Assembly (NCBI GenBank): GCA_904419075.1
Contig: CAJFQM010000009.1
Span: forward strand, 62,001 to 126,000
DNA: 64,000 nucleotides
DNA from: an uncultured Clostridia bacterium
GTDB lineage: Bacteria > Bacillota > Clostridia > Christensenellales > Borkfalkiaceae
Reading direction: 5' to 3'
Shown one piece after another: positions 1-64,000 of this stretch. The notes under the pieces were generated by a model. It ran no database searches. It saw only the letters and a list, made by a program, of their open reading frames with translations, and was not told the DNA's origin. The translations under genes were made by a program, and so were the position numbers. Within the stretch, counting starts at the first letter, position 1. Every line of letters starts with the position of its first letter.

Positions 1-1916
1 GCGAATTTCTCAACACCAACGGCGTGAAACAGACCGCCGACGCGGAGATTTCGGACAAAGTCACGCATTGGTTCGATAAAAAACAGGTGGATTTCAAGGA
101 AAAGACGAAGGAAGTTCTTTCCGACCTCAACGTCTGCGCGAAAAAGGGGCTTTCGGAGACTTTCGATTCCACGATCGGCGCGCGGTCGGTGTATATGCCT
201 TGGGGCGGCAAGAACCAGCTTACGCCCGCAATCGCCATGGCGGCGAAAATCTGCGGCGGCGAAACGGACGTCTGCACGGTCTCCGCTTACGGCTATTCCC
301 CGTATCTCATGGAAACCAGCCCCTTTGTCGGCGCGATTTATTCCATCGTCGCTTCCGTGTCCAAAGTAGTGGCGGCGGGCGCGGATTATCGGAATATCCG
401 CCTGACGTTGCAGGAATTTTTCCGGCGCATGATCCCCGACGCGAAAGTATGGGGCGTCCCGACGTCGGCGCTTCTCGGCGCGGTGTATGCGCAGATAGGT
501 CTGGGCTTGGGCGCCATCGGCGGCAAGGACAGCATGAGCGGCACCTTCGAGCATATCCACGTCCCTCCCACGCTCATTTCCTTTGCGCTCGCGCCTGCGA
601 AAGCGAGCAAGCTCATCGATAACGTATTGAAGGGCGGAGAGAAGCTGTGGCGGCTTCCCGTTCCGAAGGACGGACAGTTCGTCCCCGACTTTGAAAAATT
701 GAAGTCGGTCTATGCGGAAACGTATAAGAATATCGTAAACGGGAATATTACTTTTGCGACGGTCGTCGAGAACGGCGGCGCGGGAGCGGCGGTCATCAAG
801 AGCGCTTTGGGCAACGGCGTGGGCGTAAACTTTGCGCAGGGCGCCTCGGATTTGTATCGGGAATCTTACGGCGATCTGATCGTCGCCGTAAAGGACGAAA
901 AACTGCTTTCAAAGGAAATCGAAAAGGAATATATCGGCGAAGCGACGGGGAACGCGTTCGTTTCGGACGGAGAGAGCGTTTCCCTGTCCGACGCGATAAA
1001 CGCATACCTGACCCCGCTCGAAAGCGTCTTTGCGACGACGGCGCCCGCGGAGGGAAAGGCGGAAAACTGCGATTTTGCCGCGTCGAAGAAATATGTGAAC
1101 ATTTCGACGAAATGCGCGCGGCCGCGCGTGTTCATTCCCGTGTTCCCCGGCACGAACTGCGAGCTCGACACGGCTCGGAAATTCCGCCTTGCGGGGGCGG
1201 AGACGGAGACGGTCGTCGTAAAGAACCGTTCCGCTTCGGACATCGAGGAGAGCGTCAAGGCGATCGCGGGCGCGATTGCCCGCGCGAACATCATTGCGTT
1301 CCCCGGCGGTTTTTCGGGCGGCGACGAACCGGACGGCAGCGGAAAATTCATTGCCACGACGTTCAGAAATCCGTATATCGCGGAGGAGATTGAAAAGCTC
1401 CTTCAAACCCGCGACGGATTGATTTTGGGAATCTGCAACGGTTTTCAGGCGCTCATCAAGCTGGGGCTCGTGCCTTACGGGAAAGTGCTTCCCATGACGG
1501 AAAAATCCCCGACGCTGACGTTCAATAACATTTCCCGTCACGTCTCCACAGTGGTGGATATCCGCGTGGCTTCGGATTTGTCCCCTTGGCTTTCCGCCTG
1601 TAAGGTGGGCGAAGTGTATAAAGTCCCCGTCTCTCACGGGGAAGGAAAAATCGTCGCGCCTTCGGAAGCGCTCGAAGAAATGCGGAAAAACGGCCAGATC
1701 GCCACGCAGTACGCGGATTTGAGCGGAAGCCCTACCATGCAGTCGCCCTATAATCCCAACGGCTCGATGTGGGCGATCGAAGGAATCACCTCTCCCGACG
1801 GCAGGGTGTTCGGGAAAATGGGGCATTCGGAACGCACGGGCGAAAACCTGTATAAGAATATCGAAGGGAACTTCAACATGAAGATTTTCGAAAGCGGCGT
1901 GAAGTATTTCAGATAA
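1..1916 (+). CDS. purL: Phosphoribosylformylglycinamidine synthase, C-terminal half (5' end outside window)
   Basis: This is the C-terminal ~637 residues of a large single-chain FGAM synthase, which makes FGAM from FGAR, glutamine and ATP in purine synthesis. The reading frame is open from base 3, so the gene starts upstream of the window; the internal GTG at 24 is not a start. The first part is the second AIRS-like synthetase half (GGKDSMSG near base 523). The last ~260 residues are a class I glutamine amidotransferase domain: the FPGTNCE start near 1147, the nucleophile Cys in GICNGFQ at 1434-1436, and the catalytic His/Glu in SHGEGK at about 1634. The fused amidotransferase marks the large type, not the split PurL/PurQ/PurS form. 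Confidence 0.95.
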   Translation, partial: EFLNTNGVKQTADAEISDKVTHWFDKKQVDFKEKTKEVLSDLNVCAKKGLSETFDSTIGARSVYMPWGGKNQLTPAIAMAAKICGGETDVCTVSAYGYSPYLMETSPFVGAIYSIVASVSKVVAAGADYRNIRLTLQEFFRRMIPDAKVWGVPTSALLGAVYAQIGLGLGAIGGKDSMSGTFEHIHVPPTLISFALAPAKASKLIDNVLKGGEKLWRLPVPKDGQFVPDFEKLKSVYAETYKNIVNGNITFATVVENGGAGAAVIKSALGNGVGVNFAQGASDLYRESYGDLIVAVKDEKLLSKEIEKEYIGEATGNAFVSDGESVSLSDAINAYLTPLESVFATTAPAEGKAENCDFAASKKYVNISTKCARPRVFIPVFPGTNCELDTARKFRLAGAETETVVVKNRSASDIEESVKAIAGAIARANIIAFPGGFSGGDEPDGSGKFIATTFRNPYIAEEIEKLLQTRDGLILGICNGFQALIKLGLVPYGKVLPMTEKSPTLTFNNISRHVSTVVDIRVASDLSPWLSACKVGEVYKVPVSHGEGKIVAPSEALEEMRKNGQIATQYADLSGSPTMQSPYNPNGSMWAIEGITSPDGRVFGKMGHSERTGENLYKNIEGNFNMKIFESGVKYFR

Positions 1917-1990
1917 TCGGTTGAAAAAATAAGAACCAAATCAGAGAAAGATAAGAACCGAAACGATATGATAAGCTCCCGTCGATTTTT

Positions 1991-2024
1991 GCGGCGGAGA
2001 TACGTAAAAAGCGATCTCCGCCGC
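1991..2024. other. Perfect 11-bp inverted repeat between purL and the PHP phosphatase gene
   Basis: GCGGCGGAGAT (1991-2001) pairs perfectly with ATCTCCGCCGC (2014-2024) around a 12-nt loop. No U-tract follows on either strand, so it is not a standard intrinsic terminator. It may be a processed 3' end of purL or a leader structure. Confidence 0.5.
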
Positions 2025-2098
2025 AGTCGGGAGATACATACGAGAGAAGGAAGAAAGTAAAAAGGTCGTTCTCCGAAAGGAGAAAACAGGAAATAAAA

Positions 2099-2854
2099 AT
2101 GACAGATTTGCATACACATATATTGCCCGGCATCGACGACGGAGCAATAGACGAAGGGGTATCGTCGGAACAAATGAAGAGCCTTCTGGAACAGGGAGTG
2201 GATAAAGTGGTGTTCACGTCCCACTATTACGGACGGAAGCGCAGTCCGAAACAATTTTTGGAGGCTCGGGCAGACGCATTTCGTCGGATCAAGGATCTGA
2301 TTCCCGAGGGAATGGAGACGTATTTGGGCGCGGAAGTGCATTTTGCGGCGGAGATGGCGGCCTCGGACGAATCCATTTGTTCGATGGCGATCGGGGACAC
2401 GCGGTATATTTTGGCGGAACTTCCCTTTACTACCGCATGGAATAAAGGGCTTTGGCGGCGTTTGGAGGACTTTATTTCCTCAACGGATTATATTCCCGTC
2501 ATCGCGCACGTAGAGCGATACGACGAAGCGCGGAAAAAGCCCGCTCTGTTGTCCGAGCTCTTGGACATGGGGTGCCTGTTGCAGGTAAATACGCAGGCAT
2601 TTCTCAAAAAAGAGGACAGCGCGATGGCGTTTGCGATGCTCGAACACGGATTTGTCCATTGTCTCGGGACGGACACGCATAACATGCAGGAGAGGGCGCC
2701 CAAGTATGCGGCGGCGAAGGAAGCTATCGAAGAAGCGGGATTTTACGATCGCTTCGAGAGGATACAGGAAAATATGCTTGCGCTTCTCGAAGATAAGCCG
2801 ATAACGATAGAGAAGACGAAGCCCGTCAAGAAATTCTTCGGACTGTACTATTGA
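2099..2854 (+). CDS. CpsB/YwqE-type PHP-fold tyrosine phosphatase
   Basis: This 251-residue protein opens with the metal-binding PHP motif DLHTHILPGIDDG (residues 3-15). Further metal ligands follow in TSHYYG, HVERY and GTDTHN. Length and motif order fit the Mn-dependent CpsB/YwqE family, which dephosphorylates bacterial tyrosine kinases and sugar-transfer enzymes in capsule or exopolysaccharide control. No cognate BY-kinase is adjacent; the polysaccharide locus lies ~45 kb away, so a link to it is only inference. ATG 2099 has AGGA-like sequence 7 nt upstream. A histidinol-phosphatase role is less likely because no his genes are nearby. Confidence 0.82.
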   Translation: MTDLHTHILPGIDDGAIDEGVSSEQMKSLLEQGVDKVVFTSHYYGRKRSPKQFLEARADAFRRIKDLIPEGMETYLGAEVHFAAEMAASDESICSMAIGDTRYILAELPFTTAWNKGLWRRLEDFISSTDYIPVIAHVERYDEARKKPALLSELLDMGCLLQVNTQAFLKKEDSAMAFAMLEHGFVHCLGTDTHNMQERAPKYAAAKEAIEEAGFYDRFERIQENMLALLEDKPITIEKTKPVKKFFGLYY

Positions 2855-2903
2855 GTATTTGACATCGGGTTCTGTTATTGAGAACGGAGCCGAAGGAGTG
2901 AAG

Positions 2904-3407
2904 ATGAAGACGGACAGTAAAAAATGGATACTCCGCATAGCACTCACTCTTTCGACGGCCGCCTTTGTCTGCTGGATATTTTCAAATTCCTTGAAAACGG
3001 CGGCGGAATCGACCGTGCAGAGCTCTTTTGTCAAAGAGCTCGTGGAGAATTTTTTCAATGCTTTGGTGCCGGGGCGGGATATAGAGATCAGCGAACACGT
3101 CATTCGTAAGCTGGCGCATTTCTGCGAATATGCGCTGATGGGTTTTCTGTTGTTTTTTACATATCTTTCCTATACCCGAAAAAAACTGTGGGTTTTTATC
3201 CCGTCGCTTGTCGGGATCGTCATTCCCTTTTGCGATGAGGGGCTGCAATTTTTTTCGGACGGTCGGGCGCCGTCGTTCGGCGATGTGGGAATCGATATCT
3301 CGGGAGCAGCGTTCGGTTTTCTGTGCGCATGGGCGGTATATTTCGTCGTGTTGAGCATTCTCCGCGCCGGGCGCAGAAAACATTCAAAGGATAAGGACTC
3401 TTTCTGA
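2904..3407 (+). CDS. VanZ-like membrane protein
   Basis: This 167-residue integral membrane protein shows the VanZ signature: RKLAHFCEYALMG in the middle and later DEGLQFFSDGR followed by the conserved Asp-rich stretch GDVGIDISG. Four hydrophobic segments are visible. VanZ relatives include the teicoplanin-resistance protein, but most chromosomal copies have no known role. ATG 2904 is chosen because GAAGGAG ends 5 nt upstream; an in-frame TTG at 2859 lacks a binding site. There is a 49-bp gap after the upstream phosphatase, so they could be co-transcribed. Confidence 0.85.
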   Translation: MKTDSKKWILRIALTLSTAAFVCWIFSNSLKTAAESTVQSSFVKELVENFFNALVPGRDIEISEHVIRKLAHFCEYALMGFLLFFTYLSYTRKKLWVFIPSLVGIVIPFCDEGLQFFSDGRAPSFGDVGIDISGAAFGFLCAWAVYFVVLSILRAGRRKHSKDKDSF

Positions 3408-3456
3408 GGCTTTTTCGGATACATAAAAAGACTGCGATAAACGCATACTGAACGAT

Positions 3457-3873
3457 ATGAAAAAGCGAATTATCTTAAAGAGTGCGGCATTCGCCTCTGC
3501 GGCGGTGCTTTCGCCGCTTTTGTTCAATGTTTCGGCGCTGGGCGGGCTCAAAGACGTGGCGCAGCCCTATTTGGGAACTTATGAATGCGAACAGATTTTT
3601 TTCGGCGGCGAGGAACGTACGGACGATTTCGACTATCTCAGAATAGAGCTCCGACCCAAGGGCGAGCTGAAACTGTTCTGTAAAGAAAAGGACGGGCATA
3701 AATGGGAGAAGGGAGCGAAATACAGCTATGACCCCGAGACGAATAAGCTGACGATTTTTGCCGACCTCGGCGGAATGGAAAAGAAGAAGGAATTTTCCGT
3801 GGAAAAGGGCAGAATAGACGTATCGGTGCGCTACGGCGGAAAAATACTCGTCATGAAATTTGTAAGAAAATAG
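3457..3873 (+). CDS. Small secreted protein of unknown function
   Basis: This 138-residue protein has a clear N-terminal signal sequence (MKKR followed by a hydrophobic core to about residue 27). The mature part is rich in charged beta-strand-like segments (YLGTYECEQIFFGG, LRIELRPKGELKLF), resembling small lipocalin-like or META-like beta barrels. That fold assignment is a guess from pattern only. No lipobox is present. It ends 13 nt before an intrinsic terminator, so it closes the unit that includes VanZ. I do not recognise the family. Confidence 0.65.
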   Translation: MKKRIILKSAAFASAAVLSPLLFNVSALGGLKDVAQPYLGTYECEQIFFGGEERTDDFDYLRIELRPKGELKLFCKEKDGHKWEKGAKYSYDPETNKLTIFADLGGMEKKKEFSVEKGRIDVSVRYGGKILVMKFVRK

Positions 3874-3885
3874 AAGGAAAAAGAG

Positions 3886-3909
3886 GACGGAGAAATCCGT
3901 CTTTTTTTT
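3886..3909 (+). terminator. Intrinsic terminator
   Basis: GACGGA (3886-3891), GAAA tetraloop, TCCGTC (3896-3901), then eight T (3902-3909). It ends the transcript of the small secreted protein. Confidence 0.9.
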
Positions 3910-3943
3910 CGGAAACAAGCACAAACAAACGTTCGATAAATGC

Positions 3944-3972
3944 TTGCCGTTTTGCGGGGAATATGGTATAAT
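3944..3972 (+). promoter_or_regulatory. Sigma-A promoter of the helicase gene
   Basis: TTGCCG (3944-3949), 17-nt spacer, TATAAT (3967-3972). The predicted transcription start is about 3979, only ~3 nt before the ATG at 3982, which implies a leaderless or nearly leaderless mRNA. Confidence 0.8.
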
Positions 3973-3981
3973 GATCTTATT

Positions 3982-5235
3982 ATGGAAAGGGAATTGACGG
4001 CCGATCAGGAGAACGCGAAAAAATTAATAACGGAGTGGTTTTTGAATACGGACAACCGAGTTTTCGTATTGGCGGGATATGCGGGGACGGGAAAGACGTT
4101 TCTCATCAATCATGTGGTGCAGGACGTTTTGCATTTGAAGGCGGGGAGCGAAGCGGTCTTTGTCACGCCGACGGGGAAAGCGGCGACGGTGCTCATCCGA
4201 AACGGAACGGTGGCGGGGACGGTGCATAGCCTGATTTATACGCGGGACGAAGACGATTTCGACGTAGACGAAAACGGAGAAGTGGTGGAAAGGGAAACGC
4301 TGTCGTTTACGAAAAAGGAAAAGATAGACGAAAAAATTCGCCTGATCATCGTGGACGAAGCGTCCATGATCGGAGAGGACGTCTTGCGGGATTTGTTGAG
4401 CTTTGACGTCAAATGCCTGTTTTCGGGGGACAATGCGCAGCTTCCGCCCGTCAACGGCACCTGCGGGTTGTTGGAACATCCGGACTATATGTTGACGGAG
4501 ATCGTGCGTCAGGCGTCGGACAATCCGATCATACAGGTGGCGACGCTGGCGCGGGAGGGGAAGTCGATTCCCTACGGAAATTACGGCGATAAAGTGTGCG
4601 TCGTGGGTAAGAATTTTCTCTCTCCCGCGGAGCGGAAGCGGATTTTTCTGAAAGCGGATCAAATTATCTGCGGCAGGAATAAAACGCGCGTGGCCCTGAA
4701 TCGGGAAATCCGCGGATATAAGGGAATCGACGAGAGCGCGCTTTTGCCCGTAGAGGGGGAAAAGCTCATCTGTACGCTCAACGATTGGGAGAAGCCGTTG
4801 GATAAGGACGGGAATTTCCATCTCGTCAACGGAATTATCGGTACGGGCAGCAATATACGGGAGAGCATGGATTTTTTGGCTTCCATGGATTTCAAGGCGG
4901 ACTTTGCGGACGAGAGCGTGTGGGTGCCTTTCGACACGGCCGTTTTCACGGAGGGGCGATACGCGCACGCCTACGGGGACAGGGCGGTGAAGCTCATTGA
5001 CGGGACGGTGGTGCACGAGAGCAATTTCGCGCTGTTGCATCAACTGAAATCGGTTTCGGAGGAACCCATTTGTCGGTTTGAATTTGCCTATGCCGTCACC
5101 TGCCATAAAGCGCAGGGTTCGGAATTTGATTTCGTAGTGGTGTTCGACGAATCTTGGGCGTTCGGCGGGGAGCGCAACCGCTGGCTGTATACGGCGATCA
5201 CGCGGGCGCGGGAGAAGTTGTTGATTATCAGATAA
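3982..5235 (+). CDS. RecD/UvrD-like superfamily 1 ATP-dependent helicase
   Basis: This 417-residue protein has Walker A GYAGTGKT near residue 32, Walker B DEAS in LIIVDEASMIG, and the C-terminal UvrD/RecD-type motifs CHKAQGSEFD and LYTAITRAR. This is the compact AAA_30/UvrD_C_2 arrangement found in small RecD2-like DNA helicases. The longer frame from 3940 begins before the promoter, so the start is taken as ATG 3982. There is no Shine-Dalgarno sequence, consistent with leaderless translation. It stands alone after a terminator; its in vivo DNA or RNA substrate cannot be told from sequence. Confidence 0.85.
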   Translation: MERELTADQENAKKLITEWFLNTDNRVFVLAGYAGTGKTFLINHVVQDVLHLKAGSEAVFVTPTGKAATVLIRNGTVAGTVHSLIYTRDEDDFDVDENGEVVERETLSFTKKEKIDEKIRLIIVDEASMIGEDVLRDLLSFDVKCLFSGDNAQLPPVNGTCGLLEHPDYMLTEIVRQASDNPIIQVATLAREGKSIPYGNYGDKVCVVGKNFLSPAERKRIFLKADQIICGRNKTRVALNREIRGYKGIDESALLPVEGEKLICTLNDWEKPLDKDGNFHLVNGIIGTGSNIRESMDFLASMDFKADFADESVWVPFDTAVFTEGRYAHAYGDRAVKLIDGTVVHESNFALLHQLKSVSEEPICRFEFAYAVTCHKAQGSEFDFVVVFDESWAFGGERNRWLYTAITRAREKLLIIR

Positions 5236-5260
5236 AACAGAAAATTTGGGAGGGACGGAG

Positions 5261-5848
5261 ATGACGGAAAAAGAGAAATTGGCTTTGGGAGTATTGTACG
5301 ACCCGTATCATTGCGAAGAGTTTTTCAAGGAGCGGGAAATTTGTAAAACGCTCTGTCAGAAATATAATCAGCTTCCGTACGGCGATTATGAAGGCCGAAA
5401 GGAAATTCTTCGCAGGATCATCGGAAAGTTTGCGGGGGATTTTATCATAGAGCCGCCCTTTATCTGCGATTACGGCTATAATATTTCTGTGGGTAAGAAT
5501 TTTTATGCCAATCATAATCTCGTGATTCTCGACGCTACGAAAGTGGAAATCGGAGACAACGTATTCATTGCCCCCGATTGCGGAATTTATGCGGCGGGAC
5601 ACCCTTTGGACGTCGAAGACAGGAACGCGGGGCTGGAATACGCCTTTCCCGTAAAAATCGGCAATAACGTTTGGATCGGCGGCCACGTCTGCATTATGCC
5701 CGGCGTCACGATCGGGGATAATACGGTAATCGCGGGCGGAAGCGTGGTCGTGAAGGATATTCCTTCGGGCGTCCTCGCCGGCGGAAATCCCTGCCGCGTC
5801 ATTCGCAAAATCACGGCCGAGGATAAAAATAAATACCGCCGCCTCTGA
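5261..5848 (+). CDS. Sugar O-acetyltransferase (Maa/LacA/NodL family)
   Basis: This 195-residue enzyme has an N-terminal Mac domain followed by left-handed beta-helix hexapeptide repeats (VEIGDNVFIAPDCGIYAAGH, KIGNNVWIGGHVCIMPGVTI). The catalytic His is in AAGHPLD. Family members transfer acetyl from acetyl-CoA to maltose, galactosides or other sugars. ATG 5261 is preceded by GGGAGG at 5248-5253; the frame extends upstream without a better site. It lies 25 bp behind the helicase gene and may share its transcript. Confidence 0.88.
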   Translation: MTEKEKLALGVLYDPYHCEEFFKEREICKTLCQKYNQLPYGDYEGRKEILRRIIGKFAGDFIIEPPFICDYGYNISVGKNFYANHNLVILDATKVEIGDNVFIAPDCGIYAAGHPLDVEDRNAGLEYAFPVKIGNNVWIGGHVCIMPGVTIGDNTVIAGGSVVVKDIPSGVLAGGNPCRVIRKITAEDKNKYRRL

Positions 5849-5855
5849 TACGCGC

Positions 5856-5885
5856 TTGACGGCCGCGCCGCGGGTTTGCTATAAT
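5856..5885 (+). promoter_or_regulatory. Sigma-A promoter for the tcdA operon
   Basis: TTGACG (5856-5861), 18-nt spacer, TATAAT (5880-5885). An ~80-nt leader precedes the ATG at 5971. Confidence 0.78.
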
Positions 5886-5970
5886 GTAAGAAAAGATAAC
5901 GAAAAAACAAAATACCCGTTTGCGGCGCTGAAAGTTCTTTCCCCGCGGACGAAGTCGAGGGAGGCGCGTT

Positions 5971-6711
5971 ATGAATTTATTTTCCCGTACGGAATTGCTG
6001 ATCGGGAGATCGGGAATGGAAAAATTGAAACGCGCGCGCGTCGCCGTGTTCGGAATCGGCGGCGTGGGCGGCTACGCAGTGGAGGCATTGGTCAGGAGCG
6101 GAGTGGGTAAGTTGGAGCTCGTCGATAACGACAAGGTTTCCCCGACCAACGTCAATCGCCAAATCATCGCCCTTTCGGATACGTTGGGGCGGTATAAGAC
6201 GGAAGCCGCCGCCGAAAGAGCCCGCGCCATCAATCCCGAATGCGAAGTGACCTGCCGGAACTGTTTTTTTACGTCGGAGACGGCGGGAACGTTCGATTTT
6301 TCCGATTACGATTATGTCATCGACGCCATCGACACGCTCGCGGGGAAAATTGCGATTGTAAAGGCCTGTCGGGAGGCGGGAACGCCCGTCGTGAGCTGTA
6401 TGGGCGCGGGGAATAAGCTGGATCCGACGGCGTTTGAAGTGACGGACATCTATAAGACGAGCGTTTGTCCCCTCGCGCGTGCCATGCGCAAGCTGTGCCG
6501 CGAAAACGGAATCGAAAAGCTCAAAGTGGTATATTCTAAGGAACTTCCCGTGTCGGCGGCGGATTCGGAAAGGGCTGCGAGGGAAGAGGGCGCGTATAAG
6601 CCTCGGGTTCCGGGCAGTATCGCGTTTGTGCCGTCCGTGACGGGGCTGATCGCCGCGGGCGAGGCGATAAAAGAAATATCGGGCGTGTACGGAAACGGGA
6701 TAGGCTCGTAA
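5971..6711 (+). CDS. tcdA: tRNA threonylcarbamoyladenosine dehydratase
   Basis: This 246-residue ThiF/E1-like protein has the nucleotide-binding motif GIGGVGGYAVEAL (near residue 27) and the substrate motif DNDKVSPTNVNRQ. The length and the start FSRTELLIG are typical of TcdA/CsdL, which cyclises t6A37 of tRNA to ct6A using ATP. GGAGG ends 6 nt before ATG 5971. It heads a probable operon with a TtcA-like tRNA thiolase 16 bp downstream and YlmH, which supports a tRNA/translation role. A sulfur-carrier E1 role (ThiF/MoeB) is less likely because the zinc-binding cysteines are missing. Confidence 0.88.
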   Translation: MNLFSRTELLIGRSGMEKLKRARVAVFGIGGVGGYAVEALVRSGVGKLELVDNDKVSPTNVNRQIIALSDTLGRYKTEAAAERARAINPECEVTCRNCFFTSETAGTFDFSDYDYVIDAIDTLAGKIAIVKACREAGTPVVSCMGAGNKLDPTAFEVTDIYKTSVCPLARAMRKLCRENGIEKLKVVYSKELPVSAADSERAAREEGAYKPRVPGSIAFVPSVTGLIAAGEAIKEISGVYGNGIGS

Positions 6712-6727
6712 TAAGGGAAGGACGAAG

Positions 6728-7576
6728 ATGCCCAAGAAGTTGGAAAAATATCAGGAAATAGAACGTTCCGTCATCACCACTTATCGGAAAGTGCTTTGGT
6801 CGCCTTTCGTGCTGGCGGTAAAGAAATACCGCCTCATCGCGGAGGGCGATAAAATCGCGGTTTGCATTTCGGGCGGGAAGGATAGCATGCTCCTTGCGAA
6901 GCTCATGCAGGAGCTCCACCGTCATAGCGAGGTGAATTTCGACCTCATCTTTTTGGTCATGGACCCCGGCTATAACGAAGCGAACCGAAGAAAAATAGAG
7001 GAAAACGCGGCGCTCCTGCACGTTCCCGTGCAGATTTTCCGAACGGATATTTTTGCCGCGTCGGAAGCGGCGGCAGGGGATTCCCCCTGTTATCTCTGCG
7101 CACGCATGCGCAGAGGACACCTGTACGCAAAGGCGAAGGAACTCGGCTGTAACAAAATCGCTTTGGGCCACCATAAGAGCGACGTCATCGAGACGACGCT
7201 CATGGCGATGCTGTACGGGGGACAGGTACAGGGCATGCTCCCCAGAATCAGGAGCACGAATTTTGAAGGAATGGAACTCATTCGTCCCCTGTATTGCATT
7301 TTAGAGTCGGACATTCTCCGCTGGAAGGAGTTCAACGGTCTGGACTTCATCGCCTGCGCCTGCCGTTTTACGGAACGGACGGCCTCGGCCGAACCCGCGT
7401 TTTCCGCCCGCAAAAGGGTAAAGGAATGGATCGCGCAGTTAAAGAAGGAAAATCCGAACGTGGAGAATAACATCTTTCAAAGTATTCATAACGTGCAGCT
7501 GGATACATTGGCGGGGTATAAGCAGGAGGGAACGGTCCATTCGTTTTTGGAGCGCTTCGGGGAGGAAAGGAAGTGA
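6728..7576 (+). CDS. TtcA/TilS-type PP-loop tRNA thiolation-like ATPase
   Basis: This 282-residue protein has the PP-loop SGGKDSMLL (near residue 50), the CYLC cysteine pair, the GHHKSDVIETTLM motif and a later CAC cluster. Together these match the TtcA family, which 2-thiolates C32 of tRNAs with a [4Fe-4S] cluster. Firmicute paralogues vary in target nucleoside, so the exact product is uncertain. Its stop overlaps the GTG start of ylmH by 4 nt (GTGA), showing translational coupling. Confidence 0.82.
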   Translation: MPKKLEKYQEIERSVITTYRKVLWSPFVLAVKKYRLIAEGDKIAVCISGGKDSMLLAKLMQELHRHSEVNFDLIFLVMDPGYNEANRRKIEENAALLHVPVQIFRTDIFAASEAAAGDSPCYLCARMRRGHLYAKAKELGCNKIALGHHKSDVIETTLMAMLYGGQVQGMLPRIRSTNFEGMELIRPLYCILESDILRWKEFNGLDFIACACRFTERTASAEPAFSARKRVKEWIAQLKKENPNVENNIFQSIHNVQLDTLAGYKQEGTVHSFLERFGEERK

Positions 7577-8316
7577 ACGAAGAGGAAAGATTGTGGCGCA
7601 ATCGGTTTTCGGAACTTGCCGAACGGGCTTATGCGAGAGGCAGGTATTCGTTTACCGATTTTTTGTCCCCGACGGAGCAGCAATATTTTTACGGAGCGGA
7701 ACGGGAACTTTCGTACGCGGGCGTTTGGATTTGGGGCGGCTATGAAGGAGCGGAACGGCAGATGATTCGTTTCGGGAGCGGGGATTACGAGGAAGCGTTC
7801 CCGATCGTCTGCCTGAAAATTTCTCCGTCGAGCGCGAAATTTTCGGAGGAGCTGACGCATCGGGACTATTTAGGCGCGCTGTTGAATCTGGGGATCGAGC
7901 GTTCGACCTTGGGGGATATCGTTCCCTTTTCGGGCGGGGCGTATCTCTATTGTGCAGAGCGAATATCGCCGTTTATCGAAGAGCAGTTGACGCGGGTACG
8001 CCGCACGGAGGTTAAGTGTTTTCGGGCGGAGACGGCGGAGTTTGAGAGGAAGGAGCGGGAAAGCGAGACGTGTTTTCTCTCTTCTCTTCGCGCGGATTGC
8101 GCGGTAGCCGCAGCCTTTCGCCTTTCGAGGGGGGAAGCGGAAAAGTATTTCGAAGCGGAGCGGGTGTTCATCAACGGTCGGCTCTGTCCGAGGTCGTCCA
8201 AGGAGCTGAACGAGGGCGATCGAGTGACCGTGCGGGGAAAGGGAAGATTTTTTCTCGTGGAAATTTCGGGCGAGAGCAGGAAAGGGCGGCTGAGGTGCCG
8301 TATCGAGAGGGATTGA
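7573..8316 (+). CDS. ylmH: YlmH-like S4-domain RNA-binding protein
   Basis: This 247-residue protein has an N-terminal YlmH-type region (FTDFLSPTEQQ...GGYEGAERQMIRFG) and a C-terminal S4 RNA-binding domain (SRGEAEKYFEAERVFING, residues ~175-235). YlmH binds the large ribosomal subunit and has been reported to act in rescue of stalled 50S-peptidyl-tRNA complexes. GTG start at 7573 overlaps the stop of the upstream gene; GGAAAGGAAG precedes it. In B. subtilis ylmH lies beside division genes, whereas here it lies with tRNA-modification genes. Confidence 0.85.
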   Translation: MNEEERLWRNRFSELAERAYARGRYSFTDFLSPTEQQYFYGAERELSYAGVWIWGGYEGAERQMIRFGSGDYEEAFPIVCLKISPSSAKFSEELTHRDYLGALLNLGIERSTLGDIVPFSGGAYLYCAERISPFIEEQLTRVRRTEVKCFRAETAEFERKERESETCFLSSLRADCAVAAAFRLSRGEAEKYFEAERVFINGRLCPRSSKELNEGDRVTVRGKGRFFLVEISGESRKGRLRCRIERD

Positions 8317-8317
8317 G

Positions 8318-8914
8318 ATGTTGGAGAGCGTGTTGGCGGAATCGGAAGAGGGTTGCGTAAAAAATCGGTCGTTCGAGCGGGAGCGCCTTTCGGGCGCAGA
8401 TTTATCCGAAGCGGAATTCGAGCGGGTGCGGTTCAAAAAGTGCGTGTTCGAGGGGTGTCGTTTTTCGTCCGCGGCCTTTTACGGGGCGGAGTTCGAGAAC
8501 TGTATTTTTTCGGGATGCAGCTTTTCCGAAGGGTATTTCAGGGGCTGTAATTTTTCCGTCTGTAAAGGGGACGGCTGCAATTTTTCGGAAAGTCGTTTTA
8601 AGGACGGGCTGTTCGAGGATAGTTCGTTTTGCTATGCAGATTTTACGAAATCGGTGTGGGAAAATTGCCGATTGAAGGACAGCCTGTTCAAGGATTCCGC
8701 TTTTCCCGAATCGAAGTGGAAGAAAATGACTTTGGCGCGCACGGATTTGAGCGGTTCGGATTTTTTCCGTACTTCCTTAAAGGATATTGACTTGTCGGAC
8801 TGTAAAATCGAGCGGATTATTCTTTCGGATACTTTTCGGGAGCTTCGCGGGGCGACGATCAATCCGTTTCAGGCGGCGGAGCTTGTCCGACTTTTGGGGG
8901 TAAAGGTCGTATAA
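8318..8914 (+). CDS. Pentapeptide-repeat protein, Qnr-like
   Basis: This 198-residue protein is built almost entirely of pentapeptide repeats with central F/L and many Cys/Ser positions (FKKCVFEGCRF, FENCIFSGCSF, DLSGSDFFRTSL). The end, FQAAELVRLLGVKVV, resembles the dimerising C-terminus of Qnr/MfpA DNA mimics that protect gyrase from quinolones, and the length is close to the 214-218 residues of Qnr. ATG 8318 follows the ylmH stop directly. Function cannot be fixed from repeats alone; many pentapeptide proteins are not resistance factors. Confidence 0.8.
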   Translation: MLESVLAESEEGCVKNRSFERERLSGADLSEAEFERVRFKKCVFEGCRFSSAAFYGAEFENCIFSGCSFSEGYFRGCNFSVCKGDGCNFSESRFKDGLFEDSSFCYADFTKSVWENCRLKDSLFKDSAFPESKWKKMTLARTDLSGSDFFRTSLKDIDLSDCKIERIILSDTFRELRGATINPFQAAELVRLLGVKVV

Positions 8915-8984
8915 TGCGAAAAGGCGGTTTTCGGTAAGGTTTTCGGCAAGATCTGCCAAAAAACGAAAAACATGCAAAAAATAC

Positions 8985-9013
8985 TTGACAGAAGAACAGG
9001 GGAGTGATAGAAT
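8985..9013 (+). promoter_or_regulatory. Sigma-A promoter of the FbpA-type ABC operon
   Basis: TTGACA (8985-8990), 17-nt spacer, TAGAAT (9008-9013). The leader is ~110 nt. Confidence 0.8.
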
Positions 9014-9031
9014 GTATTCGTTCAAAATATT

Positions 9032-9061
9032 ATGCGGCGTCGTTTCAGACGAACGCCGCAT
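9032..9061 (+). other. Leader hairpin before the substrate-binding protein gene
   Basis: ATGCGGCGT (9032-9040) pairs with ACGCCGCAT (9053-9061), and an inner CGT/ACG extends the stem. Only three T follow, so termination would be weak. It could stabilise the mRNA or act as an attenuator. Confidence 0.5.
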
Positions 9062-9129
9062 TTGATATATATTCGTATTTATGTTCGGTAATTGAAAAAT
9101 AACAGATAAAAACGAACGGAGAAAGGAAG

Positions 9130-10119
9130 ATGAAAAAATTGTTTGCCGTGTGTCTTGCCTTGGGAATCGGAACGTCGATGTTGGCTTCTTGCGGAGGCGG
9201 GAAAGAAAAAATCGTCATCTACACCAGCGCAGAGGATTATCGGATCGAGTATCTTCAATCGAGGCTGGACGAGGAATTTCCGCAATATAAAATTATTTTG
9301 GAATATATGTCAACGGGAAACCATGCGGCGAAACTGAAAGCGGAAGGAAAGAACACGGAGTGCGATATTTCGCATAGCTTGGAATACGTGTATCTGGATC
9401 AGCTTTCGGAGGCGGGCATTTTGGCGGATTTGAGCGGCTATGACCGAAGCATGTATACGGACGACGTCAATTTGAGCGACGATTATATTATCGAGCTTCG
9501 GAACAGCGGAGCGATTATCGTGAATCCAGAAGTTTTAGAAAAGAAGAATTTGCCCGAACCCGCTTCCTACGAAGATCTTTTGAAACCGGAATACCGAGGA
9601 AACGGCGAAGGGCTCATTTCCATGCCGAACCCGAAATCTTCCGGATCGGGGTATATGTTTTTGAAAAGTCTCGTAAATGCTTGGGGGGAAGAGGAAGCGT
9701 TCGGATATTTTGACGAATTGACGAAAAACGTTCAGTCTTATACCTCTTCGGGCTCGGGGCCGGTAAATAAACTGTTGCAGGGCGAGGTCGCGATAGGTTT
9801 GGGAATGACTGCGCAGGCGGTGACGCAAATCAACGACGGCGCGAATTTAAAGATTTTATTTTTTGAAGAGGGAGCGCCGTATTCCCTGTACGGAAACGCA
9901 ATTATCGCGGGAAAGGAAACCAGAGCCTGCGTAAAAGAGGTTTTCGACTTTATAGTGGGCGAATACAACATCGAAAATAACCAAAAATTTTTCCCTGAAA
10001 AGATTTATAAAGACTTGGACTTTACGATTGAAAACTATCCTGCCGACATCCGCTATGCAGATATGAGCAATAACACGCTTGCGGAGAAATCGAGACTTTT
10101 GGAAAAATGGAAGTATTGA
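9130..10119 (+). CDS. ABC transporter substrate-binding lipoprotein (FbpA/phosphonate type)
   Basis: This 329-residue lipoprotein has a signal peptide ending in the lipobox LASC (Cys ~21). It then has the SBP_bac_1/8 pattern of Fe(III), 2-aminoethylphosphonate or thiamine binders (IVIYTSAEDYRIEYL; conserved S-S-G core in KSSGSGYMF). The operon holds a PotA/FbpC-like ATPase and a fused permease. It also holds a LicC/PntC-like nucleotidyltransferase, which favours a phosphonate or amino-alcohol ligand over iron; this is inference. RBS GGAGAAAGGAAG precedes ATG 9130. Confidence 0.85.
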   Translation: MKKLFAVCLALGIGTSMLASCGGGKEKIVIYTSAEDYRIEYLQSRLDEEFPQYKIILEYMSTGNHAAKLKAEGKNTECDISHSLEYVYLDQLSEAGILADLSGYDRSMYTDDVNLSDDYIIELRNSGAIIVNPEVLEKKNLPEPASYEDLLKPEYRGNGEGLISMPNPKSSGSGYMFLKSLVNAWGEEEAFGYFDELTKNVQSYTSSGSGPVNKLLQGEVAIGLGMTAQAVTQINDGANLKILFFEEGAPYSLYGNAIIAGKETRACVKEVFDFIVGEYNIENNQKFFPEKIYKDLDFTIENYPADIRYADMSNNTLAEKSRLLEKWKY

Positions 10120-10134
10120 GCAAATAGAGATCGG

Positions 10135-10182
10135 AAAGCGAGGACGTCCTCGCTTTCACGTAATACCGTAAAGTATTACGTG
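10135..10182 (+). other. Two tandem perfect hairpins between binding-protein and ATPase genes
   Basis: AAAGCGAGGAC/GTCCTCGCTTT (10135-10156) is a perfect palindrome. It is followed at once by CACGTAATAC/GTATTACGTG (10157-10166 and 10173-10182) with a 6-nt loop. There is no U-tract. Such intercistronic stems usually protect the 3' end of the upstream binding-protein mRNA or cause partial termination. Confidence 0.7.
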
Positions 10183-10215
10183 AACAAAAAAACTTGGCGG
10201 ATTAGCGGAAGAAAA

Positions 10216-11010
10216 ATGGCGGAAAGAAACGAAAAGATTTTGGAAATATCCGGTTTGAAAAAGACCTTTGGAGGAAAAACCGCGTTGGAGGCAATCAATT
10301 TTGATGTCAGCCGCGGCGAATTTTTATCTGTTCTCGGGCCTTCGGGGTGCGGAAAGACGACGCTTTTGAGAATTATCGCGGGGCTTTCGGAAGCGGACGA
10401 GGGAAAAATTTTGAAAAAGGGCGAGGATATCACGTTTCTGCCTGCGTCGAAGCGCAATATCGGAGTGGTTTTTCAAAATTATGCGTTGTTTGAAAACATG
10501 ACGGCGTTGGAAAACGTGCGCTATGCGTTAAAGATACGCAAGGAGAAAAAGGCTCTTTCCAAAATTCAGGCCATGGAAATGTTGGAGCGAATGGGCTTAA
10601 AGGAGCATGCGGACAAGAAGCCGGCCGAGCTTTCGGGCGGCCAGCAGCAGCGCGTGGCGATCGCCCGCACCTTGGTGTTGAGTCCCGACATTATTCTGTT
10701 TGACGAGCCCATGTCCGCGTTGGACGTAGCCACTCGACTGTCTTTAAGACGGGAGATTCGGGAGATCAGAAAAGAATTCGGCACGACGATGATCTATGTT
10801 ACGCACGATCAGGAAGAAGCCTTTGCGATGTCGGATCGAGTCATGGTCATGCGGGAGGCGCATATCGTTCAATTGGATAGACCGGAGGTTATCGTAAATT
10901 CTCCCGCCGACGAATATGTGAAAAGTTTTGTGGTAGATAATTTGCGTGCGAAAATCGATTCTCTTTCAAAATACGCCGGAGGAGTAAAAGATGACAAAGA
11001 CGGGGAATAA
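10216..11010 (+). CDS. ABC transporter ATP-binding protein (FbpC/PotA family)
   Basis: This 264-residue ATPase has Walker A GPSGCGKTT, signature LSGGQQQRVAIARTL, Walker B IILFDEPMSALD and the H-loop YVTHDQEEA. It energises the importer encoded by its neighbours. An in-frame GTG at 10180 lies inside the preceding hairpin, so ATG 10216, preceded by GGAAG, is preferred. The C-terminus overlaps the permease start by 20 nt, implying coupled translation. Confidence 0.9.
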   Translation: MAERNEKILEISGLKKTFGGKTALEAINFDVSRGEFLSVLGPSGCGKTTLLRIIAGLSEADEGKILKKGEDITFLPASKRNIGVVFQNYALFENMTALENVRYALKIRKEKKALSKIQAMEMLERMGLKEHADKKPAELSGGQQQRVAIARTLVLSPDIILFDEPMSALDVATRLSLRREIREIRKEFGTTMIYVTHDQEEAFAMSDRVMVMREAHIVQLDRPEVIVNSPADEYVKSFVVDNLRAKIDSLSKYAGGVKDDKDGE

Positions 11011-12628
11011 AGCTGTCCGTTCGGAAGCGGGAAAATTGGCGCTGGGACTGGTATTTGTCGCTTTGGTCATAATCCCTCTTCTGAAAATGTTTTCTTTTAT
11101 CGAAGGACAAGGTTTTATAAGGCTCGTGCGTTCGCCCGTATTCGGACGGGCCGCGCTTCATTCTTTGTCGGCTTCGTTGTTTGCGACGGTAATTTCGGTG
11201 ACGTTGGCGCTCCTTCTCGCTTGGTGCCTTCGCCGCACTCGTGTGAGGGGTACGGGGGTGTTTTCCGTCCTTTTTATTTTGCCCATGCTCATTCCCTCCG
11301 TTTCTATCGGCATGGGACTGACGATTTTGTTCGGTTCTAACGGAATCGTCACGAATCTTCTGGACCTGAGACAGACGATTTACGGATTTCGGGGAATCGT
11401 GATCGGATCGGTGATTTATTCTTTTCCCGTGGCGTTTCTCATGCTGAACGATGCCATGAAATATGAAGATGCTTCCCCGTATGAAGCGGCTTCCGTTCTC
11501 GGGATTTCTAAATGGCGGCAGCTTTTGTCCATAGAGCTTCCGTATCTTAAAAGAGCATTGATTTCGGCATCGTTTTCGGTCTTTACGATGACGATTACGG
11601 ACTACGGAGTACCGCTCATGGTTGGAGGAAAATGCTCGACGCTGTCCGTAATGATGTATCAGGAAGTGATCGGACAGTTGGATTTCGGAAAAGGGAGCGC
11701 GATCGGTCTGTTTTTGTTGATTCCGGCCCTCATCGCGTTCGTAGCGGATCTGCTCAACCGCGAACGGGCGAAAGCGTCCTTTGTCACCCGTCCTTTCGAG
11801 TTGAGAAAAAATTCTTTCCGCGACGGGTTTGCTTACATCGTTTGCGGACTCGTAGCCGCGGCTGCGGCCGTCCTTATCGGTTCTTTTTGCGTTTTGGCCT
11901 TTTCGGGGAAATATCCGAAAGATATGTCTTTCACTTTCAAACATGTGTTGGAGACGTTCGATTTAAGCGGCGGAGAGTATCTTTTCAATTCCCTTTTGAT
12001 CGCGCTGGGGACTTCGGTCGTCGGAATCGTCGCCGCTTTTACGACGGCATATCTGACCGCGCGCATGCCTTCTAAAACGACGAAGTTTCTGCATTTGATG
12101 TCTGTGGTTTCCCTGGCCGTTCCGGGCGTCGTGCTGGGGCTTTCCTATGCGTTGACGTTCAACGGCAGCTTTATATACGGGACGATAATCATTCTCATAA
12201 TGGTCAACCTCATGCACTTTTTTGCGTCTCCGTATCTCATGATGTATAATTCTTTGGGAAAACTCAATTCCAATCTCGAAAGCGTGGGACAGACTTTGGG
12301 AATCAGCCGCTGGCGGATCGTGAAGGATGTAATTATTCCCCAAAGTAAAGGCACGATTTTGGAAATGTTTGCATACTTTTTCGTAAACTGTATGATGACC
12401 ATATCTGCCGTATCTTTTTTGGCGACGATTTCCACAAAACCTTTGGCACTGCTGATAAACCAATTGGAAGCGCAGGCGAAGCTGGAATGTGTGGCGGTGG
12501 TTTCTCTGTTGATTCTTGCCGTCAATATGCTCGTCAAAGGGATCGTATATATTTTGCAAAGGAAGAAACTTTCCCTGCCTGTTCGCGGGAAGAAGGAGAA
12601 GAGCATTGTTGACGCGAAAACAATTTGA
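10991..12628 (+). CDS. ABC transporter permease, fused double permease (FbpB type)
   Basis: This 545-residue protein has about 12 hydrophobic segments. It contains two binding-protein-dependent permease halves, each with an EAA-type loop (YEAASVLGISKWRQ near residue 165; LESVGQTLGISRWR near residue 430). The single-chain arrangement is typical of Fe(III) and 2-aminoethylphosphonate importers. It overlaps both its neighbours (ATPase and nucleotidyltransferase genes). Confidence 0.9.
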   Translation: MTKTGNKAVRSEAGKLALGLVFVALVIIPLLKMFSFIEGQGFIRLVRSPVFGRAALHSLSASLFATVISVTLALLLAWCLRRTRVRGTGVFSVLFILPMLIPSVSIGMGLTILFGSNGIVTNLLDLRQTIYGFRGIVIGSVIYSFPVAFLMLNDAMKYEDASPYEAASVLGISKWRQLLSIELPYLKRALISASFSVFTMTITDYGVPLMVGGKCSTLSVMMYQEVIGQLDFGKGSAIGLFLLIPALIAFVADLLNRERAKASFVTRPFELRKNSFRDGFAYIVCGLVAAAAAVLIGSFCVLAFSGKYPKDMSFTFKHVLETFDLSGGEYLFNSLLIALGTSVVGIVAAFTTAYLTARMPSKTTKFLHLMSVVSLAVPGVVLGLSYALTFNGSFIYGTIIILIMVNLMHFFASPYLMMYNSLGKLNSNLESVGQTLGISRWRIVKDVIIPQSKGTILEMFAYFFVNCMMTISAVSFLATISTKPLALLINQLEAQAKLECVAVVSLLILAVNMLVKGIVYILQRKKLSLPVRGKKEKSIVDAKTI

Positions 12629-13493
12629 AGTGCTGGCATGTCTGGCGGAGCGCGGCGGCGCATCGCAGCGCCGCATAGCGGAAAGAATCGGCATGTCGGT
12701 CGGCACGGTGAATAAGACGATCGGGGAACTGCGCGAAAGGGGACTGACGGACGAAGACGGAATTACCGAAGCGGGTTTTGCCGCATTGGAACCGTATCGC
12801 GTCAAGCGGGCGATATTTATAGCGGCGGGTTTCGGATCGCGGCTGGTGCCCATTACCCTGAACACGCCGAAACCGCTCGTAAGGGTAAAGGGACAGAGAA
12901 TTATCGATTCTCTGCTCGATGCGGTAATTTCGGCGGGAATACCCGAAATTTATATAGTCCGCGGCTATCTCGGCGAACAATTCGATCAACTTTTATATAA
13001 ATATCCTTCCGTCAGATTTATCGAAAACGCGGCCTATAATGAAGCAAACAATATTTTGTCCGTCCTTTGCGCCGGAAAGCTCGTGGAAAACGCCTATATT
13101 TTGGAAGCGGATTTGCTGCTTAGAAATCCTTCCTTGATCCGAAAATATCAGTATGAGACGAATTATTTGGGGATTCCCGTAAAAAAGACGGACGACTGGT
13201 GCTTTTTTACGGAAAACGGAATCATCAAAAACGTGACCGTCGGAGGGGTGAATTGTCACCAAATGGTCGGAATTTCCTATTGGACAAAGGCGGACGGAGA
13301 GAAACTTTCCGAGGATGTCAGGGCGGTATACGCATCTCCCGGCGGGAAAGAAAGGTATTGGGACCAGGTTGCGCTGGAATATTGTAAGACCCATTATACG
13401 ATATCCGTTCGGGAATGTACTTCGGAGGACGTGACGGAAATCGATACATTCAAGGAATTGAAGGCCATCGACAAAACTTATGACGTGAAATGA
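12606..13493 (+). CDS. Winged-helix/nucleotidyltransferase fusion (LicC/PntC-like cytidylyltransferase)
   Basis: Residues 1-60 form a MarR-like winged helix (TRKQFEVLACLAERGGASQR, IAERIGMSVGTVNKTI). Residues ~70-295 form a sugar-phosphate-type nucleotidyltransferase with the loop AAGFGSRLVPIT and PKPLVRVKG. Relatives make CDP-choline (LicC) or CMP-2-aminoethylphosphonate (PntC) for decorating surface glycans or lipids. The start is TTG 12606, with AAGGAG at 12593-12598, 23 nt inside the permease gene, so it belongs to the importer operon. The helix-turn-helix suggests self-regulation or substrate sensing. No dedicated transferase follows here. Confidence 0.8.
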   Translation: MLTRKQFEVLACLAERGGASQRRIAERIGMSVGTVNKTIGELRERGLTDEDGITEAGFAALEPYRVKRAIFIAAGFGSRLVPITLNTPKPLVRVKGQRIIDSLLDAVISAGIPEIYIVRGYLGEQFDQLLYKYPSVRFIENAAYNEANNILSVLCAGKLVENAYILEADLLLRNPSLIRKYQYETNYLGIPVKKTDDWCFFTENGIIKNVTVGGVNCHQMVGISYWTKADGEKLSEDVRAVYASPGGKERYWDQVALEYCKTHYTISVRECTSEDVTEIDTFKELKAIDKTYDVK

Positions 13494-13535
13494 ATTCGGC
13501 GAAGAAAACAGGGCCGAAAAGTCGAAAAACCGCTA

Positions 13536-13564
13536 TTGACAAACGGGATAGAATGTGTTATAAT
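13536..13564 (+). promoter_or_regulatory. Sigma-A promoter of the HprK/PqqD cassette
   Basis: TTGACA (13536-13541), 17-nt spacer, TATAAT (13559-13564). The -10 box lies within the upstream arm of a terminator hairpin (13562-13606). A transcript starting at about 13571 therefore lacks most of that arm and escapes termination. Confidence 0.88.
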
Positions 13565-13606
13565 CCGTAAGAGACAGCTTGAAGGCGTCCTCTTACGGAT
13601 TTTTTT
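13562..13606 (+). terminator. Intrinsic terminator of the importer operon, overlapping the next promoter
   Basis: AATCCGTAAGAG (13562-13573) pairs perfectly with CTCTTACGGATT (13590-13601) around a 16-nt loop, followed by a T-run to 13606. It should stop read-through from the nucleotidyltransferase gene while leaving transcripts from the embedded promoter intact. Confidence 0.85.
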
Positions 13607-13616
13607 GGACGGGAAG

Positions 13617-14354
13617 ATGATATACGAAATTGCAGACCTGCGCATCAGGATCGAAAACCGCTGTTCCTTTACGACGGAATTTTGCAAAGAATATTTTTCT
13701 CGAATCGACGGCCCCTTCGATTTGTCCGCGAAAGTCTCGAAGGCGGCTTTCGCGGAGGAAAAATGCCTCTCGCCGGGGTATTCGGACGGATATATCGAAA
13801 ATATTTGTCTGTATCGTGAAATTTGTATGCAGCTGCCCCGCTTCGACCGCTTTTTGCTGCATGCGGCGGTGCTCTCTTTTGCGGGGGAGGGCTACGCTTT
13901 TCTCGGCAGGAGCGGAATCGGAAAATCCACGCATACGGGGCTTTGGCTGAAATATCTTCCCGAAACGAGGATCATCAACGGAGATAAACCCGTCATAGGG
14001 AAAAAGGGCTCCTGTTTTTACGCCTACGGCACGCCGTGGAACGGAAAAGAGGGCCGCGGGGAAAAGGGAAGCGCGGTCTTAAAGGGGCTTTGCTTTCTCG
14101 AACAGGCAAAGGAGAACCGCCTGACCCGCCTGACGGAAAAGGAAGCCGCGGAGAGGATCTTTTCGCAGATTCTCATTCCGTCCGACGAGGAGAACGCGGC
14201 AAAGACGCTGGAACTCGCGGACGGACTCATTTCTTCGATGCCCGCATACCTGCTTTGCGCGGACGTTTCGGAAGAGGCGGTAAAGACGTCGTTCGAGGGG
14301 CTGACGGGCCGAAAGTATTCAAGATGGAAACGGAGGGGAGAGTATGAAGATTAA
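13617..14354 (+). CDS. HPr kinase-like protein of a PqqD cassette
   Basis: This 245-residue protein has the P-loop GRSGIGKST (residues 97-105) in an HprK C-terminal-type kinase fold, the acidic NGDKPVI stretch and YGTPWNGKEG. It lacks the HprK N-terminal domain and the catabolite-control context. Such short HprK homologues occur in RiPP clusters, where some phosphorylate lasso peptides. ATG 13617 is chosen; the longer frame starts in the -35 box. Its last 11 nt overlap pqqD-like. The substrate is unknown. Confidence 0.78.
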   Translation: MIYEIADLRIRIENRCSFTTEFCKEYFSRIDGPFDLSAKVSKAAFAEEKCLSPGYSDGYIENICLYREICMQLPRFDRFLLHAAVLSFAGEGYAFLGRSGIGKSTHTGLWLKYLPETRIINGDKPVIGKKGSCFYAYGTPWNGKEGRGEKGSAVLKGLCFLEQAKENRLTRLTEKEAAERIFSQILIPSDEENAAKTLELADGLISSMPAYLLCADVSEEAVKTSFEGLTGRKYSRWKRRGEYED

Positions 14355-14607
14355 AAATGGCTTTGTCGTTCGGAAGGTAGCGGGAGAAAATATCGTGGTG
14401 CCGGTCGGCGGCATGAGTAAAACCTTTCACGGCATGATCAGGCTCAACGATACGGGGAATTTTCTCTGGAATTTTTTTCTCAAAGACCATACCGAAAGGG
14501 AAGCGGTCGAAGCGCTTCTCTCGGAATACGAAGTCGATCGGTCGACGGCGGAAGCGGACGTGGAGAAGTTTTCCGCGATTCTCCGCGAGAACGATTTTGT
14601 CGGGTGA
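14344..14607 (+). CDS. PqqD family protein (RiPP recognition element-like)
   Basis: This 87-residue protein has the PqqD winged-helix pattern (VPVGGMSKTFHGMIRLNDTG, LWNFF, then an acidic helix). PqqD-like domains bind leader peptides of ribosomal peptides and hand them to modifying enzymes. It overlaps the kinase-like gene upstream and is 7 bp from the peptidase gene downstream. No small precursor gene is visible in the cassette, so the bound peptide may be encoded elsewhere. Confidence 0.85.
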   Translation: MKIKNGFVVRKVAGENIVVPVGGMSKTFHGMIRLNDTGNFLWNFFLKDHTEREAVEALLSEYEVDRSTAEADVEKFSAILRENDFVG

Positions 14608-14614
14608 GGCGGAG

Positions 14615-15076
14615 ATGAATGTATCGGAGCGGCTGAGTATAGAAGAGGTCCTTCTGCGGGAGGGAAAATACGTCGGCCCCACGGTGGGGACGAGCATGCT
14701 TCCCATGCTGAAAAGCGGCCGCGACAGCATCGTAGTGTTTCCGAAGGGAGGGCGTCTGAATCGTCTGGACGTGGCTCTTTATAAGCGCGGGGAAAACTAT
14801 GTCCTGCACCGCGTGATAGAGGTAAAGGAGGGCGGATACGTCATTCGCGGGGATAATTGTTATTCGGACGAATGGGTTCCCGAAGGGGAGATTTTAGGCG
14901 TTCTGACGGAATTTTTCCGCGGCGGAAAGTGCGTTTCGTGTACGGATAAGCGGTATCTCCGTTATGCACGGCGGCGGATCGGGACTTATCCCGCGCGGCT
15001 GTTTGCCTTTCGCGTAAAGAGCGCGGCCAAACGGGCGGTAAAACGGTTGATCGGAGGAAGAGAGGGCGGAAGATGA
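14615..15076 (+). CDS. Signal peptidase I-like S24/S26 serine peptidase
   Basis: This 153-residue protein has the S26-type catalytic pair: Ser27 in GTSMLPML and Lys57 in DVALYKRG. The conserved HRVIEV and IRGDNC motifs follow. It has no N-terminal membrane anchor, unlike housekeeping signal peptidases, so it probably acts on a cytosolic or exporter-bound peptide. ATG 14615 has GAGGCGGAG upstream. It overlaps the ABC exporter gene by 4 nt (ATGA). A leader-peptidase role in this cassette is inference. Confidence 0.82.
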   Translation: MNVSERLSIEEVLLREGKYVGPTVGTSMLPMLKSGRDSIVVFPKGGRLNRLDVALYKRGENYVLHRVIEVKEGGYVIRGDNCYSDEWVPEGEILGVLTEFFRGGKCVSCTDKRYLRYARRRIGTYPARLFAFRVKSAAKRAVKRLIGGREGGR

Positions 15077-16926
15077 AAGAAAAGACGACGGAAAAAGGAA
15101 GAGCATGGCTGAAAAGGGAGATGCGTCCCTATCGGCCGTTTGTTCTTTTTATGGCGTTTTTGACGGTGGCGGGGACGCTGCTTTCTTTGGCTTTTGCGTA
15201 TCTCACGCGGTATATCGTCAATAACGCGGTCGAAGGAAACGCCCGCCTGCTGCTTGTTTTTTCCGCGGTATTGCTCGCAGTGCTGTTCGCGAGAATCGCG
15301 GTGCAGACGTCGGTGAAATATTTTCTCGAACGGGCGCGCGCGAAGATCAACGCGGGGCTTCGCGGAAAGCTCTTCGCGCGGATTCTCCGTTCCGATTACG
15401 CGGGGCTCGAAAAATACCATAGCGGCGACCTTCTCAACCGTTTGACGACGGACGTTTCGGCGGTCGCGTCAGGCACGGTCAGCATGCTTCCCGCGCTCGC
15501 GGGCATGGCGGTGCAATGCGTCGGCGCAATCGCGGCGCTTTTGACACTGGATGCGCTGTTTACGGGAATTTTCGTCGCGGGCGGACTCTCGGTTTGCGCG
15601 CTGACCGTCCTCGTTCGCCGCAAAATGAAGAAATATCATAAGGAATTGGTGGAGGCGGACGGAAAGAGCCGTTCCTTTATTCAGGAGAGCCTGTCGTCCG
15701 CCCTCACCGTCAAGGCGTACGGAGCGGAGGACAAAGCGACGGAAAAATCGGATGCTCTCCTCGATAGTTATTTCGGAAAGCGCATGAAGAAAAACCGCCT
15801 CGATTCCTGTATGAGCGGTTTATTTTCGCTTTTCAGCAACGCGGGCGTAATTTTTGCGCTCGTGTGGTGCGGAATCTCTATCTTGCGCGGAAATATGGAT
15901 TACGGCTCCGTACTTTCGATTATATTGCTTTTGGGACAGTTGGAATATCCCTTCGCGGCGTTTTCTTCCGTCATGCCCGTATACTATGCCCGTGCGGCCA
16001 GTGCGGAACGCCTCAGCGAATTGGACGATATTCCTTCCGAAAAAATTCTGCCTGCGCCGCCGGTGCCGTCCTCTCCGTCAGTGCCGTCCTCTCCGTCAGT
16101 GCCGTCCTCGTCGTCAGCGCCGCTCTCGTCGTCAGCGCCGTCCTTGTCGCCCACACCAACCCCGTCACCCTCGCCGTCTGCTCATAGATATAATTCTTTC
16201 CCCGTTCCGTCCTCAGTCCTTCCGTTTACCGAAAATTCTTTGGCATCGGGACTGTATAAACAAACGAAAGGGTTCCGTATAAAAAAGCTCACGTTCGATT
16301 ACGATCGTGAGCGGTTGTTTTGGGAGGCGGACGCGGAATTTGCAAAGGGCGGGGTAATTTGCATCACGGGGGAATCGGGAAGCGGAAAGAGCACGCTTTT
16401 CAAGCTCCTTATGCACATTTACGCGCCTCTTTCGGGCGGGATTTATGCGGTTACGGGGGACGGAGAGCATTTGTTGACCGAGCGGGAGAGGGGATTGTTT
16501 GCATACGTGCCCCAAGGAAATTTTTTATTTTCGGGTACGATACGGGAAAATCTTGCTTTCTTTTCGGAAGAAGAAAACGAAGCGGCTTTGGAAGAGCGGG
16601 AACGTCGGGCATTAAAAGCGGCGTGTGCGGAATTTGTTTTCGGGCTTCCCGAGGGCTTGGACACGCCGTTGCGGGAGCGAGGCGGCGGGTTGTCCGAGGG
16701 ACAGCTCCAACGCCTGGCGGTAGCGAGGGCGCTGCTGTCCGATCGTCCGATATTGCTTTTGGACGAAGCGACGAGCGCTCTCGACGGAGAAACGGAGAAG
16801 AGACTTCTCGAAAATATCCGAAAGGAGAAGAATAAGACGTGTCTCATCGTCACGCACCGTCCCGCGGCGCTGGAAATAGCGGATGTCGTTTTAAGGGTAC
16901 AAGGCGGAAAGATAGAGCGGATTTGA
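15073..16926 (+). CDS. ABC exporter (fused membrane and ATPase domains) with Pro/Ser repeat linker
   Basis: This 617-residue half-transporter has six membrane helices (residues ~18-300) and a C-terminal ATPase with Walker A GESGSGKST, signature LSEGQLQRLAVARALL and Walker B ILLLDEATSALD. There is no N-terminal C39 peptidase domain; cleavage may instead be done by the S26 peptidase encoded just upstream. Residues ~325-385, between the two domains, form an unusual Pro/Ser/Val tract encoded by an 18-bp tandem repeat. The start overlaps the peptidase stop. Confidence 0.87.
   Translation: MKEKTTEKGRAWLKREMRPYRPFVLFMAFLTVAGTLLSLAFAYLTRYIVNNAVEGNARLLLVFSAVLLAVLFARIAVQTSVKYFLERARAKINAGLRGKLFARILRSDYAGLEKYHSGDLLNRLTTDVSAVASGTVSMLPALAGMAVQCVGAIAALLTLDALFTGIFVAGGLSVCALTVLVRRKMKKYHKELVEADGKSRSFIQESLSSALTVKAYGAEDKATEKSDALLDSYFGKRMKKNRLDSCMSGLFSLFSNAGVIFALVWCGISILRGNMDYGSVLSIILLLGQLEYPFAAFSSVMPVYYARAASAERLSELDDIPSEKILPAPPVPSSPSVPSSPSVPSSSSAPLSSSAPSLSPTPTPSPSPSAHRYNSFPVPSSVLPFTENSLASGLYKQTKGFRIKKLTFDYDRERLFWEADAEFAKGGVICITGESGSGKSTLFKLLMHIYAPLSGGIYAVTGDGEHLLTERERGLFAYVPQGNFLFSGTIRENLAFFSEEENEAALEERERRALKAACAEFVFGLPEGLDTPLRERGGGLSEGQLQRLAVARALLSDRPILLLDEATSALDGETEKRLLENIRKEKNKTCLIVTHRPAALEIADVVLRVQGGKIERI
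16063..16152 (+). repeat. 18-bp in-frame tandem repeat, about five units
   Basis: Units are GTGCCGTCCTCTCCGTCA (16063-16080, 16081-16098), then progressively diverged copies at 16099-16116, 16117-16134 and 16135-16152. They encode VPSSPS-like hexapeptides in the linker of the ABC exporter, and the low-complexity Pro/Ser coding continues to about 16185. Confidence 0.9.
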
Positions 16927-16947
16927 CTTTCGGTGAGGAAGGGGGAA

Positions 16948-18420
16948 ATGGATAAGGAAACGTTTTTTAAGACGGGAGAATATTTTATACGGCTGGTCCG
17001 TTTCGGCGCGTCGGGAGGAGAGGGTTTGCCGCCCGAAAAACCTAAGGAGGTAAGCTGGCGGGATATTCTTCTCCTTTCGGAGAAACACTCGCTTGCGGCA
17101 CTGACGTATTCCGCGCTTTCCCGCTTGGAGAAAAAGCCCGACGGAGAGACGGCGGAAAAATGGGAACACGCTTACCGCGTCGGCGTTCACGCGGATATTC
17201 AGCAGGAATTTGCGTGGGAAGAGATAAAGGAACGTTTTTCTAAGGAGGGAATAAAACTTCTGCCCTTGAAGGGAATTTTGCTGAAAAGCCTGTATCCCGA
17301 ACCCGCCTTTCGCTCGATGGGCGATCTGGATATTTTGTACGAAGAAAAGGACTTTGAAAAGATAAAGGCTCTCATGCGGGAATCGGGTTACGAATACCGC
17401 AAGGAGAGCGCCGGCAGCAATCATCAGATTTTCTTTCGTCCGCCCGTGACGACGGTGGAATTGCATCGCACGCTTTTGAACGAGACCTCCCCGTTTGCGG
17501 AATATTACAAAGACGTCTGGCGCAGAGCCCTGCCGACGGCCGAGCCGTTCGTCTGTGAGCTTTCGAGGGAAGACGAGTATATTTTTCTGCTCATTCACGG
17601 CCATAAACATTTTTCGGGCGCGGGAAGCGGCGTGCGGACGATTCTCGATTTTTGGCTTTACTTAAAGAGATACGGAAAGGAGCTCGACAGGAAATACATC
17701 GCGGCGGAACTCTCCCGCGCACAAGAAATCGCCCGCCGATCCGCGGCGCCTTCCATACAGGAAATCGCCCGTCGATCCGCGTCGCCTCACGTACAGGAAA
17801 TCGCCCGTCGATCCGTGGCGCCTTACATACAGGAAATCGCCCGTCAATCGGCGGCGTCTCACGTACAGGAAATCGCCCGTCAATCGGCGGCGTCTCACGC
17901 ACAGGAAATAGCCCGTCAATCCGCGTCGCCTTCCATACAGGAAACTTCCCAAACGGCGAAATCGGAAAACCTCCGAAATACGGAACCCGAGACCGCTTTC
18001 AATCCGTTCGAGGAGACTGCGCCCGTTATTACAGCCGAAACAGCCGCGGAAACGGAAGCGTCGCTCGAAGAATTTGAAAAGACGCTCAAACGGGAAATAA
18101 TCCTTTGGTTTTCGGCCGAAAATCCGACGCTGGACGAAACGGGGGTGGCCCTGTTGTCGGACGGCGTATACGGCAGGATAGAGAAACTTTGGGATAAAGG
18201 GCTGAAAGAACAAGGAAAAGGCAGATATCTCACGGGGAGACTGTTTCCGCCATATAAGGTGATGAAACAAAGATATACGCTGCTTGAAAAGCTCCCGTTT
18301 CTCCTGCCGTTTTTTTGGATTTGGCGGCTGATTCGCGCAGCGTTCTGCCGCCGCAAAGCAGCGGCCGCCGAATATCGGTATATCCGCGAAAAGAGCCGTA
18401 AAGAGAAAAAGAGCGGATAA
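16948..18420 (+). CDS. Nucleotidyltransferase-fold protein (NTP_transf_5 type) with repeat insert
   Basis: This 490-residue protein carries the family core LLPLKGILLKSLYPEPAFRS followed by the acidic pair MGDLDILY and TTVELHRTL. These proteins commonly close HprK/PqqD/ABC cassettes; their transferred nucleotide and acceptor are unknown. Residues 259-330 are six copies of a 12-residue repeat (QEIARRSA-), followed by a Glu/Thr-rich stretch to ~385, before the conserved C-terminal helices resume. ATG 16948 has AAGGGGGAA upstream. It lies 21 bp behind the exporter and ends at a terminator. Confidence 0.8.
   Translation: MDKETFFKTGEYFIRLVRFGASGGEGLPPEKPKEVSWRDILLLSEKHSLAALTYSALSRLEKKPDGETAEKWEHAYRVGVHADIQQEFAWEEIKERFSKEGIKLLPLKGILLKSLYPEPAFRSMGDLDILYEEKDFEKIKALMRESGYEYRKESAGSNHQIFFRPPVTTVELHRTLLNETSPFAEYYKDVWRRALPTAEPFVCELSREDEYIFLLIHGHKHFSGAGSGVRTILDFWLYLKRYGKELDRKYIAAELSRAQEIARRSAAPSIQEIARRSASPHVQEIARRSVAPYIQEIARQSAASHVQEIARQSAASHAQEIARQSASPSIQETSQTAKSENLRNTEPETAFNPFEETAPVITAETAAETEASLEEFEKTLKREIILWFSAENPTLDETGVALLSDGVYGRIEKLWDKGLKEQGKGRYLTGRLFPPYKVMKQRYTLLEKLPFLLPFFWIWRLIRAAFCRRKAAAAEYRYIREKSRKEKKSG
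17722..17937 (+). repeat. 36-bp in-frame tandem repeat, six units
   Basis: Units start at 17722, 17758, 17794, 17830, 17866 and 17902. Each encodes QEIAR(R/Q)S followed by five variable residues (AAPSI, ASPHV, VAPYI, AASHV, AASHA, ASPSI). A partial seventh copy starts at 17938. Most differences are in the variable tail, and the first half is nearly invariant in DNA. Confidence 0.93.
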
Positions 18421-18448
18421 AGAAGCGGAGGGAAACCTCCGCTTCTTT
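18419..18448. terminator. Bidirectional terminator between convergent operons
   Basis: AAAGAAGCGGAGG (18419-18431), GAAA loop, CCTCCGCTTCTTT (18436-18448): a perfect 13-bp stem. It overlaps the stop codons of both flanking genes. Confidence 0.88.
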
Positions 18449-19253
18449 AATCGACGTTTTTGATGACTAATTTTTCTACCAGAGCGACGATCGCATACAT
18501 GCCTGCCGCCAATACGCAGAGGATGAAGACGGCGGTCATGACGAGGTCGAGCTTGAATACCTGCCCGCCGTAGACGATGAGATAGCCGATCCCCGCCTTG
18601 GAGACGATATATTCGCCCATAATGGAGCCGATCCAGGCCATGCCGACGTTGATTTTGAGCATGGAGATAAAGACGGGCAGGGAGGAGGGAATGACGAGCT
18701 TTCTGAGGATCTGCCACTTGTTTGCGCCCATGGAGCGAAGGAGGAGCAGCTTGTTTTCGTCCGTAGCCATGAAGCCGTTGAGCATGTTGAGAATAGTGAC
18801 GATGAGACCGATGAGTACGGTCATGAAAACGATGGCCTTGCTGCCGGTGCCGCACCAGATGATGATGAGGGGGCCGAGGGCGATTTTAGGCAAAGCGTTG
18901 AGGACGACGAGATATGGCTCCGAGATTTTGCGGAAAATCTCGCTCCACCAAAGCAGCAGGGCGATGATATATCCGGAGACGACGGCGATGAAGAAGCCGA
19001 GCAGGGTTTCCCAGAGCGTGGTGCCGACGTGGTAAAAGAGGGTTCCGTTCTCGTACAGGGAGACGAGCGTGGCCCAGATGCGCGAGGGGGAGCTTGTGAT
19101 AAAGGGATTGATCCACTCGAAGTGAGCGGAGAGTTCCCAAAGGACGAGAAAGAGCGCGAGCACCGCGATTCGTACGAGGTGAACGGTAACGCTCTTTCTT
19201 TTCAGATTTCTTAAATAGAGAAGGTGTTCTCTCGAATAGGTATTGTTTTTCAT
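18447..19253 (-). CDS. ABC transporter permease (NitT/TauT type)
   Basis: This 268-residue permease has six hydrophobic segments and the EAA-type loop LRSMGANKWQILRKLVIPS near residue 180. Family members import nitrate, taurine/sulfonates, thiamine precursors or riboflavin. It is the last gene of the minus-strand SBP-ATPase-permease operon. Its stop codon lies in the shared terminator stem. Confidence 0.9.
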   Translation of the reverse strand: MKNNTYSREHLLYLRNLKRKSVTVHLVRIAVLALFLVLWELSAHFEWINPFITSSPSRIWATLVSLYENGTLFYHVGTTLWETLLGFFIAVVSGYIIALLLWWSEIFRKISEPYLVVLNALPKIALGPLIIIWCGTGSKAIVFMTVLIGLIVTILNMLNGFMATDENKLLLLRSMGANKWQILRKLVIPSSLPVFISMLKINVGMAWIGSIMGEYIVSKAGIGYLIVYGGQVFKLDLVMTAVFILCVLAAGMYAIVALVEKLVIKNVD

Positions 19254-19279
19254 TTGTCCGATTCCTCAGTTATGTTATT

Positions 19280-20014
19280 TCAGGTGTTGAGTTCTCTCCA
19301 TAAAAGTTCGAACCAGGTGGAGAATTCTTTGTTTTCGCGGCGTTTTAAGGGTTCCTTTTCGGGGAAAGCGAGGGTATGAGTGGAGACGACGCGGGCGGGT
19401 CTGCGGGAGAGTACGACGATTTTATCTGCGACGGAGACGGCCTCGCTGATGTCGTGCGTGATGAGCACGGCGGTCTTGTGTTCGCTGCGGATAATTTTGT
19501 ATACGTCGTCGCAGACGCTCAGGCGGGTCTGGTAGTCGAGCGCGGAAAACGGCTCGTCTAAAAGGAGCACGTCGGGATCGACGGCGAGGGTGCGGATGAG
19601 TGCGGCGCGCTGTCTCATGCCGCCCGACAGGGCGGAGGGATAGCTTTTGAGGAAATCTTTGAGCCCGTATTTTTCGGCGAGCGCGAGAGCGCGGGCGCGG
19701 TGTTCGGCCGTGTCCGTCTTTTGGATTTCGAGGGGAAGGAAGATATTTTTTTCGATGGTGCGCCAGGGGAAGAGCTCGTCTTTTTGCAGCATATATCCGA
19801 ATCGGACGCCGGAATTTTTGACTTCCCCCTCGGTAGGTTTCAGAAGTCCGGCGGCGAGGGATAACAGGGTAGTTTTGCCGCAGCCGGAGGGACCGATAAC
19901 GGCGGCGAATTCGCCTTCCGAAACGGAGAAATTGAGGTTTTGGACGGCGACGGTTTCCCCTTGTTTGGTGTGATAGTGCATCGATACGTTTTCAAATTGT
20001 AAAACTTCTTTCAT
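19280..20014 (-). CDS. ABC transporter ATP-binding protein (SsuB/TauB family)
   Basis: This 244-residue ATPase has Walker A GPSGCGKTT, the Q-loop in GYMLQKDELFPWRT, the signature LSGGMRQRAALIRTL and Walker B VLLLDEPFSALD. The GGMRQR signature is typical of NitT/TauT ATPases. It lies 26 bp before the permease and 96 bp after the binding protein, with a strong hairpin between. Confidence 0.9.
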   Translation of the reverse strand: MKEVLQFENVSMHYHTKQGETVAVQNLNFSVSEGEFAAVIGPSGCGKTTLLSLAAGLLKPTEGEVKNSGVRFGYMLQKDELFPWRTIEKNIFLPLEIQKTDTAEHRARALALAEKYGLKDFLKSYPSALSGGMRQRAALIRTLAVDPDVLLLDEPFSALDYQTRLSVCDDVYKIIRSEHKTAVLITHDISEAVSVADKIVVLSRRPARVVSTHTLAFPEKEPLKRRENKEFSTWFELLWRELNT

Positions 20015-20057
20015 AGCTTTGACCTTTGTTTTGGGCGTATAGCCCTTTCGGGTAATG

Positions 20058-20103
20058 GGAGCGTCCCTGAAATAAGGCGGGAAGCCTTAAAACAGGGCGC
20101 TCC
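20058..20103 (-). other. Intercistronic hairpin after the binding-protein gene
   Basis: GGAGCG(T)CCCTG (20058-20069) pairs with CAGGGCGCTCC (20093-20103), with an inner AAGGC/GCCTT stem. There is no U-run on the transcribed strand, so it probably protects the upstream mRNA segment. Confidence 0.65.
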
Positions 20104-20110
20104 GGATTTA

Positions 20111-21115
20111 TCAGTTATAGACGTCCTTGTAAGCCTCGTTTGCGTAGGAGATATCGACGAGGTCGGAGAAATCCACTCTGTGATCGAGCTCTCCCGCGTT
20201 GTCGATGATGTCCTGCAATCTCGTGAAGCTGTCCTCTGTCATGGCGAGGTTGGTCATCCAGGCGTCGATTTCCCGATAGCTGTCGAGGGAGACGGCGATG
20301 GATTCGACGGGGGTGGATTCGAAGTAAGGAAGGAGGTAAGGCGCGGCGGTTTCGGAAGGCGTCTCGATGATGTATTTGACGGCTTTGGTGACCGCGCGGA
20401 GGAAGCCGTCTACTTCGGTTTCGTGTTTTTCAATCCAGGAACTCTTGGCCATGAAACAGGTATAGGGAACTTCTCCCGAGGCTTCGCCGACGGAAGCGAC
20501 GACATAGCCTTTTCCGGCGGCTTCGTATTCGGAGGCGACGGGTTCGAACATGGTGCAGTAGTCGGCGGTGCCGGCTTCAAAGGCGCTGGTCATGAGGTCG
20601 AATGCGACGTCGAAATTGAGGGTGACGTCGGTGCCGTCGTGAAGTCCGTTCTGATTGAGGACGTATTCGAAGGTCATGGCGGGGACGCCGCCCTTTCTAC
20701 CGGCGAGGATTTCCTTGCCTTTGAGGTCGGTCCATTCAAAGTCGGGTTCGTCTACTCTCGACACGAGGAAGGAGCCGTCGCGCTTGGTGAGCTGTCCGAA
20801 TACAGTCGGGACGTCGGAGGAGCCGCCGACGAGGACATAGAGCGCGGCTTCGGGGCCGCAGAATCCGATATCGGCGTCGCCGGAGAGGACGGCGGACATG
20901 ACTTTATCGGCGCCGCCGCCGTTGGTGAGTTCTATTTTCAGGTTTTCCTCTTCGAAATAGCCGAGCGCGTCGGCGAGGTAGAGAGGGGCATAGAAGATGG
21001 AATGAGTGACTTCGTTGATTTCGAGTTTTGTGAGGCCTCCGTCGTCCTCGCCGCAGGCAGAGAGCGGAAGGAGAAGGAAGCAGGCGGAAAGTGCGATTGC
21101 CGAAATTTTTTTCAT
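20111..21115 (-). CDS. ABC transporter substrate-binding lipoprotein (NMT1/SsuA type)
   Basis: This 334-residue lipoprotein has a signal peptide ending in LSAC. The mature part shows the NMT1/THI5-like pattern (HSIFYAPLYLADALGYFEEE, DADIGFCGPEA, then GRKGGVPAMTFEY). Ligands in this family include HMP/thiamine precursors, riboflavin and sulfonates. No thiamine or flavin riboswitch-like leader fits in the short 5' region, so the ligand is open. It is first in the operon. Confidence 0.88.
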   Translation of the reverse strand: MKKISAIALSACFLLLPLSACGEDDGGLTKLEINEVTHSIFYAPLYLADALGYFEEENLKIELTNGGGADKVMSAVLSGDADIGFCGPEAALYVLVGGSSDVPTVFGQLTKRDGSFLVSRVDEPDFEWTDLKGKEILAGRKGGVPAMTFEYVLNQNGLHDGTDVTLNFDVAFDLMTSAFEAGTADYCTMFEPVASEYEAAGKGYVVASVGEASGEVPYTCFMAKSSWIEKHETEVDGFLRAVTKAVKYIIETPSETAAPYLLPYFESTPVESIAVSLDSYREIDAWMTNLAMTEDSFTRLQDIIDNAGELDHRVDFSDLVDISYANEAYKDVYN

Positions 21116-21147
21116 AGGGGTAACTCCGTTAAAATTTAGAATAATAT

Positions 21148-21177
21148 ATAATATGAGTCGGCATTAATAATTGACAA
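21148..21177 (-). promoter_or_regulatory. Minus-strand promoter of the NitT/TauT operon
   Basis: Read on the minus strand, TTGTCA (21177-21172), an 18-nt spacer, then TATTAT (21153-21148). The -35 overlaps the -35 of the divergent valS promoter. Confidence 0.65.
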
Positions 21178-21199
21178 TCTCCGCCGAAAGAGATATAAT
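21171..21199 (+). promoter_or_regulatory. Sigma-A promoter of valS
   Basis: TTGACA (21171-21176), 17-nt spacer, TATAAT (21194-21199). The leader to ATG 21287 is ~80 nt, too short for a T-box. Confidence 0.85.
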
Positions 21200-21286
21200 G
21201 AAAAAGTATACGAAATAAAGGAAGACGGGAATACCGTGCCCGCCGACGCGGAGGCGCGGTATAGCCGAGAGAGAAAAGGACAGACT

Positions 21287-23908
21287 ATGGAGATGCAAAA
21301 GACGTACAACCCCAAGGACTTCGAGGACAGGATTTATTCCGAATGGGAAAAATCCGGATATTTCCGCGCGGAAACGGACCCCGACAAAGTGCCCTTTACG
21401 ATCATGATGCCGCCGCCCAATATCACGGGGCAGCTGCACATGGGGCATGCGATGGACGCGACGATGCAGGATACGCTCATACGCTTCAAGCGCATGCAGG
21501 GCTATTCGGCGCTGTGGCTTCCGGGCTACGACCACGCTTCGATTGCGACGGAGGTCAAAATCGTGGAGAAGATGAAGGAGGAGGGGCTCTCCAAGGCCGA
21601 CGTGGGCCGAGAGGGCTTTTTGAAGCGCGCGTGGCAGTGGACGGAGCAGTACGGCGGACGCATCACGCTCCAACAGCGCAGAATGGGCGCGTCCTGCGAT
21701 TGGTCGAGACAGGCGTTCACGATGGACGAAAAGTGCTCCCGCGCGGTGAGGGAGGCGTTCGTCAACCTTTACGATAAGGGCTTGATTTATCGCGGGGATA
21801 GAATTATCAATTGGTGTCCCTGCTGTAAGACGGCGCTTTCGGACGCGGAGGTGGAGTACGCCGAGGAAGCGGGGTCTTTTTGGCATATCCGCTATCCCGC
21901 GGCGGACGGCAACGGAGAAGTCATCGTCGCCACCACCCGCCCCGAAACCATGCTGGGCGATACGGCGGTAGCCGTCCACCCCGCGGATAAACGGTATGCG
22001 CATTTGATCGGCAAGACGCTGCTCCTGCCGCTGACGGACAGAAAGATTCCCGTGGTGGCGGACGAGTACGTGGATATGGATTTCGGAACGGGCTGCGTGA
22101 AAATCACGCCCGCACACGACCCCAACGACTTCGAGGTCGGAAAGAGACATTCTCTCGAAGTCATTCGCGTGATGAATGACGACGGAACGATGAACGAAAA
22201 GGCGTTCGCGTATGCGGGGCTGGACAGATACGAGGCGAGAAAGCGGGTCGTGGCGGATCTCGAAAAGGGCGGATATCTCGTGAAGATAGAGCCTCATACG
22301 CATAACGTGGGGCATTGTTATCGCTGCCATTCGACAGTAGAGCCGATCGTTTCCAAACAGTGGTTCGTAAAAATGGAGCCGCTTGCAAAGCCCGCGATCG
22401 CGGCGGTCATGAAAAATAAAGTCAAATTCGTGCCCGAGCGTTTTTCGAAGATTTACTATAATTGGATGGAGAACGTGCGGGATTGGTGTATTTCCCGCCA
22501 GCTTTGGTGGGGGCATCGTATCCCCGTGTGGTATTGCGAGGATTGCGGAGCGGAAATCTGCGCGAAGGAGGATCCGATCCGTTGCCCCGCATGCGGCGGA
22601 ACGAATCTCAGACAGGACGAGGACGTGCTGGATACGTGGTTTTCGTCGGCGCTCTGGCCCTTCTCGACGCTGGGCTATCCCGAGGATACGGCGGATTATA
22701 AGTATTTTTATCCCACGGACGTCTTGGTGACGGGATACGATATTATTTTCTTCTGGGTTGCGCGAATGATCTTTTCGGGAATAGAGCATACGGGGAAGGT
22801 TCCCTTCCACGACGTGCTGATTCACGGAATCGTGCGCGACGAACAGGGCCGAAAGATGAGCAAATCGCTCGGCAACGGGATAGATCCGCTCGAAGTGGTG
22901 GACAAATACGGAGCGGATTCCCTGCGGCTTTCGTTGCTGACGGGGATTGCGCCGGGCAACGATACGCGGTATTCGGATACGAAGGTGGAATCCTGCCGCA
23001 ATTTCATCAATAAATTGTGGAACGCTTCCCGTTTCGTGCTGATGAACGCGGAGGGGAAAAAGATACCGTCCGTGGAAGAAGTCAAATTCGCGCCCGCGGA
23101 TAAGTGGATTATTTCCAGACTGCAAAACTGTATCCGCGAGGTGACGACCAATCTCGGAAAATACGAATTGGGCATGGCGAGCGAGCTGGCGACGGATTTT
23201 GTCTGGGACGATTTCTGCGATTGGTATATCGAGCTTTCCAAGCCCGCCCTTTACGGGGAGGACGAGGAGCGGAAACTTTCGGCGCTGTCGGTGCTTTGTT
23301 TCGTATTGGAGAACGCGTTGAAGCTGCTGCATCCGTTTATTCCGTTCGTGACGGAGGAGATTTATCGGAACCTGCCGGGGACGGAGGGGAGCATCATGGT
23401 TTCTTCGTTCCCGCGGTATAATTCGCGCATGGCGTATAAGAAGGAAGCGAAGGCGTTTGAAGGGGTGATGGAAATCATCAAAGCGGTGCGCGCGATGAAG
23501 AAAGCGGCGGACTGCCCCCCTTCGAGGAAGGTAGAGCTGTACCTCGTAACGGAGAGTAAGCGCCTGATACAGCAGAATAAGGACAGTATCATGAAACTTT
23601 CGGGCGCGGCGGCGGTAAAGTTTGCGGAGAGCGCATCGGCGATAGAGGGAAAGACGGTTTCGCAGGTGACGGAAATCGCGCAGATTTATATTCCTCTGGG
23701 CGAGCTGGTGGATATTGAAAAGGAGAAAGTGCGTTTGGCGGCGGAAATCGAGCGCGTGAGCGGAGAAATCGAGCGAGCGAAGGGCAAACTTGCCAATCAG
23801 AACTTTGTCAACCGAGCGCCCAAAAAGCTGGTGGAAGACGAGCAAGAGAAAGTAAAGAAATACGAAGCCATGAAGGCGAAATTGGAAGCGCAACTTGCAG
23901 ATTTATAA
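21287..23908 (+). CDS. valS: Valyl-tRNA synthetase
   Basis: This 873-residue class I synthetase carries the HIGH-type motif in PPPNITGQLHMGHAM (near residue 45) and KMSKS in GRKMSKSLGN (near residue 527). It has a CP1 editing domain (TTRPETMLGDTAVAVHP) and the C-terminal coiled-coil arm typical of ValRS (KEKVRLAAEIERVSGEIERA). It charges tRNA-Val and hydrolyses Thr-tRNA-Val. ATG 21287 is favoured by AAAGGA upstream; an open frame reaches back to a GTG at 21236. Confidence 0.97.
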   Translation: MEMQKTYNPKDFEDRIYSEWEKSGYFRAETDPDKVPFTIMMPPPNITGQLHMGHAMDATMQDTLIRFKRMQGYSALWLPGYDHASIATEVKIVEKMKEEGLSKADVGREGFLKRAWQWTEQYGGRITLQQRRMGASCDWSRQAFTMDEKCSRAVREAFVNLYDKGLIYRGDRIINWCPCCKTALSDAEVEYAEEAGSFWHIRYPAADGNGEVIVATTRPETMLGDTAVAVHPADKRYAHLIGKTLLLPLTDRKIPVVADEYVDMDFGTGCVKITPAHDPNDFEVGKRHSLEVIRVMNDDGTMNEKAFAYAGLDRYEARKRVVADLEKGGYLVKIEPHTHNVGHCYRCHSTVEPIVSKQWFVKMEPLAKPAIAAVMKNKVKFVPERFSKIYYNWMENVRDWCISRQLWWGHRIPVWYCEDCGAEICAKEDPIRCPACGGTNLRQDEDVLDTWFSSALWPFSTLGYPEDTADYKYFYPTDVLVTGYDIIFFWVARMIFSGIEHTGKVPFHDVLIHGIVRDEQGRKMSKSLGNGIDPLEVVDKYGADSLRLSLLTGIAPGNDTRYSDTKVESCRNFINKLWNASRFVLMNAEGKKIPSVEEVKFAPADKWIISRLQNCIREVTTNLGKYELGMASELATDFVWDDFCDWYIELSKPALYGEDEERKLSALSVLCFVLENALKLLHPFIPFVTEEIYRNLPGTEGSIMVSSFPRYNSRMAYKKEAKAFEGVMEIIKAVRAMKKAADCPPSRKVELYLVTESKRLIQQNKDSIMKLSGAAAVKFAESASAIEGKTVSQVTEIAQIYIPLGELVDIEKEKVRLAAEIERVSGEIERAKGKLANQNFVNRAPKKLVEDEQEKVKKYEAMKAKLEAQLADL

Positions 23909-23915
23909 AGCGAAG

Positions 23916-23945
23916 AAAGAGACCCGAAAAATTCGGGTCTCTTTT
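23916..23945 (+). terminator. Intrinsic terminator of valS
   Basis: AAAGAGACCCGAA (23916-23928), AAA loop, TTCGGGTCTCTTTT (23932-23945). Confidence 0.9.
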
Positions 23946-24230
23946 ATTTTCTGTCTTTTCGTATTTTAACGCCGCCGTCGTTTCGTCCCGCCGTCCCGTT
24001 TCCGCGCTTCGGCTCATCTCCCCGTTCCCGTCCCGCGGTTGTTTCCCGACTCCGCCTTACTCCCGTCCCGCACCTTACTTTTCGTCGATACTTTTTCGGC
24101 CGTCATTCTTCCCGTCGTTCGTCCTCAGATGTAACAAATCCGCAATGTAAGAGCTTTTCTTGAAAAACTTTCTTTTCTCATGTGAAAATTTCTCAAAAAT
24201 TTCCTTTTTCGGAAAAAGAAAATGAAAATC
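23946..24230. other. Pyrimidine-rich spacer without a gene
   Basis: This stretch between the valS terminator and the rex promoter is strongly C/T-biased on the + strand up to ~24125, with loose repeats of CCCGTCCCG-like words (CCGTCCCG, GTTCCCGTCCCGC, CTCCCGTCCCGC). After that it becomes A+T-rich. No open frame in it looks coding. Confidence 0.55.
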
Positions 24231-24260
24231 TTGACAAATGCGCTCCATTTTTGATATAGT
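24231..24260 (+). promoter_or_regulatory. Sigma-A promoter of rex-adhE
   Basis: TTGACA (24231-24236), 18-nt spacer, TATAGT (24255-24260). Confidence 0.82.
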
Positions 24261-24282
24261 AATATCGATAAAAATATATCAA
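24251..24282 (+). promoter_or_regulatory. Candidate operator over the rex promoter
   Basis: TTGATATA (24251-24258) and TATATCAA (24275-24282) form an 8-bp inverted repeat spanning the -10 box and the start site. Inside it is GATAT-AGTA-ATATC (24253-24266). This is a plausible autoregulatory Rex site, though it is not the usual TTGTTAA-type sequence. Confidence 0.45.
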
Positions 24283-24301
24283 TAATAAAGGAGCGAATAG
24301 A

Positions 24302-24934
24302 ATGAGCGAGCAAGAGATATCGAAGGCGACGATCGGGCGGATGCCGTTGTACCTTCATTTTTTGCAGGAGGAGAGTTCGAAGGGGGCGAAATACATTTCT
24401 TCGGCGGTAATTGCACAGAATATTCCCGTATCGGCGGTGCTTGTGCGGAAAGATCTGGCGATCGTATCGTCGCAGCCGGGGCGTCCGCGTTTAGGGTTTG
24501 AGGTCGTGAGGCTGATTGCGGACATCGAGAAATTTTTGGGGTATGACAATCTTTCGGACGCGGTCATAGTGGGAGCGGGCGGTCTCGGGAAGGCTTTTTT
24601 GGGATACGAGGGGTTCAAGAGCAACGGTCTGAATATCGTAGCGGCATTCGATGTCGATCCCGCGGTAATCGGGGAGCGGATTGCGGGGAAGGAAGTATAT
24701 GCCCTGTCGGAATTGCCGCAGTTTGTAACGAAAGGGAAGATCAATATCGGGATCGTTACGGTGCCCAAGGAAGCGGCGCAGGGCGTAGTCGATTTAATGG
24801 TGCGTTCGGGAATAAGGGCGGTTTGGAATTTTGCTCCGATCCCGTTGAAGGTACCGAAGGGAATCATCGTGAAGAACGAAGATTTGTCCGCGTCCCTCGC
24901 GCTCTTGGCGGGGGAACTGAGCAAACGGATTTGA
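24302..24934 (+). CDS. rex: Redox-sensing transcriptional repressor Rex
   Basis: This 210-residue protein has an N-terminal winged helix (residues 1-75, ISSAVIAQNIPVSAVLVRKDL). A Rossmann NAD(H)-binding domain follows, with VIVGAGGLGKAF at ~80, VAAFDVDPAVIGE and a C-terminal swapped helix. Rex leaves DNA when the NADH/NAD ratio rises, releasing fermentation genes. It sits 19 bp before adhE, its classic target. The usual VGxGNLG is GAGGLG here, a mild deviation. Confidence 0.93.
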   Translation: MSEQEISKATIGRMPLYLHFLQEESSKGAKYISSAVIAQNIPVSAVLVRKDLAIVSSQPGRPRLGFEVVRLIADIEKFLGYDNLSDAVIVGAGGLGKAFLGYEGFKSNGLNIVAAFDVDPAVIGERIAGKEVYALSELPQFVTKGKINIGIVTVPKEAAQGVVDLMVRSGIRAVWNFAPIPLKVPKGIIVKNEDLSASLALLAGELSKRI

Positions 24935-24953
24935 CGAAAAGAAAGGAGGTTTT

Positions 24954-27572
24954 ATGAAAGATTTTATCGTGAACGACGAAAAGACGTTGGAAAAGATGCT
25001 GGCGCGGGTTCGCGCGGCGCAGGAGAAATTTGCGAATTACACGCAGGAGCAAGTGGATAAAATTTTCTTTGCGGCGGCGATGGCGGCGGATAAAGCGCGG
25101 ATTCCGCTGGCGAAGCTGGCGGTAGAGGAAACGGGGATGGGCGTAGTGGAGGATAAAGTAATCAAAAACCACTATGCGGCGGAATATATTTATAATAAGT
25201 ATAAAGACGCAAAGACGTGCGGGGTGATCGAGCGTGACGAAGCGTTCGGATATACGCGGATTGCGGAGCCGATCGGGGTATTGGCGGCGGTAATTCCGAC
25301 GACGAACCCGACGTCCACGGCGATTTTCAAAGCGCTCATCTGCTTAAAGACGCGGAACGGGCTGATTATTTCCCCGCATCCCCGGGCGAAGAAATGCACG
25401 ATCGAAGCGGCGAAGGTAGTTTTGGAGGCGGCGGTAAAAGCGGGAGCTCCGGACGAAATCATCGGCTGGATCGACGAGCCGAGCGTTCAGCTTTCGGGAA
25501 TGGTCATGAAGGAAGCGGACACGATTTTGGCGACGGGCGGCCCCGGCATGGTTCGCGCGGCATATTCGTCGGGGAAGCCCGCCATCGGGGTCGGTGCGGG
25601 AAACACGCCCGCGGTGGTGGACGTGTCGGCGGATATTCCGCTTGCGGTTTCGTCCATACTCCATTCCAAGACCTTCGATAACGGAATGATCTGCGCGTCG
25701 GAACAATCGGTGATCGTGGCGAAGGAAATTTACTCGAAATTCAAGAAGGAAATGCAGCTTCGCGGTGCTTATTTTCTCACGCCTTCGGAGACGGAGAAGG
25801 TGCGGAAGACGATCATCGTCAACGGCGCGCTGAACGCGAAAATCGTAGGCCAGACGGCATATACGATCGCAAAACTTTCCGGTTTCGAAGTGCCGAAGGA
25901 CGCAAAGGTGCTGGTGGGCGAAGTGACTTCCACCGACCCGAGCGAGGAGTTCGCGCACGAAAAATTGTCCCCCGTGCTTGCGATGTATAAGGCGGAGGAT
26001 TTCAAAGACGCGCTGGATAAAGCGGATCGTCTGGTGCGCGACGGCGGAGCGGGACATACCTCGTCGATTTATCTCGACGAAGGCACGGCGGGTGAGCATC
26101 TTAAAGCCTTCCGCGAGAGAATGCAGACCTATCGCGTGTTGGTGAACACACCCGCGGCGCAGGGCGGGATAGGGGATTTGTATAATTTCCGTCTGGCGCC
26201 GTCGTTGACGTTGGGATGCGGTTCGCGGGGAGGGAACAGCGTTTCGGAGAACGTGGGGGTCAATCAGCTCATCAATATCAAGACGGTAGCGGAAAGGAGG
26301 GAGAACATGCTTTGGTTCCGAGCCCCGGAGAAGGTATATTTCAAACGCGGCAGCCTTCGCCTCGCGTTGGAGGAATTGAAGAAGGAATACGGCCGTAAAC
26401 GGGCGATCGTGGTCACGGACGAATATTTGTATACGAGCGGCATGTCGAAAGCGGTGACGAAGGAGCTGGATAAGCTGGATATTGCGCACGTAGAATTTTT
26501 CGACGTGACACCGGACCCGACGATCGCATGTGCGAGAGAGGGAGCGAAGCTGATGCGCCGTTTCAAGCCCGACGTGATCATCGCGTTGGGCGGCGGTTCT
26601 CCGATGGACGCGGCGAAGATCATGTGGGTGCTGTACGAACATCCCGACGCGGATTTTGAAGATCTTGCCATGCGTTTCATGGATATACGGAAGAGGGTAT
26701 ACAGCTTCCCGAAAATGGGCGAGAAAGCGCTGTTCATGGCCGTTCCCACGACGGCGGGAACGGGCAGCGAGGTGACGCCCTTCGCGGTGATTACCGACGA
26801 ACGGACGGGGATCAAATACCCCTTGGCGGATTACGAGCTCATGCCCGACATCGCGGTGGTGGACGCGGAGCTGATGATGAATATTCCCAAGGGACTCACT
26901 TCCTGTTCGGGGATCGACGCGCTGTCGCACTCGCTGGAAGCGATCGCTTCGGTCATGGCGTCGGACTTTACCAACGGAATCGCAAAAGAAGCGATTCGCC
27001 TGCTGTTCGAATACCTGCCCGACGCGTATCGGTTGGGCGCGGCCGCTCCGCTGGCGCGGGAAAAGACGGCCAACGCGGCGACGATGGCGGGCATGGCCTT
27101 TGCGAACGCCTTTCTCGGCGTGTGCCATTCCATGGCGCATAAATTGGGTTCCTATTGGCACTTGCCGCACGGTATGGCGAATTCCCTGCTTCTCGAAGAG
27201 GTCATTCGTTTCAACAGCGCGGAAGCTCCCCGCAAAATGGGAACTTTCCCGCAATACGCCTATCCCGAATGTAAGGCCAGATACGCGGACGTAGCCCGAA
27301 ACCTCGGCTGTAAAGGCAAGTCGGACGACGAGCTCGTAGAAGGACTGATCGAAAAGATAAAGGACCTTCAACGCGCTGTCGGTCAACCCGCCACCATACG
27401 CGAAGCGATCGGGGAGAAGGGAACGGAGGAAGAATTTCTCGCCTCTCTCGATAAAATGAGCGAGGACGCTTTCGATGACCAGTGCACGGGCGCAAATCCC
27501 CGTTATCCGCTCATCTCCGAGATCAAACAGATGTATTTGAACGCCTATTACGGTAAACACGACCCCGTATAA
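24954..27572 (+). CDS. adhE: Bifunctional acetaldehyde-CoA/alcohol dehydrogenase
   Basis: This 872-residue enzyme has an N-terminal CoA-acylating aldehyde dehydrogenase domain (residues 1-~440; nucleophile Cys247 in NGMICASEQ). Its C-terminal iron-dependent alcohol dehydrogenase domain (~450-872) has the nucleotide motif GGGSPMDAAK and metal ligands in HSLEAIAS and CHSMAHKLG. It reduces acetyl-CoA to ethanol with two NADH. A near-ideal AAAGGAGG precedes ATG 24954. Co-transcription with rex links it to redox control. Confidence 0.96.
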   Translation: MKDFIVNDEKTLEKMLARVRAAQEKFANYTQEQVDKIFFAAAMAADKARIPLAKLAVEETGMGVVEDKVIKNHYAAEYIYNKYKDAKTCGVIERDEAFGYTRIAEPIGVLAAVIPTTNPTSTAIFKALICLKTRNGLIISPHPRAKKCTIEAAKVVLEAAVKAGAPDEIIGWIDEPSVQLSGMVMKEADTILATGGPGMVRAAYSSGKPAIGVGAGNTPAVVDVSADIPLAVSSILHSKTFDNGMICASEQSVIVAKEIYSKFKKEMQLRGAYFLTPSETEKVRKTIIVNGALNAKIVGQTAYTIAKLSGFEVPKDAKVLVGEVTSTDPSEEFAHEKLSPVLAMYKAEDFKDALDKADRLVRDGGAGHTSSIYLDEGTAGEHLKAFRERMQTYRVLVNTPAAQGGIGDLYNFRLAPSLTLGCGSRGGNSVSENVGVNQLINIKTVAERRENMLWFRAPEKVYFKRGSLRLALEELKKEYGRKRAIVVTDEYLYTSGMSKAVTKELDKLDIAHVEFFDVTPDPTIACAREGAKLMRRFKPDVIIALGGGSPMDAAKIMWVLYEHPDADFEDLAMRFMDIRKRVYSFPKMGEKALFMAVPTTAGTGSEVTPFAVITDERTGIKYPLADYELMPDIAVVDAELMMNIPKGLTSCSGIDALSHSLEAIASVMASDFTNGIAKEAIRLLFEYLPDAYRLGAAAPLAREKTANAATMAGMAFANAFLGVCHSMAHKLGSYWHLPHGMANSLLLEEVIRFNSAEAPRKMGTFPQYAYPECKARYADVARNLGCKGKSDDELVEGLIEKIKDLQRAVGQPATIREAIGEKGTEEEFLASLDKMSEDAFDDQCTGANPRYPLISEIKQMYLNAYYGKHDPV

Positions 27573-27722
27573 CCGACTTTTCCCGAACGCCTTTGCGCCT
27601 TCATTCCGTTTTCCCTTTTTCTCCATCGCCGTCCTCATTTCTGTTTCCGTTCCCGAAAAAGGGAACCTCAGAGAGACGGCGGGCATAAAATGGTAAGGAA
27701 TAATAAGACGGAGAGTAAAAAC

Positions 27723-28352
27723 ATGCGGAATACAGAGCGTTGGTACGTATGGAAAGAACGCCTTTTTTCGGCGGCGGGCACGCCGGACTGCGAGTTAAAA
27801 ATTCTCGGCAGGACGACGGCGGAGCACACGGCGGAGAAATTCGGCGCGCGCATCGTGGAGGAGTTCCCCGAATACGGTGCGGGGAAAACGGTGGTGGTGT
27901 TGCGTTCGTCCCATACCTGTCTGCCGAAATCTGCGGTGGAATCCCTCGTGCGAAGAGCGGAGGAAGAGCGGGAAAACATTTTTTTCGGAGCGGGTTGGGT
28001 GCTGGTGAAAGAGGGTGCCCTTTCTTCGGCGCGATATATTCCGTTGAAGGCGGGGGCGGCGTTTTTGTCCCTTGCGGACTATCCCTTTGTGGCGGAGAGT
28101 ATCCGAACGGAGATTTTGAAAAAGCTCTTGCGCCGCGGAGTAGTTTTGGAAAGCACTTCGGGGGTATATATCGACGCGACGGCGTTTGTGGAGAGCGGAG
28201 CCGTCCTGTCGCACGACGTGACTGTTACGGGCAGGAGCCTCATCAAGAGCGGCGCGCGGATTCTTCCGTATACGGTGATAGAGGGCGGTTGCGTGGAGAA
28301 CTTTTCGGTTGTGGGGCCGTTTGCCCATATACGTGCCGGGGAGAAGGCGTAA
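27723..28352 (+). CDS. Truncated GlmU-like beta-helix protein
   Basis: The last ~85 residues match the junction and first left-handed beta-helix coils of GlmU (GVYIDATAFVESGAVL, LPYTVIEGGCVENFSVVG, PFAHIRAGEKA), then stop. A full acetyltransferase would continue for another ~150 residues. The first ~120 residues lack the pyrophosphorylase loop LAAGxGTRM. It is therefore a remnant or a highly reduced paralogue. ATG 27723 has GGAG upstream; ATG 27690 is possible. The preceding spacer holds a GTTCCC/GGGAAC stem at 27649-27666. Confidence 0.55.
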   Translation: MRNTERWYVWKERLFSAAGTPDCELKILGRTTAEHTAEKFGARIVEEFPEYGAGKTVVVLRSSHTCLPKSAVESLVRRAEEERENIFFGAGWVLVKEGALSSARYIPLKAGAAFLSLADYPFVAESIRTEILKKLLRRGVVLESTSGVYIDATAFVESGAVLSHDVTVTGRSLIKSGARILPYTVIEGGCVENFSVVGPFAHIRAGEKA

Positions 28353-28407
28353 AATCAATCGAACTTCTGTGCCGTATAGCAAATTGGCGTTTTCTGATAA
28401 AAAAGGC

Positions 28408-28436
28408 TTGACAAGCGGAGGGAAAAAGTGTACAAT
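28408..28436 (+). promoter_or_regulatory. Sigma-A promoter of the GIN-like lipoprotein gene
   Basis: TTGACA (28408-28413), 17-nt spacer, TACAAT (28431-28436). Confidence 0.83.
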
Positions 28437-28467
28437 GGAAAAAAATTGAAAACATCTCGGAGACATC

Positions 28468-29163
28468 ATGAGAAGAAATATAAAACGTTTTGCCGCCTGT
28501 TTCGCGGCCGCGTCGGCAGTAACTTTTGGCGTATTGGGTTTCGCTTCGTGCGATATCAGCATGCAGCAGGAATCAGGATATAAGGAAGGCAGGTATGCGG
28601 TGACGAGCGGGTTTTCGAGCATCGACATCGATGCCGACGGCGGAGTAAACTTTACGCTTTCTTACGGCGAGGAGTTTGAAGTGGACTATTCGGAAAGCGA
28701 GCAGGAAAAGTTTGATTTTTCGGTAGAGGACGGAACGCTGGTCATTTCTCAGCGTCGTTCGGTTGCGTCGCTTCTCAATTATAAGGAAAAGACGTTGAAT
28801 ATCGTCGTGCCGAGGGAGAACAAGATTTCTTCGGTATCGGCCGACGTGGCGGGTGCTTTTACGTGTAAGCTGACGGGCGAATACGAGACGCTTTCTTTCG
28901 ATGCGGCGGGAAGTTTCACGGCGGATTGTACGGGGAGTGCGGAGACGCTCACGGTCGAATGCCTGGGGAGTGCGGATTTCAAAGACCGCGCATTTTCTGC
29001 GAATACGGTTTCCTTCGACTGTACGGGGGCCTTAAATTTTGAGATCACGTGTAACGTATTGTTGGACGTGGAGTGTGCGGGCGCCTGTGCGGGAACGTAT
29101 TACGGAGACTGTAAAGTAGAAAAGCAGATAGTGGGTGCGGATAAAATCGCGAAGGGAAATTAA
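28468..29163 (+). CDS. Secreted lipoprotein with GIN/DUF2807-like adhesin fold
   Basis: This 231-residue protein has a signal sequence ending in FASC (lipobox-like). Its mature part resembles head GIN domain/DUF2807 proteins: FSSIDIDADGGVNFTLSYG, then ladder-like beta repeats (SFDAAGSFTADCTGS, FDCTGALNFEITC). In these proteins a beta-helix is built from short strands. The role is unknown; they are often envelope-associated. It is a single-gene unit between its own promoter and a terminator. Confidence 0.72.
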   Translation: MRRNIKRFAACFAAASAVTFGVLGFASCDISMQQESGYKEGRYAVTSGFSSIDIDADGGVNFTLSYGEEFEVDYSESEQEKFDFSVEDGTLVISQRRSVASLLNYKEKTLNIVVPRENKISSVSADVAGAFTCKLTGEYETLSFDAAGSFTADCTGSAETLTVECLGSADFKDRAFSANTVSFDCTGALNFEITCNVLLDVECAGACAGTYYGDCKVEKQIVGADKIAKGN

Positions 29164-29169
29164 AGAGAG

Positions 29170-29204
29170 CTCCCGTTTTCTTGATCGGAAAGCGGGAGTT
29201 TTTT
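29170..29204 (+). terminator. Intrinsic terminator
   Basis: CTCCCG (29170-29175) pairs with CGGGAG (29193-29198), with inner TTTTC/GGAAA pairing, then TTTTTT. Confidence 0.85.
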
Positions 29205-29230
29205 CAAAGTAAGGATAAGGAGAAAAGGAC

Positions 29231-30157
29231 ATGACGACGGAGAATTTCACGATAGAATCGCTGTACGACGGACTGCCTCTTTCGTGTACGGCATATTTGC
29301 CGGAGGGCAAAGCGAAGGGCATTTTCCAGATCGTGCACGGGATGTGCGAGTATAAGGAAAGATACGCGGATTTTATGAGTTATCTTGCGGAAAACGGTTT
29401 TATAGCGGCGGCGCACGATCATCGCGGTCACGGCAGAAGCGTGAAAACGGAATCCGACCTCGGTTGGTTCGGGGATAAGCGCGGCCGCGCGGTAGTCGAA
29501 GACGCGGTGCAGGTAACGCGGAAGCTCAAAGAGAAGTACCCGTCGCTTCCCGTGACGCTGTTCGGGCACAGCATGGGTTCCATGGTTGTCAGGTGCTATA
29601 TAGCCGACTATGACGATGAAATCGATAAACTGATCGTCTGCGGTTCTCCGAGCAAAAATCCGTTGGCGGGAGCGGGAATCGCGCTGGCGAAATCGGTAGC
29701 GCTGGCGAAGGGGGAGCGGTATAGGAGCGGGATGCTCGCACAGCTTTCGACGGGCAACGGGGACAAAAAATTCCCGGGCGAGGGAAAGAACGCTTGGCTG
29801 ACGCGGGATAAGGAGATTGTAGAAAGATATAATGCCGATCCGCACTGTAATTTTATTTTCACGTGTAACGGTTTTGAAAATCTTTTCCGCCTCATGAAAA
29901 AGACGTACGATAAAAAGAGGTATGCGGCGAAAAACCGCCGCCTTCCGATATTTTTCGTTTCGGGGAGCGACGATCCCGTTCTGATCGACGAGGATAAATG
30001 GCTGAAAGCGCAGAATACGCTGCGCGAGATCGGCTATGCGAACGTATCGGGAAAGCTCTATCATCAGATGCGTCACGAAATTCTCAACGAGCTGGGAAAA
30101 GAGGAGGTCTATGCCGACCTTCTAGAATTTGCCTCCCGTTCCGCAGATGTATTTTGA
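29231..30157 (+). CDS. Alpha/beta hydrolase, monoacylglycerol lipase-like
   Basis: This 308-residue serine hydrolase has the nucleophile elbow GHSMGS, HGMCEYKERY at the oxyanion strand and DHRGHGRS typical of the Hydrolase_4/monoacylglycerol lipase family. The acid is in SGSDDPV and the His in YHQMRHEILN. There is no signal peptide, so it is cytosolic, and probably acts on lysophospholipids or monoglycerides. AAGGAGAAAAGG precedes ATG 29231. It is likely cut off from its upstream neighbour by the terminator. Confidence 0.87.
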   Translation: MTTENFTIESLYDGLPLSCTAYLPEGKAKGIFQIVHGMCEYKERYADFMSYLAENGFIAAAHDHRGHGRSVKTESDLGWFGDKRGRAVVEDAVQVTRKLKEKYPSLPVTLFGHSMGSMVVRCYIADYDDEIDKLIVCGSPSKNPLAGAGIALAKSVALAKGERYRSGMLAQLSTGNGDKKFPGEGKNAWLTRDKEIVERYNADPHCNFIFTCNGFENLFRLMKKTYDKKRYAAKNRRLPIFFVSGSDDPVLIDEDKWLKAQNTLREIGYANVSGKLYHQMRHEILNELGKEEVYADLLEFASRSADVF

Positions 30158-30200
30158 ATTGTTAAGCGTCGAAAACAGTGTACTTTTTTTGCATAAACAC

Positions 30201-30229
30201 TTGACAAAAGGGGAAAGCGGGCTTATAAT
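30201..30229 (+). promoter_or_regulatory. Sigma-A promoter
   Basis: TTGACA (30201-30206), 17-nt spacer, TATAAT (30224-30229). It drives the small membrane protein gene at 30297. Confidence 0.88.
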
Positions 30230-30296
30230 GAAAGTATAAAGAGCGGGGGGATATCTGCAAATCGCGGAAAAATTTTATCCTTTCGCCGGAGGCATT

Positions 30297-30809
30297 ATGG
30301 CAAAAAAGAAAACGAGTTTTTTGATGAGGCTTATACTCACCGTTGTAGCGTTGGCGGGAGCTGCGCTGGCGGTGACGGGATTTGCTCTCGATTGGGTCAA
30401 ATACAGTATAGACGCGGTGATCGTGGGCAATACGGAATTTGCGTATACGTTGAAAGACCTTGCGGACGTGAATTCGGCGTTCGGAGATAGCGGTTTGGAG
30501 ATGTTCGGAGCGATGAACGCATTCGCGTACATAACGATGATTATGTCGATCGTCTCGTTTGCGGCGGTATTGCTGAGTAAATTCCTTCACCTGGGCTTTT
30601 TGAGACCGATTGCAGGGCTGGCGGGAATTCTGACGATACTTTCCACGATTCTGTTGATTGTATTTACCGCGATGTTCTGTTCCAAGAACGCGGGATTTGA
30701 TCTCGGGGAGCTGGCGAACGGGAAATTTGTTTGGGCGGTCGGCCCCATTTTGACGGTGATAGGCGGATTCCTTTCCGGGCTTTGCGCATCGGCCGCTTAC
30801 AAGAAATAA
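30297..30809 (+). CDS. Four-helix membrane protein of unknown function
   Basis: This 170-residue protein has four predicted membrane helices (about residues 8-30, 72-94, 100-124 and 144-166), and an extracytoplasmic loop of ~40 residues between the first two. CCGGAGG lies just before ATG 30297. I do not recognise a family; the layout resembles claudin-like or tetraspan bacterial proteins only in general shape. Confidence 0.68.
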   Translation: MAKKKTSFLMRLILTVVALAGAALAVTGFALDWVKYSIDAVIVGNTEFAYTLKDLADVNSAFGDSGLEMFGAMNAFAYITMIMSIVSFAAVLLSKFLHLGFLRPIAGLAGILTILSTILLIVFTAMFCSKNAGFDLGELANGKFVWAVGPILTVIGGFLSGLCASAAYKK

Positions 30810-30834
30810 AAAAGGGAAGTAAATTTATGTTTCA

Positions 30835-30865
30835 AACGGCACTGCGGAAATTCCGCGGTGCCGTT
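30835..30865 (+). other. 13-bp hairpin before the DUF378 gene
   Basis: AACGGCACTGCGG (30835-30847) pairs with CCGCGGTGCCGTT (30853-30865), including one G-T wobble, around AAATT. There is no clear U-tract; it may terminate weakly or define an RNA end. Confidence 0.5.
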
Positions 30866-30914
30866 GTGTATAAATCGGCTTTGCGGGGCGCATACTGTTT
30901 TTAGGAGGAAAATT

Positions 30915-31145
30915 ATGCGTATTGTCAATATTATTTCTTATATATTGGTTTTACTCGGCGCGGTAAATTGGGGTCTTTTCGGAATTTTTGATTTCAACCT
31001 GGTTTCCGCGATCTTCTCGGGCGCCCGCAGCGTCGGTTCGATTATCATCTATTCGATCATTGCGGCGGCGGCACTCTGGTTGATCATCTCTCCGTTCCTC
31101 ACGCGCGGGAGACTGCTTTTGGGCGACGGCCGTAAGGACGACTGA
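30915..31145 (+). CDS. DUF378 family small membrane protein
   Basis: This 76-residue protein has two hydrophobic helices and the DUF378 pattern LVLLGAVNWGLFGIFDFNLV. Its role is unknown across bacteria. A strong TAGGAGGAA site at 30902-30910 fixes ATG 30915; an in-frame extension upstream begins inside the hairpin region and is rejected. It ends just before an intrinsic terminator. Confidence 0.85.
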   Translation: MRIVNIISYILVLLGAVNWGLFGIFDFNLVSAIFSGARSVGSIIIYSIIAAAALWLIISPFLTRGRLLLGDGRKDD

Positions 31146-31159
31146 GGGATTTGAAAGAG

Positions 31160-31191
31160 CGGATTTTCCGAAAGGAGAATCCGTTTTTTTT
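31160..31191 (+). terminator. Intrinsic terminator
   Basis: CGGATTTTCC (31160-31169), GAAA loop, GGAGAATCCG (31174-31183), eight T. Confidence 0.92.
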
Positions 31192-31194
31192 CTG

Positions 31195-31223
31195 TTGATT
31201 TTTTCTCCGAAATATAGTATAAT
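31195..31223 (+). promoter_or_regulatory. Sigma-A promoter of lemA
   Basis: TTGATT (31195-31200), 17-nt spacer, TATAAT (31218-31223), directly abutting the upstream terminator T-run. Confidence 0.8.
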
Positions 31224-31256
31224 AGAAATATAAAGATTTTAATGAGGAGAATAATC

Positions 31257-31856
31257 ATGAAAAATGCATTGTTGATCAGTACGGGCGCAATAGTCGGAAT
31301 CGTCGTCGTTGCGGTCGTCGTCATCGCGGTGATAGCGGTTGTCGCGTGGTGGATAAGCACTTCGAACGCGCTGATACGCCTGAAAAATAAGGTCGAGGAA
31401 GCGTGGGCCACCATCGACGTGTTTTTGAAAAAGAGATACGATTTGATTCCCAATCTCGTAGAGACGGTGAAAGGGTATACCAAGCACGAGAGCGGTACGC
31501 TGGAAAAGGTGATTGCGGCGCGGAATACGGCGATGTCGGCGTCGGGGCCGGAGGCGAAAATGGCGGCGGAAAAGGAGCTTTCGGGTTCTTTGCGCACGCT
31601 CATCACGGCGGTCGGGGAGAGCTATCCGGACTTAAAGGCGAACGCGAACTTTTTGGATTTGCAAAGGCAGTTAAAAGACATCGAGAGCGAACTGGAAAGC
31701 GCGCGTAGATATTATAACGGAACGGTAAAGTCGTACAATATCAAAATCGAAGTATTTCCTTCGAACGTGATAGCGAATAAGAAGGGATATAAAAAGTTTC
31801 CGTATTTTGAACTCGACAGTGCGGAAGAGCGGAAAAATATCAAGGTGCAATTTTAA
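31257..31856 (+). CDS. lemA: LemA family protein
   Basis: This 199-residue protein has one N-terminal membrane helix (residues ~8-32) and a helical-bundle domain with the LemA signature VEEAWATIDVFLKKRYDLIP and YNGTVKSYNIKIEVFPSN. LemA proteins are membrane-anchored with an outside N-terminus and unknown biochemistry; they are often paired with DUF2207 or TPM proteins, as here. AGGAGA fixes ATG 31257 over the in-frame ATG 31242. The next gene starts 4 bp downstream. Confidence 0.9.
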   Translation: MKNALLISTGAIVGIVVVAVVVIAVIAVVAWWISTSNALIRLKNKVEEAWATIDVFLKKRYDLIPNLVETVKGYTKHESGTLEKVIAARNTAMSASGPEAKMAAEKELSGSLRTLITAVGESYPDLKANANFLDLQRQLKDIESELESARRYYNGTVKSYNIKIEVFPSNVIANKKGYKKFPYFELDSAEERKNIKVQF

Positions 31857-31860
31857 TTTT

Positions 31861-33792
31861 ATGAAAGAATTCCGAAACAGATTTTCTTTTGCCGCGAGGG
31901 GAGCGTTAATTTTACTGCTTCTCCTCCCGGCGCTTTTTATAGCGGGAATATTCGGCGGCGGAGAGAAGACCGTGCGCGCCGCGGGGGAGGGATTGGCTTC
32001 TCTTGCGGTGGAGAAATACGAAGTGAATATGTCCGTTGCATCCGACCGTAAAATTTCGGTTCGGGAGAGTATCACCGTACGTTTTTTGAGGAGCGGGCTT
32101 ACGATGTTTTATCGGAGTCTGCCCGTGGATCAGGGAGACGAATATTTTGATTTTTCGGCGGAATGTCCGGGAAACGAAGCATTTTCGTGGTATGTGGCGT
32201 CGAATCCCGACACGAGCGGTTTTATCGACGTGAACTGTGTAGGGAACGCCTATGAAGGTGCTCGCTGGACGTATCATATTTCGTATACGATGATTTCGTC
32301 GAGCGACGAAGTAAAAGACGGAATGTTGTTGGACGTTATCGGAGCGGGCTGGCCCGTGGAGCTCAACGACGTGACGATAAATATTTCTTTCCCGGGGGGT
32401 CTGGATTCGTATGACGTGTACAGCGGCGGATTCGGGAGTACTTCCAACAAGTATGTGGAGGTAACTTCGGTGTCGGGGAAGAGGCTTTCCATGCATGCGG
32501 AGCGCCTTCCGATTGTTTATAACGATACGTATAACGAATCGATGGCGGCGGCGGTGACGTTGCGCTTTTCGCTGGGAGGGGGAGCTTTGACGGGATATAC
32601 GGCTTCCCGGATTTTTACGTCCCGAATGGGTTGGATTCTTTTGGCGGGAATCGCGGCGGTGGCCGCGGCGTTCGGCGCGTCGCTGATTTTTAAGAAGCGG
32701 CGGGAAATTATTCCCGTAGTGGGCTTAAAGGCGCCGAAGGACATGGATCCTTTGCGCATGGGGAAACTCATCGACGGGAAAGTGAACGACGAGGACATCG
32801 TTTCGATGATCTATTGGTTTGCGTCCAAGGGCTGGCTGTTCATCAATCTGGAAAAGGAAGACGATCCCGTTTTGATGAGACGTGCGGATTTGCCGGAGAA
32901 TATACCGTCTTATCAACGGACGTTGTTCGAGGGGCTTTTTGGGGGCATGGACAGCGTGCGCGTATCCTCTCTGGAAAATAAATTTTATAAGACGGCGGAT
33001 AAAGTGCGGACACTGGTGGATACCAAGGATATCGTACACTTCGAGCGGCGTTCGGAGTGGGGTTTGATCTTGGGCGGAGTTTTTGCGGCGTTGCTGTTTT
33101 TCTTTTCGTCGTTTTTCAGCTCTTTGGGGGTAGGCGGAGGATATAAATATTGGTTTTCTTGGATCATGGTGATTCCCGTCGTTCTCGTGGGAATGCTTCT
33201 TCGTAAGAATGTCAATTACCGATATAAGAAAAACAAAAGGGCGTATTTCTGGTCGTTTGTGCCGTTGATTCTGTTGGCGGCGGTCATTACGGTGTTATAT
33301 ATGCTTTTTATGGCGAAACACCTTCTCAATCCTTGGGAGAAGCTCGCCGTCGGAATATTCGCTTGGGGGTGCCTTTTCATCGGTCTGACTTCGTTATCCC
33401 CGACGAAGGAGTATGCGGAAATTTTGGGCGAGATTTTAGGGTTTAAGGAATTTATTACGGTGACGGAATCGGATAGAATCAAATTCATGCTGGAAGAAAA
33501 TCCGGAACTCTTTTACGATGTTCTGCCGTACGCGCAGGTGCTGGGAGTAACGAAGGAGTGGGAGGATAAATTCAAGGATATACTTCTCGAAGCTCCCTCC
33601 TGGTATATCGGATCGGGCGCGTCGGTCTTCGATTATATGATTTTCAGCAGTTGTCTGCGCCACGCGACGTCCGGAATGATGAGCCGCCCGCAAAGCAGCA
33701 TCGGATCGGGCGTAGGCCGAAGCGGCGGCGGAGGTCATTTCGGCGGATTTTCGGGCGGCGGCCACGGCGGTGGCGGCGGCGGAGCAAGATAA
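31861..33792 (+). CDS. DUF2207 membrane protein with Gly-rich tail
   Basis: This 643-residue protein has a signal sequence and a DUF2207 beta-rich ectodomain (residues ~45-260; YEVNMSVASDRKISVRESIT, FYRSLPVDQGD). It has membrane helices near 265-285, 405-435 and 475-520, and a C-terminal cytosolic-type region ending in a Gly/His-rich tail (GGGHFGGFSGGGHGGG), a common end of this family. Its role is unknown. It forms a two-gene unit with lemA, a conserved pairing. ATG 31861 is used; longer frames overlap lemA. Confidence 0.87.
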   Translation: MKEFRNRFSFAARGALILLLLLPALFIAGIFGGGEKTVRAAGEGLASLAVEKYEVNMSVASDRKISVRESITVRFLRSGLTMFYRSLPVDQGDEYFDFSAECPGNEAFSWYVASNPDTSGFIDVNCVGNAYEGARWTYHISYTMISSSDEVKDGMLLDVIGAGWPVELNDVTINISFPGGLDSYDVYSGGFGSTSNKYVEVTSVSGKRLSMHAERLPIVYNDTYNESMAAAVTLRFSLGGGALTGYTASRIFTSRMGWILLAGIAAVAAAFGASLIFKKRREIIPVVGLKAPKDMDPLRMGKLIDGKVNDEDIVSMIYWFASKGWLFINLEKEDDPVLMRRADLPENIPSYQRTLFEGLFGGMDSVRVSSLENKFYKTADKVRTLVDTKDIVHFERRSEWGLILGGVFAALLFFFSSFFSSLGVGGGYKYWFSWIMVIPVVLVGMLLRKNVNYRYKKNKRAYFWSFVPLILLAAVITVLYMLFMAKHLLNPWEKLAVGIFAWGCLFIGLTSLSPTKEYAEILGEILGFKEFITVTESDRIKFMLEENPELFYDVLPYAQVLGVTKEWEDKFKDILLEAPSWYIGSGASVFDYMIFSSCLRHATSGMMSRPQSSIGSGVGRSGGGGHFGGFSGGGHGGGGGGAR

Positions 33793-34131
33793 ACTTCGGG
33801 AAAGCCGAAATCAAAAAATTTTTTCCGAAGATTCTTTCCCGAGAGCCCTCTTCTCTGCCCGAACGATTTAAGCCGTTTTTCGGTTCCCGTGTTGCCCTTG
33901 CCTCGTTTCTTAAAATTTTTTTCAAATGTCGCGAATTTTTTCGGCGGTTGTTCTAAACCGCCGATTTTTTGCGTTTATTAAAAGAGGAGAAAAACAAGGC
34001 TCAATCCCTTTTGTCATAAGAGAAAAAGGGCAGTTAAAAGACAAAAATCTTTTGTGTTCGGAATGTGTTTGCCGTGTGTTTAATACGTGTTTTTCTCATA
34101 CTTCGTAAAATTGAAAAAAAGGAGGCGGAAT
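33793..34131. other. Intergenic region with a terminator, no gene
   Basis: No convincing coding frame is visible in this 339-bp gap. It holds the terminator at 33941-33970 and then A+T-rich sequence leading to the next gene. I could not identify a clear -35/-10 pair for that gene. Confidence 0.5.
33941..33970 (+). terminator. Intrinsic terminator of lemA-DUF2207
   Basis: TCGGCGGTT (33941-33949), GTTCTA loop, AACCGCCGA (33956-33964), six T. Confidence 0.88.
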
Positions 34132-35169
34132 GTGAGGAAAACAAAGGGATTGAGGGCACTTTTCACCATGGTGGGCTCGGTGATCGGCGCGGGGTTTGTT
34201 TCCGGTCGGGAACTGCTGCAATTTTTTGGATATTTTCGCATTTCAACCGTATATTATGCAGGATTGCTTTTTTTCTTTTTCTTTCTTTTATGCGTTCGGC
34301 TCGGGCGTATTTACGGCGGGTTTGAGGGCGCCTTGAAGGGGATTTTCGGGCGGTTTTCGAAAACCGTAAAAGCGGTGATCCTGTTTGGTTCGTTCGTTTC
34401 GTGTGCGGGAATGCTTTCGGGACTGAACTCCCTTTTGCCGCAGGCGAAGCCCTTTCTGACTCTCGCGTTTCTGGTGTTTGCCTGTTTTGTGGCCGAAAAA
34501 GGCGTAGGGGGAATAGGTACGGTGAATCTCGTCGTCATGCCCGTCGTGCTCGTTTCCGTGGTCGTGCTCATATTTTCTTTCGGAGGGCTGTCTCCGTCGG
34601 AGCCGCCCCGCGCGTCTTTCGGTTCGGTTTTATCGGTTTATCTGTACGTTTCGATGAATACGTTTCTTTCCATGCCCGTGCTCTGCGATCTCGGGGCCGA
34701 GCTGAAAGACAGTGCGGCTTCGCGCTGCTGCCTGATTTCCGCACTGATCATCGCTCTCAGCGTGGGCCTTATATTGTCCGCCGTTTGTTCGGACAAAACT
34801 TCGTTTTCCTTCGATTTGCCGTTGTCGTATGTGTTGGGAGGAGTAACGTTTTTTCCGATTATTGCGGGGGGAGGAATATTGACGTCCCTGTTATCTGCTT
34901 TTTATCCCCTCTATCATTTGGCGGGGCGGAAATTCGGAACGGCCGGAAAGTGGGTTTTGTTTGTCGTGACGGAGTGCTGTTCCTTTATCGGTTTCAAAAA
35001 CATTGTGGCAACCGTTTATCCCGCGCTGGGGATTTTCGGCATGACGATGACGGCGATCTGTGCGGTCGTATACTTGGGAAAATCCGGGCTGAAAAGACAA
35101 ATATCTGCGGCTCTGCCCATCGGAAAAATTCGTGAAAAACGGTTAAAAAGTGACCGTAAAACCCGATAA
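34132..35169 (+). CDS. YkvI-like membrane transporter (APC-type)
   Basis: This 345-residue protein has about ten hydrophobic segments. The N-terminal GSVIGAGFVSGRELLQFFG motif is the hallmark of YkvI-type proteins, distant relatives of amino acid/sodium symporters. The substrate is unknown. GTG 34132 is selected because AAAGGAGG ends 6 nt upstream; the frame continues upstream from an ATG at 34087 that lacks a binding site. It is followed by the promoter and riboswitch of the MATE gene. Confidence 0.8.
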   Translation: MRKTKGLRALFTMVGSVIGAGFVSGRELLQFFGYFRISTVYYAGLLFFFFFLLCVRLGRIYGGFEGALKGIFGRFSKTVKAVILFGSFVSCAGMLSGLNSLLPQAKPFLTLAFLVFACFVAEKGVGGIGTVNLVVMPVVLVSVVVLIFSFGGLSPSEPPRASFGSVLSVYLYVSMNTFLSMPVLCDLGAELKDSAASRCCLISALIIALSVGLILSAVCSDKTSFSFDLPLSYVLGGVTFFPIIAGGGILTSLLSAFYPLYHLAGRKFGTAGKWVLFVVTECCSFIGFKNIVATVYPALGIFGMTMTAICAVVYLGKSGLKRQISAALPIGKIREKRLKSDRKTR

Positions 35170-35174
35170 AATGT

Positions 35175-35203
35175 TTGACAGAAAGAACTTTTTTTGATAA
35201 AAT
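35175..35203 (+). promoter_or_regulatory. Sigma-A promoter of the MATE leader
   Basis: TTGACA (35175-35180), 17-nt spacer, TAAAAT (35198-35203). The start is at about 35210. Confidence 0.75.
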
Positions 35204-35212
35204 GTCTCATAC

Positions 35213-35299
35213 GTGAATCATCGGAAGGTGACATAAACACGATTTATGCATCGGATAAGATGGTCGGGGTGAAACCGACTTCTTGTCCGGTGTTTTTTT
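35213..35299 (+). ncRNA. Candidate guanidine-IV (mepA-type) riboswitch with terminator
   Basis: The ~90-nt leader holds CATAAA-CACGA-TTTATG (35232-35248). It then has a terminator stem CATCGGATAAGA (35249-35260)/TCTTGTCCGGTG (35281-35292) with an inner GTCGG/CCGAC arm and T7 (35293-35299). The segment CATCGG recurs at 35219 and 35249, which could allow alternative pairing. A terminator-controlled leader on a MATE gene is exactly the setting of the mepA motif. I assign the class from context and general architecture, not from an alignment. Confidence 0.6.
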
Positions 35300-35308
35300 G
35301 AGGTGGAT

Positions 35309-36661
35309 ATGGCTTCGCAGCACAAGACTTTGGGAAAAACCTATCTTCGTTATCTGTTTGCGGGACTGGGGAGTGCCGTAATCGTTTCCATCTATTCCAT
35401 AGTGGACGCGATCATGGTAGGGAAATACGAGGGGGCGAACGGTACGGCCGCCCTGTCGGTAGTCATGCCGATCTGGACGATTATTTTAAGTCTGGGCTTG
35501 TTGTTCGGCGTGGGAGGCGGTTCTCTCATGTCCAAGGCCCGCGGCGAGGGCGATGAAAAGCGCGGGCGAGAAATCTTTACCGTGGCGTTTGTCTGTGCGG
35601 TGGTCGTCGCTTTGCTCATCTGGGGCGTGCTTCTGGTCTTTGAAAATTCTCTCCTGCGGTTGTTCGGAGCGGACGACACGCTTTTGCCTTTGGCGAAAAA
35701 GTATCTTACATGGATGAAGTTTTCCATGCCGCTCTTTACGATGGGACAATTTCTGTCCTGCTTTATCCGCAACGATAACGCGCCGACGAAAGCCATGGCC
35801 GCGGTCATTACGGGCGGCGTGTTCAATATCGTCGGAGATTATTTTTTCGTATTCGTGCGGGATATGGGCGCGGAGGGCGCGGGGCTGGCTACGGCGCTCG
35901 GACAAGTTCTCGCCGTCGGGATTCTCGTTTCGCATTTTTTCTCTCGGCAGAACGGCTTGAAATTTGTGCGTCCCGACGCATTTTTCCGTAAAGCGGCCGC
36001 CGTTTTTATCGCGGGATTTTCCGTATTCGTCGTGGATTTGGCCCTGGGCGTTCTTACGATGCTGTTCAATAATCAGATCATGAAATATCTCGGCGCCGAC
36101 GCTTTGGCCGTTTACGGGGTCATCATCAACGTCTCCGTATTGGTGCAGAGCCTTTCCTACGGCGTCGGACAGGCGGCTCAGCCTATCGTGTCCCAGGCAT
36201 ATGGGGCCGGAGAAAAGAAAAATATCCTTCGCATAGAACGATATGGAATTTTTTCCGCCTTGATTCTCGGCGTCATCGCGTTTGCGGTGGCGGAAATCCT
36301 GCCGCTTTCCATCGTGCGGGGATTTATGAAAACGAACGCCGCAATCGAGGAGATAGCTCCGAATATATTCAGAATTTATGCGCTGTCTTTTCTCCTTTTG
36401 CCCGCGAATATTTTCTTTACGTATTATTATCAGGCGATCATGCGTCCGACGGGAGCTTTGACGATTTCTCTGGTTCGCGGAATTTTTCTGAGCGGGTTGT
36501 TAACCTTTCTTCTGCCCGTATTTTTGGGAGGTGCCGCGCTCTGGTGGGTGATGCCCGTCACGGAAATATTTACTTTCGGGATTGGACTTATCTTCGGACG
36601 AAAATATCGCTTTTCCTCGGAGGAGACAAAGGATGAAAATTTAGCGAAAAACAATGATTAA
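35309..36661 (+). CDS. MATE family efflux transporter (MepA-like)
   Basis: This 450-residue protein has twelve hydrophobic segments and two internally related MATE halves (SIVDAIMVGKYEGANGTAALSV near residue 25; YGVGQAAQPIVSQAYGAGEKK near residue 290). It exports cations, drugs or metabolites by H+ or Na+ antiport. ATG 35309 is preceded by GAGG immediately after the leader terminator. The riboswitch context suggests guanidinium or a related compound is the inducer and possibly the substrate; this is inference. Confidence 0.9.
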   Translation: MASQHKTLGKTYLRYLFAGLGSAVIVSIYSIVDAIMVGKYEGANGTAALSVVMPIWTIILSLGLLFGVGGGSLMSKARGEGDEKRGREIFTVAFVCAVVVALLIWGVLLVFENSLLRLFGADDTLLPLAKKYLTWMKFSMPLFTMGQFLSCFIRNDNAPTKAMAAVITGGVFNIVGDYFFVFVRDMGAEGAGLATALGQVLAVGILVSHFFSRQNGLKFVRPDAFFRKAAAVFIAGFSVFVVDLALGVLTMLFNNQIMKYLGADALAVYGVIINVSVLVQSLSYGVGQAAQPIVSQAYGAGEKKNILRIERYGIFSALILGVIAFAVAEILPLSIVRGFMKTNAAIEEIAPNIFRIYALSFLLLPANIFFTYYYQAIMRPTGALTISLVRGIFLSGLLTFLLPVFLGGAALWWVMPVTEIFTFGIGLIFGRKYRFSSEETKDENLAKNND

Positions 36662-36695
36662 TAATTCTTGAATTTTGCGGATAAAAATAAAAAAG

Positions 36696-36720
36696 CGTCG
36701 CTTTGGGCGGCGTTTTTTTT
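36696..36720 (+). terminator. Intrinsic terminator of the MATE gene
   Basis: CGTCGC (36696-36701), TTTGG loop, GCGGCG (36707-36712), eight T. Confidence 0.85.
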
Positions 36721-37027
36721 ATTGCCTGAAAGGGGCTGAAAAGAAGCGTGAAAGGAGATCGGAGCAAAGATTTCAGACAGATTTCATGAGAGAAAATATG
36801 CAATTTAAATGAGGGACATGGAAAATTTTGTTATAATTGTTATAGATTTCCAAAATATGGAATAAATGGAATGGAAATTATTTGACATGAAGGAATAATA
36901 TGGTATAATAAAGATGAATGTGAAATAATATTGAAAATAGAAATAAAGCATAGAGATCGGAATTATACAAAAATACTGAGAAACTTAAACCAACGATATA
37001 CCGATATTAAGGGATTACATAAGAAAG
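36721..37027. other. A+T-rich promoter region of the sigma-factor island
   Basis: No gene is visible in this 307-bp stretch. It marks an abrupt change to A/T-rich sequence that continues through 39.7 kb. A second TATAAT word lies at 36832-36837 without a good -35. Confidence 0.6.
36882..36909 (+). promoter_or_regulatory. Sigma-A promoter of the sigma-factor operon
   Basis: TTGACA (36882-36887), 16-nt spacer, TATAAT (36904-36909). The leader to ATG 37028 is ~110 nt. Confidence 0.8.
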
Positions 37028-37573
37028 ATGGAAAGAGAGCTAAACGAAATTTTAGGAGATTTGTTGATTCAATTAGCACAGAAAAATCTTGACGCCTTGG
37101 ACGAGATTCATCGTTTAATAGGAAAAACTTTGTATACAATCGGAAACAAATACTTTTATCAGAAAGCCGATATTGAAGATACGGTACACGATTTATATTA
37201 TGTGATTTCCAAAAAGGCGCATAAATATAAACCCGGAAGTAACGCTTGCGCGTGGCTTACGACGATTTTGAAAAATTTGGCAAAGAACAGACTGAAAAAA
37301 GAAAAACGGATTTGTTCTTTGACAGAACTTAACGCCATGAGAAGTCGGGTTTGGATGAATGAGGAAGACCGAAATTATCTGGATCAACATCTGTTGATTA
37401 ACGAAATTTTTAAGCAACTGACCCCTTATGAAAAGGAGTTGGTTGTCTATCATTTTTGGTTTCGGTTTTCTTACAACGAAATTGCAAAGATTTACAACAA
37501 ACCGAAAAGTACGATTGCGAGTCAAATCAGCCGTTTGGAAGAGCGGTTGAGAAAATTTTATAAAAAAGAATAA
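37028..37573 (+). CDS. ECF-like RNA polymerase sigma factor
   Basis: This 181-residue protein has a sigma region 2 core (YQKADIEDTVHDLYYVISKK, then ACAWLTTILKNLAKNRLKKE) and a region 4 helix-turn-helix (FSYNEIAKIYNKPKSTIASQ). These are the two domains of ECF-type factors, with no region 1 or 3. Length is normal. No strong ribosome binding site is seen. It leads a four-gene island whose third gene encodes an anti-sigma-like membrane protein. Codon choice is visibly A/T-biased compared with flanking genes, suggesting recent transfer. Confidence 0.87.
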   Translation: MERELNEILGDLLIQLAQKNLDALDEIHRLIGKTLYTIGNKYFYQKADIEDTVHDLYYVISKKAHKYKPGSNACAWLTTILKNLAKNRLKKEKRICSLTELNAMRSRVWMNEEDRNYLDQHLLINEIFKQLTPYEKELVVYHFWFRFSYNEIAKIYNKPKSTIASQISRLEERLRKFYKKE

Positions 37574-37643
37574 AATTTTCTCGTACGAAAGCCTTGTCTG
37601 AATTGTTATATATTATGCTAACACACAAAGGAGATTGTATTTT

Positions 37644-38537
37644 ATGAAAAAAGTTAACAGAGTATCCAAAGTAGCAATCGCGGCGCTTTGCGCTGCCTTC
37701 GCCGTTCTGAATGTCGGTCCGTTGGTCGGACAAGCTGCAAAAGCAGACGAGCTTGAGAATACGGCAAATGAAACTTTTTATTGCGCTGACGGCGATGATG
37801 ATTTTATATATGGGGGACAGGGGGAAATAGCTGATTCGAGCTACGAAATTGAATATGATTATTATGAAATTGTAGAAAATATAAAGCATTATTCGGCGCC
37901 TTCCTTTGGAAACTTGGACGATAGCATGACAAATACGTGTGCACCTGCCGCAGGAACAAACGTTGTGGTTTTTTATGACAGGTGGTATGAAAATTTGGTT
38001 CCGGATTATACGCCAGGGATACAGCTTGCTCTGGGATATTACTATTACATGGATATGGCAAAACCTGAGACTACGAACGTATTAGAAACTTTGTATAAGT
38101 TGATGGATACGAATGTCGGCAGTGGTGGGACATCGGAAAGCCAATTTTTGAACGGCTTATCGGAATATGTCGATAATGCGGGATATGATTTATCTTACAC
38201 GTCTTTTTACAGTGGTGCAAAAACTGTAGATTTGAACGCCTTGAAAGAGGCCATTAACCAAAATAAAGTCGGCGTGGTTTTTTGCAGCAGATACAATTTT
38301 GTATATGGAATTAGGCACGATGAAAATAAAACAATAATAGCAAAAGAAGATGCTAATATTGGACATATGATGATGGTATACGGTTATCAGACGATTGCTT
38401 ATTATAAAAATGATATAAATTTCCATACGGATACTTTTTTGTATGTCAGCAGCGGATATGGAGATGGGGCACAAGGTTATATGGAGCTTAACAGTTATCT
38501 GAACATTGAAGATGCTCTGATTATGGCGATATCATAA
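37644..38537 (+). CDS. Secreted C39-like cysteine peptidase
   Basis: This 297-residue protein has a signal peptide (residues 1-~36, cleaved after a QAAKA-type site) and an acidic Tyr-rich pro-like stretch (40-85). A papain-fold domain follows with nucleophile Cys99 in TNTCAPAAGTN, His241 in NIGHMMMVYGYQ, and a likely third residue in the following strand (SGYGDGAQG or SYLNIEDA). This matches Peptidase_C39_2-like secreted proteins. It is exported, not membrane-anchored. AAAGGAG ends 10 nt before ATG 37644. It sits between a sigma factor and its probable anti-sigma partner. Confidence 0.75.
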   Translation: MKKVNRVSKVAIAALCAAFAVLNVGPLVGQAAKADELENTANETFYCADGDDDFIYGGQGEIADSSYEIEYDYYEIVENIKHYSAPSFGNLDDSMTNTCAPAAGTNVVVFYDRWYENLVPDYTPGIQLALGYYYYMDMAKPETTNVLETLYKLMDTNVGSGGTSESQFLNGLSEYVDNAGYDLSYTSFYSGAKTVDLNALKEAINQNKVGVVFCSRYNFVYGIRHDENKTIIAKEDANIGHMMMVYGYQTIAYYKNDINFHTDTFLYVSSGYGDGAQGYMELNSYLNIEDALIMAIS

Positions 38538-38557
38538 ATACAAATAAAGGAGTAACT

Positions 38558-39712
38558 ATGAAACAGGAGAAAGACAAATGGGAAGAATTCAAAGAACTTC
38601 CGGATGCATACGAAATAAACGATGATTTAGTCCCGAAAGTGAAATACGAGATTTTTAGAGAAAAACATGCAAAACGGCGGATTCATTGGCAGGCTATTGT
38701 TGCGAGTATTACGATATGTGCTATTGGAGTAGGGGTATTCATGCCTATTTATCTTTCTAACCATATAAAAGAAGAAGGCGATGAAGGAAAGTATTATAGT
38801 GAAAATAAATTAATAAAACATCCAATAGAAAATATAGAAGAATATTTGACTGAAAATGATTTAGATGTTTTATATTATACCGAAGAAACTGCAAAATCGA
38901 TAAGTATGAGCATACAAGACTCTAATGAATTAGCTTTGATTTGTCAAGAAATGGATGTTATTGATGAAAATTTAGTGGATAATATACAATTACAAATACA
39001 ATTAATGCTCGATGCAAAATTTGGCATGTTTACTATATTTGAAAACCTTACTAATTCATGCTCCATTTCTGAAATATTAATAGAATATTCAGTTGAACAG
39101 AATGTAGAAGGTAATCAAATTTTAGCAAAATTTACTTATGAGAGTATTCCATATTATTTGAAAATTCAAACCGATGACGCAACAGGCAAATTAGAAAAAT
39201 ATATCAATATGTTGTTTGAGGAGCAGGAAGAAACTTATCTCGATGACGGAGTAATCGTCAATAGCGTAGTTGAAGATCCTCAAGCTTTTATCGACGGCAA
39301 CAATCTTGATATTCTCTATTATTCCGACGATATGATCGGTCCTATGGGAATGGGAAATACTATGAGCGGAAAATTAGAAGATACAGGAGAATTAACGTTT
39401 TTTAGCCAACGGTTGATGTTTATCACAGAAGAGATGACCGTGGACGAGCTGTCTTTACAAATTCTTCTTTTACCGGATAAGAAATTCAGTAAACTGAAAA
39501 TGTATGAAAATCTTCCAGATTCGATGACGATTTCCGGAATTCAAGTCGAATATGGATATACCGATAAAGGGCAAAGAAAAGTTGCGCTGATAAAGTTTAC
39601 ATATAACGGACTTCCATACTTTCTGGATATTCAGGCGGATGATCTGGAAGGAAAAGTGGAATACTATGTCGGCCTGTTACTTTCGGGAGCTGAAAATTCT
39701 CTCGTTGCATAA
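38558..39712 (+). CDS. Single-pass anti-sigma-like protein with duplicated ectodomain
   Basis: This 384-residue protein has a ~45-residue cytosolic, charged N-terminus, one membrane helix (residues 46-67) and an outside region made of two homologous domains (about 90-222 and 239-375). Matching landmarks are NDLDVLYYTEE/NNLDILYYSDD, FTIFENLTNSCSIS/LKMYENLPDSMTIS and KFTYESIPYYLKIQ/KFTYNGLPYFLDIQ. Topology and position after a sigma factor fit an anti-sigma sensor, but no known anti-sigma domain (ASD or zinc motif) is evident. AAAGGAG precedes ATG 38558. The ectodomain family is not one I recognise. Confidence 0.68.
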   Translation: MKQEKDKWEEFKELPDAYEINDDLVPKVKYEIFREKHAKRRIHWQAIVASITICAIGVGVFMPIYLSNHIKEEGDEGKYYSENKLIKHPIENIEEYLTENDLDVLYYTEETAKSISMSIQDSNELALICQEMDVIDENLVDNIQLQIQLMLDAKFGMFTIFENLTNSCSISEILIEYSVEQNVEGNQILAKFTYESIPYYLKIQTDDATGKLEKYINMLFEEQEETYLDDGVIVNSVVEDPQAFIDGNNLDILYYSDDMIGPMGMGNTMSGKLEDTGELTFFSQRLMFITEEMTVDELSLQILLLPDKKFSKLKMYENLPDSMTISGIQVEYGYTDKGQRKVALIKFTYNGLPYFLDIQADDLEGKVEYYVGLLLSGAENSLVA

Positions 39713-39774
39713 AAATGTTTTCGCGTGTCGGGCGGACAACGTTTTACCACTTTACGACAAAAATAAATAATTTG

Positions 39775-39819
39775 AAGGAGGCCGAGGAAATTAAAAAAAC
39801 AATCCTCGGAAAAAAAATG
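39775..39819 (+). promoter_or_regulatory. Shine-Dalgarno held near the start codon by a hairpin
   Basis: AAGGAGG (39775-39781) is 35 nt from ATG 39817, normally too far. The intervening CCGAGGA (39782-39788) and TCCTCGG (39803-39809) form a perfect stem. When folded out, this leaves seven A residues between site and start. This favours 39817 as the start of the BtrH-like protein. Confidence 0.5.
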
Positions 39820-40773
39820 ATGCAAAAGAAAGTATTGAAGAACATTACGCACTACAATGATTGTTGGTTCAGAAACTGTTTTTATCAGCAACTCGTCGCC
39901 GCTTACGGCGCTTTCGGGATTCCCGCGGATTACGTCGTCTGCAATTATACGATCGATCTCGATTTCAACGAGGATACGCAGGTACTCGATATCCACGAGC
40001 ATGAAATTCTGAGTGACAGCGAATTTAACGCTTTGACGGGCGTCTGCCAAAAAAGAGTGCGCTTTCAAGACGTCGTTAAACAATTATGTACCGCGATTCG
40101 TGCAGGAAATCCCGTGATTCTGGGTGCGGACAGTTTCTACCTCCCTTCGAAGATTCAATACTATAATCAGAAACATGCTCCTCATTATTTACTGATTTAT
40201 GGCTTCGACCTCAAACGGAAGACGTTTACCGTCGGAGAAAACGACGGAATCGCGATTTTCCATTTTACCGAAAAAGAAATTCCGTTTGAAGTAATCGAGC
40301 AAACTTACCATTCCTTTGAAGAACGTTTCGCTTCTCCCGATTCTGCCGTTCAGTTGGAAATCGCAAAGAAATGTCCGCTCTATCTTCGGGCCGATGCCAT
40401 GAATAAGCTCAAAAAGGATTTCTGCGAAAGAAATTACATACAATACGCCTCTTTTTATCGCATGCTTTTGGAAAAAAGCTGGACCGTGGAAGAATTATCG
40501 TCTTGGTCGGAATTCGCGGTCAAATATACCAACTTTTTCCGAATTCTCATGAAACAGTGCAGCTATATGTTCGGAGAACCTAAAAAACTGAATGTCCTTG
40601 CCGATATTTGGCACAACGCTCTTTCTGCTTTGGAAATCTTTAAAGAAGCAATTAACCTCGGACAGCCCGAACTGATGAACTCCGAAAGAAGTGAAAAAAT
40701 TACCCAAGATATGGAAGAAAAATTGAAAATGTTAAATCGGCTCAGAGCAATGAGCATGCGAATGGTCGTTTGA
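39817..40773 (+). CDS. BtrH N-terminal-like papain-fold protein
   Basis: This 318-residue protein has an N-terminal C39/BtrH-like domain with Cys16 in HYNDCWFRNC. It then has DSFYLPSKIQYYNQKH, which resembles the BtrH pattern, APHYLLIYGFD with His120/His123, and VGENDG. The C-terminal ~170 residues are helical. BtrH transfers an acyl group during butirosin synthesis; relatives occur in peptide and polyketide clusters. There is no signal peptide, so it is cytosolic. An alternative ATG at 39715, 3 nt after the upstream stop, would add 34 residues without a binding site. It ends at a bidirectional terminator. Confidence 0.72.
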   Translation: MMQKKVLKNITHYNDCWFRNCFYQQLVAAYGAFGIPADYVVCNYTIDLDFNEDTQVLDIHEHEILSDSEFNALTGVCQKRVRFQDVVKQLCTAIRAGNPVILGADSFYLPSKIQYYNQKHAPHYLLIYGFDLKRKTFTVGENDGIAIFHFTEKEIPFEVIEQTYHSFEERFASPDSAVQLEIAKKCPLYLRADAMNKLKKDFCERNYIQYASFYRMLLEKSWTVEELSSWSEFAVKYTNFFRILMKQCSYMFGEPKKLNVLADIWHNALSALEIFKEAINLGQPELMNSERSEKITQDMEEKLKMLNRLRAMSMRMVV

Positions 40774-40800
40774 ATCTTTATTCCCCGAATCTTTTGCATC

Positions 40801-40833
40801 AAAAAATCCCCCGTCATCGACGGGGGATTTTTT
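40801..40833. terminator. Bidirectional terminator between convergent genes
   Basis: AAAAAATCCCCCGTC (40801-40815), ATC loop, GACGGGGGATTTTTT (40819-40833): a perfect stem usable from both sides. Confidence 0.92.
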
Positions 40834-41626
40834 AGCTCTTTTTGAAAACTTCCGTGGGAGGACGATCGTAAAATTTGGAAAAGCTACGATAAAAAGTCGT
40901 CATGGAATCGAAACCGTTTTCAAAAACCAATTCCGAAAGATTGGGATTATCCTTCTTTTTGGCCGAAGAAACCAGATTGCGGATTCGTACCATATTAATA
41001 TAGTTATTCAGGTTTTCTCCGATATACGTATTGAACAGGCGCGAAAAATAATATTTATTATATCCGAACACGGATGAAATCGAATCGAGCGAAAGGGGTT
41101 CGGTATAATGCTCGTCGATATAATTCAACGCTTCCATAATCGTGCTGATTTTCGGCGTGGCGGATGCCGGTATCGTTTGATAATGCTCCAAGAGGCTTCC
41201 GATAATGATATCGATATATCCCTTTTTGACGAGTTCCGACGAGTTTTTCGAAAGAAGATTCAACGCATCGAAGTGGGGACGGAGACTTTTATTAAACTCT
41301 TTGTCGAATAAGTGCGCGGGCAGAGTCTCCGTCTGAAATATCCCTTGAAAATCGTCCGAATAGCGCTGACCGATAATCAATACATAGTCCGAGTAATCGG
41401 GCGCCGCCTTGAGTTCGTGCACTCCGCATTTATGCACAAAAATCATTTCGTCTTTCTTCGCACGGAATTTCTCTTCGTTTACCGTGCAGTCGATCGCTCC
41501 GTCAATCACATACAGCATTTCGATGCAACGATGAAAATGAGCGTGCGTATCGTAATGCTCGCTCGTGAAAAATTTTATCGTATCTGTTTTATCGTGAAAG
41601 GCTTCGTAAATGATGTTTTGTTTCAT
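40832..41626 (-). CDS. AraC family transcriptional regulator
   Basis: This 264-residue protein has an N-terminal cupin-like sensor (residues ~15-100; EHYDTHAHFHRCIEMLYVID, FVHKCGVHELKA) and a C-terminal pair of AraC helix-turn-helix motifs (PLSLDSISSVFGYNKYYFSR, LSELVFENGFDSMTTFYRSF). It is divergent from the sugar-dehydrogenase operon and probably controls it. The start is ATG 41626; a much longer frame upstream runs antisense through the neighbouring gene. No strong ribosome binding site is seen. Confidence 0.9.
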   Translation of the reverse strand: MKQNIIYEAFHDKTDTIKFFTSEHYDTHAHFHRCIEMLYVIDGAIDCTVNEEKFRAKKDEMIFVHKCGVHELKAAPDYSDYVLIIGQRYSDDFQGIFQTETLPAHLFDKEFNKSLRPHFDALNLLSKNSSELVKKGYIDIIIGSLLEHYQTIPASATPKISTIMEALNYIDEHYTEPLSLDSISSVFGYNKYYFSRLFNTYIGENLNNYINMVRIRNLVSSAKKKDNPNLSELVFENGFDSMTTFYRSFSKFYDRPPTEVFKKS

Positions 41627-41687
41627 GATGTCAATATATGGTAGATTGTTGTGGAATAATGAGTGGAAATCCGCAATATTCAGTGGT

Positions 41688-41716
41688 ATTATATCATTAC
41701 AAAATAAACTTGTCAA
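41688..41716 (-). promoter_or_regulatory. Minus-strand promoter of the AraC gene
   Basis: On the minus strand TTGACA (41716-41711), 17-nt spacer, TATAAT (41693-41688). Downstream, on the + strand, GTGGAATAAT (41651-41660) and GTGGAAAT (41663-41670) form a 12-bp-spaced direct repeat that could be an AraC-type site. Confidence 0.75.
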
Positions 41717-41737
41717 TTGTTTTACGGAGATTTTCAA

Positions 41738-42796
41738 ATGAACCTTGTCATTATCGGTTACGGCGGCATGGGCGGATATCATGCCGAGTGTCTGAAAAAA
41801 TACTGCGAAAGCAAACCCGAATTTCCCATTCGCGTCACGGGCGTTTACGATATCGATCCGGAACGTTCCGCGCTCGCGGAAAAGAACGGCTATCGAGCCT
41901 ATAAGAGCGCGGCGGAGATTTGGGCGGATCCGTCGGTCGGGGCGGTGCTCGTCGCCACGCCGAACGACATTCACGCGGAATATGTGAAAGCGGCGGCGAA
42001 AGCGGGAAAAAACATCATTTGCGAAAAGCCCATCGGCATGAGCAGCCGCGAGGCGGAAGAAATGTACGACGCCGCGGAAAAAGCGGGAGTGGTCTTTGAA
42101 GTACATCAGAACCGCCGTTGGGACGACGATTTTCTGACGGTAAAGAACATCGTCGACAACGGAATCGTCGGTTCGGCGTATTGTATCGAGTCGCGCGTAA
42201 TGGGCGGGAACGGAATTCCCGGTGCGTGGCGGAAAGAAAAAGCGCACGGCGGCGGCATGATGCTGGATTGGGGCGTGCACCTCATCGATCAGATGTTGAT
42301 GATGATCAAATCGCCCGTGGAAAGCCTGTATTGCGAATACAGCTACATCTACGGGGAAGAAGTGGACGACGGGTGTTCCCTTACCGTCAATTTCGAAAAC
42401 GGAATAAAATATCGCATCGTCGTCGCCACCGACTGTTTCCGCAATTTGCCGCGCTGGCAGGTATACGGTACGGAGGGAACCGCTACCGTGACGGATTGGG
42501 ATCTGTCCGGCGGCATTACGAGAGTCCTCGTCCGCGAGGACAAAGAGTTGAAGGGAATTAAAGCCGGGAACGGATTCACGCGGACCATGGCTCCGAGAAT
42601 CGGAAATTCGGTGGAGGAAAAACCGCTTCCGATCGTACATGCCGAACCCTTCGCTTACTATAAAAACTTTGCGGCGGCTTGCGCGGGAAAAGCGGAAAAA
42701 GCGATTCGGCGGGAAGAAGTCGTCCGCGTATATAAATTGATGGAAGCGGCGGAACGTTCCGCGAGGGACAACGCCGTCATTAAAGAAAAAATCTGA
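41738..42796 (+). CDS. Gfo/Idh/MocA family NAD(P)-dependent sugar dehydrogenase
   Basis: This 352-residue enzyme has a Rossmann motif VIIGYGGMGGYHAE at the N-terminus and the family lysine in ICEKPIG (near residue 96). The C-terminal substrate domain has GGGMMLDWGVHLIDQ, which supplies the Asp/His pair. Such enzymes oxidise sugars or inositols, often to 3-keto forms. ATG 41738 has CGGAG upstream; the frame extends to 41717. It is first in a five-gene + strand operon under the divergent AraC regulator. Confidence 0.9.
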   Translation: MNLVIIGYGGMGGYHAECLKKYCESKPEFPIRVTGVYDIDPERSALAEKNGYRAYKSAAEIWADPSVGAVLVATPNDIHAEYVKAAAKAGKNIICEKPIGMSSREAEEMYDAAEKAGVVFEVHQNRRWDDDFLTVKNIVDNGIVGSAYCIESRVMGGNGIPGAWRKEKAHGGGMMLDWGVHLIDQMLMMIKSPVESLYCEYSYIYGEEVDDGCSLTVNFENGIKYRIVVATDCFRNLPRWQVYGTEGTATVTDWDLSGGITRVLVREDKELKGIKAGNGFTRTMAPRIGNSVEEKPLPIVHAEPFAYYKNFAAACAGKAEKAIRREEVVRVYKLMEAAERSARDNAVIKEKI

Positions 42797-42813
42797 AAAA
42801 GGGGTAAAAAATT

Positions 42814-43785
42814 ATGAAAGTCAGTGTCGTAAGCAGTATCCTCGGCGATTACAGTCTCGACGAAAGTCTGAAATATCTCTCGGGACTGGGCGTCGACGAA
42901 TTCGAACTCGGAGTGGGCGGATACCCCGGGAAAGCTCATGCGGACGCGCTCGTTTTAAGCAAGGACAAAAAAGCGCGCGAGGAGCTCCTCGGAACGTTTA
43001 AGAAATACAATATGGGTATCTCCGCTTTGGCCGTGCACGGGAATTGCGTACATCCCGATAAGTCCGTCGCGGAAAAATTCGAGGCGGATTTCGAGGCCGC
43101 CTGCGTTCTCGCGGGACAGATCGGAATAGACAGAATCGTTACTTTTTCCGGGTGCCCCGGCTCCGATCCCGACGCAAAGGCGCCGTCCTGGGTAACTTGT
43201 GCCTGGCCGCCCGATTATCCCAAGGTACTCGAATGGCAGTGGAACGAGGTGCTCATTCCCTATTGGAAAAAGGCCGTCAAGTTTGCGGCGGATTGCGGCG
43301 TAAAAAGAATTGCGCTCGAATTGCACCCGGGCTTTTGCGTATATAACCCCGCCACGCTTTTGAGACTCCGCGAGGCGGTCGGGAAACTCATCGGCGCGAA
43401 TATCGATCCCTCTCATCTGTTTTGGCAGGGAATGGATATGCCGGAGGTCATCCGCGATCTCGGCGATGCTGGCGCGATTTACTACTTCCATGCCAAGGAT
43501 ACCCAGCTCATCGAACACAATATCCGCAAAAACGGCGTACTCGACACGAAATCCTTCACCGAAGCGAAAGGGCGTTCATGGTCCTTCCGTACCCTCGGTT
43601 ACGGACACGATATAGGGCTTTGGAAACAGATTTTTTCCGCGCTCAAAGTGGCGGGATACGACGACTCTATTTCCATTGAGCACGAGGACGGTTTAATGTC
43701 TCCGAAAGAGGGACTGGAAAAAGCAATCAAGCTGGTGAAAGAAAGTATCATTACCGAAAATAACGAAAATATGTGGTGGGCATAA
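42814..43785 (+). CDS. Sugar phosphate isomerase/epimerase-like TIM-barrel protein
   Basis: This 323-residue protein belongs to the AP-endonuclease-2/xylose isomerase-like TIM-barrel family. Metal-ligand stretches are visible as ALELHPGFCVYNP, GANIDPSHLFWQG, YYFHAKDTQ and SIEHEDGLMS. Family members isomerise or dehydrate keto sugars and inosose (IolE, IolI). Spacing of 17 bp to the dehydrogenase gene and AAAGGGG upstream support co-expression. Confidence 0.87.
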   Translation: MKVSVVSSILGDYSLDESLKYLSGLGVDEFELGVGGYPGKAHADALVLSKDKKAREELLGTFKKYNMGISALAVHGNCVHPDKSVAEKFEADFEAACVLAGQIGIDRIVTFSGCPGSDPDAKAPSWVTCAWPPDYPKVLEWQWNEVLIPYWKKAVKFAADCGVKRIALELHPGFCVYNPATLLRLREAVGKLIGANIDPSHLFWQGMDMPEVIRDLGDAGAIYYFHAKDTQLIEHNIRKNGVLDTKSFTEAKGRSWSFRTLGYGHDIGLWKQIFSALKVAGYDDSISIEHEDGLMSPKEGLEKAIKLVKESIITENNENMWWA

Positions 43786-43787
43786 CG

Positions 43788-44519
43788 ATGAAATACGGAG
43801 TTCAGTTATATAGTTTAAGAGAAACCGCGGGGCGGGACGGCGCCGAAGAAGTGCTTCGGAGAGTCTCCGAAGCGGGCTACGACGGAGTGGAATTCGCCGG
43901 ATTTTACGGCAAGACGCCCGAAGAAATGAAAGCGTTGCTCGAAAAATATCGGCTCGTCGGGATTTCGGCGCACATTCGGCCCGAAGCGATTGAGGAAAGT
44001 TTACCCTTTATCGACGCGCTCGGAATCAAGTATGTCTTTATTCCCTGGGTGGGGGTTGCAGAATTTGAAGAGCCCGAAAAATATGCGGCTCTCATCGAGA
44101 GTACAAAGAAGGCAAAAGCGATACTCGACGCCCGCGGCGTGGGGTTCGGCTACCATAACCATGCGCATGAATTTGAAAACGGAAGGGATTATGTCGGAAA
44201 AATCCTCAAAGACGTGGACGGACTCAAAGCGGAACTCGATGTATTCTGGGCTACGGTCGCGGGACTCGATGCCGTAGAAAAAATGCGGGAATTGAAAGGA
44301 AAACTTTCGTTTGTCCATATCAAGGAAGCAGCAAAGGAAAACGCGCGGGAAGCCGCTCAGCCCGTGGTGGGCGAAGGCGCCGTCGACATGCCCGCCGTAT
44401 TTGACGAGGCGAATCGCCAAGGTATCGAATGGGCGGTGCTCGAAGTGGAAAAATTCCCCTGCGGAGAGGAAGAATACCTCCGCCGCAGTCTGGAAAATAT
44501 GAAAAAATTCGGAAAATAA
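43788..44519 (+). CDS. Second TIM-barrel sugar isomerase/epimerase-like protein
   Basis: This 243-residue protein begins MKYGVQLYSLRE, which is typical of compact IolE/IolI-like proteins. It carries ligand stretches GFGYHNHAHEFE, AELDVFWATVAG, SFVHIKEA and AVLEVEKFPCGEEEY. It differs clearly from the upstream barrel, so the two likely act on successive intermediates. It starts 2 nt after the upstream stop, suggesting translational coupling. Confidence 0.87.
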   Translation: MKYGVQLYSLRETAGRDGAEEVLRRVSEAGYDGVEFAGFYGKTPEEMKALLEKYRLVGISAHIRPEAIEESLPFIDALGIKYVFIPWVGVAEFEEPEKYAALIESTKKAKAILDARGVGFGYHNHAHEFENGRDYVGKILKDVDGLKAELDVFWATVAGLDAVEKMRELKGKLSFVHIKEAAKENAREAAQPVVGEGAVDMPAVFDEANRQGIEWAVLEVEKFPCGEEEYLRRSLENMKKFGK

Positions 44520-44533
44520 AGGAGAAAAGGAAA

Positions 44534-45616
44534 ATGAACAAGGTAAGAATGGGCTTTATCGGCTGCGGCGGAATTGCGAACGGCAAACACCTGCCTGCAC
44601 AAAAACGCAACCCCGCTGCGGAAATGGTGGCTTTTTGCGACATTATCGAGGAACGCGCGGAAAAGGCTTGCAAGGAATACGGCGTCCCCGGCGCAAAAGT
44701 ATACACGGATTACAAGGAGCTTTTGAAAGACAAGAGCATCGACGCGGTCTTTGTGCTCACGCCCAACTGTTCGCATTGTGAAATTACCGTGGCCGCTCTG
44801 CAAGCGGGAAAACATGTCATGTGCGAAAAGCCCATGGCCATGAATTACGAAGAGGCGAAAAAGATGCTCGCCGCGCGCGACAAGGCCGGCAAGGTTTTAA
44901 CCATCGGTTATCAGAACAGATACCGTAAGGATTCGCTCTACCTCAAACAACAGGCCGAAGCCGGCATGTTTGGCGACATTTACTATGCGGAAGCGATTGC
45001 CATCCGTCGCCGCGCCGTTCCTACCTGGGGCGTGTTCATCGATAAAGAAAAACAGGGCGGCGGTCCGCTTATCGATATCGGCACGCATGCGCTCGACCTT
45101 ACTTTGTTCATGATGAACAATTACGAGCCCGCTTTCTGCGTCGGAAAGACTTTCCATAAACTCAATCAACAGAAGAATACCGGAAATATCTGGGGGGATT
45201 GGGATACCGAAAAATTTACGGCGGAGGACAGCGCTTTCGGCTTCGTCGTCATGAAAAACGGTGCGCTCATCAATCTGAAATCCAGCTGGGCTCTGAATAT
45301 GGCAAATCCCATAGAAGCCGTGACCACGATCTGCGGAGACAAGGCGGGCGCCGATATGCTCGACGGATTGAGAATCAATACCGTCATCGGCGGGAAACAG
45401 GCCATGATTACCCCCGACTTGAGCGGCGGTGCGGTTGCGTTCTTTGAGGGAACGGGTGCGGGAGCTCCCGAAGATATCGAGGCCGTCACCTTCACGAATG
45501 CCGTCCTCGGAAAAGGAAAATTATATGTCACGGCGGATCAGGCGGCTGTCGTCACGCAGATTCTCGAAGGAATTTACGAGTCCGACAGGACGGGTAAACC
45601 TTACTATTTCGATTGA
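44534..45616 (+). CDS. Gfo/Idh/MocA family dehydrogenase, second of the operon
   Basis: This 360-residue enzyme has MGFIGCGGIANGKH (Rossmann), MCEKPMAMN (family lysine), and the substrate-site stretch GGGPLIDIGTHALD. The first TIM-barrel and two Gfo/Idh genes in one operon suggest an oxidation and a later reduction of the same sugar ring. AAGGAGAAAAGG precedes ATG 44534; the longer frame from 44429 overlaps the upstream gene and is rejected. Confidence 0.9.
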   Translation: MNKVRMGFIGCGGIANGKHLPAQKRNPAAEMVAFCDIIEERAEKACKEYGVPGAKVYTDYKELLKDKSIDAVFVLTPNCSHCEITVAALQAGKHVMCEKPMAMNYEEAKKMLAARDKAGKVLTIGYQNRYRKDSLYLKQQAEAGMFGDIYYAEAIAIRRRAVPTWGVFIDKEKQGGGPLIDIGTHALDLTLFMMNNYEPAFCVGKTFHKLNQQKNTGNIWGDWDTEKFTAEDSAFGFVVMKNGALINLKSSWALNMANPIEAVTTICGDKAGADMLDGLRINTVIGGKQAMITPDLSGGAVAFFEGTGAGAPEDIEAVTFTNAVLGKGKLYVTADQAAVVTQILEGIYESDRTGKPYYFD

Positions 45617-45642
45617 GTCCGAAAGACAAGGAGATTATCGAT

Positions 45643-46365
45643 ATGAAAGTTACCGTGGTATGCGAACACAATGCGGCCATGGACTCGGAAGAGGGGAAAA
45701 AAGCCTATCCCGAGGGCATGGGAGTTTGTATCGCGGAGTTTTTGAAAAAGGCGGGACATGAAACCACGCTCGTGACTCTGAACGACAAGGGAGCCGAGCA
45801 GCTCAAGGATGAAATCATTGACTCCACCGATGTGATGTTCTGGTGGGGACATTGGTATCATCTCGCCGTCGCGGACGAGGTGATTGCCAAGGTCGCGGAC
45901 AGGGTTCTGCGCGGCATGGGGATGGTATTTTTACACTCCGCCCACGATTCTAAAATGTTCAAAAAGTTATTGGGAACGTCCTGTTCTCTGAAATGGAGAG
46001 AGGACGCCGAACACGAACGGTTATGGTGCGTCGATCCTACGCATCCCATCGCGCATGGATTAGGAGAATTTATCGATATTCCGCACGAGGAAATGTACGG
46101 AGAGCCTTTCGATATTCCCACGCCAGACGAATTGGTTTATGTCGGTTGGTTTAAGGGCGGCGAGGTCCTTCGCGGCGGCTGCGTCTTTAAGCGGGGACGG
46201 GGAAAACTCTTTTATTTCAACCCCGGTCACGAAACCTATCCCACGTATAAATTGCCCGCCGTGCAAAAGCTGCTGTTACAGGCTTGCGATTATGTGGCTC
46301 CCGCGGGACCGCTTCTCGAAAAAATCTGCTGCCCGCATGTGGAAGAATTCAGCGTGAAGGATTAA
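45643..46365 (+). CDS. ThuA-like (class I glutamine amidotransferase fold) protein
   Basis: This 240-residue protein matches the ThuA/trehalose-utilisation family: DSTDVMFWWGHWYHLAV, GMGMVFLHSAHDSKMFK, DPTHPIAHGL and FYFNPGHETYPTY. The family's biochemistry is poorly known; ThuA/ThuB act on 3-keto-trehalose. Its presence with Gfo/Idh and TIM-barrel proteins repeats the thu-type gene set. AAGGAGA fixes ATG 45643. It ends the operon before a terminator. Confidence 0.87.
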   Translation: MKVTVVCEHNAAMDSEEGKKAYPEGMGVCIAEFLKKAGHETTLVTLNDKGAEQLKDEIIDSTDVMFWWGHWYHLAVADEVIAKVADRVLRGMGMVFLHSAHDSKMFKKLLGTSCSLKWREDAEHERLWCVDPTHPIAHGLGEFIDIPHEEMYGEPFDIPTPDELVYVGWFKGGEVLRGGCVFKRGRGKLFYFNPGHETYPTYKLPAVQKLLLQACDYVAPAGPLLEKICCPHVEEFSVKD

Positions 46366-46383
46366 AACAGAATAAGAAAAAAA

Positions 46384-46412
46384 GGACGTATGGAAACATG
46401 CGTCCTTTTTTT
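46384..46412 (+). terminator. Intrinsic terminator of the sugar-dehydrogenase operon
   Basis: GGACGTATG (46384-46392), GAAA loop, CATGCGTCC (46397-46405) with one G-T wobble, then seven T. An A-run precedes the stem. Confidence 0.92.
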
Positions 46413-47030
46413 GTTGCAATAAACAGGTAAAAAATTAAAACGAAAAGACAGAGGGGATTTGGGAACTGGGAAACGGAAAAAGGTAGCGGTCTGAGGAAAA
46501 GAGATTGATAGAAAATAAAATCAAGAGGAAAGGGAGGCAAGAGAAACAGAGACGGAGGAAAGGGAGGCAGGAAAAACGGAGACGAAGGAAACCGAGGCAG
46601 GGAAAACAGAAGCAGAGGAAGAGAAGGCTGGGAAAGCAGAGACGAAAGAAGATGAGAGGGAGGATGCAGAGACTGCGGAAATAAAGACGGGTAAACGGAG
46701 ACGGAAGAAATTGAATGAGGTAAAAAAAGCAATTCAAGGGAAAAATGAAAAAAACAGGAACAGACGGAAAGCAGGAAACAGAGAAAAAGGGAGGGGATTC
46801 GGAGAGGCGAAAAAGGGAAATCGACGAAAAAATAAGAAAAATGCGGGGAAATTCCTGCAAGACAAAAAACGGGAACAGATAAAAAGAGGGAAACGCGGAG
46901 AAAGAAGAAGATAGAAGCGGGAACTTAAAAAGGGTGAACCAAAGAGCGAAAAACAGAGAACGATGAAGAAGCGGGAAAAGGCGGGATAAAATATTGTGAA
47001 ATGATAAATACTATCTGAAAGAGGTGTTTT
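46413..47030. other. Purine-rich spacer before the polysaccharide locus
   Basis: Over ~600 bp the + strand is dominated by A and G. Open frames on both strands arise because stop codons need T on the purine strand; none has start signals or a protein-like composition, so I call no gene. It contains the 30-bp repeat array listed separately. The end (46980-47030) leads to the ribosome binding site of the aminotransferase gene. Confidence 0.65.
46525..46704 (+). repeat. Degenerate 30-bp tandem repeat, six units
   Basis: Units start at 46525, 46555, 46585, 46615, 46645 and 46675. The first two share GAGGAAAGGGAGGCA and differ at few sites; later ones drift. Each ends in a GAGACG-like word. Confidence 0.85.
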
Positions 47031-48266
47031 ATGACGGTACAATTTTCTCCGCCGGATATTTCCGAGCTCGAAATAGAAAGGGTTGCGGAGGTACTTCGTT
47101 CCGGCTGGATTACGACCGGGCCGAAGGTCAAGGAATTTGAAAGAAAAATAGCCGCTTTCTGCGGCGTAAACAGGGCGGTTTGTCTGAATTCTCAGACCGC
47201 CTGTGCCGAGCTGGCCCTGCGCCTTCTGGATGTCGGTCCGGGAGACGAAGTGATTACTTCCGCGTATACTTATACCGCTTCCGCGTCCGTCATCTGTCAC
47301 GTCGGGGCGAGGCCCGTGCTCGTCGACATTCAGGCGGAACGCCCGGAAATGGATTATGAAAAATTGGAAAATGCGATTACCGATCGCACGAAGGCAATTA
47401 TTCCCGTGGACATCGCCGGGATTCCCTGCGATTATGAACGTATTTATGAGGTCGCAGAAAAAATGCGCTCTCGTTTTCGGCCTTCGGGACCGATTCAAAA
47501 GGCGCTGGGCAGGGTTGCAATTCTTGCGGATACGGCTCATTCTTTCGGAGCGCGGCGGAAGGGAAAACCCGCGGGAAGCCTTGCGGATTTTTCTGCCTTT
47601 TCTTTCCATGCCGTAAAAAATCTGACTACGGCCGAGGGCGGGGCTTTGGTTTGGCGGAAAGTCCCCGGAATTGACGACGAGGAAATTTATAAAATGTTAC
47701 AGCTCTTTTCCCTCCACGGACAGTCAAAAGATGCTTTGGAAAAGACCAAACTCGGCGCTTGGGAATACAATATTGTAGGGCCTTGGTATAAATGCAATAT
47801 GACCGACATCGCCGCCGCTTTGGGACTCGCGCAGTTGGAAAGATACGGGGAAATGCTGGACAGAAGGCGGGCGCTCATTCGTTTCTACGATTCCGCTTTT
47901 TTAAGGACGGGAATAAAGGTGCTTTCGCACTATACGGACGAATATGAATCTTCGGGACATTTATATATCACGCGGATTCCCGGCATTGCAAACGAGCAGA
48001 GAAACGAGATTATAGCCGAAATGGCGGCGGCGGGGATCGCCTGCAACGTGCATTATAAGCCCCTGCCCATGCATACCGCTTACAAAAATCTCGGATTCGA
48101 TATTTCCGATTATCCCAACGCCTATGCCTTTTTTGAAAACGAAATTACGCTGCCTTTGCATACAAAACTGACGAATCGGGAAATAGAATTCGTCGCCGAA
48201 CGCTATAAAAAAATCGCGGGAGAATACCTGAATGATTTTAAGAAAATGGAAAGCCCTGCCTTCTGA
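47031..48266 (+). CDS. DegT/DnrJ/EryC1/StrS sugar aminotransferase
   Basis: This 411-residue PLP enzyme has SGWITTGPKVKEFE, VCLNSQTACAELAL, the Asp in ILADTAHSFGARR and the Schiff-base Lys in FHAVKNLTTAEGGA. It aminates keto-sugar nucleotides to make amino sugars such as bacillosamine-type or perosamine residues. It opens the surface-polysaccharide locus and its 3' end overlaps the priming transferase gene by 35 nt. GAAAGAGGTG precedes ATG 47031. Confidence 0.92.
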   Translation: MTVQFSPPDISELEIERVAEVLRSGWITTGPKVKEFERKIAAFCGVNRAVCLNSQTACAELALRLLDVGPGDEVITSAYTYTASASVICHVGARPVLVDIQAERPEMDYEKLENAITDRTKAIIPVDIAGIPCDYERIYEVAEKMRSRFRPSGPIQKALGRVAILADTAHSFGARRKGKPAGSLADFSAFSFHAVKNLTTAEGGALVWRKVPGIDDEEIYKMLQLFSLHGQSKDALEKTKLGAWEYNIVGPWYKCNMTDIAAALGLAQLERYGEMLDRRRALIRFYDSAFLRTGIKVLSHYTDEYESSGHLYITRIPGIANEQRNEIIAEMAAAGIACNVHYKPLPMHTAYKNLGFDISDYPNAYAFFENEITLPLHTKLTNREIEFVAERYKKIAGEYLNDFKKMESPAF

Positions 48267-48957
48267 AATGCAGTGTGAGGAAGTAAAGAAATATTACGAT
48301 ATTCTCAAAAAGAAAAAGGGAAGTCTGTTTTTCAAGAGAGTTTTCGACTTCCTCCTTTCTTCTCTCCTCATCGTCGTACTCTCTCCGCTCTTTCTCTGTC
48401 TCGCCTTATCGATAAAAATCGATTCGCGCGGCCCCGTGTTCTTTCGGCAGGTACGGGTGACGAGATACGGCGAAACTTTTCGCATTTTCAAATTCCGGAC
48501 CATGGTCGCGGACGCCGAGAAAACGGGTCCGCGAGTGACCGTTAAAAACGACGCGAGAATTACCCGCGTCGGAAAATTTATCCGAAAGTACAGGCTGGAC
48601 GAGGTCTGTCAGCTCCTCGACGTATGGAGGGGAAAAATGACGTTTGTCGGGACTCGGCCCGAAGTGGAAAAATACGTCGCTCACTATACGCCCGAAATGC
48701 GGGCTACTTTGTTATTGCCTGCGGGAATCACTTCCGAAGCGAGCATTTATTACAAGGACGAGAGCGCTCTTTTGGACGGGGCAAACGGGGAGACGGACCG
48801 CATTTATCTCGAAAAGATTCTGCCTGAAAAAATGAAATACAATCTCCGCGCCGTAGAACGTTTCTCCCTGTTTCGGGAATGGGGAATCATGATAAAAACG
48901 GTGCTCGCGGTCTGTGGGAAGAATTATCGGGATAACGACCGACAAGAAGAAAGATAA
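48232..48957 (+). CDS. Priming undecaprenyl-phosphate sugar phosphotransferase
   Basis: This 241-residue protein has one N-terminal hydrophobic hairpin (residues ~35-60) and the bacterial sugar transferase signature (RVFDFLLSSLLIVVLSPLF, FRIFKFRTMVADAE, RKYRLDEVCQLLDVWRGKM, VGTRPEV). It lacks the extra membrane domain of WbaP/WcaJ, so it is a minimal PglC-type enzyme. It transfers sugar-1-phosphate to the lipid carrier, the first step of repeat-unit assembly. Confidence 0.93.
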   Translation: MILRKWKALPSEMQCEEVKKYYDILKKKKGSLFFKRVFDFLLSSLLIVVLSPLFLCLALSIKIDSRGPVFFRQVRVTRYGETFRIFKFRTMVADAEKTGPRVTVKNDARITRVGKFIRKYRLDEVCQLLDVWRGKMTFVGTRPEVEKYVAHYTPEMRATLLLPAGITSEASIYYKDESALLDGANGETDRIYLEKILPEKMKYNLRAVERFSLFREWGIMIKTVLAVCGKNYRDNDRQEER

Positions 48958-49062
48958 TGACCGTTGAGAAAAAACAGAAAACGGATAAGAAACGAGATAA
49001 CTGCCGATAAAAAACGGATAAAAACGGCAGGAAGGGGGAAAATAATCGATATAGGGGGGAAT

Positions 49063-50166
49063 ATGGAAAAAATTCTCGTCGTTTGCACCACCGATTCGAT
49101 GATCTGGAATTTTCTTGTCCCGCATATCCTCGATTTACAGCAAAAGGGCTTTACCGTGGAATGCGCTTGCTCCGAGACGGGAGATTTTTTCTCCAAGCTC
49201 CGAAATGAGTTCTCTTTCCGCATGTATCGAATGAATTTTCAAAGGAGTCCCTATGACTTCCGTAATTTCGGCGCCTATCGGCAGCTGAAAAAACTCATTC
49301 AAAAAGAAAAATATGACACCGTTTTCTGTCATGAGCCGGTAGGCGGACTCATGGGGCGGCTCGCGGGGAAAAAATGCGGGTGCAGGGTTATTTATATGGC
49401 GCACGGATTTCATTTTTACGAAGGCGCTCCCGCCCTGAAACGCTTTTTGTATTATCATGCGGAAAAATTTTTATCGAAATATACCGACGTGCTCATTACG
49501 ATCAATCGGGAGGACTACGAGGCCGCAAAATCCTTTCACGCAAGGGAAATTTATAAGGTGGACGGAATCGGCGTGGATACCTCTAAATTTGTCTATGCGC
49601 CCGATCCCCGATACCTGAGACGGGAGCTCGGACTTTCCGAACGGGATTTTCTCGTCTTGTCCGTCGGCGAACTCATTCCGAGAAAAAATCACGAAACCGT
49701 GATGAGAGCGCTGCTTCGCTTGGATTTGAAAAACGTACATTATATCGTCGCGGGAGACGGAGAAGGACGGGAAGAACTTAAACACTTCATTGAGGAACGG
49801 GGATTGTCCGAACAGGTACATCTGCTCGGATTCAGACGGGATATAGGAACGCTCTGCAATTCCGCGGACTTGTTCGCTCTGCCTTCCGTACACGAGGGAC
49901 TGTCCGTGGCGCTCATGGAAGCGATGGCCTGCGGCAAGCCCGTGGTCGCGTCGAGGATCCGGGGAAATACCGACCTCATCGACGAGGGAATGGGCGGATA
50001 CTTGGTAGAGACATTCGACGCGAAGGGATATGCGGAGGCGATCGAGAAACTCGCTTTGAACGGGGAAAAACGCAAGGCGTTCTCTTCCTATAATCGGAAT
50101 AAAGTGAAAAGTTTCGATTTGCGCGTCGTCCGCGGGCAACTGCAAAAAATATTGACGGGACAATAA
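49063..50166 (+). CDS. Glycosyltransferase, GT4 type
   Basis: This 367-residue GT-B enzyme has the N-terminal glycosyltransferase 4 domain (VFCHEPVGGLMGRLAGKK) and the C-terminal donor domain with VLSVGELIPRKNHETVM and the EX7E motif HEGLSVALMEAMACGKPVV. It adds a sugar to the lipid-linked repeat unit. ATG 49063 has AGGGGGGA upstream; the longer frame passes through a purine-rich spacer (48958-49060) and is rejected. Confidence 0.92.
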   Translation: MEKILVVCTTDSMIWNFLVPHILDLQQKGFTVECACSETGDFFSKLRNEFSFRMYRMNFQRSPYDFRNFGAYRQLKKLIQKEKYDTVFCHEPVGGLMGRLAGKKCGCRVIYMAHGFHFYEGAPALKRFLYYHAEKFLSKYTDVLITINREDYEAAKSFHAREIYKVDGIGVDTSKFVYAPDPRYLRRELGLSERDFLVLSVGELIPRKNHETVMRALLRLDLKNVHYIVAGDGEGREELKHFIEERGLSEQVHLLGFRRDIGTLCNSADLFALPSVHEGLSVALMEAMACGKPVVASRIRGNTDLIDEGMGGYLVETFDAKGYAEAIEKLALNGEKRKAFSSYNRNKVKSFDLRVVRGQLQKILTGQ

Positions 50167-50182
50167 CCGTCGAGGAGGTAAT

Positions 50183-51166
50183 ATGTATTCCTGGGGAGAA
50201 ATCGTCCGTTCCTTGCCAAAAAAGAAAAACAGCAAAAGTTCGCTTTGGGTAAAATGGATTATACGCAAATTGTCCTTTCCCTTTACCTTCCTGTTTATCA
50301 ATCTCGGCTTTTCCGCGTGGGGCGCTTCCGTACTTTCGATTTTCGTCGCGCTGGCTGGCTGTGCGGCTCTCTGCATTGATTCCGCACTCTGGCGCGTCGT
50401 CGGCGTCGTATTGGTGGAGCTTTGGCTCGTTATGGACTGCGTGGACGGCAACATCGCCCGCGTGAAAAAGACAAGCTCACCCATGGGCGGGTGCATAGAC
50501 GCATTCAGCGGCTATTTTATCACCGCGTTTGTATTTTTCTCCGTCGGCGTCTCCGCCTGTTATTCCACGCGCTTTACAGAGCATGCGGGACTTTGGGTTG
50601 CGATGGGCGGATTATCTTCCGCCTTCGGATTATTGGCGCGGCTCATTCATCAGAAATATACCTGCTGCGTTCTGGAATCTCAAAGAAGAGAAAAGAACGG
50701 GGCAGACGGGGAGAATATAGAAAACAATGGGGGAAATATAGAGGTCAACAGAGGAAACGGAGAGACATATAGGACACGCGGGGAAGCGAGCAGAGGAAGC
50801 GGAGAGACGCACGGGACAAAAGAGGAAGTTGACAGAGCGAACAAAGAAACGCATAGGGCAAACGGAGAAGCGAGCAGAACAAACGGGGGCGCAAACAGAG
50901 AGAACGGAGAGGCAATAGGGACCGGAGTGCAAACCGCGGCCGGAAAAGAAAATGCGGAACTTTTGGAAAAGGGCGGAAGATTGAGCTATCTCAGGAGTCG
51001 GCTGGATAAAGAAATCGGGATTTCGGGGTTATTTATGCCCTTTTTGATCGTCGCCTGCATCTTTCGGCTGTATGACGTCATGACGGTTTTTTATTTTATT
51101 TTTCAGGGCGCGGGCGCATTGGCGGCGGCGGTCTATTATGCTCTGAAAACGCGGGAGAACGTATGA
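50183..51166 (+). CDS. CDP-alcohol phosphatidyltransferase family protein with repeat insert
   Basis: This 327-residue membrane protein has the CDP-OH-P signature MDCVDGNIARVKKTSSPMGG followed by CIDAFSGYF. The last Asp of the canonical D-x2-DG-x2-AR-x8-G-x3-D-x3-D motif is Gly here. Helices lie before and after. Residues ~172-244, between helices, form a hydrophilic insert whose main part is a 42-bp tandem repeat. With the TagD-like enzyme at 56.3 kb it could attach a glycerol-type phosphate to the glycan or lipid. It overlaps the next gene by 4 nt. Confidence 0.8.
   Translation: MYSWGEIVRSLPKKKNSKSSLWVKWIIRKLSFPFTFLFINLGFSAWGASVLSIFVALAGCAALCIDSALWRVVGVVLVELWLVMDCVDGNIARVKKTSSPMGGCIDAFSGYFITAFVFFSVGVSACYSTRFTEHAGLWVAMGGLSSAFGLLARLIHQKYTCCVLESQRREKNGADGENIENNGGNIEVNRGNGETYRTRGEASRGSGETHGTKEEVDRANKETHRANGEASRTNGGANRENGEAIGTGVQTAAGKENAELLEKGGRLSYLRSRLDKEIGISGLFMPFLIVACIFRLYDVMTVFYFIFQGAGALAAAVYYALKTRENV
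50747..50914 (+). repeat. 42-bp in-frame tandem repeat, four units
   Basis: Units at 50747-50788, 50789-50830, 50831-50872 and 50873-50914 encode NRGNGETYRTRGEA, SRGSGETHGTKEEV, DRANKETHRANGEA and SRTNGGANRENGEA. The tract is purine-rich, like the spacer at 46.5 kb. Confidence 0.88.
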
Positions 51167-52290
51167 AAAAGGTCTTGGAGATTCTCGGAAGATTGGACCG
51201 TGCGGGGCAGGAAACGTTCGTCATGAATATATTCCGGAATATAGACAGGAAAAGGTTCGACCTGTATTTTTCGGTAAACACCGATTACGTCGGAGCCTAT
51301 GAGGCGGAGATTTTATCCGCGGGAGGAAAGATTTTTCACAACCCTTATGCGGTAACCTTAAAAAATTTGCGCTTATATCTCCGCGCTTTCCGAAAATTTC
51401 TGAGGGAAGAAGGGCCGTTTGATGCCGTACATTGTCATGTGTATTCCTTCGGGGGATTTTTGCTTCGCGCGGCGTACAAGGAGGGGGTCCCCGTGCGCAT
51501 CATGCACAGTCATACCGCATACGACGGGCAAAAAAATTCTCTGTGGCGCAGGATATATGCGGCTTACGCCAGACGGCTGATCGACCGTTACGCCACAAAA
51601 AAAGTCGCCTGCGGGAAGGATGCATACGAGGCTTTTTTTAAGGAGCCCTGCCCCGAAAAAGGTGCGATTCTTCCGAACGGCATAGAGCTTTCCCGATTCG
51701 GCGGAAAGGATACGGGGGCGGGAAAGGATATAAAAAGAGAGCTTAAAGTTTCGGAAAAGCAGGATATTTTTGTGAGCGTCGCAAGGTTCTGCGAGGTGAA
51801 GAATCATGAAAAAATTTTGTCCGTATTCAAAGAGTATTTGCGCGCTTTCAATCCTCGGGCGGTATTGCTTCTCGTCGGAGACGGAGAACGAAGAAAATAT
51901 ATAGAAGAGTCGGCGAAAAGGGAAGGACTGGGAGAAAACGTGATTTTTACGGGGATTCGCGGCGATGTGGACAAGCTGATCGCCGCCGCCGAAGTATTTC
52001 TGATGCCTTCGAAATTCGAGGGGTTGCCCGTCTCCCTGATAGAAGCGCAGGCGGCGGGAGTGCGGTGCGTGGTCTCGGACAGAGTGACGGACGAAGCGGA
52101 TATGGGATTAGGACTGTTTTACAGGTTGCCTCTGGAAGCGTCGGACGAAATTTGGGCCGAAACCTGCGCAAGGGCGAACGCCGTTTCTCCGCCCGCGTTT
52201 TCTAAGCGGAAACGGGGGATAGAACGGCGCGGATATTCCGTGGAAAACGCGGTGAAGCGGGCAGAGGAACTGTATGACGGAAAATCTTAA
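51163..52290 (+). CDS. Glycosyltransferase, GT4 type (EpsF-like)
   Basis: This 375-residue GT-B enzyme has the acceptor-domain start LEILGRLDRAGQETFVMNIF and HCHVYSFGGFLLRAAY. Its donor domain has FVSVARFCEVKNHEKIL and the EX7E motif in SKFEGLPVSLIEAQAAG. It starts within the stop of the preceding gene (ATGA) and overlaps the polymerase gene by 17 nt. Confidence 0.92.
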   Translation: MKKVLEILGRLDRAGQETFVMNIFRNIDRKRFDLYFSVNTDYVGAYEAEILSAGGKIFHNPYAVTLKNLRLYLRAFRKFLREEGPFDAVHCHVYSFGGFLLRAAYKEGVPVRIMHSHTAYDGQKNSLWRRIYAAYARRLIDRYATKKVACGKDAYEAFFKEPCPEKGAILPNGIELSRFGGKDTGAGKDIKRELKVSEKQDIFVSVARFCEVKNHEKILSVFKEYLRAFNPRAVLLLVGDGERRKYIEESAKREGLGENVIFTGIRGDVDKLIAAAEVFLMPSKFEGLPVSLIEAQAAGVRCVVSDRVTDEADMGLGLFYRLPLEASDEIWAETCARANAVSPPAFSKRKRGIERRGYSVENAVKRAEELYDGKS

Positions 52291-53746
52291 AAATAAAAAA
52301 TATTTGCTCAAAATTTCCCTGATATGGTTTGCACTTACCCTCATCGCTTACCTGCTGCGCGGATTGATTTCGTCGGAAAAATTATTAGAGGGCTTATGTA
52401 TAGAGACGACGGTCGTTTTTGCTCTCGTTTTTTATCATTTATGGAAATGGAAGGGGACGCCCTTCAAAGTGGTCACTCTGTTTGTCCTGATGTGCTTTCT
52501 CTACCTTCAAGGACAAGTGCTTCTCGATACTTTCGATCTGACGAAGGACGGGCTTCTGTCGGGGAAATTTTCGCCTCGGGAACTCGTCGGGGGAATTCTG
52601 GCCGTTCACGTCTTTCTGTCCCTGCTCCTGACGGCGATAAGCTCCGCAAAAGGACAAAAAAGAAAATTTTTTAGCGGGCGGGAAAACCTCTCAGACGAAA
52701 CCGTCGTCCTCGCGGGAACGATTATTGCTTTGTGCGCACTTCCTTTCGAATTGTACGTCAATCTCACAAAACTCAAATTTACCCTGACGGACGGCTATGC
52801 TTCTCTGTATCAGGAAGCGGCGCTCGCCGCGATTCCTTCGGGCGCGAAAATTCTGTCCTATTTCTTTTTGCCCGGCTGCTTCTACCTCTTTTTCGGAAGT
52901 GCGCGAAAATCCCGTGCGGAATATGCTGCCTTGCTCGGTATCGTGGCTCACGGGGCGGTGGAATTATTGATCGGATACCGAGCCTCTGCGGTCATTCCCC
53001 TCCTGCTCGTCATTTACGGCATCGGCGTAAAAAACCGATATGAGAAATCGACGGTTAAACGAAAAAAGAACAGGAGAACGATTTTTCTTTTGTGCGCGCT
53101 CGGCGCGCTGGTCGTACTCGTCGTGTTCCCCGTCGTCAGAGCTACCAGAAACAGCGGGGGACTGGCCGCTCTGACATGGAGGGATATTTTTTCCGTCGAA
53201 AACGTCAGGAGCATTTTTTCCACCGTCAACGATATGGGAAAATCGTTGCAGACCGTAATTTATACGCTGAGGCTCGTTCCCGAAGAAGAGCCTTTCCGCT
53301 ATGGCGTCACCTATCTCGTCAATCTTACGGAAATTTTTCCGAATTTCTTTTGGGCGGTTCACCCCGCGGAGGCCTACGGTTCGCTGGGTAGATGGCTCAC
53401 GAAAATCGTCGACTATTCCTTTTGGCAATACGGCGGCGCTTTGGGGTACAGCTGCGTCGCGGAAGCCTATATCAATTTCGGATATTTCGGGATACTCGCT
53501 TTCGCTTTTCTGCTCGGAAGAGTGTTGGAAAAAACGGAATCGAAAATTGATGCTGCCGACAATGCCGCATGGTATGCGTCCTGGGCGATCGTGGCGACCG
53601 ATCTCCTGTTTTATCCGCGGGGAGAATTTTCGTCGCTGGTGCGGGGGATTTTTTGGTATATGCTGCTGCCTTTGCTCTTTTGCCGGATTTTGCGGCGAAT
53701 CGGCGGAAAAGACAAGAAGAAATATTCTCTGCAACGACAGTTTTGA
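52274..53746 (+). CDS. Wzy-type O-antigen/polysaccharide polymerase
   Basis: This 490-residue protein has ~12 hydrophobic segments and a large outside loop near residues 325-380 (FRYGVTYLVNLTEIFPNFFW, HPAEAYGSLGRWLTK), typical of oligosaccharide repeat-unit polymerases. Its place between glycosyltransferases and a Wzx flippase supports polymerase over ligase. Wzy proteins are poorly conserved, so the call rests on topology and context. Confidence 0.82.
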   Translation: MTENLKNKKYLLKISLIWFALTLIAYLLRGLISSEKLLEGLCIETTVVFALVFYHLWKWKGTPFKVVTLFVLMCFLYLQGQVLLDTFDLTKDGLLSGKFSPRELVGGILAVHVFLSLLLTAISSAKGQKRKFFSGRENLSDETVVLAGTIIALCALPFELYVNLTKLKFTLTDGYASLYQEAALAAIPSGAKILSYFFLPGCFYLFFGSARKSRAEYAALLGIVAHGAVELLIGYRASAVIPLLLVIYGIGVKNRYEKSTVKRKKNRRTIFLLCALGALVVLVVFPVVRATRNSGGLAALTWRDIFSVENVRSIFSTVNDMGKSLQTVIYTLRLVPEEEPFRYGVTYLVNLTEIFPNFFWAVHPAEAYGSLGRWLTKIVDYSFWQYGGALGYSCVAEAYINFGYFGILAFAFLLGRVLEKTESKIDAADNAAWYASWAIVATDLLFYPRGEFSSLVRGIFWYMLLPLLFCRILRRIGGKDKKKYSLQRQF

Positions 53747-53891
53747 CAAGGCGCGGAAAAAGGATCCTTCGGGCATGAGATTGAGAAATGGGGGAGAGTA
53801 ATTTTTCTTTCAAAAACGAGTTCTGCCCGTATTTCGTCAAAATCGGAATATGAGAAGCGGGAGAGCGCGGAAAAAGGGGAGGAATAAGGAA

Positions 53892-54845
53892 ATGTTTGCG
53901 GAAAATAAATCCGATCGGTTTACGGCGGTGGTTCCGACCAAAAACCGCGAAAAAGATTTGTTGAGATTTTGCGAAGGACTCGCCGCACAGACGCTTTTGC
54001 CCGACAAGCTGATCATCGTCGATCAGTCGGCGGAAAAATATCGCATGGAGGGAATCAATCTGCCCGAAAGCGTGGAAGTGGAGCACCTCTACGTCCCCGA
54101 AATATCGGGCCTGTGCGCGGCGAAAAATCTCGCCGTCCGATACGCGGCGGGAGAATACATCTTTTTTTTCGACGACGACATTATTCCGGACAAGGATTTC
54201 TTTGAAAAAATTATCGGGCATTTTTCCGCAAATCCCGAAATATTCGGAATCTGCGGGCGGCAGAAAAACAGCATTTCTTCCCGATTCAAAGTGTTTTTTT
54301 TCGATTTTTTTCACGTCGGACCCTTTAAGGACGAAAGAAAAAAATTCAATTCGGGTTATATGAAAAATAATTTGACGAAAGCGGAAATTCTTCCGGGAGG
54401 CATTACCGCCTATCGGCGGAAAGTCTTTGAAAATTTTCGATTCGACGAGGTCCTGATCCGTTACTGTCTCGGAGAAGATATGGATTTCTCGTATCGAGTG
54501 GGAAAACAATATTCTTTGGCGTTCGCCGCGGACGCGACTGCGTTACACAATCATTCCCCCGTAGGCAGGTATGACGCGGAAGAATCGTTTGCCTGCAAGG
54601 TAGCGGGGTATGCGTATTTTTACGGAAAAAACGTCGAAAAGACTTTTCGGAACGCGTTGGCTTATTTTTGGGTGAAAGCGGGGATATTTTTCGACGCCTG
54701 CGCGTACAGCGCAAAGCATCGGAATTTACACGCCTTCCGCGGTTTGAAACGGGGCGGAAAATACCTCAAAGGCGACTTTCGGGGCGTGCCGTTTATAGAT
54801 TACGATAAGTATCGGGAAAGGAAACAAAAAACGGACAATGAATAA
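53892..54845 (+). CDS. Glycosyltransferase, GT2 type
   Basis: This 317-residue GT-A enzyme has FTAVVPTKNREKDLLRF at the N-terminus, the DxD-like metal site in YIFFFDDDIIPD and the acceptor-site motif CLGEDMDFSYRVG (ED near residue 200). It adds a sugar to the repeat unit. ATG 53892 is preceded by GGAGGAATAAGGAA. It overlaps the flippase gene by 8 nt. A 145-bp gap without a clear promoter separates it from the polymerase gene. Confidence 0.9.
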   Translation: MFAENKSDRFTAVVPTKNREKDLLRFCEGLAAQTLLPDKLIIVDQSAEKYRMEGINLPESVEVEHLYVPEISGLCAAKNLAVRYAAGEYIFFFDDDIIPDKDFFEKIIGHFSANPEIFGICGRQKNSISSRFKVFFFDFFHVGPFKDERKKFNSGYMKNNLTKAEILPGGITAYRRKVFENFRFDEVLIRYCLGEDMDFSYRVGKQYSLAFAADATALHNHSPVGRYDAEESFACKVAGYAYFYGKNVEKTFRNALAYFWVKAGIFFDACAYSAKHRNLHAFRGLKRGGKYLKGDFRGVPFIDYDKYRERKQKTDNE

Positions 54846-56262
54846 AAAATTTAAGGAACTCGTCGGGAATACGCTGATTTTCGCACTCGGTTCGCTCGGC
54901 TCAAAACTGATCGTCTTTTTATTGGTTCCGCTCTATACCAATCTGATGACGCCATCCGAATACGGAACGGCCGAGCTCGTGTTTACGATTGCTCAGATGC
55001 TGTTTCCCTTCGTTTCCGTCGTCATCTTCGAAAGCGTTCTCCGTTACGGACTGAAAAACGAACTCAGAAAGGAGGACGTGCTCCTCTGTGCGTTCGTCGT
55101 CATTCTGTTCGGGAGCGTTCTGACCGTCCTTTTTACCCCGCTATTCCGATTTTATCCCGCCGTTTCAAATTGGAAATGGTACATCTGTGCATATGTCGTC
55201 GCTTACATGGTTACGTCCGTGGAACTCGTTTATCTCAAAGTCCGCGATAAAAACAAGCTGTTTGCGCTTTTCAGCGTCCTGCAAACCCTGATATTGGCTT
55301 CGGCGAATATTCTGTTCCTCGCGGTTTACAAAAAGGGGATAGAGGGATACCTTTTATCCAACATCCTTTCCCATGTCGGAACGGCCGTTTTATGCGCTCT
55401 GTTCGGAGGGGTTCTGAAAGATCTTTTTCGCGCAAAATTTTCCTTTCCGCTCCTTCGTCAGATGACGCTCTATTCTCTGCCGCTCATCGTCAATAATATT
55501 TCCTGGTGGCTGATTCATTCCGCCGATAAAATCATGATAGAGTGGAGACTCGGAGAATCTGAATTGGGCGTATACACGGTAGCGACGAAAATTCCCGCTC
55601 TGGTCAATATTGCCGCACAGATTTTTTCTCAGGCTTGGGGAATTTCTTCCATTAAAGAATACGATTCTTCCAATGACGCTTCTTTCTTCTCTTCCACGTT
55701 CAAATATTATACGTTTTTGGTCTTTCTCGCCTGTATCCTCGGAATTACGGCCGTGAAACCCCTGATGCGCATTTACGTCGGAAAGGAATATTTCGGGGCT
55801 TGGACGCTGGTTCCCTTTTTGCTCGCAGGAGCGGTCTTTTCCGCCGTCTCCGCTTATTTCAGTCGACTTTACAGCGCCATGCACAAGAATAAAAACGTAA
55901 TGCTGACCACTCTTCTTGCCGCCGCCGTCAATATCGCGGGAAATTTCTTTTTTATCGGAACGGCGGGAACTTACGGAGCCGCCGCCGCAACCGCCGTCGC
56001 TTACGCGGTGATGGCGCATATTCAAATGGCCGACGTTTCCAGATTTTTAAAGTTTGACAAGGGGCTTCCGCGATATTTTCTGAGCTGCTCGATCATCGTC
56101 GGACAGGCGATAGCCGCGACGCTCGATTGGCATATCTATATCGTTTCCGCCGCGGCGATAATCGCGTTTTTGTGCGTGAATTATCCCGTGATCAGAGGTG
56201 TTTTATGCGGGTTGAAAAAGAAAGCGAAATCCGCGGGAAAGGATACGGACAACCGAGAATAG
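54838..56262 (+). CDS. Wzx-type polysaccharide flippase
   Basis: This 474-residue protein has about 12-14 membrane segments and the Polysacc_synt pattern at the start (FKELVGNTLIFALGSLGSKL, LYTNLMTPSEYGTAELVF). It flips the lipid-linked repeat unit to the outer face for the polymerase. It belongs to the MVF/MOP superfamily, related to MATE but distinct in this N-terminus. Confidence 0.92.
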   Translation: MNKKFKELVGNTLIFALGSLGSKLIVFLLVPLYTNLMTPSEYGTAELVFTIAQMLFPFVSVVIFESVLRYGLKNELRKEDVLLCAFVVILFGSVLTVLFTPLFRFYPAVSNWKWYICAYVVAYMVTSVELVYLKVRDKNKLFALFSVLQTLILASANILFLAVYKKGIEGYLLSNILSHVGTAVLCALFGGVLKDLFRAKFSFPLLRQMTLYSLPLIVNNISWWLIHSADKIMIEWRLGESELGVYTVATKIPALVNIAAQIFSQAWGISSIKEYDSSNDASFFSSTFKYYTFLVFLACILGITAVKPLMRIYVGKEYFGAWTLVPFLLAGAVFSAVSAYFSRLYSAMHKNKNVMLTTLLAAAVNIAGNFFFIGTAGTYGAAAATAVAYAVMAHIQMADVSRFLKFDKGLPRYFLSCSIIVGQAIAATLDWHIYIVSAAAIIAFLCVNYPVIRGVLCGLKKKAKSAGKDTDNRE

Positions 56263-56340
56263 AAAGACGGCAAGGATATCGGATACGGGAAAGCGGTGCG
56301 GACAGGAAAAAAGTTCATATAAAAAAGGAGAAAACGGAAA

Positions 56341-56763
56341 ATGAAAACAATCATCGGCTATACGACGGGCGTATACGATATGTTCCATATAGGGCATCTG
56401 AATATTTTAAGGCGGGCGAAAGAACAATGCGACTTTTTAATCGTCGGCGTTTCCACCGACGAGCTGGTGGAGCGGGAAAAACATAAAACGCCCGTGATTC
56501 CTTTTGCGCAGCGCTGCGAAATCGTTTCCGCTATCCGATACGTAGATAAAGTAGTGCCGCAAACGGACAAAAATAAGCTGGGAGCGTGGGAAAACTATCG
56601 CTTCGACAAAATGTTCGTGGGGTCGGATTGGAAGGGCTCCCCCGAATGGAAACGTTACGAAGGTCAGCTTGCTCCTCACGGAGTGGAGATTGTCTATCTC
56701 GCCCATACGGACGGAATCTCTTCTACCATTCTGGCAAAAAAAATCGCTTGGATCAGAGATTGA
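56341..56763 (+). CDS. Glycerol-3-phosphate cytidylyltransferase-like protein (TagD family)
   Basis: This 140-residue nucleotidyltransferase has the TGVYDMFHIGHLNIL (HxGH) motif at the N-terminus and HTDGISSTIL at the C-terminus, matching the RTEGISTT-type motif of TagD. Length is near TagD's ~130. It would make CDP-glycerol or a similar CDP-alcohol, a logical donor for the CDP-alcohol transferase at 50.2 kb. AAAGGAGAAAACGG precedes ATG 56341. FAD- or ethanolamine-type specificity cannot be excluded. Confidence 0.87.
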   Translation: MKTIIGYTTGVYDMFHIGHLNILRRAKEQCDFLIVGVSTDELVEREKHKTPVIPFAQRCEIVSAIRYVDKVVPQTDKNKLGAWENYRFDKMFVGSDWKGSPEWKRYEGQLAPHGVEIVYLAHTDGISSTILAKKIAWIRD

Positions 56764-56834
56764 TTGACCGGGCGGCGAAAATAAAGAGAAGAAGACGCCA
56801 CGAAAATTCCGATACGGGAATTTTTCGGAAGCTG

Positions 56835-56863
56835 TTGACAAATCGGGACTCCTATGCTATATT
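56835..56863 (+). promoter_or_regulatory. Sigma-A promoter of the glycan operon's first gene
   Basis: TTGACA (56835-56840), 17-nt spacer, TATATT (56858-56863). Confidence 0.85.
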
Positions 56864-56872
56864 AATTTTATA

Positions 56873-56886
56873 TGATATCGAAATCA
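56873..56886 (+). promoter_or_regulatory. LacI-type operator, copy 1
   Basis: TGATATCGAAATCA is a 14-bp near-palindrome with a central CG, just downstream of the predicted start. It is one mismatch from the two perfect copies at 58.2 kb. Confidence 0.72.
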
Positions 56887-56909
56887 TATTATAAAAGGAG
56901 GACAATAAA

Positions 56910-58046
56910 ATGAAAATTGTCATAGTAGGAGTTCGTTTCGGAGGTGAATTTGTTCCGATCTATCTGAACCATCCCCTCATAGAGCGCGTGGGACTTTGCG
57001 ATACCAATCCGCAATGCATCAAAGAGATGACGGAGCGGTATGGGGAGGTTTTCGATCTTTATGAAAACTTTGACGAAGTCTTAAAGGATGAAAACGTAGA
57101 CTGTGTACATATCCTTACTCCGCCGGCTCTGCATGCCGAAATGAGCGTAAAAGCGCTCAATAGCGGAAAAAACGTCGCCTGTGCCGTGACTATGGGCACA
57201 AGTCTCGAACAGATCCGTCGAGTGGTGGAAGCCGTACGAACGAGCGGTAAAAACTATACGATGATGGAAACGGCCGTATATACCCGAAATTTTCGCTACA
57301 CAAAGCACATGCAGGATACGGGGGAATTGGGAGAGATTCAATATCTGAAATCGGAATATTATCAGGACGTGGAAGGCTTGCAGGAACATTGGATAGGATA
57401 TCCTCCCATGTGCTACGCTACTCATTCGATTGCTCCGCTTGTCTTTTTCGCAAAATCCCGCGTGGAGGAGATCTATTGCGTCGGTTCGGGGACAATCTGC
57501 GAAGACATGAAGAAAAGGTACGGAAATCCTTTCGCCGTGGAAAGCGCTTTGCTCCGTTTCGGAAACGGATTACGTGCGGGCGTTGTCCGATCGTTTAACG
57601 GCGTCGCGAAAGAATATATCGAACAATTTGACGTCTATGGAACAAAAGCAACTTTTGAATGGCAACAGGTGAATGCAATAGAAAAACCAGTGATTTATAA
57701 AATTGCTCCAAGCTATCGGGACGAGACGGGAAGATATCGGCGGAGAAATGTCCAGACCGTGTTGTTTACGCCTCGGGATCTGCCGTCAGATTTGCCCGAA
57801 CGCATCAAACCCTATCTGCACGAAAACAAATATGAGGCCAAAGGCACAAAGGGAAAGTTCTTTCGCGAGGGCGGCGATCATCACGGCGCACATCCGTATA
57901 TCGTGGACGAATTTTTGCGCAGTATAGCGGAAAATCGAAAATCTTTCTGTGACGAGCTCACCGCGGCAAATATATGCGCGGCAGGAATTTTGGCTCATCA
58001 ATCTGCGATGAACGGAGGAGTTGCCATAAAAGTTCCGTTGTTCTGA
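56910..58046 (+). CDS. Gfo/Idh/MocA-like protein lacking the EKP motif
   Basis: This 378-residue protein has a Rossmann-like N-terminus (KIVIVGVRFGGEF, weaker than GxGxxG) and the usual strand order (VDCVHILTPPALHAEMSVKA). Where family enzymes have EKP it reads CAVTMGTS. The C-terminal domain has YATHSIAPLVFF and GGDHHGAHPYIVDEF. It may be a non-canonical dehydrogenase, a glycoside-cleaving relative or a non-enzymatic binder. AAAGGAGG fixes ATG 56910. It is controlled by its own promoter with a LacI-type operator. Confidence 0.82.
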   Translation: MKIVIVGVRFGGEFVPIYLNHPLIERVGLCDTNPQCIKEMTERYGEVFDLYENFDEVLKDENVDCVHILTPPALHAEMSVKALNSGKNVACAVTMGTSLEQIRRVVEAVRTSGKNYTMMETAVYTRNFRYTKHMQDTGELGEIQYLKSEYYQDVEGLQEHWIGYPPMCYATHSIAPLVFFAKSRVEEIYCVGSGTICEDMKKRYGNPFAVESALLRFGNGLRAGVVRSFNGVAKEYIEQFDVYGTKATFEWQQVNAIEKPVIYKIAPSYRDETGRYRRRNVQTVLFTPRDLPSDLPERIKPYLHENKYEAKGTKGKFFREGGDHHGAHPYIVDEFLRSIAENRKSFCDELTAANICAAGILAHQSAMNGGVAIKVPLF

Positions 58047-58135
58047 AAAAAATAATGAATTTTCTCCGTATAAAATTATTACTATAAATCTAAAGTGCTG
58101 TCTAAAAAAACAGGAAAAAATTTTCAAAAAGGGGG

Positions 58136-58164
58136 TTGACAACCTAAGAAAAGCATGTTATAAT
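58136..58164 (+). promoter_or_regulatory. Sigma-A promoter of the CUT1 importer operon
   Basis: TTGACA (58136-58141), 17-nt spacer, TATAAT (58159-58164). Start at about 58171. Confidence 0.9.
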
Positions 58165-58179
58165 GAAACTATAAAAAGC

Positions 58180-58193
58180 TGATATCGATATCA
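58180..58193 (+). promoter_or_regulatory. LacI-type operator, copy 2
   Basis: TGATATCGATATCA, a perfect 14-bp palindrome with central CG, ~9 nt past the predicted start. Confidence 0.78.
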
Positions 58194-58199
58194 TAACCG

Positions 58200-58231
58200 A
58201 CGCAGGAGAAAGCGAAGGCCTGTGTTTTTTT
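58200..58231 (+). terminator. Leader terminator/attenuator between two operators
   Basis: ACGCAGG (58200-58206) pairs with CCTGTGT (58219-58225; one G-T wobble) around a 12-nt loop, followed by a T-run to 58231. Located in the 5' leader of the binding-protein gene. Confidence 0.65.
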
Positions 58232-58241
58232 AGAAAGCATA

Positions 58242-58255
58242 TGATATCGATATCA
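58242..58255 (+). promoter_or_regulatory. LacI-type operator, copy 3
   Basis: TGATATCGATATCA, identical to the copy at 58180-58193; centres are 62 bp apart, nearly six helical turns, which would allow looping by a tetrameric repressor. Confidence 0.78.
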
Positions 58256-58299
58256 GTCGAATAAAAATTTAGGATTCATAAGGAAAGGAGGAAATTGTC

Positions 58300-59694
58300 A
58301 TGAAGAGATTGAGGAGAGTGTTTGCCGTTTTGTTGACTTTGGCTTGTACGGCGGGGATAGCCGCGGGATGCGGAGGAGATGACGACGGACCGGAGGAAGG
58401 GGCGACGGTCGTGACCGTTTGGCTGCGAGATTTTGAGGATTGGAGCAACGAGGTAATGAAGTCGATAATGGACGACTTTAACAAGGACAAGACGGATATG
58501 CTGCATATTTCCTATCGGTTTATTTCAGAGGACGGATTCGGGGACGCTTTGGCGGCTGCGCAGGATAACGGTACGGCGCCGGATATTTACCAGGTATCCT
58601 ATACAAACCTTTACAGTGAGGTGAGGGGAAATACCATTCTCGCCCTGGACGATTTGTTGCCCGCTTCGTCTTTCGAGGATTTGAAAGATACGGCGAAAGA
58701 GCTTGTCGTTTACGACGGGCATTATTATGCGTATCCGCAACTGACCGAGCCGGGAGCCGTGATGTACTATCGAAAGGATCTTTTGGACGAGGCGGGAGTG
58801 GATTATTCAAATGCGGAAGAATGGTCGTTTGAAGATTTGTATGCGGCTTGTGAAAAATTGAAGGAGATCATGCCGAAAAATCAGGGAAAATATCCGATGC
58901 TGGGATTTGACTTTGCCGAAGCGGGCTGGGCGTCTCAGGGATTACAGGCGAATTTGACGGGCGGAGACGTCTGTCTCAACGAGGATTGGACGGAAGTGAT
59001 CGTCGATTCTCAGGGATATAAAGAGTTGGCAAACTTTTACGGGAAACTGTACGGAGAGGAATATGTACCCCTTACCTGGTCCACGGGGTATAATGATCAA
59101 ATTATAGATCTCTGTGACGGAAAAGTTGCGATTGCCTATACGGGAAGCTGGGCGATTGCGGAAATCATGGAATCCTATGGCGAGGAAATGGCGGATAAAA
59201 TCGGCGTGGCTACCATTCCCACCCTGAACGGCGGAGCCGATAAGGGAACCACCGCGACGAACGGGGGCTGGGCACTCGTCATTGACGCAAAATCAAAAAA
59301 TTCCGAGGCCGCCGCTAAAATTATCGAATACCTCGCCGCCGGAGAAGATACTGCCGCCCCCGAACGCTATTTTGAGGCCGCTCATTATTCTAAATCTATT
59401 CCTCGCAAGAGTATTCAGGAAAAGGTAGACGCAAAAGATACTTCTTCCGCCTGTCCCGCCGAGTGGCTGGATATTATCGAGAATATCGCGGACAACGGGA
59501 TTCCCGAATCCATTTATACCTTTGACATCAACACACAGGTGATGGGGTTGATGCAAAATATCGTAATCGACGTGCTGGACGGAAATTCCGTGGAAGCGAG
59601 CTGGAACAGCCGAATCGGCGATACGATTGCCGCAATAGAAAAAATCGTGGAAAACAACGGTTTGGCGGGAAATAATCCTCGATTTCAAAAATGA
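58300..59694 (+). CDS. ABC sugar transporter substrate-binding lipoprotein (CUT1)
   Basis: This 464-residue lipoprotein has a signal peptide ending in IAAGC and an SBP_bac_1 fold (TVVTVWLRDFEDWSNEVMKS, YAYPQLTEPGAVMYYRKDLL, IAYTGSWAIAEI). It delivers oligosaccharides to the two permeases encoded downstream. AAAGGAGG precedes ATG 58300. No ATPase gene is in the operon, so a shared MsmK-type ATPase encoded elsewhere is probably used, as is common for CUT1 systems. Confidence 0.92.
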   Translation: MKRLRRVFAVLLTLACTAGIAAGCGGDDDGPEEGATVVTVWLRDFEDWSNEVMKSIMDDFNKDKTDMLHISYRFISEDGFGDALAAAQDNGTAPDIYQVSYTNLYSEVRGNTILALDDLLPASSFEDLKDTAKELVVYDGHYYAYPQLTEPGAVMYYRKDLLDEAGVDYSNAEEWSFEDLYAACEKLKEIMPKNQGKYPMLGFDFAEAGWASQGLQANLTGGDVCLNEDWTEVIVDSQGYKELANFYGKLYGEEYVPLTWSTGYNDQIIDLCDGKVAIAYTGSWAIAEIMESYGEEMADKIGVATIPTLNGGADKGTTATNGGWALVIDAKSKNSEAAAKIIEYLAAGEDTAAPERYFEAAHYSKSIPRKSIQEKVDAKDTSSACPAEWLDIIENIADNGIPESIYTFDINTQVMGLMQNIVIDVLDGNSVEASWNSRIGDTIAAIEKIVENNGLAGNNPRFQK

Positions 59695-59791
59695 CGGGAA
59701 AACATAAATACGTGAAAAGCTGGAAAAATACACTGCCAAAACAGAGAAAACCGTAAATAACGGGAACAAGTTATGAAAAGGGAGGAACATT

Positions 59792-60733
59792 ATGAAAGCT
59801 GACGGGCTGGTAAAACGGTCTCTGCATGAAAAACTTTTCGGAAAAAATAAATTCAAATATCGCTACGCCTTTACCGGTTATGCAATGATTGCACCCGCGT
59901 TTCTTCTGTTGACGATATTCGTCGTCATACCGCTCGGCATAGCAATTTTCAGGAGCTTTTTCGATTATCAGGCATATGCCGAAATACAGAAGTTTGTGGG
60001 CTTTGGCAATTATAAAATTATCCTCCAAACGGCTTCTTTCGTCCATTCCTTCAAAAACGCTCTGCTGTTTGCCGTCGTTATCGTCGCGGCTCAAATGCTG
60101 CTTTCGTTTTCCTTCGCCCATGTTTTGAAAAATTGTCACAACCGTTACGGCGTATTTGTCCGCACCGTCATTTACGTCCCGTTTCTCATTTCGGGCATCG
60201 CGGCTGCTATCGTATTTTTGTTCATGACAAATTACGGCGGAGGACTCATCAACGGCATTTTGCTGGCTCTCGAACTCGATCCCATCGCCATCGATATGGA
60301 CACGACTTGGGCGAGAATTTCCGTTATTCTGCCGACCCTTTGGCTGGGCTTTGGATATAATTCCTTAGTCATGTATGCGGGACTTATCAATATCCCTAAA
60401 GACTATTACGAAGCGGCGACTTTGGACGGGGCTGGCTGGTTTACAAAGCTCGTCCGCATTACCGTTCCGGGGATGGTTAATTATTTCCTCCTTACTCTGG
60501 TAGGGCTCCTGACCGGCGCTTTGACAATGTTTGAACTTCCCTTCCTGATGACGAACGGCGGACCTTTGGAAACGACGCTCACCCCCGTGTTATATCTCTT
60601 CAACAATTATAGGAATGTATTGCAGTCGTCCAGCGTCACGATTGCGGGAGCGATTCTCGTGATGATTATCGTCGGCGCGCTGAACGCGGGTGTGTTCTTC
60701 GCCGTGCAATCAAAGGCGTCCGAGGACGATTGA
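59792..60733 (+). CDS. ABC sugar transporter permease (UgpA/MalF-like)
   Basis: This 313-residue permease has six membrane segments and the EAA loop YYEAATLDGAGWFTKLVRIT near residue 205. It pairs with the following permease. GGGAGGAA precedes ATG 59792. A ~100-bp purine-rich gap separates it from the binding-protein gene. Confidence 0.93.
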   Translation: MKADGLVKRSLHEKLFGKNKFKYRYAFTGYAMIAPAFLLLTIFVVIPLGIAIFRSFFDYQAYAEIQKFVGFGNYKIILQTASFVHSFKNALLFAVVIVAAQMLLSFSFAHVLKNCHNRYGVFVRTVIYVPFLISGIAAAIVFLFMTNYGGGLINGILLALELDPIAIDMDTTWARISVILPTLWLGFGYNSLVMYAGLINIPKDYYEAATLDGAGWFTKLVRITVPGMVNYFLLTLVGLLTGALTMFELPFLMTNGGPLETTLTPVLYLFNNYRNVLQSSSVTIAGAILVMIIVGALNAGVFFAVQSKASEDD

Positions 60734-60742
60734 GGGGGGAGT

Positions 60743-61582
60743 ATGAAAGCGAGTACTCATAAAAAAATTCGGGACATTTCGGGAACGTTCATTATGACGC
60801 TTGTCGTCGCCATCGTTTTGTTCCCCATCCTTTGGGCACTTCCGTCCATGTTCAAGGACAGAAGCGAAATTTTTGAGCTTCCTCTCCACTGGCTGCCTCA
60901 CGAGTGGACCACGGAAAATTTTGAGACGGTGTTCGATATGCCCGATTACAACTATCTGATGTCGATCGGCAGTACCACTTTGGTGGCCGTCGTCTCGGTA
61001 TTTCTCAGTCTTTTGGTCAATATGATGGCGGCTTACGCTTTTGCAAGAATAGAATTTCCGGGCAGAACGTTCTTTTGGATTTATATGCTCTCTACAATGT
61101 TTATTCCGGGAATTACCATTCTGCTCACTTCCGTACGTGTCGTGTCCTGGCTGGGAATGCTGGATACGATCTGGGTATTGATTATTCCGGGCGTCGCGTC
61201 GGGATATAACGTCTTTTTCTTCCGTCAATACTATCTCGGGGTTCCCAAGTATATGGAAGAAGCCGCTATGATCGACGGTTTATCCAAAGCGGGCATATTT
61301 TTCAGGATCTTTACCCGCATCTCTACGGCTCCTATGGTCATCATCGGAATGTCCGTGTTCATGGGATATTATAACAGCTTTCTTTGGCCGGTAATGACAA
61401 TTACGGAAAATACTAACCTCTATCAAATCATGCAATTGATTCGCACGTTAAATTCGAGATATACCGGCCGTTACGGCATCGTGCTCGCCGCGACGATGAT
61501 AAGTCTGCTCGTACCGTTTGCGCTGTATTGTTTCTTTCAAAAGTATATCGTACAGGGCATTTCGATTGCGGGCGTCAAATAA
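60743..61582 (+). CDS. ABC sugar transporter permease (UgpE/MalG-like)
   Basis: This 279-residue permease has six membrane segments and the EAA loop YMEEAAMIDGLSKAGIFFRI near residue 172, with the CUT1 C-terminal permease layout. AGGGGGGAGT precedes ATG 60743, 10 bp after the partner gene. Confidence 0.93.
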   Translation: MKASTHKKIRDISGTFIMTLVVAIVLFPILWALPSMFKDRSEIFELPLHWLPHEWTTENFETVFDMPDYNYLMSIGSTTLVAVVSVFLSLLVNMMAAYAFARIEFPGRTFFWIYMLSTMFIPGITILLTSVRVVSWLGMLDTIWVLIIPGVASGYNVFFFRQYYLGVPKYMEEAAMIDGLSKAGIFFRIFTRISTAPMVIIGMSVFMGYYNSFLWPVMTITENTNLYQIMQLIRTLNSRYTGRYGIVLAATMISLLVPFALYCFFQKYIVQGISIAGVK

Positions 61583-61612
61583 TCAATATTTTCAGAATTT
61601 TCAGGAGGATTT

Positions 61613-62701
61613 ATGGAAGAACTTGTTTCGGATATCGGAAACATTTTTATGGCGCGGGACGGAAAACGCCGTCGGGTTTCCAGCTATGACCGCTCGGGCG
61701 GAAACGACGACCGTCTGACCATCCCCGCCGGAGAATCGAGGGTGATTGCCGACATAGAAGGCTGCGGCATTATTACGCACCTTTGGATTACCGTAGCGGA
61801 TCGCAACAGCTGTAAGGGAAAGCATCAGATGCGTAAAATCGTTCTGCGCATGTACTGGGACGAAGAGGAAACTCCTTCTGTCGAAGCGCCGCTCGGAGAT
61901 TTTTTTGGCATGGGGCACGGAATCTGTAAGAATTTCGTCTCCGTTCCTTTACAGATGAGTCCGCAGGACGGACGCGGACTCAATTGCTGGTGGCCCATGC
62001 CGTTCCGCAGGCGCGCGAAAATAGAAGTCGTCAATGAATTCGAAGATCTCATTTTCTTTTACTATTATATCGATTACGAGGAAAAAAGTGCTCTTCCCGA
62101 CGATGCGTTATATTTTCATGCAAGATGGAACAGGGAATGTCCCACCAAAGGCAAAAAGGAAAGCGAATTCGCTACCCGCGGGGACTGGTGCTTTTCCGGC
62201 GAGAACAAGACGGGGGCAGAAAATTTCGTCATCCTCGAAGCGGAGGGAAGAGGTCATTATTGCGGCTGCAACATCAATATTCAAAACCTGAATGAATCTT
62301 CCCTTTGGAACTGGCCCGGGGAAGGAGACGATATGATTTTCATAGACGGGGAAAAGTCTCCCTCTCTGCACGGCACCGGAACGGAAGATTATGTCAATAC
62401 GGCATGGTGTCCGCAGCAGGAATATTCTGCTCCTTATCACGGCATCATTCTCGGCGGAAAGGATAACTGGATGGGGAAAATCAGCTATTATCGCTATCAT
62501 ATTCAGGACCCCGTCATGTTTGAAAAAAGTATCCGCGTCACGATCGAGCACGGTCACAACAATAACCGCAGCGACGATTGGTCGGCCACCGCCTATTGGT
62601 ATCAGGCCGAACCTCATAAGCCGTTTGCTCCTCTGCCGCCCAAGCAGGCGAGACTGCCGCTTGAAGACGACGAGGTGATTTGGGGAAATTATCATAAATA
62701 A
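61613..62701 (+). CDS. DUF2961/GH172-like glycosidase
   Basis: This 362-residue protein shows the DUF2961 pattern: RRVSSYDRSGGNDDRLTIPA at the start, VEAPLGDFFGMGHG, and LHGTGTEDYVNTAWCP with nearby acidic residues expected at the active site. Characterised GH172 members act on difructose anhydride or on alpha-fructo- and arabinofuranosides. There is no signal peptide, so it works on imported oligosaccharides. TCAGGAGGA precedes ATG 61613. The operon suggests a furanoside-rich plant or bacterial glycan as substrate. Confidence 0.85.
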   Translation: MEELVSDIGNIFMARDGKRRRVSSYDRSGGNDDRLTIPAGESRVIADIEGCGIITHLWITVADRNSCKGKHQMRKIVLRMYWDEEETPSVEAPLGDFFGMGHGICKNFVSVPLQMSPQDGRGLNCWWPMPFRRRAKIEVVNEFEDLIFFYYYIDYEEKSALPDDALYFHARWNRECPTKGKKESEFATRGDWCFSGENKTGAENFVILEAEGRGHYCGCNINIQNLNESSLWNWPGEGDDMIFIDGEKSPSLHGTGTEDYVNTAWCPQQEYSAPYHGIILGGKDNWMGKISYYRYHIQDPVMFEKSIRVTIEHGHNNNRSDDWSATAYWYQAEPHKPFAPLPPKQARLPLEDDEVIWGNYHK

Positions 62702-62740
62702 AACGCTGTTCTTACAATACGATTAAGAAATATACAGGCA

Positions 62741-62807
62741 AATTGCGCCGCGAAAGGGGGATCGGAGTTCTTTCATTTTTGCCCTCCCCCGCGGCAATGA
62801 AATCGAT
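62741..62807 (+). other. Long imperfect hairpin before the large secreted protein gene
   Basis: ATTGC..CGCG (from 62741) can pair with CGCGGCAAT (ends ~62808), and GGGGG (62756-62760) with CCCCC in between. Bulges interrupt the stem and no U-tract follows. It may be an mRNA-processing or partial termination element. Confidence 0.4.
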
Positions 62808-62856
62808 GGTTTTATCCGTCAGATACGGATGAAATAAAATCAGTTAAGGAGGAATT

Positions 62857-64000
62857 ATGATTACCAAAGGCAAACAGACAACTTTGCGCAGGCGCGGCAT
62901 CGCGCTGGCCGTGAGCGGATTCATGCTCTTGTCCTATTTCGCCCCTTCGGCCAAAGCGATTGCTTCCCGCGCTTGGGAAACGTCTTCCGAAACGGAAACG
63001 CCCAACCCCGCTTACGGCAACGAACGGGTGGAAACGAGCGATTATGAAAACCTGCCACTGACACAGGACGGGAAGCTCTCTTACACCTATGGACCGGACA
63101 GCGTGAAAAACGGGGACTTCGACGATATTGTAGACGTGGACGAAGGCGAACTCTCTGAAAATCTCGCCGAAGCGGGAGGCGATTATGAGGGGATCCTCCG
63201 CTCCGTTTCCGAGGTCGGAGAAAATCCCGAATCCGCCGTCGGCGGAGTATGGGGAAATCGCAACTGGGAGGACGGATATGCGCAAATCGCTTACGACGGC
63301 GACAATGCCGTGCTTAAAATATCCGACCGCGGCCCCGAATGGTCCCATGCGCTCATGAATATTCAGGGAAAAGGCAAGGGAAAGTATACCGTCTCTTTCG
63401 ACTATCGGAACGTCACGGGGAATTTTAATGTGTATTGCGCACTCGGAAAGCTGGCTTCGGGAGAGGAGACCGAGGACATTTGGACGGAAATCCGCGACTA
63501 CGGTCATACAGATGCGAATCTCGTTTCCGCACCCGGCTGGCAGGGACTCAATGCGGGAACGCCCATAGAAGGAAGGGACGGCTGGTACCGCTATTCCCAT
63601 ACTTATGACGTGGATTTTGAAGGCGCGGAACTTTTCCGCATCTGGGCTTATGTCGGCGCAGATGCGAACGGCGCTTTCCTCGTGGATAACGTCGAAATTA
63701 CTTTTGAAGAAGAAGGCGACAACCTCGTAGAGGGCGGAGGAACTTTTGAGGGGATTCTTTCCTCTTCGGCCGCACCGGGCGAGTCGGCGGAAACAGCCGT
63801 CGGAGGCGTTTGGGTGAATCCCGCGTGGGACGACAGCTTCGGAAGCATAGAAGAACTCGACGGAAATGCCGTCTTAAAGCTCGGATACACGGGCAGAGGG
63901 CAAGGCTGGGCTCATGCCATGCACAATTTCGCGGGACAGGGCGAGGGATATTACAAACTGGAATTCGATTACTATAATCCTACGGGTAACGCGAATGCAT
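62857..64000 (+). CDS. Large secreted repeat protein, 3' end outside window
   Basis: The frame is open from ATG 62857 (TAAGGAGGAAT upstream) to the window end, giving >381 residues. An Arg-rich start and hydrophobic core (IALAVSGFMLLSYFAPSAKA) form a signal peptide. The mature part has two tandem domains ~180 residues apart, beginning GGDYEGILRSV and GGGTFEGILSS and sharing AVGGVW, NAVLK(I/L) and AHAM(N/H)(I/N). These beta-rich domains resemble family 4/9 carbohydrate-binding modules. Likely an extracellular glycan-binding protein or glycosidase acting before the CUT1 importer. Confidence 0.8.
   Translation, partial: MITKGKQTTLRRRGIALAVSGFMLLSYFAPSAKAIASRAWETSSETETPNPAYGNERVETSDYENLPLTQDGKLSYTYGPDSVKNGDFDDIVDVDEGELSENLAEAGGDYEGILRSVSEVGENPESAVGGVWGNRNWEDGYAQIAYDGDNAVLKISDRGPEWSHALMNIQGKGKGKYTVSFDYRNVTGNFNVYCALGKLASGEETEDIWTEIRDYGHTDANLVSAPGWQGLNAGTPIEGRDGWYRYSHTYDVDFEGAELFRIWAYVGADANGAFLVDNVEITFEEEGDNLVEGGGTFEGILSSSAAPGESAETAVGGVWVNPAWDDSFGSIEELDGNAVLKLGYTGRGQGWAHAMHNFAGQGEGYYKLEFDYYNPTGNANA

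Follow-up and report, generated by a model that had tools for sequence, protein, structure and literature searches.

A secreted papain-fold protein encoded between an ECF-type sigma factor and an anti-sigma-like membrane protein in gut Clostridia

ECF sigma factors provide one of the main links between events at the cell surface and gene expression, and the extracellular signals and first proteases of these systems are often unknown. Here we ask which genes of an A+T-rich locus headed by a sigma factor gene belong together, and what a secreted papain-fold protein is doing among them. The window, the whole stretch of DNA analysed, comprises 64,000 nucleotides of contig CAJFQM010000009.1 from an uncultured Clostridia bacterium. 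The locus within it holds four open reading frames (ORFs) on the + strand, at 37028-37573, 37635 (37644)-38537, 38558-39712 and 39715 (39820)-40773, the bracketed positions being the starts adopted in the feature list:

36689-36719, + strand: intrinsic terminator at the left border of the unit, 3' of an upstream MATE-type transporter gene (fold of -16 kcal/mol, z -4.6, T run)
36882-36909, + strand: sigma-A (housekeeping-type) promoter of the operon, TTGACA-16-TATAAT (12/12 consensus positions, TG before the second hexamer)
37028-37573, + strand: gene 1, ECF-type sigma factor, 181 aa, regions 2 and 4 only (Pfam, TIGR02937, operon recurrence)
37644-38537, + strand: gene 2, secreted papain-fold, C39-like protein, 297 aa from the ATG at 37644 (invariant Cys/His, AlphaFold model, weak C39_2 matches in relatives)
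38558-39712, + strand: gene 3, single-pass membrane protein, anti-sigma-like, 384 aa (profile of the downstream proteins of other loci; transmembrane (TM) stretch and charge pattern)
39820-40773, + strand: gene 4, BtrH_N-like papain-fold protein, 317 aa from 39820, ORF open from 39715 (PF14399 just below cut-off)
40801-40833, + strand: intrinsic terminator closing the unit (pattern scan; 15-pair stem, T run; -23.1 kcal/mol, z -7.7)

An earlier note on this DNA had described an A+T-rich island of four same-strand genes with one promoter between two terminators, and that outline stands. The region 36600-40900 contains 23 promoter-like sites, against a mean of 13.9 in shuffled sequences, and 36882-36909 is the single site with 12/12 consensus positions. 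Both terminator hairpins fold; the 5' one, not listed by the pattern scan, was identified by folding and its T run. The codon comparison proposed in the note was made against the 48 other window ORFs of at least 150 aa (GC3 0.608 ± 0.053): genes 1, 2 and 3 have GC3 values of 0.398, 0.377 and 0.294 (z -3.9, -4.3 and -5.9), whereas the bias of gene 4 is milder (0.491, z -2.2).

ECF sigma factors steer RNA polymerase to their own promoters and consist of sigma-70 regions 2 and 4 without region 3, in about 160-200 aa. The product of gene 1 has this make-up, as the note had proposed: it matches Sigma70_r2 (1.9e-7, residues 33-94) and r4_2 (4.3e-7, residues 124-173), both over the Pfam cut-offs, lacks region 3 and is 181 aa long. 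The NCBIfam model sigma70-ECF TIGR02937 is matched at 66.4 bits (cut-off 42.9, 2.2e-18). A search of PHROGs returned generic sigma matches for gene 1 and no match under 0.1 for genes 2-4.

Recurrence of the neighbourhood in related genomes had been named beforehand as one of the two observations by which the proposal would stand or fall, and for the first three genes it was found. We collected 73 relatives of the secreted protein from 72 loci, the window included. The sigma gene lies directly upstream of the secreted-protein gene in 63/73, and 61/73 also have, directly downstream on the same strand, a gene for a protein of 190-400 aa with an N-terminal TM stretch. In a census limited to ORFs of at least 100 aa, the three families turned up at 69, 66 and 57 loci out of 72, and the next commonest at 8. 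No sigma factor was found at two loci (L098 and L102). Two loci of one genus (L118 and L120) keep all three genes in the order sigma, membrane, secreted; at L120 the sigma and membrane genes overlap, as is usual for sigma/anti-sigma pairs. A motif pattern for RHS-like proteins matched only these two loci, and such proteins were rejected as a regular neighbour. From each of six genomes two or three copies were fetched; all 13 are accompanied by a membrane gene of their own and a sigma gene immediately precedes 12 of them, which suggests insulated pairs.

A sample of 396 genomes from the order Christensenellales contained the secreted family in 76, a few of them through weak matches. Outside the order, samples of the class and phylum gave only four weak relatives, which are larger papain-like proteins. 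GC content is lower than in the flanks in 58/71 cases, and family labels on the tree require 21 changes (minimum possible 8, shuffled mean 43.7), so that they are partly scattered and still clustered. Some copies are decayed.

Gene 2 was read in the note as an exported papain-fold peptidase with the pair Cys99/His241. The pair (37938-37940 and 38364-38366) is invariant in 73/73 relatives, whose mean pairwise identity is about 29%. The fold is suggested by an AlphaFold model, which is papain-like (pLDDT 83) with the conserved Cys at a helix start and the His on a strand, and by weak matches to Peptidase_C39_2 (PF13529) in 8/36 relatives at E up to 0.01 (best 2.7e-5), some of which may exceed the curated cut-off; two long-form relatives score 23.5 and 18.9 bits, below the cut-off of 24. 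Gene 2 is therefore taken as papain-like because of its structure model and these matches of some relatives, and not through a Pfam match of its own, of which there was none at E up to 1. Papain-fold proteins are among its Foldseek neighbours, at weak scores, and PDB sequence searches with single proteins and profiles gave nothing meaningful. The third catalytic residue is variable: an Asn or Asp lies at H+13 to H+18 in 65/73, a count made without a chance control, with any single offset reached by at most 41. Since this residue is not fixed, peptidase activity is unproven, and the protein is best described as a putative Cys/His peptidase that, judged from conservation and the model, is probably catalytic. 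Long forms of at least 370 aa make up 19/73 ORFs of the family; a scan of seven of the 19 found no match to a pro-domain at the N-terminus.

The membrane protein at first looked like an orphan. Used alone as a query, it found no relative in 100 other genomes searched, and its relatives were recovered through synteny with the secreted protein. It is hit twice (88.5 and 45.5 bits) by a profile built from the downstream proteins of loci other than the window's. Residues 1-41 are assigned to the cytosol and 42-60 to the TM stretch, followed by two ectodomain copies (about 86-225 and 226-384) that are 35% identical (E 5e-30), bearing out the duplication claimed in the note. The duplication is seen in the window protein only; the remaining TM-bearing neighbours on the same strand are proteins of 214-268 aa, which align with a single copy. 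An N-terminal TM stretch is present in 67/70 same-strand downstream neighbours, and net charge is more positive before it in 66 of these 67, so the N-terminus is predicted to lie inside.

Class II (CnrY-like) anti-sigma factors bind sigma-4 with helix 1 and sigma-2 with helix 2 of a short cytosolic domain. The cytosolic part of the membrane proteins resembles this class in sequence layout and in a model: a median of 52 residues precede the TM stretch in the 67 proteins (some starts are uncertain), and the model of the sole member modelled, that of locus L145 rather than of the window (pLDDT 89.5), has helices at 3-13 and 15-29, a TM stretch at 48-73 and a compact ectodomain. Excerpts of PMC7406223 describe the same two-helix layout in CnrY, and class I domains (ASDI) as four helices averaging about 101 aa, some with an Hx3Cx2C zinc site. 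A class I domain was ruled out, with about 41 cytosolic residues in the window protein, no Cys among them and no anti-sigma match in a Pfam scan of 32 members, which returned DUF4367 (6e-4) and DUF6946 (1.4e-3) in one member each. An RsiV-type protein was likewise rejected, with no DUF4179 among the Pfam matches of these 32 at E up to 0.01. The window's secreted and membrane proteins have no Pfam match over cut-off. The genome has another ECF sigma factor, whose partner shows no supported relation to the cytosolic segment (segment profile E 0.17); the weak whole-protein profile match to that partner (1.6e-4) is probably due to the TM stretch.

With moderate confidence, we read genes 1-3 as a self-contained cell-surface signalling operon in which a papain-like partner acts on the ectodomain of an anti-sigma factor. 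The product of gene 3 would be the membrane anti-sigma, a putative binder of the sigma factor through its short cytosolic segment, and the secreted protein its dedicated extracytoplasmic partner. That action would most likely be Cys/His-dependent cleavage at site 1. A general membrane protease of the M50 family (site 2) and cytosolic proteases would then release the sigma factor; the genome itself has M50-family matches (best 4.5e-57). The sigma-A promoter would drive the operon, so that the switch would stand ready and be set by the signal. A fuller version, which we offer only tentatively, makes the secreted protein a site-1 protease dedicated to the anti-sigma factor encoded in the same operon, so that the bacterium would sense peptidase activity outside, or its inhibition; a secreted peptidase would have joined a sigma/anti-sigma operon, and many insulated copies would then have diverged from one another within a single order of gut Clostridia.

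Another reading, unlikely but the one to be taken most seriously, is that the secreted protein is an output: a peptidase exported for digestion, defence or action on the host, with its gene placed in the operon of the sigma/anti-sigma pair that governs it. The four larger relatives outside the order fit this, as no sigma match was found near any of them in the roughly 3 kb seen, and the biochemical role of the secreted protein therefore need not be signalling. Foldseek neighbours also include the secreted IgG-cleaving enzymes IdeS/Mac-1/IdeC; their TM-scores near 0.3 indicate little beyond the papain fold, and the matches are not taken as a sign of function. Against an output role, the gene lies between the sigma and membrane genes at most loci and is kept in the unit where the order differs, and the promoters are of the sigma-A type. 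Sites with at most one mismatch to the sigma-A consensus precede 19/63 operons, the window's included, compared with 5/315 mononucleotide-shuffled sequences, and a search for a shared ECF-type autoregulatory motif upstream of the operons, by dyad counts and clade alignments, found only sigma-A-like or A-rich patterns.

It is also rather improbable that the secreted protein is a non-proteolytic co-sensor, which would bind a ligand or inhibitor and signal to the ectodomain by contact while another protease, such as signal peptidase, cuts site 1. CnrX, a periplasmic metal sensor, signals to CnrY by contact in this manner, as PbpP does to RsiP. The variable third catalytic residue suits such a role, and PMC8844934 reports that the signal peptidase SipP cuts RsiP. 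The three proteins co-diverge, most strongly the secreted protein with the ectodomain (rho 0.51, or 0.41 with sigma controlled for), a pattern as compatible with mere contact as with cleavage; all seven partial correlations exceeded all 500 permutations, those of non-partner combinations too, and such co-divergence is expected for any co-inherited operon. What speaks against a co-sensor is that a Cys and a His kept throughout so divergent a family are hard to explain without catalysis.

The earlier note counted gene 4 as a fourth member and suggested that this BtrH-like enzyme could make an acylated or peptide product. A single biosynthetic or signalling island of all four genes, with the trio sensing such a product, is very improbable. 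In its favour are the common strand, the lack of a terminator found between genes 3 and 4, a promoter in the gap of 9/12 at best, and the single 3' terminator. A BtrH_N (PF14399) match is indeed present, but at 28.7 bits falls narrowly short of the Pfam cut-off of 29.7. A gene 4 profile found only the window's own copy among the ORFs of the 72 loci and 44 overlapping loci, and the family is not among the recurrent neighbours that the census picked out. Because no homologue occurs at the other loci read and the codon bias is milder, gene 4 is, on sequence evidence, probably not part of the conserved system, and we regard it as an accidental neighbour or a recent local addition. Eight window proteins scanned include no acyl carrier or ligase. 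A paralogue elsewhere in the genome lies with an acyl carrier protein, an AMP-ligase and an RHS-repeat protein, with no sigma factor recognised within the 16 kb read; a scan of genome contigs with the BtrH-like protein gave no confirmed match.

If the trio were a mobile cassette, selfish or defensive and without a housekeeping role, that would suit its patchy distribution, low GC, partly scattered labels and decayed copies, but this is highly unlikely: neither the membrane protein nor the secreted family had a confirmed match in viral contigs, phages and plasmids gave none, and recombinase-like families (named by eye) occur in only 4 and 2 of the 72 loci.

A gene for a secreted papain-like protein between those for a sigma factor and its likely inhibitor is thus a variant of ECF/anti-sigma signalling that we did not find described in the literature searched. 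The compact trio suggests a way in which some gut bacteria may control genes from the cell surface. Because dozens of genomes carry the gene for a likely extracytoplasmic partner within the operon itself, the input side is open to direct testing in a laboratory host that receives just three genes. The trio also offers a way into protein families of mostly uncultured gut Clostridia that are scarcely covered by present libraries.

Among known proteins, the best Foldseek neighbours of the L145 model are of the DcrB/TM1622/PsbP-like fold (DcrB, prob 0.99; 1vr8, 0.95; PsbP, 0.5-0.7), a likeness of fold only, with no E under 0.001 and TM-scores of about 0.2-0.4. The secreted protein resembles the Peptidase_C39_2/papain-like cluster (PF13529, BtrH_N PF14399, C66 IdeS) in its papain-like model, conserved Cys and His and the weak C39_2 matches of relatives, and differs in having no Pfam match, no fixed third residue and, usually, a sigma gene directly upstream. 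The SigP-RsiP-PbpP and SigV-RsiV systems of Bacillus likewise combine an ECF sigma factor with a membrane anti-sigma, there cut at site 1 and site 2, and the SigP system has an extracytoplasmic sensor derived from an enzyme (PMC8844934); unlike them, the trio lacks DUF4179 in the 32 members scanned, its partner is C39-like and not a penicillin-binding protein or lysozyme, and regulated proteolysis is only proposed. CnrH-CnrY-CnrX of Cupriavidus metallidurans shares with the trio, on the L145 model and the excerpts of PMC7406223, three genes, an ECF sigma factor, a short two-helix cytosolic segment before the TM stretch and an extracytoplasmic partner; here that partner is a secreted papain-fold protein instead of a metal sensor, and the membrane protein carries a folded ectodomain.

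As the earlier note had described, four A+T-rich genes on the + strand lie behind one promoter and between two terminators, an arrangement borne out by third-position GC content (GC3), terminators and promoter:

36689-36719, hairpin terminator, left border of the four-gene island (folding)
36882-36909, perfect sigma-A promoter ahead of the four + strand genes
37028-37573, + strand, gene 1, ECF-type sigma factor
37644-38537, + strand, gene 2, predicted secreted papain-fold protein
38558-39712, + strand, gene 3, predicted single-pass membrane protein, anti-sigma-like
39820-40773, + strand, gene 4, BtrH_N-like protein
40801-40833, hairpin terminator, right border of the island (pattern scan and folding)

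The A+T bias is strong in genes 1-3 (GC3 z -3.9 to -5.9, relative to the 48 other ORFs of at least 150 aa in the window) and milder in gene 4 (z -2.2 against the same ORFs). Gene 1 is, to judge by its sequence, an ECF-type sigma factor; genes 2 and 3 matched no Pfam or NCBIfam family above cut-off.

Single-sequence searches found gene 2 relatives in 12 of 101 genomes, including the window's own (2.33 Mb, 38 contigs), and no relative of gene 3 in the 100 others. The neighbourhoods of these first gene 2 relatives revealed the pattern of sigma and membrane protein genes. A gene 2 profile was matched in 76 of 396 Christensenellales genomes, representing 31 of 142 genera, with five of the 76 resting solely on matches weaker than E 1e-20. 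Neighbourhoods were read in 72 loci with 73 gene 2 relatives (the window, 11 loci from the single-sequence search and 60 from among the stronger profile matches). An overlapping second set comprised 44 loci from named contigs, by record title all Clostridia MAGs; roe deer, sheep and goat hindgut and 'Lapin' samples are among them, and a source is missing from many of the titles.

For 63 of the 73 gene 2 relatives the gene immediately upstream encodes a sigma factor, 67 of 70 same-strand downstream neighbours carry an N-terminal transmembrane (TM) stretch, and both neighbours are present in 61/73 under stricter filters. In a census of neighbouring ORFs of at least 100 aa, only the families of this trio occurred in most loci (69, 66 and 57 of the 72). 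Among the ten exceptions, two loci (L118, L120) run sigma - membrane - secreted, six (L023, L025, the first copy of L080, L092, L101 and L111) have a sigma ORF elsewhere in the locus or masked by ORF choice, and in L098 and L102 no sigma was found within the stretch read. The second-set reading of L025 (the same locus as L140) places the end of a sigma ORF ~80 bases before gene 2. Pfam scans of two further sigma relatives recovered both region 2 and region 4 in one, and region 4 alone in the other. In the second set, sigma is directly upstream of 38 of 44 gene 2 ORFs by our count, one of them split; L128 lacks a complete gene 2 ORF and L148 has two.

Several loci depart from the common plan. 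In L118 and L120 (1782-5266) the reordered trio is followed by a 137-aa protein, which in L120 has weak similarity to sigma region 4 (21.1 bits, cut-off 25.7), and both loci contain an RHS-like protein, recognised by motif. L080 (2926-6363) carries the secreted and membrane genes twice in tandem within ~4 kb, with a sigma ORF called directly before the second only. Decayed copies were seen in L029 (2970-3227; = L161), whose sigma is split into ORFs of 88 and 85 aa, and L023 (7557-9199; = L167), with an 87-aa membrane ORF and a 111-aa ORF upstream of gene 2 unrecognised as sigma. L130 and L131 have identical match figures and ORF coordinates in MAGs named Ca. Fimimorpha and Ca. Caccovivens, reflecting either recent transfer or a binning error. 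The next-commonest census families, seen in 8 and 5 loci, are small HTH proteins, that of L022 being XRE-type (Pfam HTH_3). Of 63 sigma genes, 17 are preceded at no more than 250 nt by such an HTH gene (L022:9443-9904, L026:1507-1806, L028:9449-9748 and 14 more loci), five of the 17 having seeded the profile used; this optional gene is possibly a fourth regulatory component.

On profile evidence, gene 3 is a member of the downstream membrane protein family: a profile built without the window, from the corresponding proteins at the other loci, matches it twice (88.5 and 45.5 bits). The second match is an extra ectodomain copy, 35% identical to the first. This duplication looks local to the window's protein, because the remaining TM-bearing neighbours on the same strand measure 214-268 aa and align with a single copy. 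A typical member, from L145, was modelled in place of the window's protein (pLDDT 89.5; helices 3-13 and 15-29, TM 48-73, ectodomain mostly above 95); Foldseek ranked DcrB and TM1622 best, with no match under E 0.001. Elsewhere in the window's genome, a 112-aa frame (L179, G000:C10:85211-85489) weakly matches the membrane profile (E 6.8e-5).

Gene 2, modelled from 36 sequences, is papain-like (pLDDT 83, pTM 0.80). The sole Foldseek match under 0.001 was 'P210 CD lyase' (3.1e-4, TM 0.39/0.55), followed by IdeC, Mac-1 and IdeS (1.6e-3 to 7.1e-3, TM ~0.3). Cys99 and His241, the putative catalytic pair, are kept in 73/73 relatives, an Asn/Asp occurs at variable position between H+13 and H+18 in 65, and 72 have a hydrophobic N-terminal stretch. 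A rapidly built tree puts the window's copy of gene 2 on a long branch of unsure placement. Six of the nine other copies from its genus fall within a strongly supported clade of 25, and the window's copy lies outside this clade. GC of the unit is below its flanks in 58/71 cases, the window being the most extreme.

Outside the order, samples of 291 genomes from the class and 398 from the phylum yielded four weak relatives (E 1.5e-9 to 8.8e-4). All four proteins are larger (348-396 aa in the called ORFs), and all except L172, as called, carry a hydrophobic stretch at the N-terminus. Within the ~3 kb seen around each, nothing matched sigma (lowest E 0.18), and for the membrane family the best hit was a 100-aa ORF in L173 (E 0.018). 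We infer that a secreted peptidase-like protein was recruited into a sigma/anti-sigma operon within the order. Three of the four are followed by a small ORF, lipoprotein-like by eye (L169:723-1136, L170:911-1312, L172:990-1439; 133-149 aa), perhaps encoding an inhibitor or partner.

Gene 4 matches PF14399 slightly below cut-off. Among ORFs of the 72 and 44 loci, a profile built from gene 4 and two relatives detected no copy but the window's own, and we treat gene 4 as outside the conserved system. Its paralogue in the same genome (L033:1725-9962, G000:C13; BtrH_N 36.6 bits) is clustered with an acyl carrier protein, an AMP-ligase, a 189-aa unknown and a 1729-aa RHS-repeat protein; L034, from another genome, has the comparable order BtrH, 188-aa unknown, giant protein.

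A sigma-A-like promoter with at most one mismatch precedes 19 of 63 operons, compared with 5 of 315 mononucleotide shuffles, and M50-family matches are present in the window's genome. These two observations, the window's own sigma-A promoter, the recurring trio, the invariant Cys/His, the membrane topology type and the papain-like model are the observed parts of a proposed switch. In its remaining, inferred steps the membrane protein would hold sigma and the secreted protein, presumably catalytic, would act on its ectodomain; a signal and target genes would complete it. Co-divergence fits this mechanism but is weak support, because any co-inherited operon is expected to correlate: all pairs among the trio proteins do, every partial correlation lies above the permutations, and the pair of secreted protein and ectodomain simply has the highest value.

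No published operon of ECF sigma, papain-like or C39-like protein and anti-sigma was found, in coverage that excluded most subscription papers, all preprints and the large ECF re-classification paper; the trio is undescribed in the sense of not found in the literature searched. The combination of ECF sigma, papain-like protein and anti-sigma led only to work on Streptomyces development, and queries for a cysteine protease or peptidase with an extracytoplasmic function sigma, or for a secreted protease with site-1 ectodomain cleavage, returned no such operon. Nor did the literature searched link a Peptidase_C39_2 or C39-like protein to sigma/anti-sigma, or DUF4367 to an anti-sigma factor.

Among known systems, CnrX is an extracytoplasmic metal sensor, and gene overlap is usual in sigma/anti-sigma pairs. 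Another ECF sigma gene of the window's genome overlaps the start of a gene for a 376-aa protein that has, as judged by eye, a single hydrophobic stretch close to its N-terminus (L035:6619-8276, G000:C1), and these two genes appear to resemble such an ordinary pair.
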